A stretch of 36,023 nt of DNA from Ilumatobacteraceae bacterium (lineage in GTDB: Bacteria; Actinomycetota; Acidimicrobiia; Acidimicrobiales; Ilumatobacteraceae). Each line of letters starts with the position of its first letter. Position 1 is the first letter of the stretch. Position numbers and translations under genes: made by a program. The notes below the pieces were generated by a model. The model searched no databases. It saw nothing but the letters and a program-made list of their open reading frames with translations, and was not told the origin of the DNA. Positions 1 through 36,023 of this stretch are shown here, piece by piece. The stretch lies in the NCBI GenBank assembly GCA_017856815.1, contig JAFMEI010000004.1:1-36023 (forward strand), in the 5' to 3' direction.

Positions 1-121
1 GGACAGGGCATGTGGATTCACTCGCCGCAAACGGGAAGCTACGTGAATGTTTCAGCCGTTACTTGGCGCAACGTTTCTGGTGCCGCCCGCCCGGGCTGAC
101 AACCGACCACGCGGCTTCGTC

Positions 122-127
122 TACCGT
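122..127 (+). promoter_or_regulatory. Leaderless -10 box for the phosphotransferase gene
   Basis: TACCGT lies 7 nt before the ATG at 135. The same TAnnnT-N6/7-ATG arrangement recurs before five other genes in this window, which suggests transcription starts at or next to the start codon. It supports the ATG at 135 over the in-frame extension that begins at 12. Bases 1-121 show nothing else I can support. Confidence 0.5.
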
Positions 128-134
128 TGTCACG

Positions 135-1157
135 ATGCGCGGTATCAACGTTGAGAATGTGACTCGTTGGCTTGAGGCCAACATCGCAGGGGCAAAGGCA
201 CCGTTTGATTTCTCGTTGATCGCTGGTGGTCGTTCGAACTTGACCTTCAAAGTGGTTGATGCAAACGGCACCAAGTTTGTTCTGCGCCGGCCACCCATGG
301 GACAAATCCTCGCAACCGCCCACAACATGGAGCGCGAACACAGACTCATCAGTGCGGTTGGAAAGACAGGCGTGCCCGTACCGAAGGCACTTGGGCTCTG
401 CACAGATGTCGAAGTCAACGACGCGCATTTCTATGTAATGGCTTGGGTAGACGGTGAGGTGCTCGATTCACAGCAAAAAGCTGCGTCGCTACCTCAGTCT
501 GTACTCGCTACTGCAGCTGATGATCTTGTGGATGTACTTGCTGAACTTCACGCCGTTGATGTTGACGCCGTCGGCCTCGGTGACTTGGCGCGCCGTGACG
601 GTTATGTCGAACGGCAAGTCAAAAGGTGGTCGACTCAATGGGAAAACTCAAAGAGCCGCGAGATACCAGCGATTGAAGAAGTAGCACGCATTCTTGCCGC
701 GCACATTCCACGCCAACAGGGAAATGGAATCGCTCACGGTGACTATCGCTTTGGTAATTGTCTCGTGGATACCCAGACAGGGCGTATCACCGGAGTGTTG
801 GACTGGGAACTCTGCACGTTGGGGGATCCACTTGCGGATGTCGGATATCTCGGTGTGTACTGGGCCGAACCCGGCGAACCAGCAACTCGTGAGAACGACC
901 CGACCGGTGTGATTGGGTTTCCGACCTACAAGCATGTCGTAGATCGATATGCGCAACGCACGGGTCTTGATGTCTCAGAGGTTGACTATTACGTGGCGTT
1001 TGGAAATTTCCGTCTTGCTGTCATCTGCGAAGGTGTCTACGCGCGTTACGCCGGTGGCGTTATGGGAGACGACGGCTCCAGTGTTGAGTGGTTCCGTGAT
1101 GCTGTGCCCGCGTTAGCCGAGACCGCGCTCAACAAACTTCATCAGCTGTACCGATAA
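135..1157 (+). CDS. Phosphotransferase (APH/ACAD10-like kinase fold) family protein
   Basis: Predicted 340-residue cytosolic protein of the aminoglycoside phosphotransferase/choline kinase superfamily, closest in style to the APH domain of ACAD10/ACAD11 proteins. Visible motifs are the catalytic loop HGDYRFGN at residues 201-208, with Asp203 the likely catalytic base and Asn208 a metal ligand, and LDWE around Asp223, the DFG-equivalent metal-binding site. The N-terminal part carries an FVLRRPP segment resembling the ATP-lobe beta strand with a basic residue. An upstream in-frame extension to base 12 exists, but it is low-complexity and not family-like, and a TACCGT box 7 nt before base 135 supports the shorter form. 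The substrate is unknown; relatives are often linked to acyl-CoA or hydroxyacyl metabolism, so antibiotic resistance should not be assumed. It is followed at 16 nt by a dienelactone-hydrolase-like gene. Confidence 0.85.
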   Translation: MRGINVENVTRWLEANIAGAKAPFDFSLIAGGRSNLTFKVVDANGTKFVLRRPPMGQILATAHNMEREHRLISAVGKTGVPVPKALGLCTDVEVNDAHFYVMAWVDGEVLDSQQKAASLPQSVLATAADDLVDVLAELHAVDVDAVGLGDLARRDGYVERQVKRWSTQWENSKSREIPAIEEVARILAAHIPRQQGNGIAHGDYRFGNCLVDTQTGRITGVLDWELCTLGDPLADVGYLGVYWAEPGEPATRENDPTGVIGFPTYKHVVDRYAQRTGLDVSEVDYYVAFGNFRLAVICEGVYARYAGGVMGDDGSSVEWFRDAVPALAETALNKLHQLYR

Positions 1158-1173
1158 TCAAATTGGGGGATTA

Positions 1174-1923
1174 GTGAAGACCAGCAATCAAGTTCTGTCA
1201 GGTTGGCATCACAGTGAGTTCACTCACGAAGGAGTGACCCACCCGGTTTATAGGCGTGGAACTGGACCACTTGTGGTGGTTGTGCACGAGATACCTGGCA
1301 TCACGCCACTCGTTGAACAATTCGCCAATGAAGTTGCTGACAGTGGGTTCACAGTGGCGATGCCGTTGTTGGTTGGCGAAGTGGGAAGGGGGCCGTCAGG
1401 CTCCTACATTGCAAAGTCAATGGCCAAGGTCTGCATCTCACGCGAGTTCACAACCATGGCATTGGGAAAGACATCTCCGGTGATCTCATGGTTGCGCGCC
1501 CTTGCGTCAACTCTGCACGCTGAATGTGGGGGCAAAGGAGTGGGGGCAGTAGGCATGTGCTTCAGTGGCGGATTTGCCCTTGGCATGATGGTCGACGACA
1601 TCATGTTGGCTCCCGTTTTGTCCCAGCCGTCGCTTCCGTTTTCGGTCGGCAAGTCGCGTGCTGCAGACATCAATTTGAGCAAGCAAGACCTTGAGCGTGT
1701 CGTTGAACGCGCCGCAGCGGGTTGCCAAGTTCTGGGTCTGCGATATGACAAGGATTCACTGGTCGGAGATCGCTTTTCCACTTTGCGCGAGATTCTTGGA
1801 GACGCATTCGTGGCGGTGGAACTACCGTCGGCCAGCAAGCGGGACCATTCGGTTCTAACTGAGCAACGCCACGAGCCCTCGGTCCAGCAGGTGCTTGGCT
1901 TTCTCCGCGAAAAGTTGCACTGA
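1174..1923 (+). CDS. Dienelactone hydrolase family protein
   Basis: A 249-residue alpha/beta-hydrolase that starts at GTG, with a G-rich stretch (GGGGGA) just upstream. The core strand VVVVHEIPGI at about residues 35-43 is the usual DLH oxyanion-side motif (HEI.G). The nucleophile elbow reads GMCFSGG at 127-133, with Cys129 in the place of the DLH cysteine nucleophile; Asp and His candidates (Asp197 region and His226 in RDHSV) follow in the expected order. The family hydrolyses lactones or esters, but the real substrate cannot be read from sequence. It lies 16 nt after the phosphotransferase gene and 61 nt before the ferredoxin, so it may share a catabolic role with the P450, which is inference from position only. 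Confidence 0.85.
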   Translation: MKTSNQVLSGWHHSEFTHEGVTHPVYRRGTGPLVVVVHEIPGITPLVEQFANEVADSGFTVAMPLLVGEVGRGPSGSYIAKSMAKVCISREFTTMALGKTSPVISWLRALASTLHAECGGKGVGAVGMCFSGGFALGMMVDDIMLAPVLSQPSLPFSVGKSRAADINLSKQDLERVVERAAAGCQVLGLRYDKDSLVGDRFSTLREILGDAFVAVELPSASKRDHSVLTEQRHEPSVQQVLGFLREKLH

Positions 1924-1952
1924 CCGCTGTCGCTGTTACGCCAATTGCTCCC

Positions 1953-1958
1953 TAGACT
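1953..1958 (+). promoter_or_regulatory. Candidate -10 box for ferredoxin-P450-pcrA
   Basis: TAGACT sits about 26 nt before the ferredoxin ATG, leaving a short leader that contains a GCGGGG stretch just before the start. No clear -35 element is visible. Position and sequence fit an actinobacterial -10, but the signal is weak. Confidence 0.3.
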
Positions 1959-1984
1959 CCAATGAGAGTTGAAGCGGGGTTCCA

Positions 1985-2179
1985 ATGCGCGTCAGAGTCG
2001 ACACGTCTAAATGCCAGGGTCACAATCGTTGCTATGCGCTGGCGCCAGAACTATTTGATGTTGACGATCTCGGTACTGCCTTCGTGTTGAACGACGGTGT
2101 CGTGCCAGCTGGGCTCGAAGCCAAGGCGCGTCTAGCTGAGAAGAACTGCCCGGAATACGCAATCGTGATTGAGGACTGA
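1985..2179 (+). CDS. Ferredoxin, P450-associated 3Fe-4S type
   Basis: A 64-residue acidic ferredoxin that would pass electrons to the neighbouring cytochrome P450. Only three cluster cysteines are present: Cys10 and Cys16 in CQGHNRC and Cys55 in a C-P motif. The position that holds the second cysteine in 4Fe-4S ferredoxins is His13. The CxxHxxC...CP pattern is known from actinobacterial CYP-associated single-cluster ferredoxins, usually with a 3Fe-4S cluster. The stop codon is one base before the P450 ATG, so the pair is almost certainly co-transcribed and made together. Confidence 0.92.
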   Translation: MRVRVDTSKCQGHNRCYALAPELFDVDDLGTAFVLNDGVVPAGLEAKARLAEKNCPEYAIVIED

Positions 2180-2180
2180 A

Positions 2181-3434
2181 ATGGCTGACATTAAAGATCT
2201 AGAAACTTATTTGAACGAGGTTTACGGTCCAGTTACCGATTGGATGACTGACTTCGATCACGCGAACCCTGAGTACAACGAAAACGCACATGCCTTGTGG
2301 GATGAGATGCGCGACAAGTGTCCCGTTGCGCACACCACGCGGTATGGCGGCACCTGGCTCCCCGTAACCCATGAGTACGTTTCAGAAATCGCCTATGACA
2401 CCGATCGCTTCACCAGTCGGTCCGTTGTTGTGTCAAGAATGAAGCCGAGCTTGGCGCCAGACATGCCACCGGCACCAATTGGTACCGCTCCTCCGATCTC
2501 TAGTGATCCGCCGTTCCACCATGACGCGCGTCGTGTGATGCTTCCAGCTTTTGCACCAAAGAAGATCGCGGCATGGGAAGGTGATGTTCGCGCATTGTGC
2601 AATGAACTGCTTGACAATGTGGAAGGTCAAGAAGTTATTGATGCTGCTGTGGATTATGCCCAGCACATTCCAGTCAATGTGATTGCCCGGATGCTCGGCT
2701 TCCCTCTGGAAGACAGCGATCTGTTCCGCAAGTTTGTTCACGATGTTCTTGAAGGCGTGGACGAACCCGTTCACGTGCGGCAGCCAAAGTTTGATCGTTT
2801 GTTTGACTACATCAGTGTGCAAATTGAAGAACATCAGGCGAACCCACGTGAGGATCTGACCTCGTTTCTCCTGAACGCCACCATCTACGACCAGCCGTTG
2901 TCGATGCGTCACGTGGCGGGAAGCATTGTTCTGTTGCTGCTCGCGGGCATTGACACAACATGGTCAGCGATTGGTTCAAGCATCTGGCATCTCGCCACCA
3001 CACCCGCTGACCGCGAGCGACTCGTGCGCGAACCCGAATTGATGCCGACTGCGATTGAAGAATTTCTCCGTGCTTACGCGCCAGTCACGATGGCTCGTTT
3101 GGTGAAAGAGGACATGGACTTCCACGGCTGCCCGATGAAGGCCGAGGACTGGGTGTTGCTGCCATTCCCCGCCGCCAATCGTGATCCAAAAGAATTCGCC
3201 GATGCCGACAAAGTCATCATTGACCGCGAAGAGAATCGTCACTCGGCATTTGGGCTTGGAATCCATCGTTGCATGGGCTCAAACCTGGCTCGCCTTGAGC
3301 TGACGATTGCCGTCGAAGAGTTCTTGAAGCGCTACCCGAACTTCGAACTCTCTGACACCGCCGGTGTTAAGTGGAGCAATGGCCAAATCCGTGGTCCACG
3401 CAAACTGCCGGTGCGCATACTTCCTAACAAGTGA
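2181..3434 (+). CDS. Cytochrome P450
   Basis: A 417-residue soluble bacterial P450 monooxygenase. The oxygen-activating I-helix motif AGIDTT is at about 256-260, the K-helix ExxR is Glu294/Arg297, and the heme loop FGLGIHRCMG places the thiolate ligand at Cys364. Length and all three signatures are normal for the class, so it should be active. The ATG at 2181 immediately follows the ferredoxin stop; a TTG start at 2169 is in frame but would overlap the ferredoxin. Its electron donor is probably that ferredoxin; no ferredoxin reductase is in the window. The substrate is unknown. Its last bases overlap the GTG start of pcrA. Confidence 0.95.
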   Translation: MADIKDLETYLNEVYGPVTDWMTDFDHANPEYNENAHALWDEMRDKCPVAHTTRYGGTWLPVTHEYVSEIAYDTDRFTSRSVVVSRMKPSLAPDMPPAPIGTAPPISSDPPFHHDARRVMLPAFAPKKIAAWEGDVRALCNELLDNVEGQEVIDAAVDYAQHIPVNVIARMLGFPLEDSDLFRKFVHDVLEGVDEPVHVRQPKFDRLFDYISVQIEEHQANPREDLTSFLLNATIYDQPLSMRHVAGSIVLLLLAGIDTTWSAIGSSIWHLATTPADRERLVREPELMPTAIEEFLRAYAPVTMARLVKEDMDFHGCPMKAEDWVLLPFPAANRDPKEFADADKVIIDREENRHSAFGLGIHRCMGSNLARLELTIAVEEFLKRYPNFELSDTAGVKWSNGQIRGPRKLPVRILPNK

Positions 3435-5683
3435 CTTCACTCGATCTCTCAGGACTCAACCCTGACCAATACGACGCAGTAGTCCACCGTGGTGGGCCCT
3501 TGGTCGTCGTTGCCGGTGCTGGATCCGGCAAAACCCGTGTGCTCACGCACCGCATTGCTCACCTGATTGACTCAGGGGTCAATCCGATGCAGATCTTGGC
3601 GATCACCTTTACCAACAAAGCAGCGGACGAGATGCGCCATCGAGTTATCGATCTCGTTGGTCCAGGTGGCAAGCAGATGTGGGTGAGCACTTTCCATGCG
3701 GCATGCGTGCGAATCTTGCGAGCCAACGCTGAGCGACTCGGTTTTCCAAGGAACTTCTCGATTTATGACTCGGACGATTCAAAGCGACTCATAACGAATG
3801 TCATTCGTGATTTCGATCTTGATCCCAAGCGATTTCCAGCCAAACAGGTGCAGTCACGAATCAGTCTTTGGAAAAACGAACTCATAACCCCACACCGGGC
3901 ATCTGGTCTTGATCTGAGTAATCCTGCGTACGAAAAGATCGCCGAGATCTACGCCGAATACCAGCGACGCATGCAGACCGCTGGTGCGATGGACTTTGAT
4001 GATTTGCTCACCTTCACAGTGAAGCTGTTCGCCGAATTTCCCGATGTGCTGGAGTCGTACCGAGATCGTTTTCAGCACATACTCGTTGATGAATACCAAG
4101 ACACCAACGTTGCGCAAAACGAGATCATCCTCATGCTCGCCGGTGTCCATGGCAACGTGTGCATAGTTGGGGATCAAGACCAGTCTGTTTATGCATTTCG
4201 TGGTGCTGACACTCGTAATCTCGACGACTTCAGCCGAGCATTTGGTGGGCGCACAACCACGATTGTTCTTGCCCAGAACTACCGCAGCACACAAAACATC
4301 CTTGATGCTGCCAATGCCGTGATCTCACACAATGTTGGCCGTCAGCCGAAGCATTTGTGGACGGACAAAGGTGGCGGTGATCGCATCCTTCGTTACTACG
4401 CAAGTGACGAATATGACGAGGCGCGATTTGTTGCATCGCAGTTGAAGGAACAACACGAGGCGGATGCGCGGCAGTGGCGTGAGATGGCTGTGTTTTATCG
4501 GGCGAATGCCCAAAGTCGAGTCGTCGAAGAGCAGTTGATGCACTACGGAATTCCGTACAAGATCATTGGTGGCACAAAGTTCTACGACCGCCGTGAAGTC
4601 AAAGATGTGATCGCATATTTGCGTGCGGTGGTTAATCCGCTGGATGAAATGAGTGTTAAACGAGTTTTGAATGTGCCCAAGCGTGGCATCGGTGACACCT
4701 CAATTCGCAAATTGGATGCCTTTGCTTTTGCTCGTGGGACGGGTTTTGTCGAGTCAATGCGTCAGGCAAAAGATGCTGGCGTAAGTGGGCCAGCCGTAAA
4801 GGGCATTGCTGCATTTTTGGAGGTAATCGATTCGTTGGTTGACTGCCAGGACGAGCCCCCCGCAGAAGTGATACGCCAGATTCTCGAAGCAACGGGCTAC
4901 ATAAAGGAACTCGAAGCAGAAGAAACCATTGAAGCGGCGGGCCGAATTGAGAACCTGCAAGAACTACTTGGTGCCGCCCAGGAGTACGCACGGATTGATG
5001 AGTTCCTGGAACAGGTGGCTTTGGTGGCCGATACCGATGACATCGATGCCGATAACCGCGTGATGCTCATGACCATGCACGCAGCAAAGGGTCTTGAATT
5101 TCCAGTCGTTTTCATTGTGGGAATGGAAGATGGCGTTTTTCCACACTCACGCACTCTCATGGAGCCAACTGAACTCGAAGAAGAACGCCGTCTCGCTTAT
5201 GTCGGCATCACACGTGCACGTGAACGCCTTTGCGTGACCCATGCGTGGACCCGCTCACTGTTTGGCCAGTCGCAGTACAACCCCCCATCGCGCTTTCTGG
5301 ACGAGGTGCCAAAGGAGTTGTTCGACCGCCAAGGCAACGTTGATTCCTCAATCGATTCAGATCGCGCCAGTTATCGTGCGCGCACCGATTGGGCAATGGG
5401 TCGCGTGCCTGAGTACCGCCGCCGCGACGATGAGCCTGACGACAATTCGTGGGAGCGCAATCGTGAGCGCAAGGTGAACGCTGCGCTACGAACTCCCAAA
5501 CCATCCAACTCCCAAGAGCTGGGTTTACGGGTTGGCGATGACGTTAGGCATGCCACATTTGGCGAAGGTGTCATCATCGACATCAAGGGCGCTGGTGACA
5601 ACGCCGAGGCGACCATCAGATTTGTCGACGCCGGTACAAAGCACCTGATGCTCACTTGGGCGCCGTTGGAGAAACTTAACTAA
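3431..5683 (+). CDS. pcrA: ATP-dependent DNA helicase PcrA/UvrD
   Basis: A 750-residue superfamily 1A 3'-5' DNA helicase acting in nucleotide excision repair and removal of protein or RecA from DNA. It shows Walker A GAGSGKT at 29-35, the DEYQDT Walker B box at about 220-225, the TMHAAKGLEFPVVF motif V region and motif VI YVGITRARE. A C-terminal domain from about residue 695 (GDDVRHATFGEGVI) matches the PcrA Tudor-like tail known to contact RNA polymerase. Full length for the family. The start is GTG in a GTGA overlap with the P450 stop, so translation is probably coupled to the P450, an unusual partner for a repair helicase. Confidence 0.96.
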   Translation: MTSLDLSGLNPDQYDAVVHRGGPLVVVAGAGSGKTRVLTHRIAHLIDSGVNPMQILAITFTNKAADEMRHRVIDLVGPGGKQMWVSTFHAACVRILRANAERLGFPRNFSIYDSDDSKRLITNVIRDFDLDPKRFPAKQVQSRISLWKNELITPHRASGLDLSNPAYEKIAEIYAEYQRRMQTAGAMDFDDLLTFTVKLFAEFPDVLESYRDRFQHILVDEYQDTNVAQNEIILMLAGVHGNVCIVGDQDQSVYAFRGADTRNLDDFSRAFGGRTTTIVLAQNYRSTQNILDAANAVISHNVGRQPKHLWTDKGGGDRILRYYASDEYDEARFVASQLKEQHEADARQWREMAVFYRANAQSRVVEEQLMHYGIPYKIIGGTKFYDRREVKDVIAYLRAVVNPLDEMSVKRVLNVPKRGIGDTSIRKLDAFAFARGTGFVESMRQAKDAGVSGPAVKGIAAFLEVIDSLVDCQDEPPAEVIRQILEATGYIKELEAEETIEAAGRIENLQELLGAAQEYARIDEFLEQVALVADTDDIDADNRVMLMTMHAAKGLEFPVVFIVGMEDGVFPHSRTLMEPTELEEERRLAYVGITRARERLCVTHAWTRSLFGQSQYNPPSRFLDEVPKELFDRQGNVDSSIDSDRASYRARTDWAMGRVPEYRRRDDEPDDNSWERNRERKVNAALRTPKPSNSQELGLRVGDDVRHATFGEGVIIDIKGAGDNAEATIRFVDAGTKHLMLTWAPLEKLN

Positions 5684-5713
5684 CTGAAAACGCTGTGCCA
5701 GTGCCTATCGCTC

Positions 5714-5719
5714 TAGATT
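5714..5719 (+). promoter_or_regulatory. Leaderless -10 box for the flavodoxin-like gene
   Basis: TAGATT lies 7 nt before the ATG at 5727, and no Shine-Dalgarno sequence lies between them. This favours the ATG over the in-frame TTG at 5718, which would begin inside the box. Confidence 0.5.
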
Positions 5720-5726
5720 GGTCAAT

Positions 5727-6167
5727 ATGAAGGCAGCAATTCTTGTTGAGAGTCTCACCGGAAACACTTGGAAAGCAGCAGAAGCGATCGCGTCCAACCT
5801 GCAGCAGGAAAACTGGCAGATCACTGGCCTTGATCCAGTTAAGAAGCCGAACCATGCCGCGATCCAAGAAGCAGACCTTGTTGTAGTTGGCACTTGGGTG
5901 CACGGACTCTTCGTAGTTGGTCAGGCACCGTTTGGTATTGGAAACATCAATAATCTTCCCGTCATGCGCGGCAAGAAAGCTGCGGTGTTCTGCACATATG
6001 CGCTGAACTCGGGTTCAACCCTCGACAAGATGACCATTGCGGTCTCAGGTCGCGGTGCTGAGGTCCTCGGTGGTTTAACTATCCATCGCGGCAAACTCGC
6101 AGAGCACAGCGAGGAGTTTGCTGCGCGCCTTATTGACGCCATTCCGAATTACGGCGTCGGGTCCTGA
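5727..6167 (+). CDS. Flavodoxin-domain protein
   Basis: A 146-residue single-domain protein. The N-terminus has a beta strand (AAILVES) followed by LTGNTWKAA, the phosphate-binding loop of FMN flavodoxins (T/S-x-T-G-x-T), at about residues 9-17. The VVVGTWVHG segment near 54-62 is the second FMN-contact loop, and a KKAAVFCTYAL strand follows. It would carry FMN and transfer electrons or reduce a small substrate in the cytosol; whether it serves the nearby P450 is unknown. Its 3' end overlaps the convergent neighbouring gene by 19 nt. A leaderless -10 box supports the chosen ATG. Confidence 0.85.
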   Translation: MKAAILVESLTGNTWKAAEAIASNLQQENWQITGLDPVKKPNHAAIQEADLVVVGTWVHGLFVVGQAPFGIGNINNLPVMRGKKAAVFCTYALNSGSTLDKMTIAVSGRGAEVLGGLTIHRGKLAEHSEEFAARLIDAIPNYGVGS

Positions 6168-6652
6168 CGTAGATCGATGTAGAGAGTCTTTCGATTCTCA
6201 ACAATTGGTCGCACGTCCAACGGACGCTTCAAATCCTCGATGTCGAGTTCACGGCCATCACAATCGGTAAAGGTTCGTGTCCGTTCGCGCTGTTCCACTT
6301 GACAGGTTGAGTCTCGGTCAGCGGGGTAGGTGTAGAAAACACGCCAACCCGTGGCGGGGTCGTCGCCTTGGTGATCGACCACGATTGCGCGAGTGCCTTC
6401 AGGGTCCCGCAGGTCGGGGTAAATAATCGGGCCCTCCTCGGCCACCGATTCAGCCCAACGGTCCACTGAACCGATTTTGAAGATGGGATCGCCAAGGTTG
6501 GTGATGTTCTCGCCCCGGTCTGAGATGTACGCCGCAACCAGCCAGGTCAACCCAAACATCGCGGCAAAAAAGAGGATCCCCGCCAGCACTGGCATAACGG
6601 CTCGCGCCAAGGGGGACTTGAATCGGAATGGGCGGGGGTTCTGCCGTTGCAC
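6149..6652 (-). CDS. Membrane-anchored protein of unknown function, Rieske-like tail without histidine ligands
   Basis: A 167-residue protein with a GTG start. A basic N-terminus (residues 1-17) precedes one transmembrane helix at about 18-41, so the rest probably faces outside. The tail has a beta-rich look with Cys117 and Cys131, 14 residues apart, followed by a proline-containing RPLDVRPIVE stretch and a final YIDLR strand. That layout resembles the end of Rieske subunits, but the positions that should be the two histidine ligands are Val119 and Arg134, so an Fe-S cluster is not expected; a disulfide is more likely. I do not recognise a named family. It overlaps the flavodoxin gene tail to tail and diverges from the B12-binding gene. 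Confidence 0.7.
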   Translation of the reverse strand: MQRQNPRPFRFKSPLARAVMPVLAGILFFAAMFGLTWLVAAYISDRGENITNLGDPIFKIGSVDRWAESVAEEGPIIYPDLRDPEGTRAIVVDHQGDDPATGWRVFYTYPADRDSTCQVEQRERTRTFTDCDGRELDIEDLKRPLDVRPIVENRKTLYIDLRQDPTP

Positions 6653-6703
6653 CCCTTAAGTGTGGCAGGAGATTTCAGTTAGTACGCCTCCACCTGAGGC
6701 ACC

Positions 6704-6709
6704 TAGTGT
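6704..6709 (+). promoter_or_regulatory. Candidate -10 box for the B12-binding gene
   Basis: TAGTGT lies 9 nt before the GTG at 6719, slightly further than the 6-7 nt seen at the other leaderless candidates. It lies in the 66-nt divergent gap shared with the membrane-anchored protein gene. Confidence 0.3.
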
Positions 6710-6718
6710 CTTACATTC

Positions 6719-7123
6719 GTGAAGCGTACGTACCGAGTAGTGGTGGCAAAGCCGGGTCTGGATGGACATGACCGTGGTGCCAAGACAATCACCCGAGCCC
6801 TTCGCGATCATGGATTTGAGGTGATTTACACCGGACTCCATCAGACCCCTGAGCAGATAGCTGAAGCGGCTCTGCAGGAGGACGTGGACGCCGTGGGGCT
6901 GTCTTTGTTGTCTGGTGCTCACCTCACCCTGTTTCCGAGGGTGATGGAAGAACTCAAGGCCCGCGGAATGGACGAGATCCTTGTCTTTGGTGGTGGAGTG
7001 ATCCCTGATGCCGATGCGCGCAAGTTGCGCGAGCAAGGTGTCTCAGAAGTTTTCGGCCCGGGCTCATCGCTGCGGGCCATCAGTGAGTGGCTCGAGAGTG
7101 CTCTCGACACGAAGGAAGGATAA
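6719..7123 (+). CDS. Standalone cobalamin-binding subunit of an acyl-CoA mutase
   Basis: A 134-residue protein made only of the B12-binding Rossmann-like domain found at the C-terminus of methylmalonyl-CoA mutase. The base-off/His-on motif DGHDRG (residues 15-20) supplies His17 as the lower axial cobalt ligand. SLLSGAH near 62-68 and FGGGVIP near 90-96 are the usual cobalamin-tail loops. Family knowledge: such separate small subunits pair with a TIM-barrel large subunit, as in archaeal-type methylmalonyl-CoA mutase or 2-hydroxyisobutyryl-CoA mutase. No large subunit is in this window. It ends 4 nt before sucC, so product delivery as succinyl-CoA to the TCA cycle is a reasonable inference. The start is GTG. 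Confidence 0.9.
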   Translation: MKRTYRVVVAKPGLDGHDRGAKTITRALRDHGFEVIYTGLHQTPEQIAEAALQEDVDAVGLSLLSGAHLTLFPRVMEELKARGMDEILVFGGGVIPDADARKLREQGVSEVFGPGSSLRAISEWLESALDTKEG

Positions 7124-7127
7124 GTAA

Positions 7128-8276
7128 GTGGACCTTTTTGAGTATCAGGGCAAGCAGTACTTCGCCCGTTTTGACATCCCGGTTTCGCCTGGCGGGCCAG
7201 CTGACACCGTGGAGGAATCCGTAAAGGTCGCTGAAGCTTCTGGATATCCAGTCGTTGTGAAAGCTCAGGTTCAAGTTGGTGGTCGCGGCAAGGCCGGCGG
7301 CATCAAGCTCGCCAACAATGCCGATGAGGTTCGCTTGCACGCAGGGAACATTCTTGGCATGGATATCAAGGGCCACGTAGTTAAGCGCGTGTGGATCGAA
7401 CACGCATCGGACATCGCCGAGGAGTACTACGCGTCGTTCACTCTTGATCGTGCAGCAAAGCAGCACCTTCTGATGTTGTCTGCTCAAGGTGGCGTTGACA
7501 TTGAGGAAGTTGCCGAGCGCGATCCAGACGCAATCGTCAAGCTGCACATCAATCCTGTTACTGGGTTGGATGAGGCCACCGCCAAGAAAGCAGCGGTGGA
7601 TGCAAAGATTCCGGCAAAGGCGCAAGACGGTGTGGCGTCAATTCTTGTGAAGCTCTACCGCTGCTTCACAGAGGGTGATTGTGACCTCGCTGAGATCAAC
7701 CCATTGATCCTGAAGCCAACTGGTGAAGTGCATGCGCTTGATGCCAAGGTTTCGCTGGATAACAACGCTGCGTTCCGTCATCCTGAGTGGGACGAGTACC
7801 GCGCTACCGAAGAACTCGATGCACGTGAGCAACTCGCGCGAGAAAAGGATCTTCAGTACATCGGTCTGGATGGCACCGTGGGAATCATCGCCAATGGCGC
7901 TGGCCTCGCGATGAGCACGCTTGATGTTGTGAACCAAGTTGGCGGTACGGCTGCCAACTTCCTTGACATCGGTGGCGGCGCCAACGCAGATCAGATGGCC
8001 GGTGCACTCGAGGTCATTAACTTCGACAAGAACGTAAAGAGCATCTTCATCAACATCTTCGGTGGCATCACCCGTGGCGAAGAAGTGGCAAAGGGAATCG
8101 TTGAAGCGCTCGGCCGTGTTGATCTCCGCGCTCCAATCGTGATCCGTCTTGATGGCACCAATGCCGAAGAGGGTCGCGAGATCTTGAAGAACGCGGGCAT
8201 CCCCGAATCAAAACTGACCAGCAAACCAACCATGCTCGAAGCAGCTAAAGCAGCTGTCGAGTTGGCGAAGAAGTAA
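7128..8276 (+). CDS. sucC: Succinyl-CoA synthetase beta subunit (ADP/GDP-forming)
   Basis: A 382-residue TCA-cycle enzyme subunit that, with SucD, makes nucleoside triphosphate from succinyl-CoA. The N-terminal ATP-grasp domain starts with the typical DLFEYQGKQ and contains VVVKAQVQVGGRGKAGG at about 41-57. The C-terminal ligase domain contains NGAGLAMSTLD and the FLDIGGGA loop, followed by FINIFGGI. Length is normal. The GTG start at 7128 is preceded by a strong purine-rich ribosome-binding region (GAAGGAAGGA at 7111-7120). It lies between the B12-binding subunit and sucD, in what looks like one operon. Confidence 0.97.
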   Translation: MDLFEYQGKQYFARFDIPVSPGGPADTVEESVKVAEASGYPVVVKAQVQVGGRGKAGGIKLANNADEVRLHAGNILGMDIKGHVVKRVWIEHASDIAEEYYASFTLDRAAKQHLLMLSAQGGVDIEEVAERDPDAIVKLHINPVTGLDEATAKKAAVDAKIPAKAQDGVASILVKLYRCFTEGDCDLAEINPLILKPTGEVHALDAKVSLDNNAAFRHPEWDEYRATEELDAREQLAREKDLQYIGLDGTVGIIANGAGLAMSTLDVVNQVGGTAANFLDIGGGANADQMAGALEVINFDKNVKSIFINIFGGITRGEEVAKGIVEALGRVDLRAPIVIRLDGTNAEEGREILKNAGIPESKLTSKPTMLEAAKAAVELAKK

Positions 8277-8288
8277 GGAACACTCGAC

Positions 8289-9188
8289 ATGGCAATTTTT
8301 GTTAACGAAAACACCAAGGTCATTGTTCAGGGTCTGACTGGCGGACAGGGCAAGTTTCACGGCCTTCGCAATCGCGCCTATGGCACGCAAGTTGTTGGTG
8401 GTGTAACACCAGGCAAGGGAGGCCAAGACGTTGAAGGCATTCCCGTGTTTGATTCAGTAGCCGATGCCGTGAAGGCAACTGGAGCTGACGCGTCGTTCAT
8501 TGCCGTGCCGCCAAAAGCGGCGCCCGCAGCAATTCTCGAAGCGGCTATGGCGGGTGTGCGATTCATCGTGTGCATCACTGAGGGCATCCCAGCCCAGGAT
8601 GAAGCGCGCGTATTCAACACACTGCAGCGTGATTTTCCTGGCACCCGATTGCTCGGACCCAATTGTCCTGGAATCATCAGCCCCGGAAAATGCAACATCG
8701 GCATTACGGCTGGCGAGATCGCCGAGCTTCCCTCTACAAAGGGGCCCAACGTGGGCATTGTTTCGCGTTCTGGAACGCTCACGTATCAGGCGCTTTATGA
8801 ATTGAAGCAAAAGGGCATCGGTGTCAGCACTTGTGTTGGTATCGGCGGCGACCCCGTACCTGGAACTTCGTTTGTTGATTGTCTCGCCGAATTCGAAAAG
8901 GACCCCGAGACCCACGCGATCATCATGATCGGAGAAATCGGTGGTTCGGCCGAAGAAGAAGCAGCCGAGTTCATCAAGAAGAACGTGACCAAGCCGATGA
9001 GTGCTTACATCGCCGGTGTAACTGCTCCTGCAGGCAAGAAGATGGGCCACGCCGGCGCAATCGTGTCAGGTGGCAAAGGAACAGCCCAAGGCAAAATGGA
9101 CGCACTGCGCGCAGCTGGTGTGAAGGTTGGACTCAACCCAACCGAAGCTGGTTCGTTGATGGCAGAGATCGTGGCGGGTCTTCGCTAG
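8289..9188 (+). CDS. sucD: Succinyl-CoA synthetase alpha subunit
   Basis: A 299-residue subunit carrying the CoA-binding domain and the phosphohistidine loop. [11 protein letters not shown] near residues 16-26 is the CoA/Rossmann start, [10 protein letters not shown] is the conserved central motif, and [11 protein letters not shown] places the active-site histidine at His254. Start is ATG with AAGGAA about 10 nt upstream and 12 nt after sucC. The 3' end overlaps the convergent sbtA stop by 4 nt, so no terminator fits between them. Confidence 0.97.
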
Positions 9189-10150
9189 GAGACCAACGCG
9201 GCGATCTCGCTGTATAGCGGAATCCCGATCACCAGGTTGAACGGAAACGTCACAGCCAGTGATGCGCCAAGGCAGACACCAAGGTTGGCTTGAGGAATGC
9301 CAACCCGAACTGCCGCTGGTGCAGCGATGTAACTAGCGCTTGCAGCCATCGCGCCAATCACTGCTGCACCACCAGTTGACATGTCCGCGAGGACCCCAAA
9401 AAGAGTTCCCAGTGAACCAAAGACCAACGGAATTCCAATCGCGAAGACCACCAGTCTGAAGCCGTAATGGCGCAGATCTCCGAATCGTCGACCCGCTGTG
9501 GCGCCGAGATCAAGGAGAAACAGAACAAGAAAGCCAGTGAATAGGTCGATGAATAGCGGCTTAACTGGGCTCAGTGTTTCAGCGGCGGCAACACCACCGA
9601 TCAGAAGGCCGCCAACTAGCAAGACAATGCTCTTGCCACTTATGACTTCTCGAAGTGCGGTGCCGATTGGGGCGCGTGTGGTCAAGCGACTGGCGATTAT
9701 CAGGGCCACGATGATTCCAGGAATCTCCATCAAGGCAACAAGTGCTGGAAGAAACTCTTCGTCCAGTTTTCCTGCCGCACGATTGAAGCTTTCCGCAGCA
9801 GTAAAGGTGACAGCGGAGACGGATCCGTAGTGGGCGGCGATTCCTGCTGCGTCTGAGATGTTTAGTTTTACGAATCGTCGTGCAACCACATAAGCGATTA
9901 CCGGGATGGCAACACCGAGTGCAACGACAATGAGGGTTGGTCTCCACAAATCGTTGATGTTTGCTTCGCGGAGCCGGATTCCACCTTTGAAACCAATGGC
10001 AAACAAAAGATACGACGACAAAAATGCACTGATTTGTTCGGAGAATCGCAGGTCAGTCCCGATTGCAACTGCAATTGCCCCCAATGCGAAAGCGAGGACA
10101 GCAGGCGAAGTGAGATTCAGATGGACGAGATCCCAGACCGACACGGTCAT
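9185..10150 (-). CDS. sbtA: SbtA-type sodium-dependent bicarbonate transporter
   Basis: A 321-residue membrane protein with about ten hydrophobic segments. The family hallmark [10 protein letters not shown] lies in the first half (about residues 105-115) and [10 protein letters not shown] follows, both conserved around the substrate and sodium site of SbtA. A second inverted half contains [17 protein letters not shown]. In cyanobacteria SbtA imports bicarbonate for carbon fixation; in heterotrophs with homologues the role is not settled, and supply of bicarbonate to carboxylases is one possibility. No SbtB (PII-like partner) gene is adjacent. A winged-helix regulator ends 48 nt upstream on the same strand. 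Overlaps the sucD tail by 4 nt. Confidence 0.88.
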
Positions 10151-10198
10151 TAAATATAGGAACTAAATTGCAGGAAAACAAATACCTATGTTAAGAAT

Positions 10199-10480
10199 TC
10201 ATTTGGCAACGGATTTCAACAAGTCGCCCACGGTCTTGTTGCCCTCTAAAGGGTGACGCAGTCGAGCTTTGAGATTGATTTCGTAGGAGTTGCGCCGCCC
10301 AATTTTCGTGATGCTGAGCACCCCGGCCTCTTCAAGATCGGCGATGATTCCCCTGGTTGTGCGTTCGGTGATGCCGACAAGATCGGCGATCTCACTTTCA
10401 CGTAGGTCAGGATCACGAGCGAGACAGACAAGAACATGCGCGTGATTACTGAGGAAGGTCCATCCAGAACGCTCGTTCAC
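10199..10480 (-). CDS. Winged helix-turn-helix transcriptional regulator
   Basis: A compact 93-residue DNA-binding protein. The segment ARDPDLRESEIADLVGITERTT is a MarR-like helix-turn-helix, followed by the wing (EAGVLSITKIGRRNSYEI). I place the start at the GTG at 10480, giving a protein that begins NERSGWTFLSNHAHVL after the initiator, the usual N-terminus of this small family. The open frame continues upstream to 10687, but that part overlaps purH and reads as non-coding. TATCTT lies 8 nt before this GTG, compatible with a leaderless start. It is immediately upstream of sbtA (48 nt), suggesting it controls the transporter or itself. Confidence 0.75.
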   Translation of the reverse strand: MNERSGWTFLSNHAHVLVCLARDPDLRESEIADLVGITERTTRGIIADLEEAGVLSITKIGRRNSYEINLKARLRHPLEGNKTVGDLLKSVAK

Positions 10481-10488
10481 AAAATGAA

Positions 10489-10494
10489 AAGATA
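10489..10494 (-). promoter_or_regulatory. Candidate -10 box for the winged-helix regulator
   Basis: On the minus strand TATCTT lies 8 nt before the GTG start at 10480. No ribosome-binding site is seen between them. Supports the short form of the regulator gene. Confidence 0.35.
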
Positions 10495-10540
10495 CTCGTC
10501 CCGAAAGCAATTTCAGTGCGAGGCTAAAGATGGTCGCGAG

Positions 10541-10546
10541 TAAATT
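10541..10546 (+). promoter_or_regulatory. Candidate -10 box for purH
   Basis: TAAATT lies about 30 nt before the purH ATG, in the 95-nt gap divergent from the winged-helix regulator. The leader contains a good Shine-Dalgarno sequence (GAAGGAG, 10564-10570). No clear purine-repressor or riboswitch sequence is seen. Confidence 0.35.
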
Positions 10547-10575
10547 GGGTTTCAATCTGATCTGAAGGAGATGCA

Positions 10576-12066
10576 ATGCCCCGTGCACTGCTGTCGGTAT
10601 TTGACAAGACAGGAGTGGTGGAACTCGCCAAGGGACTCCACGAACTGGGCTGGGATCTTCTCTCCAGTGGTGGAACTGCAAAGGCAATTGCTGAAGCAGG
10701 AATGCCTGTCACCGATGTCGCTGATGTAACCGGTTACCCAGCGATCCTTGGACACCGTGTGGTCACTTTGCATCCAAAGGTGCACGGTGGAATCCTCGCT
10801 GATGTTGCAGATCCAGAGCATCGTGCCGATCTTGAGAAGCACGACATCGAGCCGATAGCTCTCGTGGTTGTGAACCTTTATCCGTTCAACTCGAACCCTT
10901 CGATTGAACTGATTGATGTTGGTGGGCCAGCAATGGTCCGTGCGGCAGCAAAAAATCATGCACACGTAGGTGTGGTTGTTGATCCCGCTGACTATCAACG
11001 TGTAGTTGATGCGATCCGCAACAACCAGTTTGATCTTGATTTTCGACGCACCCTCGCCCGCAAGGCGTTTGTGACTACAGCTGCATATGACGTTGAAGTG
11101 GCGCGCTGGATGGCAGATGACACAGATATGCCACAGACTCTGACTCTTGTGGCTGAGAAAGCTGCAACCTTGCGTTACGGTGAAAATCCACACCAAGCGG
11201 GCGCGAGATACACGGTGTCAGGCGCGCAGAGCTGGTGGGACAAAGCAGAGCAATTGAACGGCAAAGAGATGTCGTACCTAAATGTTCTTGATGGCGAAGC
11301 CGCATGGCAATTGGTACACAAGTTTGTGCAACCAGCAGCTGTGATCATCAAGCACGCGAACCCGTGTGGTGTGGCATTTGCTGATTCAGCATTGGACGCT
11401 TACCAATCTGCTTTTGATGCTGATCCCGTAAGTGCCTTTGGAGGCATCGTTGCAATAAACCGGGAAGTAGATGCCAATACAGCCAATGCGATTTCGCAAG
11501 TGTTCACCGAAGTTGTAATTGCACCGTCTTACAGCGCCGAAGCGCTGGAGGTTTTTCGAAAGAAGCCTGCATTGCGAGTATTGGTGGCACCTGCTCCTTA
11601 CAACGAATTGCCATTCTCTGTGCGCAGCATTGACGGGGGAGTGCTCGTGCAGACAACTGACCCAGTGAATGAACAACGCAGCTCATTCGAAGTTGTTACC
11701 AAACGTGAGCCAACTACACAGGAATGGGAAGCTCTTGATCTCGCATGGAAGGTGTGCGCCTCGGTTTGGTCTAACGCGATCACCTTGGCGAATGACTCAG
11801 TAGCGGTGGGGCTCGGTGGCGGGCAAACCAATCGTGTGGATGCAGTACGTATTGCAATTAACCGCGCAGGTGAAAGAGCCGCAGGGTCTGTCTGTGCTTC
11901 GGATGCATTCTTCCCGTTCCGTGATTCGATCGACACCCTTGCGGCCGCTGGTGTAACGGCAGTTATTCAGCCTGGTGGCTCCGTGCGGGATGCAGAATCC
12001 ATAGAGGCTGCGAACGAACACGGAATTGCAATGGTCTTTACGGGCACCCGACATTTCAGACACTGA
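10576..12066 (+). CDS. purH: Bifunctional AICAR transformylase/IMP cyclohydrolase
   Basis: A 496-residue enzyme for the last two steps of IMP synthesis, using 10-formyl-tetrahydrofolate. The N-terminal MGS-like cyclohydrolase domain has the SGGTAKAI start and [12 protein letters not shown]. The transformylase domain shows [11 protein letters not shown], the catalytic Lys259-His260 pair in [21 protein letters not shown] and [14 protein letters not shown]. The C-terminal PGGSVRD and TGTRHFRH are normal. Slightly shorter than the E. coli enzyme but complete. The ATG at 10576 has GAAGGAG 5-6 nt upstream. It is followed after 49 nt by metF, which draws on the same folate pool. Confidence 0.97.
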
Positions 12067-12115
12067 ACTTCACGCAGGCCACAGTGGGGGTCTTTGACCT
12101 AACCTTGACCAAGCC

Positions 12116-12973
12116 ATGGCTCGTATCGCAGACCTTCTTCATGCTGGACGAACTTTCTCATTCGAGTTCTTTCCACCCAAGACCGATGCCGCCACGGTTG
12201 TACTTGAGCAGACCATCGCCGAACTCGCACCGTTGGCACCAAGTTTTGTGTCAATTACTTATGGTGCAGGTGGTACTACTCGGAGTCTTACTCATGATCT
12301 AGTGGCTCGGATCCGTAAGGAATCTGCGATCACGCCGATGGCGCACCTCACGTGTGTGGGGCACAGGCGCAACGAAATCGACGAGATACTCGATCAGTAC
12401 GAAGGTGTCGGTGTCGAAAATATCCTCGCTCTCGGTGGTGATCAACCCGCAGACCCCATGGATCACAAACCGTCGGACTACCGACACGCGATTGAGCTCG
12501 TAGAACAGATTGCTGAACGAGGAAGTTTCAGTATCGGTGTGGCAGCACACCCTGAGTGTCACCCAAAATCAGAATCGCGAGTAAATGATCGGCATCACCT
12601 CGCTGCAAAACTGTCTAAGGCTGATTTTGCGATCACTCAGTTCTTCTTTGAAGCACACCATTACTTCACGATGGTTGATGAACTAAAAGCTCTTGGCGTT
12701 GATAAGCCGATAGTTCCAGGGATCATGCCAGTTACGAATAACGCACAGGTAAAACGCATGGCGGAATTATCTGGTGCTGTGTTTCCGAAATGGTTAGAGG
12801 AGAAGTTGGCTGCTGCAGATGGGGATGAAGTGCAACGAATCGGGGTGGCTGCAGCTACCGAATTGTGCGCCGAACTTCTAGCTGGTGGCGCTCCGGGTCT
12901 TCACTTCTACACAATGAATCGTTCAACAGCCACGCGCGAGGTGTACGCCAACCTGGGGTTGCCACTGTCGTGA
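12116..12973 (+). CDS. metF: 5,10-methylenetetrahydrofolate reductase
   Basis: A 285-residue flavoprotein TIM barrel reducing methylene-tetrahydrofolate to methyl-tetrahydrofolate for methionine synthesis. The N-terminal FSFEFFPPKTD contains the catalytic glutamate (Glu17). SITYGAGGTTR, AHLTCVGH and ILALGGDQP are the folate and FAD-binding motifs, and the C-terminal GAPGLHFYTMNRS is typical. No ribosome-binding site precedes the ATG; TAACCT lies 10 nt before it. The stop overlaps the GTG start of the acyltransferase gene by 4 nt. Confidence 0.96.
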   Translation: MARIADLLHAGRTFSFEFFPPKTDAATVVLEQTIAELAPLAPSFVSITYGAGGTTRSLTHDLVARIRKESAITPMAHLTCVGHRRNEIDEILDQYEGVGVENILALGGDQPADPMDHKPSDYRHAIELVEQIAERGSFSIGVAAHPECHPKSESRVNDRHHLAAKLSKADFAITQFFFEAHHYFTMVDELKALGVDKPIVPGIMPVTNNAQVKRMAELSGAVFPKWLEEKLAAADGDEVQRIGVAAATELCAELLAGGAPGLHFYTMNRSTATREVYANLGLPLS

Positions 12974-14937
12974 ACGACTCAACCGAGGCACGACTTCGAA
13001 TTCCTTACTTTCCGGGCCTTGATGGGCTGCGGGCACTCGCGGTAATCGCAGTGATCGTGTATCACGCCAATCACAATTGGCTTGGCGCTGGATTCCTTGG
13101 CGTCGAAGTTTTCTTTGTGATCAGTGGGTATCTGATCACGATGCTTCTCATCGCCGAGCGGCAGCGCACTGGTGGCGTGAGTCTGCGAGATTTTTGGCGT
13201 CGTCGGGCAAAGCGTCTCCTGCCGGCACTGATCACAATGCTTGTTGGAGTCACTCTGTATACGTCGTTGTTCAACCACGACGAAGTCGGCGCTTTGCGTG
13301 GAGATGTGGTTGCCGGTGCGACTTATGTTTCGAACTGGTTCCAGGCGTTCACAGGCACTTCTTATTTCTCATCGACCGCGTTCGTGCCATTGCGTCACCT
13401 TTGGTCACTCGCAGTTGAGGAGCAGTTCTATCTGATCTGGCCGCTAGTGATGTTTGCTGTGCTTGCGGGTCGCAAATACTTGCCACGTGTGGGCCTGTGG
13501 TTGATTGGTGGTGCAGTTTCTATCTCCGCCTTCACTGCCTTCTTCTATAGAAGTGGTCCGCTGTCGACACCAAACGGAGATCCAAATCCAGAGCAGTACT
13601 TTGCGCTCTTTGGTCGGAGCATCTCACGGATCGATTTTCTCTACCTCGGATCGTTTAGCCGATTCTCAGGAATCTTGCTTGGTGCAGCACTAGCGATGTT
13701 TTGGCAGCCATGGACCATTGCGCGGTCACGTGCTCGTAACGCTGGACGCGCATTCGACATAGCGGGCGTTTGCTCGCTGGTCTTGCTCGCGGTGTTGATG
13801 TTGCAATTTCGACTCGTGGTCGAAGGTGGGCCAGAAGGAACACGCGGATACGACCTTTTGTTCCGTGGCGGATTTCTAATTGTTGGGCTTGCAACTGTGG
13901 TTGCCATTGCTGCAGTAACCCATCCGGAGACCTTGCTTGGTCACAAGGTGATTGGCAATCGAGTGCTCGTCTATCTCGGGCAGCGTTCGTACGGTTTGTA
14001 TTTGTACCACTGGCCGATTTTCCAGTTCTATCGCAAACTTGCTGGCAAGCCTCTGACACTGGCTGAGTTCGTCACCCTGATGATCGTGTCACTGGCAGTC
14101 ACCGAGGCCTCGTACCGTTTCATTGAAATGCCGGTACGTCGGCGTGAGTTTGGTTCATCCCTTGAACGTCTCCGCGACACGATGTCACACGATCTGGCAG
14201 CGAGACGTGTGGTTCTCAGTGCAGGGCTAGTTGTGTGCGTCGCGTTTGCATATTCAATTGCGTCACTTGCGACCGCAAGCGTGAAGGTGACCGGAATTGA
14301 AGCGGGTATCAAAGAAGGCGAAGATGACATCACTTCGGTTGGGCCAACAACCACCGCAGAAGGTGGATCGTCGACAACTACCCCGGGCGGGACCACCACA
14401 ACGATCAACAAAGAAGCAATTGACAAACTTGCAATTGGTGATTCAGTGATGGCTGGAGCAGCAAGCCAACTCGCCGAATTCGGGTTCACTGTTGATGCAA
14501 AAGTGAATCGACAATTCCTCGGTGGCGTTGAGATCACTGCCTACCTTGGAGCCATCAAGCGCTTGGGGTCCGTTGTTGTGGTGCACCTTGGAACCAACAA
14601 CGGCACCGACCAAGAAACTTTGGATGCATTAGTCAAACCACTTGCGGATGTTCGCCTTGTTGTTCTACTCACAATTCATGTACCCGAACGCGGTTGGCAG
14701 GACTCAACAAACGAATTGATCCGGGCAATGCCCGCTAAGTACCCGAACGTAAAGGTGCTCGACTGGTTCAAGATCGCCGATGAGAGCAGTTCTGGGCTGT
14801 CCAGCGACGGGGTGCACTTAGGTGACAACATGAAGAAGGTTTATGCCGATGCCATCAACAAATTCGTGGCTCTAAACCTGCTCGCTGGTTCCTCAACCAC
14901 AACGACCGAGCCAACAACCACTACCACTGGCGGTTGA
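12970..14937 (+). CDS. Acyltransferase-3/SGNH-domain fusion membrane protein
   Basis: A 655-residue OafA/YrhL-like protein that O-acylates an envelope glycan. Residues about 10-400 form the multi-helix acyltransferase-3 domain, starting with PYFPGLDGLRALAV and including the YHANHNW histidines, a GVEVFFVISGYLIT helix and a basic RRRAKRLLPAL loop. An extra helix near 415-435 leads to a Thr/Gly-rich linker and then an extracytoplasmic SGNH domain: GDSV (Ser492), GTNN, and DGVH with Asp613/His616 as the remaining catalytic pair. The C-terminus ends in another Thr-rich tail. The start is GTG in a GTGA overlap with metF; an in-frame extension to 12865 lies inside metF and is rejected. The acceptor is unknown. 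Confidence 0.92.
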   Translation: MNDSTEARLRIPYFPGLDGLRALAVIAVIVYHANHNWLGAGFLGVEVFFVISGYLITMLLIAERQRTGGVSLRDFWRRRAKRLLPALITMLVGVTLYTSLFNHDEVGALRGDVVAGATYVSNWFQAFTGTSYFSSTAFVPLRHLWSLAVEEQFYLIWPLVMFAVLAGRKYLPRVGLWLIGGAVSISAFTAFFYRSGPLSTPNGDPNPEQYFALFGRSISRIDFLYLGSFSRFSGILLGAALAMFWQPWTIARSRARNAGRAFDIAGVCSLVLLAVLMLQFRLVVEGGPEGTRGYDLLFRGGFLIVGLATVVAIAAVTHPETLLGHKVIGNRVLVYLGQRSYGLYLYHWPIFQFYRKLAGKPLTLAEFVTLMIVSLAVTEASYRFIEMPVRRREFGSSLERLRDTMSHDLAARRVVLSAGLVVCVAFAYSIASLATASVKVTGIEAGIKEGEDDITSVGPTTTAEGGSSTTTPGGTTTTINKEAIDKLAIGDSVMAGAASQLAEFGFTVDAKVNRQFLGGVEITAYLGAIKRLGSVVVVHLGTNNGTDQETLDALVKPLADVRLVVLLTIHVPERGWQDSTNELIRAMPAKYPNVKVLDWFKIADESSSGLSSDGVHLGDNMKKVYADAINKFVALNLLAGSSTTTTEPTTTTTGG

Positions 14938-14975
14938 TTCTGTCTGTGGGCTAGGCAGGGAAGGGGCTAGCGAAA

Positions 14976-14981
14976 TACGCT
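14976..14981 (+). promoter_or_regulatory. Leaderless -10 box for mdh
   Basis: TACGCT lies 7 nt before the mdh ATG in the 51-nt gap after the acyltransferase gene, with no Shine-Dalgarno sequence between box and start. It suggests mdh has its own promoter. Confidence 0.5.
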
Positions 14982-14988
14982 TAAGCCC

Positions 14989-15975
14989 ATGACTACCCCC
15001 GTACGTGTTGCAGTTACTGGTGCGGCTGGCCAAATTGGTTACAGCCTCCTATTCCGAATCGCCTCAGGCGCGATGCTCGGACCGGATACTCCGGTCATCT
15101 TGCAGCTTCTCGAAGTGACTCCAGCTCTCGGCGCCCTCGGTGGCGTGAAGATGGAACTCGATGACTGCGCATTTCCGTTGCTTGCAGGTGTCGAGATGAG
15201 TGACGACCCGAACGTTGCATTCGGTGATGCCGATGTAGCGCTTCTCGTGGGGGCAATGCCGCGCAAGGACGGCATGGAGCGCGCCGATCTTTTGAGCGCC
15301 AACGGTGGAATCTTCAAACCCCAAGGCGAGGCAATTGCTCGCTCGGCGAAAAAGAACATCAAGGTTCTGGTTGTGGGAAATCCGGCCAACACGAACGCTC
15401 TCATCGCAATGAGCAATGCAAAGGGCATTGATCCACGCCAATTCACGGCCATGACCCGCCTTGACCACAATCGCGCGGTTACCCAAATTGCTCAGAAGTT
15501 GAATAAGCCCGTCACTGCCGTAAAGAAGATGACCATCTGGGGCAACCACTCTGCAAGCCAGTACCCAGACCTGTTCCATTGTGCGGTTGATGGCAAGAAT
15601 GCCGCAGCAGCGGTCAACGATCAGGCTTGGATTGAAAACGATTTCATCCCAACAGTTGCTCAGCGCGGAGCGGCAATTATCAAAGCACGCGGTCTCTCGT
15701 CTGCTGCGTCGGCGGCGAATGCGGCAATCGACCACATTCATGACTGGGTGCTTGGTACCGCGCCAGATACTTGGGTATCGATGGCAGTGCCTTCGGATGG
15801 CAGCTACGGAGTTCCTGAAGGTCTGATCTCATCGTTCCCATGCGTGTGCACCGATGGTCAGTACGAGATTGTTCAGGATCTTGAGATTGATGCCTTCAGT
15901 CGCGATCGAATTGACAAGTCTGTGGCTGAGCTCGAGGGCGAGCGCGACGCGGTTCGTGACCTCGGACTGATCTGA
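14989..15975 (+). CDS. mdh: Malate dehydrogenase (NAD+ type)
   Basis: A 328-residue TCA-cycle enzyme oxidising malate to oxaloacetate. The NAD-binding loop [12 protein letters not shown] starts at about residue 9, and an Asp-containing segment ([10 protein letters not shown]) follows. [19 protein letters not shown] and [13 protein letters not shown] carry the substrate arginine and aspartate and the catalytic His187. The long N-terminal glycine loop and overall length match the cytosolic-type enzyme common in actinobacteria. Preceded by a leaderless -10 box. Confidence 0.97.
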
Positions 15976-15976
15976 T

Positions 15977-15990
15977 CCAGCCTCGGCTGG
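15977..15990. terminator. Possible bidirectional terminator hairpin
   Basis: CCAGC-CTCG-GCTGG forms a 5-bp stem with a 4-nt loop directly after the mdh stop, in the 44-nt gap between convergent genes. No T-tract follows on either strand, so a classical intrinsic terminator is not proven. Confidence 0.35.
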
Positions 15991-16019
15991 TCATGCCCTG
16001 AAAGGCGCTTTAACGGCGC

Positions 16020-16415
16020 TCAGACGCCGTAGTCAGTGTCGGCTCGTACTTGGTCGAAAACACCGTTTAGAGCGCCCAAGACGCCCTGAGCCTCTAATAG
16101 GAGCATTCGGTCCCCATAAAGCCGGATTTGCCCGCTAATGAAGGCATTTTGGGCATTGATGGTGCCCGTGGCGACGCCGACGGCGGTATCCCAGGACTGT
16201 TCAAAGCGGACGTGTTCAGGATCGGCTGGGCCAACGCCAAAGGCCACCTCACCAGCTCGAACCTGAAGGTGATAGGTCACGGTGCCATCTGGGCAGTCAG
16301 TGACCACCTGGGTGATTCCCACATTGAGCCCCGCTGCGTGTTGCTTCAGGTTGTCATCGGCAGCAACGACGGTGGAAAGTGAGTCGATCCAGTCAAGGCT
16401 TAGATACTTAACCAT
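16020..16415 (-). CDS. SCP2 sterol-binding-domain-like protein
   Basis: A 131-residue small cytosolic protein. It begins with YLSLDWIDSL, then a five-strand pattern (VTYHLQVRAGEVAFGVG, then a helix ADVHVRF-like segment AEPEHVRFEQSWDTAVGVATG written loosely) and ends in a helix containing GQIRLYGDRMLLL; this order fits the SCP2/lipid-transfer fold that binds a hydrophobic ligand. The visible key parts are FEQSWDTAVGVATG and NAQNAFISGQIRLYGD. The ligand is unknown. Its ATG overlaps the DedA stop by one base (TGATG), so translation is probably coupled. Confidence 0.7.
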   Translation of the reverse strand: MVKYLSLDWIDSLSTVVAADDNLKQHAAGLNVGITQVVTDCPDGTVTYHLQVRAGEVAFGVGPADPEHVRFEQSWDTAVGVATGTINAQNAFISGQIRLYGDRMLLLEAQGVLGALNGVFDQVRADTDYGV

Positions 16416-17047
16416 CAGGTCAGCTCGTCAACTGCTTCAGCCACCTCGCGGCGGTGTTTCCAAAGTTCGAACACGACGGGAAGAACAGAAACAAAAACAA
16501 TTGCAATGATCGCAATTTCGATGTTTTCCTTAACAAAGTTGATCTCGCCGAGGAAGTAGCCAAGCGATGTGACTCCCGCACCCCAAAGGATGCCACCGGC
16601 GATGTTGTACACGACGAAAGTGCGGTAATTCATTTTGCCAACGCCAGCGACAATTGGTGCGAAGGTGCGCACGATTGGAACGAAGCGAGCGAGCACAATC
16701 GTGCGCGGACCGTACTTTTCAAGGAACGCATGCGCACGCTGAACATGTGCTGGATTGAAGAAACGTGATTGGGGTTTGTCGAAAATTGCTGGTCCGACTT
16801 TGGCCCCGAACCAATAGCCAACTTGGTCACCAACAATCGCAGCTATCACGGTGACGAGAGCAACGATGGGTAGGGCGGGGAGGTGGCCACCACCTGTGTC
16901 GGAACTTAAAAAACCAGCAATGAAAAGCAGCGAATCACCGGGCAGAAAGAATCCGAAGAACAATCCACTCTCGGCAAAAACAATGGCCGCAAGAAGGAAG
17001 ATTCCCCCGTCTTGCAGCCATTGTTCAATGTTGAATAATGCGAGCAT
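16415..17047 (-). CDS. DedA family membrane protein
   Basis: A 210-residue VTT/SNARE-associated (DedA) membrane protein. The signature FGFFLPGDSLLFIAGF lies at about 31-46, and the arginine-rich re-entrant stretch VLARFVPIVRTFAPIVAG at about 119-136 carries the conserved R-x3-R residues. Four or five hydrophobic helices are visible. The family is linked to recycling of undecaprenyl phosphate or other lipids across the membrane. Overlaps the downstream SCP2-like gene by one base and lies 19 nt downstream of the pyrophosphatase stop region, so the three minus-strand genes could be one transcript. Confidence 0.92.
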   Translation of the reverse strand: MLALFNIEQWLQDGGIFLLAAIVFAESGLFFGFFLPGDSLLFIAGFLSSDTGGGHLPALPIVALVTVIAAIVGDQVGYWFGAKVGPAIFDKPQSRFFNPAHVQRAHAFLEKYGPRTIVLARFVPIVRTFAPIVAGVGKMNYRTFVVYNIAGGILWGAGVTSLGYFLGEINFVKENIEIAIIAIVFVSVLPVVFELWKHRREVAEAVDELT

Positions 17048-17066
17048 CAGATGCTCACACTAGGCG

Positions 17067-19367
17067 TTACGCCGATGCTGTGATGCCCTCTGTCTTGCGA
17101 CTCGAGTAGATGATCGAGGCGATCAGCACCACAAGTGCAGCACCAGCAATTGCATAGCGGGCACCGTTGTTGTCGGCAGTGGAGATGATCGCTGGGAGTA
17201 CCAACAGCGAAACAAGGTTCATTACCTTGATCAGCGGGTTGAGCGCGGGGCCGGCGGTGTCCTTGAATGGGTCTCCGACTGTGTCGCCAATAACGGCAGC
17301 CTTGTGGGCCTCAGAGCCCTTGCCGCCATGGTGACCATCTTCGATGTACTTCTTGGAGTTGTCCCATGCACCACCTGCGTTGCTGAGGTAGTTGGCCATG
17401 AGCTGGCCGGTGAGAATCACGGCTGCGAGGAATGCTCCAAGCGCCTTCCAGTCGATACCAAAGCCGATGATCACGGGAGTGAGAACTGCAAGCAGTGCCG
17501 GTGTCGCGAGTTCGCGCAACGACGCTGCAGTACAGATGTCAATCACGGGCGCATAGTCCGGCTTCTTGGTGCCGGCCATGATTCCACCATCAGCGAACTG
17601 ATTGCGTACTTCTTGCACCACGACGCCCGCGGTACGACTTACCGCACGAATCGCAAGTGCTGAGAAGAGGAACGGTACGGCGCCGCCGATGAGGAGTCCA
17701 ATGAACACCTTGGGATCGGCAACGTTGATCGCCAGCTCTGGCGCCTTGAAGACTCCGTCTTTCAAGTTGTCAGCAACTACACCGAGCTCTGCGCCAGCAG
17801 TTTCGATGAACGAGGCGAACAACGCAACCGCTGCGATCACTGCAGAGCCAATTGCAAAGCCCTTAGTTACTGCCTTGGTGGTGTTACCAACTGCATCGAG
17901 CGCAACCATGATCTTTTGTGGCTCGCCGTGGAACTCGCCCGACATTTCCGCAATTCCGGCGGCGTTGTCAGATACGGGGCCAAAGGTGTCCTCAGACACG
18001 ATTACACCGGTGGTGGCGAGCATGCCCATGCCGCAGAGTGCGACTAGGTAGAGCGAGAAGGTTAGGTTGCCGTCGCCGAGTGCAAGAGCAACACCGATTG
18101 CGACTGCAATTGAAACCACTGCGTACACCGAGCTTTCAAGACCAGCTGAGGTGCCTGAGAGCACCACGGTGGCCGGACCAGTTTCCGCGGATGCGGCGAT
18201 TTCCTGAACGGGCGAGAAGTGAGTGCCTGTGTAGTACTCGGTGAGGCGGCTCACGAGTTGTGCGAGCACCAAACCAATGGCCACTGCACCGAAGCACTTC
18301 CATCCAGCGTTCGCCTGGTCGTTACCCACATAAGTGAGCGCAAGGATCAGGGTTCCAATAAGGGTGAGAGATCCAGCCACAAGGAAGCCCTTGTTGATCG
18401 GGCGCAGAGCGTTGGTCTCGCCCTCTTTTGCTTTCACGGCAAACACGCCAGCGATTGATGCAACCACACCGATTGCGCGGGCTGCGAGCGGGAAGACAAG
18501 ACCAAGCGCCGGGTTGGCACCAATCGAGTTGAAAGCGGCAACACCGAGAATGATCGAGGCAACGAGTGTGACTTCGTAGGACTCGAAAAGGTCAGCGGCC
18601 ATACCGGCGCAGTCACCAACGTTGTCACCAACGTTGTCGGCGATGGTTGCCGGGTTACGCGGGTCGTCTTCTGGGATGCCAGCTTCAACCTTGCCCACGA
18701 GGTCTGCACCCACGTCAGCTGCCTTGGTGAAGATTCCACCACCAACGCGGAGGAACAGGGCGAGCAACGAACCACCAAAGCCGAATCCAACCAAGATCAC
18801 GCTTGATGTGTTCTGGAAGATCATGATGATCACGGTGGCGCCAAGAAGACCAAGGCCCACGGTGAACATGCCAGCGACACCGCCGGTGCGGAAAGCAACC
18901 GTGAGCGCGCGGGGCATGGAATTAGTGAGAGCGGCTGCTGCGGTGCGCACATTGCCGCGTGTGGCGAGTGTCATACCGATGTAGCCAGTGAGGCCAGAAG
19001 CAACACATCCAAGGACGAAAGCAACGGTGCGCCACAGTCCGGCTTGAGCAAAGTCAAGTGCTTCGGTGCCGTCTGGTTTTTTGATCGCAGTCGAAGTCAG
19101 AAAAACAATCGCAGCCAGTGGCACGAGAATGACCGCGATCGTCTTGAACTGACGCTTGAGGTAAGCCAAAGCACCCTCTTGAATCGCCGCGGCAATTTCC
19201 TTCATTTTCGGGGTTCCCTCATCGGCGGCCATTACGGACTTGACGAGGAAGAAGCCGACAGCAAGCGCAAGAAGGGCAGCGGCAACTGAGAGCAACAGAA
19301 CTGCCCACTCGCCTCCCTTCAATACGAACTCCTGGTAGCCACCTTCAGCAGCAAATATTGAAAGCAC
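17067..19367 (-). CDS. hppA: Membrane-bound proton-pumping pyrophosphatase, K+-independent type
   Basis: A 766-residue integral membrane protein with about 16 helices that hydrolyses pyrophosphate and pumps ions outwards. The pyrophosphate and magnesium site is visible as DVGADLVGKVEAGIPEDDPRN and DNVGDNVGDCAGMAADLFESY, with a further acidic site near GDTVGDPFKDTAGPALN. The diagnostic position after GNTT is Lys498, with Thr501 three residues on; in characterised enzymes lysine here replaces the potassium requirement, marking the K+-independent H+-pumping group. The start is GTG with GGAG about 9 nt upstream. Transcribed away from sdhC with a 150-nt shared gap. It would recover energy from pyrophosphate made in biosynthesis. 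Confidence 0.96.
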   Translation of the reverse strand: MLSIFAAEGGYQEFVLKGGEWAVLLLSVAAALLALAVGFFLVKSVMAADEGTPKMKEIAAAIQEGALAYLKRQFKTIAVILVPLAAIVFLTSTAIKKPDGTEALDFAQAGLWRTVAFVLGCVASGLTGYIGMTLATRGNVRTAAAALTNSMPRALTVAFRTGGVAGMFTVGLGLLGATVIIMIFQNTSSVILVGFGFGGSLLALFLRVGGGIFTKAADVGADLVGKVEAGIPEDDPRNPATIADNVGDNVGDCAGMAADLFESYEVTLVASIILGVAAFNSIGANPALGLVFPLAARAIGVVASIAGVFAVKAKEGETNALRPINKGFLVAGSLTLIGTLILALTYVGNDQANAGWKCFGAVAIGLVLAQLVSRLTEYYTGTHFSPVQEIAASAETGPATVVLSGTSAGLESSVYAVVSIAVAIGVALALGDGNLTFSLYLVALCGMGMLATTGVIVSEDTFGPVSDNAAGIAEMSGEFHGEPQKIMVALDAVGNTTKAVTKGFAIGSAVIAAVALFASFIETAGAELGVVADNLKDGVFKAPELAINVADPKVFIGLLIGGAVPFLFSALAIRAVSRTAGVVVQEVRNQFADGGIMAGTKKPDYAPVIDICTAASLRELATPALLAVLTPVIIGFGIDWKALGAFLAAVILTGQLMANYLSNAGGAWDNSKKYIEDGHHGGKGSEAHKAAVIGDTVGDPFKDTAGPALNPLIKVMNLVSLLVLPAIISTADNNGARYAIAGAALVVLIASIIYSSRKTEGITASA

Positions 19368-19517
19368 GGGGTTGTTCTCCGTTGTCTTAGGGGGTGTCGC
19401 CGAGCCGTTATCTCATTGGCACCCTGATGTGTAATCGGCTACGAGTGTAGGAAATCTGACACGCCCCGTACGAAATACCCGAACTTGGGCCTTTCCCCGC
19501 TACCGTCAATTCTTGCT
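19368..19517. promoter_or_regulatory. Divergent promoter region between hppA and sdhC
   Basis: 150 nt separate the two divergent genes. On the plus strand TACCGT at 19501-19506 lies 11 nt before the sdhC ATG and is the best -10 candidate. For hppA no single -10 stands out; GGAG shortly before its GTG is a ribosome-binding site. No obvious repeat was seen. Confidence 0.4.
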
Positions 19518-20276
19518 ATGGCACAAGTCTTGAACAGCCGCGGACCCGTAACGGGCACCGCCACAAGGGCAAAGAAGCGCCGTCCATTCCTTTTGGACCT
19601 CTATTCCACGGCAGTGGGAAAGAAGTACGTGATGGCAATCACGGGCATTGGAATGATGGGCTTTGTCCTTTTCCACATGATCGGCAACCTGAAGATGTAT
19701 CAGGGTGCGGACGACCTCAATAAGTACGCGGAGTTTCTAAAGAAGCTTCTCTATCCGCTGGCACCCAAAGAAGCGGTGCTTTGGATTTTGCGCGGTGGGC
19801 TCATCACGATGCTCGTACTGCATCTGCATGCTGCATTGACACTCACCCGACTCAATCGTCATGCGCGCCCTGTTAAGTACCAGAGCGCACGTGATTATCA
19901 AGTGGCAAGTTTCGCAAGTCGTTCAATGCGGTTGTCGGGCTTGGTGGTCATAGCGTTCCTCGTGTGGCATCTTTTGGATCTCACCTTTGGTGCGGTGAAC
20001 ACCGTTGGCGCAGATGGTGAATTTGTTCGTGCAGAGGTTTACGACAACGTGGTTCGTAGCTTTGACCGACCAGTCGTTGCGGTGTTCTACATCATCGCCA
20101 ACGTGTTGCTTGGAATCCATTTATTCCACGGTTCGTGGAGCATCTTCCAGTCGCTTGGTTGGAACAATCCACGTTTTAACAAGTGGCGTCGCGCATTCGC
20201 TGGTGGCTTTGCCACCGTGGTTGTCGTTGGCAATATCTCGTTCCCCGTTGCCGTTATGGCAGGAATCGTCGGCTGA
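19518..20276 (+). CDS. sdhC: Succinate dehydrogenase cytochrome b subunit
   Basis: A 252-residue single membrane anchor of the b558 type (one polypeptide with five helices carrying the heme, no SdhD). [27 protein letters not shown] is split across the first helix and its heme-ligand His; further His residues in [18 protein letters not shown] and GIHLFHGSW lie in later helices where the b-heme ligands are expected. The ATG at 19518 is chosen over an in-frame start at 19485, whose extra residues look unrelated to the family. It heads sdhCAB, 17 nt before sdhA. Confidence 0.93.
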
Positions 20277-20293
20277 GGAAGAAGGAAACAGAA

Positions 20294-22222
20294 ATGACCA
20301 CTGACTCAAGACTCAACTCAAAGGCTCCACAAGGTGCAATTGAAGACAAATGGAACAACTACAAAGCTGACGTAAAGCTTGTTAACCCGAACAACAAGCG
20401 CAAGTTCAAAGTGATTGTTGTCGGCACTGGACTCGCTGGTGCAAGCGCTGCCGCCACGCTTGCGGAACTCGGGTATCAAGTTGATGCGTTTACGTTCCAC
20501 GATTCACCACGCCGTGCACACTCGATCGCAGCTCAAGGTGGCATAAATGCCGCCAAGAACTATCGCGGCGATGGTGACTCCGTTCATCGGCTCTTCTACG
20601 ACACCGTAAAAGGCGGCGACTTCCGCTCACGTGAAAGCAACGTGCATCGTCTCGCCGAGGTTTCAGTGAACATCATCGACCAGATGGTTGCCCAAGGTGT
20701 TCCTTTTGCCCGCGAATACGGTGGTCTTTTGGACAACCGTTCGTTCGGTGGCGCCCAGGTCAGCCGTACTTTTTACGCCCGCGGTCAGACTGGCCAGCAA
20801 CTTCTGCTTGGTGCCTACCAGCAGTTGGCGCGCCAGATCGGTCTTGGTGGCGTTCGCTTGTTTAACCGCACAGAACTAGTTGATGTGGTTGTGATCGATG
20901 GTCGGGCCTCGGGCATCGTGGTGCGCGATCTGATGACCGGTGAGATTTCCTCTCATTCGGCGCACGCAGTTGTGCTGGCCACTGGTGGCTACGGCAACGT
21001 GTTCTTCCTCAGTACCAATGCGATGGCTTGCAACGTGACCGCCACTTGGCGTGCGCACCGCAAGGGCGCATTCTTTGCCAACCCGTGTTACACACAGATT
21101 CACCCCACTTGTATTCCACAAAGTGATGAGTCGCAGTCCAAGTTGACCCTCATGTCCGAGTCGCTTCGTAACGACGGTCGCGTGTGGGTGCCGAAAAAGC
21201 AGAACGAGACACGTCCGATTGATCAGATCCCTGAAGAAGATCGTGACTACTACCTCGAACGGCTCTATCCATCGTTTGGCAACCTCGCGCCACGTGACAT
21301 CTCATCGCGTGCGGCAAAGCGTGCCGTTGACGATGGTCGTGGCGTCGGGCCGCTGAAGAACGGTGTGTATCTGGACTTCTCAGACTCGATCAATCGCCTC
21401 GGCAAGGATGTAGTTGCCGAGCGTTATGGAAACTTGTTCGAGATGTATGAGCGCATCGCTGGAGAGAATCCTTACGAAGTGCCCATGCGCATCTATCCGG
21501 CGTCGCACTACACAATGGGCGGCCTCTGGGTTGACTACGAGTTGATGACCACCATTCCTGGTTTGTATGCAGCGGGCGAAGCGAACTTCTCCGACCACGG
21601 CGCAAACCGACTCGGAGCTTCCGCTTTGATGCAAGGTCTTGCAGATGGCTACTTCGTATTGCCGTACACAATTGGTAATTACTTGGCTCCGATGCTCAAC
21701 CAAGGCACTCCAGACACCAATCATCCGGAGTTCAAGAAAGCCGAAGAGGATGCTCGCAATCGTTTCCAGGGCTATCTGAACATCAAGGGCTCACGGTCAC
21801 CTGACTGGTTCCACCGCAAGTTCGGAAAGATCATCTGGGACTACTGCGGAATGGAACGCACCGCTGAAGGTCTGCAAAAAGCCCTTAGCGATCTAGAGCC
21901 GCTGTATGAGGAGTTCAAGACCGACCTTCGCGTAACCGGTGACGGGGAATCGATGAACCAAACCCTTGAAAAGGCCGGCCGCGTCGACGACTTCATCCAG
22001 CTTGGAATGCTGATGTGTCGCGACGCATTGGAACGCAACGAAAGCTGCGGCGGTCATTTCCGTGCCGAGTATCAGACCGATGACGGCGAAGCACAGCGCG
22101 ACGACGACAACTTCTGTCACGTGGCGGCTTGGGAATGGACCGGTGACCCGATGAAGGCGATCCGCAATGTCGAAGACCTGAATTACGAAACAGTCCACCT
22201 CGCAACGAGGAGCTACAAGTGA
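20294..22222 (+). CDS. sdhA: Succinate dehydrogenase flavoprotein subunit
   Basis: A 642-residue FAD subunit of complex II, oxidising succinate to fumarate. The dinucleotide fold is [12 protein letters not shown] at about 42-53, and [12 protein letters not shown] gives the histidine (His76) for covalent FAD attachment. [21 protein letters not shown] and [15 protein letters not shown] are substrate and FAD motifs of the type found with b558 SdhC. ATG at 20294 follows GAGGAAGAAGGA; the longer frame to 20183 lies within sdhC and is rejected. Its stop overlaps the sdhB GTG by 4 nt. Confidence 0.97.
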
Positions 22223-22998
22223 GCAATCATCTAAATGACATCACACTGAAAATTTGGCGCCAAGCTGGTCCAAACGAACGCGGTCGCTTTGAGACATATC
22301 TGATTGATCAGATAAGCGATGAAGCGTCGTTCCTGGAAATGCTTGACATTTTGAATGAGCGTCTAATCACTGAGGGTCGTGAGCCTGTCACATTCGACCA
22401 CGACTGCCGTGAAGGCATTTGCGGAACCTGTTCATTGATGATCAACGGCCAAGCACATGGCCCGCAAAAGTCAACCGCCACCTGCCAGTTGCACATGCGC
22501 AAGTTTCAAAGTGGTGACCAGATTGTGATCGAGCCTTGGAGGGCGTCTGCTTTTCCAATCATCAAGGACTTGATGGTTAATCGCTCGGCTTTCGACCGCA
22601 TCATTGAAGCTGGTGGTTTCATCACCGCTCCAACCGGTGGAGCGCCAGATGCGAACCTCATTCCAATTCCGAAGCCCGTCTCTGACGCCGCCATGGACTC
22701 CGCCGAGTGCATCGGTTGCGGTGCGTGTGTTGCTGCTTGCCCCAACGGTGCGGCAAATCTTTTCACTGCCGCGAAGATCTCTCACCTCAACTTGCTTCCG
22801 CAGGGACAGGCCGAGCGTTACTCGCGCGTTGAAGCGATGGTTGAAACCATGGACGATTACTTCGGATCTTGCACCAATCACGGTGAGTGTGAAGCTGCGT
22901 GCCCGAAGTCAATCTCTATCGATGTCATTGCTCTGATGAACAAGGACTATCGCAAGGCGAAGTTCAAAAACCGCAAAACTTCTGCACGCGCTGACTGA
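22219..22998 (+). CDS. sdhB: Succinate dehydrogenase iron-sulfur subunit
   Basis: A 259-residue electron-transfer subunit of complex II. The plant-type 2Fe-2S site is visible in [19 protein letters not shown] with a later Cys in STATCQ. The 4Fe-4S and 3Fe-4S sites are [15 protein letters not shown] and [18 protein letters not shown] start in a GTGA overlap with sdhA. It ends 9 nt before the stop of the convergent GH2 gene; a TGCGC-TCA-GCGCA inverted repeat at 23003-23015 lies across that junction. Confidence 0.97.
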
Positions 22999-23002
22999 TC
23001 TT

Positions 23003-23015
23003 TGCGCTCAGCGCA
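23003..23015. terminator. Possible hairpin between sdhB and the GH2-like gene
   Basis: TGCGC-TCA-GCGCA gives a 5-bp stem in the junction of the convergent genes, overlapping the end of the GH2-like gene. There is no T-tract on the sdhB side beyond a single TTT before the stem, so termination is only possible. Confidence 0.25.
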
Positions 23016-25074
23016 CAACAAATTCGTAGCTGTTCCGCACATCCATGCCAGCACCGTTGAGGTGCAGATCTAGTCGCGCATCACCAGCGGTAGAAATAAC
23101 TAGAGCAATTGAACCAACTTTTGCGCATACATCTGCCTCTACCGGGCCTTCCCACGCCCAAGAACGAGTGCCGCTGGACCAGGTGAGAGTGGCAGTAACC
23201 GTGGCTTCAGTGATTGCATCAGGTAGGTCACTGACCACGTGAATGTCCGTAACAAACTCGGCACCAAGGGCATGCTCACTTGGTACCTCTGCCGTGACGA
23301 TCACCTCGGCACAAGCAGCCCGAACTACCTCAACTGCGCGTTTTGGCACACGGCTGTGGTCATAGATGCCGTATCCAATGCAGGGCTGTGCATCGGCCAG
23401 CATGAGGAAACAGAATCCGCCATTTGGTGAATATTTGATCCTGCGTAGTGCCTCAATGTGATGCTTTAAAAGTTCCGCTTGGTACTCCTGAGTGGCGGTC
23501 GCCCACGACGCGTAGTTGGGGTGTTCCGAAGCTGGTACGAAGCGCTCGAATGCATCACGCTGCATTCCAAAGCGTTCTGAAACAGTGTCCCAATCAAGCT
23601 GTGGCCACGACTTGATGTCAATAAATGCGGCGTCGCTTGGCGCTGATTGGGCTCCGAATCCGGAGACAAACTTGGTCAACTTGGGCAGACGCTCAGCGAG
23701 TGCGTTGATGTCTCGATAACTGCCGTGGCGCCAACCAAAGCTCGCGTTCATATCGGTGCCGTCGAGCTTCGGAAAGTGTGGCAAAACACCAGAGTGGGCA
23801 GTGACGGGACGCGAATCATCAGCGTCACTCAATGCTTTGCGCACCCACGCATCAAGCACGCTGCGGGTCCACGTAGGGAGTTGTTGGTGCAATGGGTCTG
23901 GTTGGGTTGGCTGGTTGTGAGCGCACCAAAGAACGATTGACGGGTGATGGGCGAGTTGGTCCACCATCGCGCGGGCTTGGCGCACCGCTTGGCGCCGAAC
24001 ACTGCGCGCATACGCCCCATAGAGCGGCACGTCCTGCCACACGAGCATTCCAGCGGCATCGGCGGCATCGTAGAACTCCGGCCTCGCCACGTGCGCTAGC
24101 GGTCGCACCAAATTCATTCCGAGTTCGCGCGCGAGTGCGACATCGTTAGCGATCATCTCAGGGCTGCAGTCAGCCATCCGCAGTGCAGTGGGCCCAACTG
24201 CGATACCACGTGTGTACAGGCGTTCACCATTAATTGTGAAGATCCAATTGTCGTGTGCCACTTGGCGCAGTCCTGTGCGGCGCGAAACCGAATCACTGGC
24301 AACACCGTCCACCTGCACTTCAACTGCAATATCGGTGAGAGCGGCTTCACCTAGTTGCCATGGCCACCAAAGACGCGGATTGTCAATATCAATTGCCCAG
24401 TCGAGGGAGTTCGAGCCAGCGGCGAGTGTGTGTTCATCTGCACGGACCAGAACGCCGTCAACGAAAGTTCTTACCAACGCGCCACGTGAAGCAAGTGAGT
24501 CGAGCTCAGCATGAAGACGCACGTGCGCCCGTGACTCACTTGCGTCTCTGCACAACACACGAAGGTTTGCGATTCGAACTGGACCCGTAGAGAAGAGTTC
24601 AACCCCGCGCCACAACCCGCCCATATTCCACAGCGGATCCAAGAAGTCGTTTTGGTCAAAGATGCCTGTGACATTGCGTTTTGATTTCTTGTCACTCGCA
24701 CGTGGTGATGAAACTTCGACTGCGAGCACGTGGTCAGTTGCGAGTCTGCAGAGATCGGTGACATCAAAGGAATGCTCGACGAAGTAACCCTCCGGGTCAC
24801 CGAGGTAAGCGCCATCAAGCCACGCATCACCCTGGTAGTAAATGCCATCGAACTTGATCCAGCGACGCTCGCCACTCAGCGGTTCGGACGCATTGAAGTG
24901 GTGGCGATAGAGAACTGGGCCGTTGGAGTCGGCAAACTCAGGATGTGAACGCCAGTGACCCGGCACATCAATATTCGGCCAACCAGAATCGTCGACCTCA
25001 AGGCCAACGCCGGAGCGTCGCAGATGGTCGTCGGCAATTCGTGCCTTCCAGCGACCATTAAGTGTCATTCTCAT
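23008..25074 (-). CDS. GH2-fold protein lacking both catalytic glutamates (candidate pseudoenzyme)
   Basis: A 688-residue protein with the full GH2 architecture: a sugar-binding jelly roll (LNGRW start, VPGHW, YYQGDAWLDG, GGLWRGVELF), an immunoglobulin-like domain ending near LWWPW, a TIM barrel (TRGIAVGPTALR, GMNLVRPLAHV, GMLVWQDVPLYGA) and a beta-rich tail. In active GH2 enzymes the acid/base is the Glu after Asn in HPSI.LWC..NE; here it is Gln388 (LWCAHNQ, codon CAG). The nucleophile in SEFG.QS is Gly472 (VSGFGAQS, codon GGA). Each differs from a Glu codon by one base. The frame is intact with no signal peptide, so it may bind rather than cleave glycans. The start could be the ATG at 25068, which has a better spaced AGGA. 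Confidence 0.88.
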   Translation of the reverse strand: MRMTLNGRWKARIADDHLRRSGVGLEVDDSGWPNIDVPGHWRSHPEFADSNGPVLYRHHFNASEPLSGERRWIKFDGIYYQGDAWLDGAYLGDPEGYFVEHSFDVTDLCRLATDHVLAVEVSSPRASDKKSKRNVTGIFDQNDFLDPLWNMGGLWRGVELFSTGPVRIANLRVLCRDASESRAHVRLHAELDSLASRGALVRTFVDGVLVRADEHTLAAGSNSLDWAIDIDNPRLWWPWQLGEAALTDIAVEVQVDGVASDSVSRRTGLRQVAHDNWIFTINGERLYTRGIAVGPTALRMADCSPEMIANDVALARELGMNLVRPLAHVARPEFYDAADAAGMLVWQDVPLYGAYARSVRRQAVRQARAMVDQLAHHPSIVLWCAHNQPTQPDPLHQQLPTWTRSVLDAWVRKALSDADDSRPVTAHSGVLPHFPKLDGTDMNASFGWRHGSYRDINALAERLPKLTKFVSGFGAQSAPSDAAFIDIKSWPQLDWDTVSERFGMQRDAFERFVPASEHPNYASWATATQEYQAELLKHHIEALRRIKYSPNGGFCFLMLADAQPCIGYGIYDHSRVPKRAVEVVRAACAEVIVTAEVPSEHALGAEFVTDIHVVSDLPDAITEATVTATLTWSSGTRSWAWEGPVEADVCAKVGSIALVISTAGDARLDLHLNGAGMDVRNSYEFVVR

Positions 25075-25098
25075 GTCCTAAGAAGGGTACTAAGCCTG

Positions 25099-25104
25099 TA
25101 AGTT
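25099..25104 (+). promoter_or_regulatory. Leaderless -10 box for the MoxR-like gene
   Basis: TAAGTT lies 6 nt before the ATG at 25111 in the 36-nt gap divergent from the GH2-like gene. No Shine-Dalgarno sequence lies between them. Confidence 0.5.
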
Positions 25105-25110
25105 TCTCAA

Positions 25111-26574
25111 ATGAGCGCACAGAGATTCATGGCCGGCGACGAAGCACCCGAGGTCCCAAGTGATCTCCCACGCACTCTTGGCGCGTTACGAGCTAGCGGG
25201 TGGGTTTCACGGCCAGTCAAAGAGGAAATCCGTACTAATGCGGTTGCCCGAATTGCTGCCGGTGAACCCTTGTTCGCGGGTGTTCTTGGCTACGAAGACA
25301 CAGTTATGCCGCAACTAGAGAATGCTCTCATCGCCGGCCACGACGTGGTGTTCCTTGGAGAGCGTGGCCAGGCCAAAACCAGGATGATTCGCTCCTTGGT
25401 GGGTCTGCTTGATGAGTGGATGCCGATCATCGCTGGCAGCGAGATCAACGACGATCCATACAATCCAGTTTCGCGGTATGCGTTGAACCAGATTGCAGAG
25501 CACGGCGAGAACACCGCGATCGATTGGGTGCATTGCACCAAGCGTTACGGCGAAAAACTCGCTACCCCAGATACCGCAATCGCTGACCTCATTGGGGAAG
25601 TGGATCCAATCAAAGTTGCCGAGGGTCGTTATCTCTCTGACGAACTCACGTTGCACTACGGGCTCGTACCGAGGACCAACCGAGGCATTTTTGCGATCAA
25701 CGAACTTCCAGACCTCGCCGAACGCATTCAAGTTGGCCTACTGAATGTTCTTGAAGAACGCGATGTGCAAATCCGGGGTTACAAGATCCGATTGCCACTC
25801 GATGTGATTTTGATGGCTTCGGCCAACCCCGAGGACTACACAAATCGTGGTCGTCTGATCACTCCGCTTAAGGATCGTTTTGGCAGCCAGATCCGCACTC
25901 ACTACCCACTTGAAGTTGCTACTGAGATTGGAATCATGCGCCAAGAGGCCCGTGAGTTGTCAATTGGCAGTGTCAAGGTGCACATGCCTGAGTACATGGA
26001 AGAAGTGATCGCTACCTTCAGCCAACTCGCGCGCCAAAGCAGTCACGTAAACCAGCGCAGCGGCGTTTCTGTGCGTCTCTCAGTGAGTAACTATGAAGTT
26101 CTTGGCGCAAATGCAGTTCGTCGTGCATTGCGGTTAGGTGAAAACGAAGTCACGCCGCGAATCTGCGACCTCGATTCACTGGCGGCTTCAAGTAGCGGAA
26201 AGATCGAAGTTGAGTCGCTTGATGATCGTGGCGGTGACTCTGTGCTCGAGCAGATTGTGCGAGCTGCGTGTCTTCAAGTGTTCAAATTGCGGGTGGATCA
26301 GACCACCTTGCCCGAAGTGGTAGCTGCGTTCGAAGAAGGCACGATTGCCCACACTGGCGAGGAAGTTTCATCTGCGGAACTGGCAAAACTGGTTGAGCAA
26401 GTTCCTGCATTGCGCACTGCCGTCACCAATCTCACAGCTGGAGTTGAGTCCCCTTCAGCTGTCGCGGCAGCCGTGGAGTTCATCCTTGAAGGTCTTCATC
26501 TTTCTAAGCGTCTGAACAAGGATGCGCTTGGAACGAATGCGACTTATCGGGGCAAGGCGCGACCCGCCACCTGA
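25111..26574 (+). CDS. MoxR/ChlI-like AAA+ ATPase
   Basis: A 487-residue cytosolic AAA+ ATPase related to magnesium-chelatase I subunits and MoxR chaperones. Walker A GERGQAKT is at 83-90, the Walker B segment is GIFAINELPDL, and sensor 1 and the arginine finger region follow as ASANPEDYTNRGR and PLKDRFG. Walker B has Asn before the catalytic Glu, which I recall as normal for this subfamily. The family typically works with a VWA-domain partner to remodel or insert a cofactor into targets; the partner here is the gene at 27163, on the same strand but separated by a reverse-oriented cyclase gene. The client protein is unknown. Confidence 0.9.
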   Translation: MSAQRFMAGDEAPEVPSDLPRTLGALRASGWVSRPVKEEIRTNAVARIAAGEPLFAGVLGYEDTVMPQLENALIAGHDVVFLGERGQAKTRMIRSLVGLLDEWMPIIAGSEINDDPYNPVSRYALNQIAEHGENTAIDWVHCTKRYGEKLATPDTAIADLIGEVDPIKVAEGRYLSDELTLHYGLVPRTNRGIFAINELPDLAERIQVGLLNVLEERDVQIRGYKIRLPLDVILMASANPEDYTNRGRLITPLKDRFGSQIRTHYPLEVATEIGIMRQEARELSIGSVKVHMPEYMEEVIATFSQLARQSSHVNQRSGVSVRLSVSNYEVLGANAVRRALRLGENEVTPRICDLDSLAASSSGKIEVESLDDRGGDSVLEQIVRAACLQVFKLRVDQTTLPEVVAAFEEGTIAHTGEEVSSAELAKLVEQVPALRTAVTNLTAGVESPSAVAAAVEFILEGLHLSKRLNKDALGTNATYRGKARPAT

Positions 26575-26577
26575 ATC

Positions 26578-27129
26578 TCAGAGTGCAAACGGCGTGCGAG
26601 TCCAAAGCTCGCCAGTGTCGTTTCGTGACACCGAATGCGGGTCGCCGCTGAGAGCCACAACCTGAATCGGCTCTGGGAACCCGCGGAGATCTAACTCCGA
26701 ATGTGGCTGCGCAGAGACCCCGCCTGGAAGGTCAACGGCCTGTTCTGCGGGGAGTAGGACTTCATCGCGACCCGCTGCATCACATATGCGCGCGGCCAGA
26801 TTGACTGTGGTGCCGATGTAGTCGTCGCCCTCGAATAGAAGGGCATAGCCAGTAGAGATACCAGCGCGCATGCTGAGCGGCTCACAGGCTGCTGTGGCGC
26901 GGCGCTGGAGCTCAAGGGAAAAGACCACGGCGTCGTTGTGGTCCATGGCCACCACCATGCAGCCATCGCCGAGCCATTTGGCGATTCTGACCCCGCGATC
27001 GCTGGCCACCTCGCGCGCAACCGCCCGAAACGCTGAAAGGACATCGCCTGCGGCAAGGTCGCCTTTCTCTTCTGCGTATCTGGTGAAACCCGAAAGGTCG
27101 ACGAAAACGAATGTTCTGGGGACGCGCAT
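26578..27129 (-). CDS. Class III adenylate/guanylate cyclase, catalytic domain only
   Basis: A 183-residue standalone cyclase homology domain. The metal-binding aspartates are Asp11 (FVDLSGFT) and Asp55 (KWLGDG), the purine-recognition pair is Lys51 and Asp103, and the transition-state pair is Asn110 and Arg114 in VNLAARICDAA. Spacing between these six residues is the same as I recall for mycobacterial Rv1625c, so activity is likely and Lys/Asp favours ATP. There is no receptor, HAMP or membrane segment, so regulation must come from partners. It sits on the minus strand between moxR and vwa, ending 3 nt after the moxR stop and starting 33 nt from the vwa ATG. Confidence 0.92.
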   Translation of the reverse strand: MRVPRTFVFVDLSGFTRYAEEKGDLAAGDVLSAFRAVAREVASDRGVRIAKWLGDGCMVVAMDHNDAVVFSLELQRRATAACEPLSMRAGISTGYALLFEGDDYIGTTVNLAARICDAAGRDEVLLPAEQAVDLPGGVSAQPHSELDLRGFPEPIQVVALSGDPHSVSRNDTGELWTRTPFAL

Positions 27130-27162
27130 GTCCCCTTAAGGCTACGGCAGTAGCGTGCGGGT
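27130..27162. promoter_or_regulatory. 33-nt divergent promoter of the cyclase and VWA genes
   Basis: On the plus strand TAGCGT (27151-27156) lies 6 nt before the VWA ATG, a leaderless -10 arrangement. On the minus strand TAGCCT lies 9 nt before the cyclase ATG, with AAGGGG close to the start. The two boxes share this very short gap, so the two promoters probably interfere or are co-regulated. Confidence 0.45.
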
Positions 27163-29169
27163 ATGGGCAACCGATTCACATATTCCCGCTGGGATGGAAC
27201 CCAAAAGGGCTTCGATGTGGACGCCGACTCGCTATTTGAGCAGATCAACGATGACCTGATCTATCACGGCGACGTGAATGCCGCTCTGCGCCGGCTTATG
27301 AACCAGGGATTCCGCGACCGCAATGGCGACCAGGTCAAGGGACTCCAGGAGATGTTGAAGAAACTCCGCGAGCAGCGCAAGGAGAAACTTGATCGTTTTG
27401 ATCTCGGTGGGATCTACAACGAGATTGCGGAAGAGTTAAACGACATCGTTGACGAAGAACGTTTGGGAATCGAACAGGCGTTGCGCGATGCAAACAACTC
27501 TGACGATCCACGTCGCCGTGACAACGCCGAAGCAGCCGCGATGGATCGAAACTTCCGCCTCGACACCTTGCCCGATGATCTCGCAGGCAAAGTACGTGAA
27601 CTGCAGTCCTATGACTTCGCATCAAAAGATGCTCAACAGCGGTTCGACAATCTGATGGATCGGCTCCGTGAGCAGTTGATGAAGCAGACCTTCGAGAATG
27701 TCTCAGAATCAATGCGCAACATGACCCCTGAAGACATGCAGCGGATGAAAGAGATGATGGCTGCTCTCAACGAGATGATTGAAAAGCGCAATCGCGGTGA
27801 GGACCCCGGCTTTGAAGAGTTCATGGAGAAGTACGGAGATTTTTTCCCGGACAATCCTCAGTCACTTGATGAACTACTCGAAAATCTTGCACAACAAATG
27901 GCTGCTGCTCAGCAGGTGTTCAATTCGATGACCCCTGAACAACGTGATCAGTTGCGTCAGCTTTCCGAACAACTTCTTGGAGATATGGATCTCGCCAACG
28001 AGATGCAGCAACTCTCACAAAACATGCAAGCGATGTTTCCCCAGATGGGCTGGGAGCAGGGTCGTGACTTCAACGGTTCTGAACCAGCGAACTTTGAGCA
28101 GGCCATGGATGCGATGAAAGAGATCTCTGATCTCGATGCGATGGAGCAAATGATGCGCCAAGCAAGCACCCCGTCGCAACTAGACGAGGTGGATCTTGAC
28201 CGTGTTCGCGATTTGCTCGGCGACGATGCTGCAGCGTCACTTGAGCGCCTGGCACAGCTCACCAAAACCCTGAAGGAACAGGGTTTAATCGAGCAGCGCG
28301 ATGGGCGCCTTGAACTAACCCCTAAAGGAATGCGCCGAATCGGTGCGGATGCATTGCGGGATTTATTCGCAAAATTGCAGAAGGACAAAGCGGGCCAGCA
28401 TCAGATGGAGCGCAATGGATCGGGCCACGATCGTAATTTTGAGACCAAGCAATACGAATATGGCGATCCATTCCGAATTGATCTTCAGCGCACGATCATG
28501 AACGCTCTGCGACGCGAGACCGGCACTCCGGTTCGACTCCAGCAGGATGATTTCGAGATTGAACGCACGGAGCATTTAACGCAAACCTCCACCGTGCTAC
28601 TTCTCGATCTTTCAATGTCAATGGAATTGAATGATCGATTGTTGCCAGCAAAGAAGGTGGCGATTGCACTGCAGTCGTTGATTACATCTCAGTTTCCGCG
28701 GGATTACTTGGGCATTATCGGCTTTAGTTACACCGCGTATCCACTCAAACCAGACGAACTCATCGCTGCAAAATGTGATTACTACCAGGGCACCAACATG
28801 CATCACGCTCTGACCATGGCGCGCAAGCTCCTCGCCCGCGAGACGGGCACGAAGCAAATCATCATGGTCACCGACGGTGAACCCACTGCACACGTGATGG
28901 ATAACGCTGGGATCTATTTCAATTGGCCACCAGTGCCAGCCACCCTCGAAGCAACGATGAAGGAAGTGCTGCGCTGCACCAAAGAGGGAATCACGATCAA
29001 CACATTCATGATCGATGCCGACCATGGTCTCATCCGGTTCGTCGAACAGCTCACACGGGTTAACCGCGGCCGCGCATTTTTCACCGATTCAGCGAACCTT
29101 GGTGACTACGTCTTGGTCGATTTTCTCGAGGGGCGTCGCCAAACAAGTTCGCGTCGGAGGGCCAGTTAG
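27163..29169 (+). CDS. VWA-domain protein, MoxR partner
   Basis: A 668-residue cytosolic protein. A long charged and Gln/Met-rich helical middle (about 50-330, with many E/K/R/Q and a probable coiled-coil character) leads to a C-terminal von Willebrand A domain. The MIDAS motif DLSMS places Asp482, Ser484 and Ser486 as metal ligands, and TDGEPTAHV is the later MIDAS acidic loop. This organisation matches the ChlD-like partners of MoxR/ChlI ATPases, where metal-bound VWA contacts the ATPase or substrate. The moxR gene is upstream on the same strand with the cyclase in between. A leaderless -10 box precedes the ATG. Confidence 0.88.
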   Translation: MGNRFTYSRWDGTQKGFDVDADSLFEQINDDLIYHGDVNAALRRLMNQGFRDRNGDQVKGLQEMLKKLREQRKEKLDRFDLGGIYNEIAEELNDIVDEERLGIEQALRDANNSDDPRRRDNAEAAAMDRNFRLDTLPDDLAGKVRELQSYDFASKDAQQRFDNLMDRLREQLMKQTFENVSESMRNMTPEDMQRMKEMMAALNEMIEKRNRGEDPGFEEFMEKYGDFFPDNPQSLDELLENLAQQMAAAQQVFNSMTPEQRDQLRQLSEQLLGDMDLANEMQQLSQNMQAMFPQMGWEQGRDFNGSEPANFEQAMDAMKEISDLDAMEQMMRQASTPSQLDEVDLDRVRDLLGDDAAASLERLAQLTKTLKEQGLIEQRDGRLELTPKGMRRIGADALRDLFAKLQKDKAGQHQMERNGSGHDRNFETKQYEYGDPFRIDLQRTIMNALRRETGTPVRLQQDDFEIERTEHLTQTSTVLLLDLSMSMELNDRLLPAKKVAIALQSLITSQFPRDYLGIIGFSYTAYPLKPDELIAAKCDYYQGTNMHHALTMARKLLARETGTKQIIMVTDGEPTAHVMDNAGIYFNWPPVPATLEATMKEVLRCTKEGITINTFMIDADHGLIRFVEQLTRVNRGRAFFTDSANLGDYVLVDFLEGRRQTSSRRRAS

Positions 29170-29182
29170 GCCGATTTTTAAA

Positions 29183-29197
29183 GGGTATTCGCTACCC
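29183..29197 (+). terminator. Weak hairpin after the VWA gene
   Basis: GGGTA-TTCGC-TACCC lies 13 nt after the VWA stop and is followed only by ATTTGT, so it is a weak terminator candidate. A second imperfect repeat, CCCAAA (29226-29231) with TTTGGG (29255-29260), lies further on and encloses a GGGTTTTTC tract. Confidence 0.3.
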
Positions 29198-29316
29198 ATT
29201 TGTCCCGATTACCGCCAATTTTTGACCCAAATCCCCATGAAACAAGGGTTTTTCTTTGGGAATTTCGACATTTCAGCAAGTTCCACCTTGCACAATTCGT
29301 ACAAACTTTGGCAGAA

Positions 29317-29344
29317 TGACATCGCTGTAATTACAGCGGTGTCA
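29317..29344. promoter_or_regulatory. 28-bp near-perfect palindrome upstream of whmD-like gene
   Basis: Two 14-nt arms, TGACATCGCTGTAA and TTACAGCGGTGTCA, meet without a spacer and pair at 13 of 14 positions; the inner 16 bp are perfectly symmetrical. It ends 69 nt before the GTG of the WhmD/WhiB2-like gene, inside a 244-nt non-coding gap. This is the shape of an operator for a dimeric regulator. The right arm holds GTGTC, the complement of the GACAC core bound by WhiA, but the regulator is unknown. Confidence 0.65.
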
Positions 29345-29413
29345 CCGCACCAGGTGGGGGGTCCTAGCAATCGGGCTGGACGCTGGCTGGTGGATGGCGC
29401 ATTGGAGGTCAAA

Positions 29414-29710
29414 GTGGAGCAGTCAGAGAGCGGTTCAGAGTTAGGTTTCGAAACCCTCAGCCCAGATCGGGGCTGGCAAGACGAAGCCAACTGCCTAGGT
29501 GTAGACCCGGATCTTTTCTTTCCTGAGAGAGGCGCGTCAACGCGCGAGGCCAAGGAAGTATGCCGTGGATGTGTGGTTCGCGGGCAGTGCCTCGAATACG
29601 CACTCGTCAACGGTGAGAAGTTCGGAATTTGGGGCGGGCTTTCAGAGCGTGAAAGGCGACGCCTGCGTCGTCAACGCGCGATGTCGGGTCGCCGAAGCGC
29701 TACCGCCTGA
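29414..29710 (+). CDS. WhiB-family regulator, WhmD/WhiB2-like
   Basis: A 98-residue 4Fe-4S transcription factor. The four cluster cysteines are Cys27, Cys50, Cys53 and Cys59, with the usual C-x22-C-x2-C-x5-C spacing; the GIWGG turn (71-75) and a basic RERRRLRRQR tail follow. The STREAKEVCRGC and GEKFGIWGGLSERERRR segments resemble WhmD/WhiB2, which controls septation and division in actinobacteria. I choose the GTG at 29414 because GGAGG lies 5 nt upstream; the frame is open to 29015 but that part overlaps the VWA gene. A 28-bp palindrome lies upstream. Confidence 0.9.
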   Translation: MEQSESGSELGFETLSPDRGWQDEANCLGVDPDLFFPERGASTREAKEVCRGCVVRGQCLEYALVNGEKFGIWGGLSERERRRLRRQRAMSGRRSATA

Positions 29711-29713
29711 GTT

Positions 29714-30517
29714 TCAGTTATCGGTGAGCCTGCGATTGCGGGCTGCTAATTGCCATTCAATCGTTTTTTCAGCGGTTAAGTCGAGAACATTCCAGCGATT
29801 CTTCGGTATTTGCTGCAACACATTCGCTGGTATGAGCCCCACTAATTCGCATTGATCGATCTGTGCCATTGCACTGATCATGTCGAAAACTTCCGCTGGC
29901 CCAACTTGTGTAGGTGCGATCAAGTTCATGCTGACCTGTGCTCCTGCACTGATCTCCATTCCGAGTGCACGCACATGCTGTGAGCGCAGTTTGCCGGCAA
30001 TCTCGCGTGCCGTCTTGATCCCAGAATCGGCCAAAATCACGTTGTAGGCGACCAATATCTCGCGGGCACCTACACAGATTGCCCCGGCGGTTGGATGTGG
30101 GGTGGGCGGCCCGAGATCAGGCTGAAGACGGGTGAAGGCATCCTTGCGCAGCTGCGGCAGTGAGCGCCCTGTTCCATAGAGAAAGCAAGGGACGCCAAAT
30201 TCGGTGGCGACAAACTCGGCGAACTCGTCTCGCGCAGCAACCGCATCGGAAAAGTTAGAGCCATCCAGGGGGACAAAGGGCACAACATCAACAACACCAA
30301 GGCGTGGATGCACGCCAGCGTGGTCGTTGATGTCCAGTGCGGTAATCGCACCTCGCGCGATATCTCGCGGGGCGGTGGTGCCGACAGTTGTAATCACGCT
30401 GCGGTTGTGATCGGGATCCGAATGGACATCAAGGAGGTCGGGACCAGCCAGCATGGCAATTGCGGCCACCACCTCAAGGGCGCGCCCCTCACTGATGTTC
30501 ACAACGCACTCCAGCAC
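29714..30517 (-). CDS. Glutamate formiminotransferase (FTCD N-terminal-type)
   Basis: A 267-residue enzyme transferring a formimino or formyl group between glutamate and tetrahydrofolate. ECVVNISEGR at the start, LLDVHSDPDHNRSVIT near 28-43, DHAGVHPRLGVVDVVPFVP near 85-103 and ISAGAQVSMNL later are family motifs and include the catalytic histidine region. It has only the transferase domain; no cyclodeaminase domain is fused, and no other histidine-degradation gene is nearby, so use in folate salvage rather than histidine catabolism is possible. GTG start. Ends 3 nt after the convergent WhmD-like gene. Confidence 0.88.
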   Translation of the reverse strand: MLECVVNISEGRALEVVAAIAMLAGPDLLDVHSDPDHNRSVITTVGTTAPRDIARGAITALDINDHAGVHPRLGVVDVVPFVPLDGSNFSDAVAARDEFAEFVATEFGVPCFLYGTGRSLPQLRKDAFTRLQPDLGPPTPHPTAGAICVGAREILVAYNVILADSGIKTAREIAGKLRSQHVRALGMEISAGAQVSMNLIAPTQVGPAEVFDMISAMAQIDQCELVGLIPANVLQQIPKNRWNVLDLTAEKTIEWQLAARNRRLTDN

Positions 30518-30549
30518 ATCTATTGCCTAGCGCACCCCGCCTGCCAAAA

Positions 30550-30565
30550 CCACCAATCAAGGTGG
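30550..30565. repeat. CCACC/GGTGG inverted repeat before tatA
   Basis: CCACC-AATCAA-GGTGG sits in the short divergent gap between the formiminotransferase and tatA, directly upstream of the tatA -10 box. It could be an operator or merely a small hairpin. Confidence 0.35.
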
Positions 30566-30571
30566 TACGGT
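30566..30571 (+). promoter_or_regulatory. Leaderless -10 box for tatA
   Basis: TACGGT lies 6 nt before the tatA ATG at 30578 without a Shine-Dalgarno sequence between them. It supports the 57-residue form of TatA. Confidence 0.5.
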
Positions 30572-30577
30572 CAAATC

Positions 30578-30751
30578 ATGATTTCATTCCTAGACGGACC
30601 AGAGCTCATCATCGTGGCGGTCGTAGTGCTTGTGCTTTTCGGTGGTGCTCAACTCCCGAAGCTGGCCCGCAACATCGGACAAGCGCAGAAGGAATTCAAA
30701 AAAGGTCTCGCCGATGGCGCAGCCGAAGGTTCTGACTCCGACAAGAAGTAG
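30578..30751 (+). CDS. tatA: Sec-independent protein translocase subunit TatA
   Basis: A 57-residue TatA/E protein forming the twin-arginine export channel. One short N-terminal transmembrane helix (ELIIVAVVVLVLF) is followed by the hinge FGGAQLPKLARNIG and a charged amphipathic helix (QAQKEFKKGL), then an acidic tail. The open frame reaches back to 30308, but that part reads as antisense to the neighbouring gene; a leaderless -10 box sets the ATG. tatC is not in the window. A weak GCTGA/TCAGC repeat at 30755-30778 lies between it and the convergent whiB gene. Confidence 0.93.
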   Translation: MISFLDGPELIIVAVVVLVLFGGAQLPKLARNIGQAQKEFKKGLADGAAEGSDSDKK

Positions 30752-30773
30752 CCAGCTGAATTAATTGATTTGA

Positions 30774-31070
30774 TCAGCGCGCTGCACGGCGTCGCTTGGC
30801 GATACGGCGTCGCTCGCGTTCGCTACAGCCGCCCCAGACCCCGTGATCAATCTTCTCGGTGATTGCGTACTCAAGACACTGATTGGTCACTTCGCATCCG
30901 GCGCATATACGGCGGGCGTGATCAACACCGACCCCGTCGCTGGGGAAGAACATTGCAGGCGGAAAATTCCGGCAGTTCCCCTTGGCCATCCAACTCGTGT
31001 CGGCGTCCAAACCCGTGGGGATGGATTCGACTGATTGGTCTTCTCTGATTACAGCTACTGACTTACGCAT
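30774..31070 (-). CDS. WhiB-family transcriptional regulator
   Basis: A 98-residue 4Fe-4S regulator. Cluster ligands are Cys33, Cys56, Cys59 and Cys65, with the same C-x22-C-x2-C-x5-C spacing as the other WhiB at 29414; GVWGG and the basic ERERRRIAKRRR tail follow. MFFPSDGVGVDHARRICAGC differs clearly from the WhmD-like paralogue, so they probably have different targets. I place the start at ATG 31070, with AAGGAG 6 nt upstream; the open frame to 31184 has no support. A CAATTC-N5-GAATTG repeat lies 24 nt before the start, and a larger hairpin further upstream. Confidence 0.92.
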   Translation of the reverse strand: MRKSVAVIREDQSVESIPTGLDADTSWMAKGNCRNFPPAMFFPSDGVGVDHARRICAGCEVTNQCLEYAITEKIDHGVWGGCSERERRRIAKRRRAAR

Positions 31071-31093
31071 TTGGCTCCTTCCATGTTGCCGAC

Positions 31094-31110
31094 CAATTCC
31101 GAGTGAATTG
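31094..31110. promoter_or_regulatory. CAATTC-N5-GAATTG operator-like repeat
   Basis: Two perfect 6-bp arms with a 5-nt spacer (CGAGT) lie 24 nt upstream of the WhiB start on the minus strand. Spacing and position fit a repressor or activator site, but no regulator can be named. Confidence 0.35.
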
Positions 31111-31142
31111 CTAAGCAGCGTGTTTGTTGCCTCTTGTGCGGG

Positions 31143-31186
31143 ACTTGGCTCCCGTTGCCAGATAGTCAAGCACGGGTCGGCCAAGT
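31143..31186. other. 44-nt two-part inverted repeat in the whiB/small-gene gap
   Basis: The outer stem ACTTGGC (31143-31149) pairs with GCCAAGT (31180-31186). The inner stem CCCGT-T-GC (31151-31158) pairs with GCACGGG (31170-31176) with one bulged T. The loop is 11 nt. No T-tract follows on either strand, so it is not a standard terminator. It could be a structured RNA in the whiB leader, a small RNA or a double operator. Confidence 0.55.
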
Positions 31187-31203
31187 TGGGGGTCAGATTT
31201 CGT

Positions 31204-31226
31204 CTAAGAATTGGCTAAGAAATTGG
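31204..31226 (+). repeat. Tandem 11/12-bp direct repeat
   Basis: CTAAGAATTGG (31204-31214) is followed directly by CTAAGAAATTGG (31215-31226). The copies differ by one inserted A. It lies about 87 nt upstream of the small unknown gene and could be a pair of head-to-tail activator sites. Confidence 0.45.
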
Positions 31227-31283
31227 AAATAGCCTGAAAACAGTACAAAAAGGGGCCGATGGACCGTTTTTTGCCCCCTTCGC

Positions 31284-31289
31284 TAGTAT
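31284..31289 (+). promoter_or_regulatory. Candidate -10 box for the small unknown gene
   Basis: TAGTAT lies 23 nt before the ATG at 31313, leaving a leader that contains a strong AGGAGG at 31303-31308. Upstream, AAGGGG (31250-31255) and CCCCTT (31275-31280) could pair across this leader region. Confidence 0.4.
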
Positions 31290-31312
31290 TGGAAATTCCA
31301 CTAGGAGGAAAA

Positions 31313-31576
31313 ATGTCGGAAGTCACCACTACAGAGGCACCGCGCGCACACGCCCGGATCGTGTATCTCGGTCCCGTCTCGCCCCATTGGGAGGTCTATG
31401 GGGACTACGGCGACGAGAACCTGGTTGATGAATTCCGTACCCGCGTGCTCGCACGACTAGTGCTCCTTACCCGCGATGACCCGCAGTTCCGTCGCAACAG
31501 CGAGCGCATTGCTCGCGATGCAGAGCGCGAACGCATCACGATCGAGTGGGATCTCGGTCGACCAGAAGAGCAATAG
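31313..31576 (+). CDS. Small protein of unknown function
   Basis: An 87-residue soluble protein that I do not recognise. It has an N-terminal Ser/Thr/Glu stretch, a hydrophobic RIVYLGPVSPHWEVYG segment near 16-31, then a highly charged helix rich in Arg, Asp and Glu (VDEFRTRVLARL to ERERITIEW), with no cysteine and no membrane segment. The strong AGGAGG before its ATG and a clear -10 show that it is probably well expressed; an in-frame start at 31259 has no ribosome-binding site. It ends 49 nt before ppk, with a long hairpin between them, so a link with polyphosphate metabolism is possible but unproven. Confidence 0.75.
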   Translation: MSEVTTTEAPRAHARIVYLGPVSPHWEVYGDYGDENLVDEFRTRVLARLVLLTRDDPQFRRNSERIARDAERERITIEWDLGRPEEQ

Positions 31577-31584
31577 TTCTAATG

Positions 31585-31616
31585 ATCTGCAGTTGACGCG
31601 CAGTCAAACTGCAGAT
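31585..31616 (+). other. Long hairpin immediately upstream of ppk
   Basis: ATCTGCAGTT (31585-31594) pairs perfectly with AACTGCAGAT (31607-31616), and the stem continues GAC (31595-31597) with GTC (31603-31605) past one bulged A, leaving a GCGCA loop. It ends 9 nt before the ppk ATG. No T-tract follows, so it is not a simple terminator; it may limit ribosome access to ppk or be an operator. Confidence 0.6.
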
Positions 31617-31625
31617 GAACATTCG

Positions 31626-33728
31626 ATGTTCCGCTCGCCCTTTAAACGCTCGAAAGTTATCTTCGGGGGCATCAGCGACAGATTTCTTAATCGTGAGCTC
31701 TCTTGGCTCGACTTCAATGAACGTGTCCTCACACTGGCAGAGGATCCAGTCTTGCCATTGCTCGAGCGCACGAAATTTGCGTCGATTTTTTCTTCCAACC
31801 TTGATGAGTTCTACCAAGTACGCATAGCAGCACTTATCGAACAGATCGAGGCGGGGATTACGGCTCCAACCACGGATGGGCGCACCCCGAAAGCACAATT
31901 GTCTGAGATCTACAAGCGGATCCATTCACTATTGCGGCGACACGAAGATTTAGTAGCCGATGTTCTGCTACCCGCACTTTCTTCCGAGGGAATAAGGATT
32001 TTTCGGTGGGAGCAACTCACATTTGATCAGCGGGATGCTTTGACCCGCCATTTTGACGACAACATTTTCCCGGTGCTTACCCCGCTGGCAGTAGATCCTG
32101 CGCACCCTTTTCCCTACATCTCAAATCTTGCGCTCAGCATTGGTGCGCTCGTGGTAGATCCAAAGTCTGGCGAGCAGAAGTTTTCTCGAGTCAAAGTTCC
32201 GAACCGGCTGGAGCGTTTGATCCGTGTTGAAGGTGACTCTTTTGTGCCAATTGAAGAAGTAATCGGTGCACACCTGAACAGCCTCTACCGCGGAATGTCA
32301 ATCAAGTCTTGGTTCACGTTCCGTGTGACTCGCAATGCAGACCTCGACCTCGAAGAGGAAGAAGCCGAAGACTTGCTGGCGGCCGTTGAGATGGAGTTGC
32401 GGCGCCGCCGATTTGGTCAAGCAATTCGCTTGGAGATCCAAGATCAGGTGCCTGCCGAGGCTCTAGAACTTCTCAAAGAGGAGCTCGAACTTCGTGACGA
32501 AAACATCACAAAGCACTCGTTGCCATTGGATCTGACGATGCTTAGCTCTTTGCTTGGAGCAAACCGCCCTGATTTGAAGGATCCAAGCTGGCCACCTGTG
32601 ATAGCGGGCCGTTTGAGCAGTGCCGATGAAACCGATTCAAGTTTCTTTTCCGTGATCCGTGACCGCGACATTTTGGTTCACCACCCATATGAATCTTTCG
32701 TTTCAAGTACTGAAGAATTCATCGCTCAAGCGGCAGACGATCCAAAAGTGTTGTCAATCAAAATGACTCTCTATCGCACCTCGGTAGAGAGTCCCATCGC
32801 GCGGAGTTTGATTCGTGCCGCAGAACGAGGCGTGCAGGTCGTTGTTCTCGTTGAGTTGAAGGCTCGATTTGATGAAGCAACAAACGTTGGGTGGGCAAAG
32901 GAATTTGAGCGTGCTGGTGTGCACGTTGTGTACGGGCTTGTCGGATTGAAGACACACAGTAAATGTGTATTGGTGGTACGTGCCGAAGACGAAGGTACGC
33001 GCAGATATGTTCACATCGGAACAGGCAATTACAACTCAAAGACGGCGCGCTTGTACGAAGACATCGGTTATTTCTCATGTGACCCTGTTATTGGTACCGA
33101 TGTAGCTCAGCTGTTTAATCACCTGACTGGTTTCAGCCGTGGTGAGTATTACGAAAAGTTGTTGGTGGCTCCAGAACATCTGAGAGAGCAGATGTTGGAG
33201 TTGATCGCCAATGAGACTGACTATGGCCCTGCTGGTGGAATCGTGATGAAAATCAATGCGCTGGCGGATCAAAAGATCGTTGAAGCTCTGTACGAGGCAA
33301 GCAACGCGGGAGTCAAAGTTGATCTCATTGTGCGCGGAATCTGCTGCTTGATCCCTGGGGTACCCGGGATGAGTGAAAACATCCGAGTGCGTTCCATCCT
33401 TGGTCGCTATTTGGAGCACTCGCGGATGTATCGCTTTGCTAACGGGCGCGCCCCGGGGGATCCTGAGTATTTGATTGGTTCGGCCGACATGATGCCCAGA
33501 AACCTCGACCTGCGCGTGGAAGTTCTGGCCCCAGTGGAGCACCCGAAACACCGGGCGTGGCTAGAAAAGGTTTTCGCCACGTTGTTGCGGCCAGACGTGA
33601 ATCGATTCGATCTTGGTGCCGATGCCGTGTGGCGTCGGGAAACCCTTGCGGGACAAGGACTCGATGCCCAACAGTTGATCCACGAGTGGGTTTCTGAAGT
33701 GCAGGTACGTAAGTCCCGTTCATCTTGA
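31626..33728 (+). CDS. ppk: Polyphosphate kinase
   Basis: A 700-residue PPK1 that builds polyphosphate from ATP, and can work in reverse. The N-terminal domain starts FLNRELSWLDFNERVL and includes SIFSSNLDEFYQVRIA; the head domain contains LTPLAVDPAHPFPYISNL. The two phospholipase-D-like C-terminal domains hold the phosphohistidine His444 (KTHSKCVLVV) and the second histidine His598 (LEHSRMYRF), the equivalents of E. coli His435 and His592. I choose ATG 31626; the frame is open to 31476 but that part overlaps the small gene in another frame. No ribosome-binding site is visible, but a hairpin lies just upstream. Followed by the phosphate transport operon. Confidence 0.96.
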   Translation: MFRSPFKRSKVIFGGISDRFLNRELSWLDFNERVLTLAEDPVLPLLERTKFASIFSSNLDEFYQVRIAALIEQIEAGITAPTTDGRTPKAQLSEIYKRIHSLLRRHEDLVADVLLPALSSEGIRIFRWEQLTFDQRDALTRHFDDNIFPVLTPLAVDPAHPFPYISNLALSIGALVVDPKSGEQKFSRVKVPNRLERLIRVEGDSFVPIEEVIGAHLNSLYRGMSIKSWFTFRVTRNADLDLEEEEAEDLLAAVEMELRRRRFGQAIRLEIQDQVPAEALELLKEELELRDENITKHSLPLDLTMLSSLLGANRPDLKDPSWPPVIAGRLSSADETDSSFFSVIRDRDILVHHPYESFVSSTEEFIAQAADDPKVLSIKMTLYRTSVESPIARSLIRAAERGVQVVVLVELKARFDEATNVGWAKEFERAGVHVVYGLVGLKTHSKCVLVVRAEDEGTRRYVHIGTGNYNSKTARLYEDIGYFSCDPVIGTDVAQLFNHLTGFSRGEYYEKLLVAPEHLREQMLELIANETDYGPAGGIVMKINALADQKIVEALYEASNAGVKVDLIVRGICCLIPGVPGMSENIRVRSILGRYLEHSRMYRFANGRAPGDPEYLIGSADMMPRNLDLRVEVLAPVEHPKHRAWLEKVFATLLRPDVNRFDLGADAVWRRETLAGQGLDAQQLIHEWVSEVQVRKSRSS

Positions 33729-33729
33729 G

Positions 33730-33747
33730 TACAACTGTTTTGTTGTA
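33730..33747 (+). terminator. Hairpin directly after ppk
   Basis: TACAAC (33730-33735) and GTTGTA (33742-33747) pair around a TGTTTT loop, beginning one base after the ppk stop and abutting the PHO box. The stem is AT-rich and lacks a T-tract, so it may be a weak terminator or part of the pstS control region. Confidence 0.3.
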
Positions 33748-33786
33748 GTTAACCTTCTGTTCACCTAAAACGAAATGAAGGTTAAC
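33748..33786 (+). promoter_or_regulatory. PHO box (PhoP/PhoB operator) of pstSCA
   Basis: GTTAACC-TTCT (33748-33758) and GTTCACC-TAAA (33759-33769) are direct repeat units of 11 nt, matching the GTTCACC core of PhoP/PhoB sites; a degenerate third unit may follow. In addition GTTAACCTTC (33748-33757) and GAAGGTTAAC (33777-33786) form a perfect inverted repeat. The likely -10 is TATCTA at 33793-33798, so the repeats cover the -35 region, the usual place for PHO activation under phosphate limitation. Confidence 0.72.
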
Positions 33787-33792
33787 AACGGC

Positions 33793-33798
33793 TATCTA
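33793..33798 (+). promoter_or_regulatory. Candidate -10 box of pstS
   Basis: TATCTA lies about 27 nt downstream of the second PHO repeat. The leader that follows holds a GCTCC-TCAAT-GGAGC hairpin (33811-33825) and AAAGGAGA before the pstS ATG. Confidence 0.45.
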
Positions 33799-33858
33799 AG
33801 TTCTTTATTGGCTCCTCAATGGAGCAACGGATAGACGATTTCTCAAAGGAGACCGTAA

Positions 33859-34821
33859 ATGACCCGAAAGTTCCCCCTTGGCCGCAAAGCTACCCTCGGC
33901 TTGGCCCTAGCAACAGTTGCAGTGCTTGGTGCATGCAGCTCAGATGATTCTTCAGATGGTGGCTCTGATCTTTCAGGCAGCATCTTGATTGATGGTTCAA
34001 GCACAGTGGCACCTTTGCTCACTCTTGCTGCTGAAGATTTCCAGATTGAAAACAGTGGTGTACGTGTAACGGTTGGAACTTCGGGTACTGGCGGCGGCTT
34101 TGAGAAGTTCTGTGCCGGTGAGACCGATATTTCAAATGCATCGCGACCAATCAAAGATGAAGAAATTCAACTGTGCGCCGACGCTGGAGTGGAGTACTTC
34201 GAGATGATCGTGGCCAACGACGCACTCACAGTTGTGGTGAACAACGAGAATGACTGGGCCACGTGTCTCACTGTTGAACAGTTGAACAAGATGTGGGCTC
34301 CCGAAGCTGAAGGAACCGTTGACAATTGGAATGAGGTAGATCCTTCATTCCCAGATCAGGCGCTCTCGCTCTTTGGCGCAGGTACTGACTCTGGCACCTT
34401 TGACTACTTCACAAAGGAGATCAATGGTGAAGAGGGTGCCAGCCGCACCGACTACAGCCCGAGTGAAGATGACAACGTAACTATCACCGGCGTCGAAGGT
34501 GACAAGGGCGCGCTTGGCTACTTCGGCTACTCCTATTACGAGGAAAATGCTGACAGGCTGACTGCAGTTGAAATTGACGGTGGCGAAGGCTGTGTGGCTC
34601 CCTCGGCCGAGGCAGTTCAGGATGGCAGCTACACACCATTGGCTCGTCCGTTGTACATCTACATCGCCAAAGAGGCCGCAGCGCGTGCAGAAGTGAAAGC
34701 ATTCGCCCGCTACTTCTACGACAACCAGGACTCGATCACCGAAGAGGCACTCTTCGTAGCTCTAGATGATGAGCAGAAGGCAGTCGAAGAAGAGAACCTC
34801 GCCGCTATTGAGGGTGCTTAG
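33859..34821 (+). CDS. pstS: Phosphate ABC transporter substrate-binding lipoprotein
   Basis: A 320-residue phosphate-binding protein. A basic N-terminus and hydrophobic stretch end in the lipobox LGAC with Cys26, so it is anchored outside the membrane. [10 protein letters not shown] near 43-52 and [26 protein letters not shown] (split over about 75-100) are phosphate-contact regions of PstS, as is [13 protein letters not shown]. Length is normal. Start ATG has AAAGGAGA upstream. A PHO box controls it. It is followed 10 nt later by pstC. Confidence 0.96.
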
Positions 34822-34831
34822 TCTCTAACTC

Positions 34832-35785
34832 GTGAGTAATTCAATACACAACGTTGGCGTCGTGCCTGTGAGCCTGCAACCCGCAGGCCGCGCACGGCGC
34901 CAACTGCGTATAGAGCGGATTGCAAAGGCGCTTTTGGGGACTGCCGCAGCGCTAACGGTCTTGATCTCGGTGTTGATCGTTCTGGCGTTGTTTCGCCCAG
35001 CGATCAATTTCTTTCAAGATGTGAGCTTCAAGGACTTCATCGGTGGGATCGATTGGAAGCCACTATTCAAACCTCCTCGTTATGGAGTGTGGTCAATAGT
35101 CACCGGCACACTTTGGGTGGCAACCATCGCATTACTTGTGTCAGTTCCACTTGGACTTGGTGCTGCTTTTTACCTCAGTGAATACGCAGGTGAGCGCACA
35201 CGTTCGATAATCAAACCAATTCTTGAAATTCTGGCGGGCATTCCCACAGTTGTCTTTGGTTTCTTCGCACTTAATTTCATCAATCCAAATTTGGTGCAGA
35301 AGCTTTGGCCAGTTGGTGATGTCGGCACATACAGCGTGCTAGCTGCGGGGCTCGTCACCGGAATCATGATTCTTCCAACAGTGGCATCACTCTCAGAAGA
35401 TGCAATGACAGCAGTACCGCAAGCGTTACGTCAGGGGGCTTTTGCCCTCGGCAGTAATCGGCGCGAAGTTTCGACGTCCGTAGTGTTTCCCGCCGCGCTC
35501 TCTGGCATTGTGGCAGCAATCGTGTTGGCAACTGCTCGTGCTATTGGTGAAACCACGATTGCTGTACTCGCCGCTGGTAGTCGTGCTCAATTAACGGGCA
35601 ATCCAGGTGAAGAAGCACAAACGATGGCCGGATTCATTGGATTTGCTGGTATCGGTGATCAACCAACGGGAAGCGTTGGCTATCAATCAATCTTTGCTGT
35701 TGGCGCAATGCTGTTCGTTGTGACGATGCTGCTCAATATTGCGAGCATTCGTATTGTGCGGCGGTTCCGTGAGGTGTACGAATGA
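34832..35785 (+). CDS. pstC: Phosphate ABC transporter permease PstC
   Basis: A 317-residue inner-membrane permease with about six helices. A cytoplasmic basic N-terminus leads to helix 1 (LLGTAAALTVLISVLIVLAL), and GILAGIPTVVFGFFAL and the EAA-type loop ALRQGAFALGSNRREV to GETTIAVLAAG follow as conserved PstC parts. It starts at GTG, 10 nt after pstS, without a clear ribosome-binding site. Its stop overlaps the pstA ATG by 4 nt (ATGA). Confidence 0.95.
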   Translation: MSNSIHNVGVVPVSLQPAGRARRQLRIERIAKALLGTAAALTVLISVLIVLALFRPAINFFQDVSFKDFIGGIDWKPLFKPPRYGVWSIVTGTLWVATIALLVSVPLGLGAAFYLSEYAGERTRSIIKPILEILAGIPTVVFGFFALNFINPNLVQKLWPVGDVGTYSVLAAGLVTGIMILPTVASLSEDAMTAVPQALRQGAFALGSNRREVSTSVVFPAALSGIVAAIVLATARAIGETTIAVLAAGSRAQLTGNPGEEAQTMAGFIGFAGIGDQPTGSVGYQSIFAVGAMLFVVTMLLNIASIRIVRRFREVYE

Positions 35786-36023
35786 CCGTTGATTTTTCGC
35801 TGAAGGCTCGTAAGTCAACCGAGCGCACAGTTAAGGACTGGATTTTCCGAATGTTTCTAGCCGCCGGCATCGGCATCGCACTCGGAGCACTTGCGACATT
35901 GCTATTGAACATCATCGTTCAGGGTCACAGCCGTTTCAATATGGACCTGATCAACAACATGCCATCAGCGCGCCCATTGCGTGCTGGCATTCAGTCAGCA
36001 ATCTTTGGTTCGCTTTGGGTTGT
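35782..36023 (+). CDS. pstA: Phosphate ABC transporter permease PstA (partial, cut by the window end)
   Basis: The first 80 codons are present. After a basic cytoplasmic N-terminus (MTVDFSLKARKS) comes one transmembrane helix (FLAAGIGIALGALATLLLNI) and an outside loop ending in RAGIQSAIFGSLWVV, the start of the permease core where PstA proteins carry the G-I-x-x-A-x-x-GSLW motif. The ATGA overlap with pstC shows coupling. The rest, and presumably pstB, lie beyond the window. Confidence 0.9.
   Translation, partial: MTVDFSLKARKSTERTVKDWIFRMFLAAGIGIALGALATLLLNIIVQGHSRFNMDLINNMPSARPLRAGIQSAIFGSLWV

Follow-up and report, generated by a model that had tools for sequence, protein, structure and literature searches.

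A maintained GH2-fold protein lacking both catalytic glutamates, from an actinobacterial family with recurrent loss of the catalytic pair

A GH2-fold protein encoded in an Ilumatobacteraceae genome carries glutamine and glycine at the positions of the two catalytic glutamates, and its gene is maintained by purifying selection. Our best explanation is that the protein is a cytosolic pseudoglycosidase kept for a role in binding or regulation that involves no hydrolysis, and for this statement as a whole we give a probability of about 0.68. The DNA analysed, hereafter the window, is a stretch of 36,023 nucleotides (contig JAFMEI010000004.1, assembly GCA_017856815.1). Pseudoenzymes are commonly seen as arising after gene duplication; in the family described here, the catalytic pair was lost again and again at a fixed chromosomal place, with shared neighbouring residues changing and the gene surviving under selection.

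Results

Both catalytic glutamates are replaced in a GH2-fold protein

The gene lies at positions 23008-25074 on the minus strand, as an uninterrupted frame of 688 codons with an ATG start. The 688-residue product belongs to the GH2 fold family, with Pfam matches all above cut-off to the N-terminal jelly-roll (PF02837, 6.7e-10, 39.6 bits for a cut-off of 28), the middle immunoglobulin-like domain (PF00703, 5.3e-8, 34 bits for 23) and the TIM barrel (PF02836, 9e-7, 28.8 bits for 21). The jelly-roll domain, similar to the GH2 sugar-binding domain, covers residues 1-162 (approximately 24589-25074, minus strand; PF02837 match at residues 4-162) and the TIM-barrel region residues 277-590 (approximately 23305-24246, minus strand; Pfam match, outer boundaries estimated). 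The C-terminal region (residues 591-688; 23011-23304, minus strand) is the fastest-evolving part, with 13 differences over 98 residues relative to the genus mate described below. No signal peptide is apparent by eye, which suggests a cytosolic location.

To place the catalytic positions, we used a family profile built from 26 orthologues, whose best matches among solved structures are the GH2 beta-mannosidases 5n6u (2.3e-59), 6bye (4.4e-59) and BtMan2A, 2je8 (1.5e-51), over nearly the whole length. The domain order and the WQD, WC..N[E] and [E]FG.Q motifs are common to these enzymes and the window family; the relationship to the window protein is nonetheless remote, His386 replacing Asn in the acid/base motif and both glutamates being absent. 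Profile columns 388 and 472 align onto the 6bye catalytic motifs LWCGNNE and RFMSEYGLQSFP, and these positions, 84 residues apart, are therefore the catalytic acid/base and nucleophile pair. At the end of strand 4, the acid/base glutamate is replaced by Gln388 (WCAHN[Q]P; codon CAG, 23911-23913, minus strand), and at the end of strand 7 the nucleophile is replaced by Gly472 (FVS[G]FGAQS; codon GGA, 23659-23661, minus strand), each codon being one base away from a Glu codon. The Pfam domains, the 6bye alignment and the reading frame thus bear out what a preliminary description had proposed for the fold, the replaced pair, its spacing, its codons and the intact frame, and the alignment puts Gln388 and Gly472, rather than other glutamates, at the two catalytic positions. 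By the same alignment, none of the eight barrel strands of the window protein ends in a new Asp or Glu, so that the catalytic residues are absent without a compensating acid; D348 and D441 are ancestral, being already present in members with both glutamates (Glu/Glu).

The preliminary description had also considered the surrounding motifs well preserved. This holds for most near-invariant family positions, but 8 of the 116 differ in the window protein, and several of these (N292, N403, H443, E388 and E472) surround the active site in the barrel (the two Glu columns are invariant among the 111 full-length Glu/Glu orthologues by definition of that class). The window protein carries N292A, Q352Y, W353G, H443N, Y445S and W568Y and keeps N387. 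Against all conserved columns, the window protein's own deviations show no significant enrichment near the active site (odds 1.47, p 0.28). The residues are placed in the pocket by sequence alignment, and their positions there are to be read as putative; AlphaFold2 run on the window protein and the genus mate only (two sequences) gave a pLDDT of 29.

LacZ-type beta-galactosidases and beta-glucuronidases belong to the same GH2 family and have the three recognised domains, but the window protein scores far under the cut-offs of the NCBIfam equivalogs (89 of 900 bits for GalA). Within its own genome it matches only itself, the subfamily being single-copy. A second GH2 gene, separate and LacZ-type, is present on another contig (locus L239, contig C77:5436-6299; 988-codon frame). 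Unlike the window gene it has both catalytic motifs intact (WSLGNEAG and MCEFSHAMGNS), and the loss of the pair in the window protein therefore does not reflect a wider loss of GH2 activity.

The altered gene is maintained in the genus

The only other genome of the window genus found for comparison (G298), a separate metagenome assembly that seems, from its sequence, to be the record CAIYHK010000087.1 (L031), encodes a protein of 95% identity that bears the same Gln/Gly pair. Between the two genes, nucleotide identity is 90.3%, dN 0.024 and dS 0.44, giving a dN/dS of 0.054 with zero indels; the corresponding dN/dS ranges from 0 to 0.23 for the genes adjoining the GH2 gene, from 0.055 to 0.27 for pairs of active (Glu/Glu) orthologues, and from 0.07 to 0.29 for other pairs that lost both residues. 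Residues 376-479, a stretch chosen post hoc to span both catalytic sites, show 0 substitutions over 104 positions, which is the opposite of active-site decay. Sequencing error, strain-specific mutation and decay are very unlikely sources of the Gln/Gly pair, given the same pair in the genus mate, the dN/dS of 0.054 and the unchanged active-site stretch. The gene is thus intact in both genomes and maintained by selection, and the view of the preliminary description that the protein is a pseudoenzyme and not a product of decay is well supported from sequence for the former and strongly supported for the latter, synteny being kept as well. Gln388 and Gly472 are conserved in the 95% identical relative but not across the orthologues, most of which are Glu/Glu; these share only ~50% identity with the window protein, and no close orthologue with Glu was found.

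The window genus sits on a long branch of ~1.06 changes per site, on which constraint may have been relaxed along the stem and then tightened.

A syntenic, largely single-copy family

Homologues were found in 139 of 298 genomes of the order (E<1e-60), in 111 of 221 genomes of the family to which the window genus belongs (1e-20) and in 58 of 198 genomes of the class (1e-15), many of these genomes being draft or metagenome assemblies; weaker homologues occur elsewhere in the phylum in few genomes. Most genomes have one copy. In the window, the succinate dehydrogenase C, A and B genes (19485-22998, plus strand; Pfam and synteny) are convergent with the GH2 gene and separated from it by ~10 bp, and a MoxR-like AAA ATPase gene (25111-26574, plus strand; Pfam AAA_5 and synteny) is divergent from it across a 36-bp gap. 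The same order, sdh operon, GH2 gene, divergently oriented MoxR-like gene, recurs across the class. Among loci with enough flanking sequence, MoxR lies upstream at 77 of 110 Glu/Glu loci, and at the 28 loci without either acidic residue MoxR is found at 24 and Sdh at 22. The homologues are therefore mostly syntenic and largely single-copy orthologues. Both neighbours are conserved but without an obvious functional link, and offer no genomic clue to a partner.

In some genomes (loci L211, L214, L218 and L224), the sdh genes adjoin MoxR with no GH2 gene between. The gene can thus vanish cleanly, and its role is dispensable in the lineages that lack it. At one further sdh/MoxR junction (L219:179-1619, plus strand), we observed a strongly diverged GH2 relative with a 480-codon frame, 29% identical over residues 5-425 only and possibly truncated or frameshifted.

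The catalytic pair was lost repeatedly

The majority of homologues, 111 full-length orthologues, are Glu/Glu, as are the relatives found elsewhere in the phylum (L226-L228). For these reasons, Glu/Glu is probably the ancestral state and the ancestor an active hydrolase. The remaining sequences display many other pairs at positions 388/472, among them A/A, R/A, S/G, T/G, Q/A, A/R, E/G, E/A, D/S, D/E, R/E, E/D and E/H. Parsimony on a 183-row tree, with losses taken as irreversible, counts 18 losses of the nucleophile and 22 of the acid/base, and loss of both glutamates requires nine changes, some of them on weakly supported branches and all counts leaning on a tree with long-branch attraction. 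The nine double-loss lineages are the window genus, L042/L047/L054, a genus designated g9 (L074-L077), L167/L173, L179, L190, L140/L109, L126/L128/L129 and L095-L098/L153/L155. As in the window genus, the frames of the other double-loss lineages are open.

The order of loss appears to differ between lineages: the T/E member (L231) beside A/A and R/A members in the L042 genus suggests that the acid/base was lost first, and the E/A and E/G relatives of the L126 clade suggest that the nucleophile was lost first there. In the 617-620-aa protein of genus g9, the acid/base motif is deleted, as are positions around 124-151 and the greater part of 473-533. With these catalytic segments missing, it cannot, as judged from its sequence, use the GH2 mechanism; the gene is nevertheless still syntenic, with a dN/dS of ~0.07. 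Besides the acid/base motif, the g9 deletions take away a loop of the jelly-roll and the greater part of the nucleophile region.

The first 183-row tree (LG+G4) grouped the window genus with other degenerate sequences at support of 30 or lower, a placement that we took as long-branch attraction; a mixture-model tree returned it to its own family with support of 100. Separately, a clade of eight loci (L127, L134, L100, L101, L108, L135, L142 and L143) keeps the acid/base Glu, the nucleophile being replaced by Gly or Ala. Such an arrangement is that of engineered glycosynthases and inverting phosphorylases.

Residues change together with loss of the nucleophile

We ranked ~170 moderately conserved columns by how they co-vary with loss of the nucleophile, using phylogenetically independent pairs drawn on the first tree, where long branches attract each other. 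The top scores, expressed as pairs changing the same way against the opposite way, are 8.1:0.0 for W353, 8.1:0.3 for Q352 and 7.7:0.5 for N387, and are overstated by being picked from many columns; V138, A477, Y445 and W568 are further leading columns, and the near-invariant N292, tested separately, gave 7.3:0. By alignment, the leading columns map mostly to barrel strand ends or to the loop 134-155 and so probably border the substrate site. That several columns around one site agree is a stronger point than the top scores. A convergence at H326, apparent in a clade table, failed over independent pairs (1.6:0.7).

Other residues are kept in nucleophile-less sequences: R324 and H328 in 59 of 59 each, D348 in 58 of 59, H386 in 54 of 59 and W448 in 50 of 54. 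Position 388 drifts freely to A, R, S, T and G in the other double-loss clades. Replacements of the nucleophile are Ala, Gly or Ser in 10 of 15 unambiguous independent events (binomial p ~0.009 against an expected 1/3).

At position 387, which directly precedes the acid/base position, Asp is found in 20 of the 22 sequences that lack both catalytic residues and in 16 of 114 Glu/Glu members, and among double-loss sequences Asn is kept there only by the window genus. In the Asp-bearing double-loss lineages, Asp387 is a possible shifted acid.

Discussion

The retaining GH2 mechanism requires both glutamates. The window protein has neither of them, no other acid replaces them and its sugar site is altered, so that it very probably does not hydrolyse glycosides. 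We propose that the protein descends vertically from a beta-mannosidase-like retaining exo-glycosidase, largely single-copy, encoded between the succinate dehydrogenase operon and the MoxR-type AAA gene. In the window genus, the acid/base became Gln388 and the nucleophile Gly472, with likely substrate-binding residues nearby altered as well (N292A, Q352Y, W353G, H443N, Y445S and W568Y), such that classical double-displacement glycoside hydrolysis would no longer run. Strong purifying selection after the catalytic loss means that the protein does something needing the fold. Most likely it serves in binding rather than catalysis, whether as a scaffold or regulatory partner or as a small-ligand sensor, in which case the ligand would be held in the vacated mouth of the barrel, near the conserved residues R324, H328, D348, H386 and W448.

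A binding role could also take the form of a lectin, the ancestral glycoside being still bound, uncut, at a preserved sugar site. The isosteric replacement of Glu by Gln at position 388 is compatible with glycan binding, N387 is kept in the window genus, the jelly-roll domain is intact and the active-site stretch of 104 residues is identical to that of the genus mate. However, W353, Q352, N292, H443, Y445 and W568, likely substrate-site residues placed in the pocket by alignment, are all changed, so that the sugar site of active relatives is not conserved, and similar changes go with nucleophile loss in other lineages. We therefore regard this form as unlikely, and the glycan binding on a conserved scaffold suggested by the preliminary description is weakened by the loss of the nucleophile together with W353, Q352, N292, N387, Y445 and W568 in independent lineages. 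Its other proposal, a new mechanism, finds no positive support, there being no compensating acid and position 388 drifting in the other double-loss clades. Such altered chemistry, with phosphate or another cosubstrate in the Gly472 cavity, as in a phosphorylase or glycosynthase, or with other acids such as D348 and D441, appears somewhat less probable still: the often small nucleophile replacements (10 of 15) and the large clade retaining Glu388 with Gly or Ala at 472 speak for it, but mutation bias alone could favour Glu-to-Gly/Ala changes, the window protein lacks the general acid too, and D348 and D441 already occur in Glu/Glu members, with no new Asp or Glu at strand ends.

Slow pseudogenisation, in which the gene would drift toward deletion after losing catalysis, as in the sister lineages without it, is suggested by the long branch to the window genus and by the clean absence of the gene from several genomes that retain its neighbours. 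It is already largely refuted by a dN/dS of 0.054 at a dS of 0.44 with zero indels between two species, by the unchanged active-site segment and by the open frames of other double-loss lineages, and we hold it to be very improbable. A sequencing or assembly error or a recent strain-specific mutation, conceivable for draft, fragmented assemblies and for codons each one base from Glu, is refuted by the presence of the Gln/Gly pair in a separately assembled genome whose gene is 90% identical in nucleotides, and its probability is negligible. A pseudoglycosidase kept for non-hydrolytic binding or regulation remains the reading that we favour. Extending it to the whole class is more tentative: with odds slightly against, the syntenic GH2 protein may have had a second, non-hydrolytic function predating the catalytic loss. 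If so, this moonlighting role would explain why about nine lineages discarded both glutamates, one of them its catalytic segments, while the gene stayed in place, and the family would form a natural replicate series for the passage from enzyme to non-enzyme without gene duplication.

A review (PMC10211241) covers pseudoenzymes whose catalytic residues have migrated, and roles of pseudoenzymes in regulation, scaffolding or competition. Inactive members of the fungal Dis3/RNase II family are reported to have evolved repeatedly with function kept (PMC8097288); these pseudonucleases differ from the window protein in being eukaryotic, of unrelated fold and of known, RNA-binding function. Beetle plant-cell-wall-degrading pseudoenzymes, glycoside hydrolase members with a role but no catalysis, reportedly arise in duplicated multigene families (PMC6549527), whereas in the present family catalysis is lost by syntenic orthologues that are largely single-copy, and no active copy of the subfamily remains in the window genome. 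We found no description of a GH2 pseudoenzyme family, or of the sdh/GH2/MoxR locus, in the open-access literature, which is not proof of novelty. The family constitutes a replicated natural experiment on the conversion of enzyme to pseudoenzyme in bacteria and suggests that these actinobacteria have a function yet to be described; counts of GH2 genes overstate the glycan-degrading capacity of such genomes.

Two further genes of the window are of note. A small adenylate/guanylate-cyclase-like gene (26578-27129, minus strand) lies antisense between the MoxR and VWA genes and is also present in the genus mate. A stand-alone formiminotransferase-domain protein of 267 aa is encoded at 29714-30517 (minus strand), between a WhiB-like gene and polyphosphate kinase.
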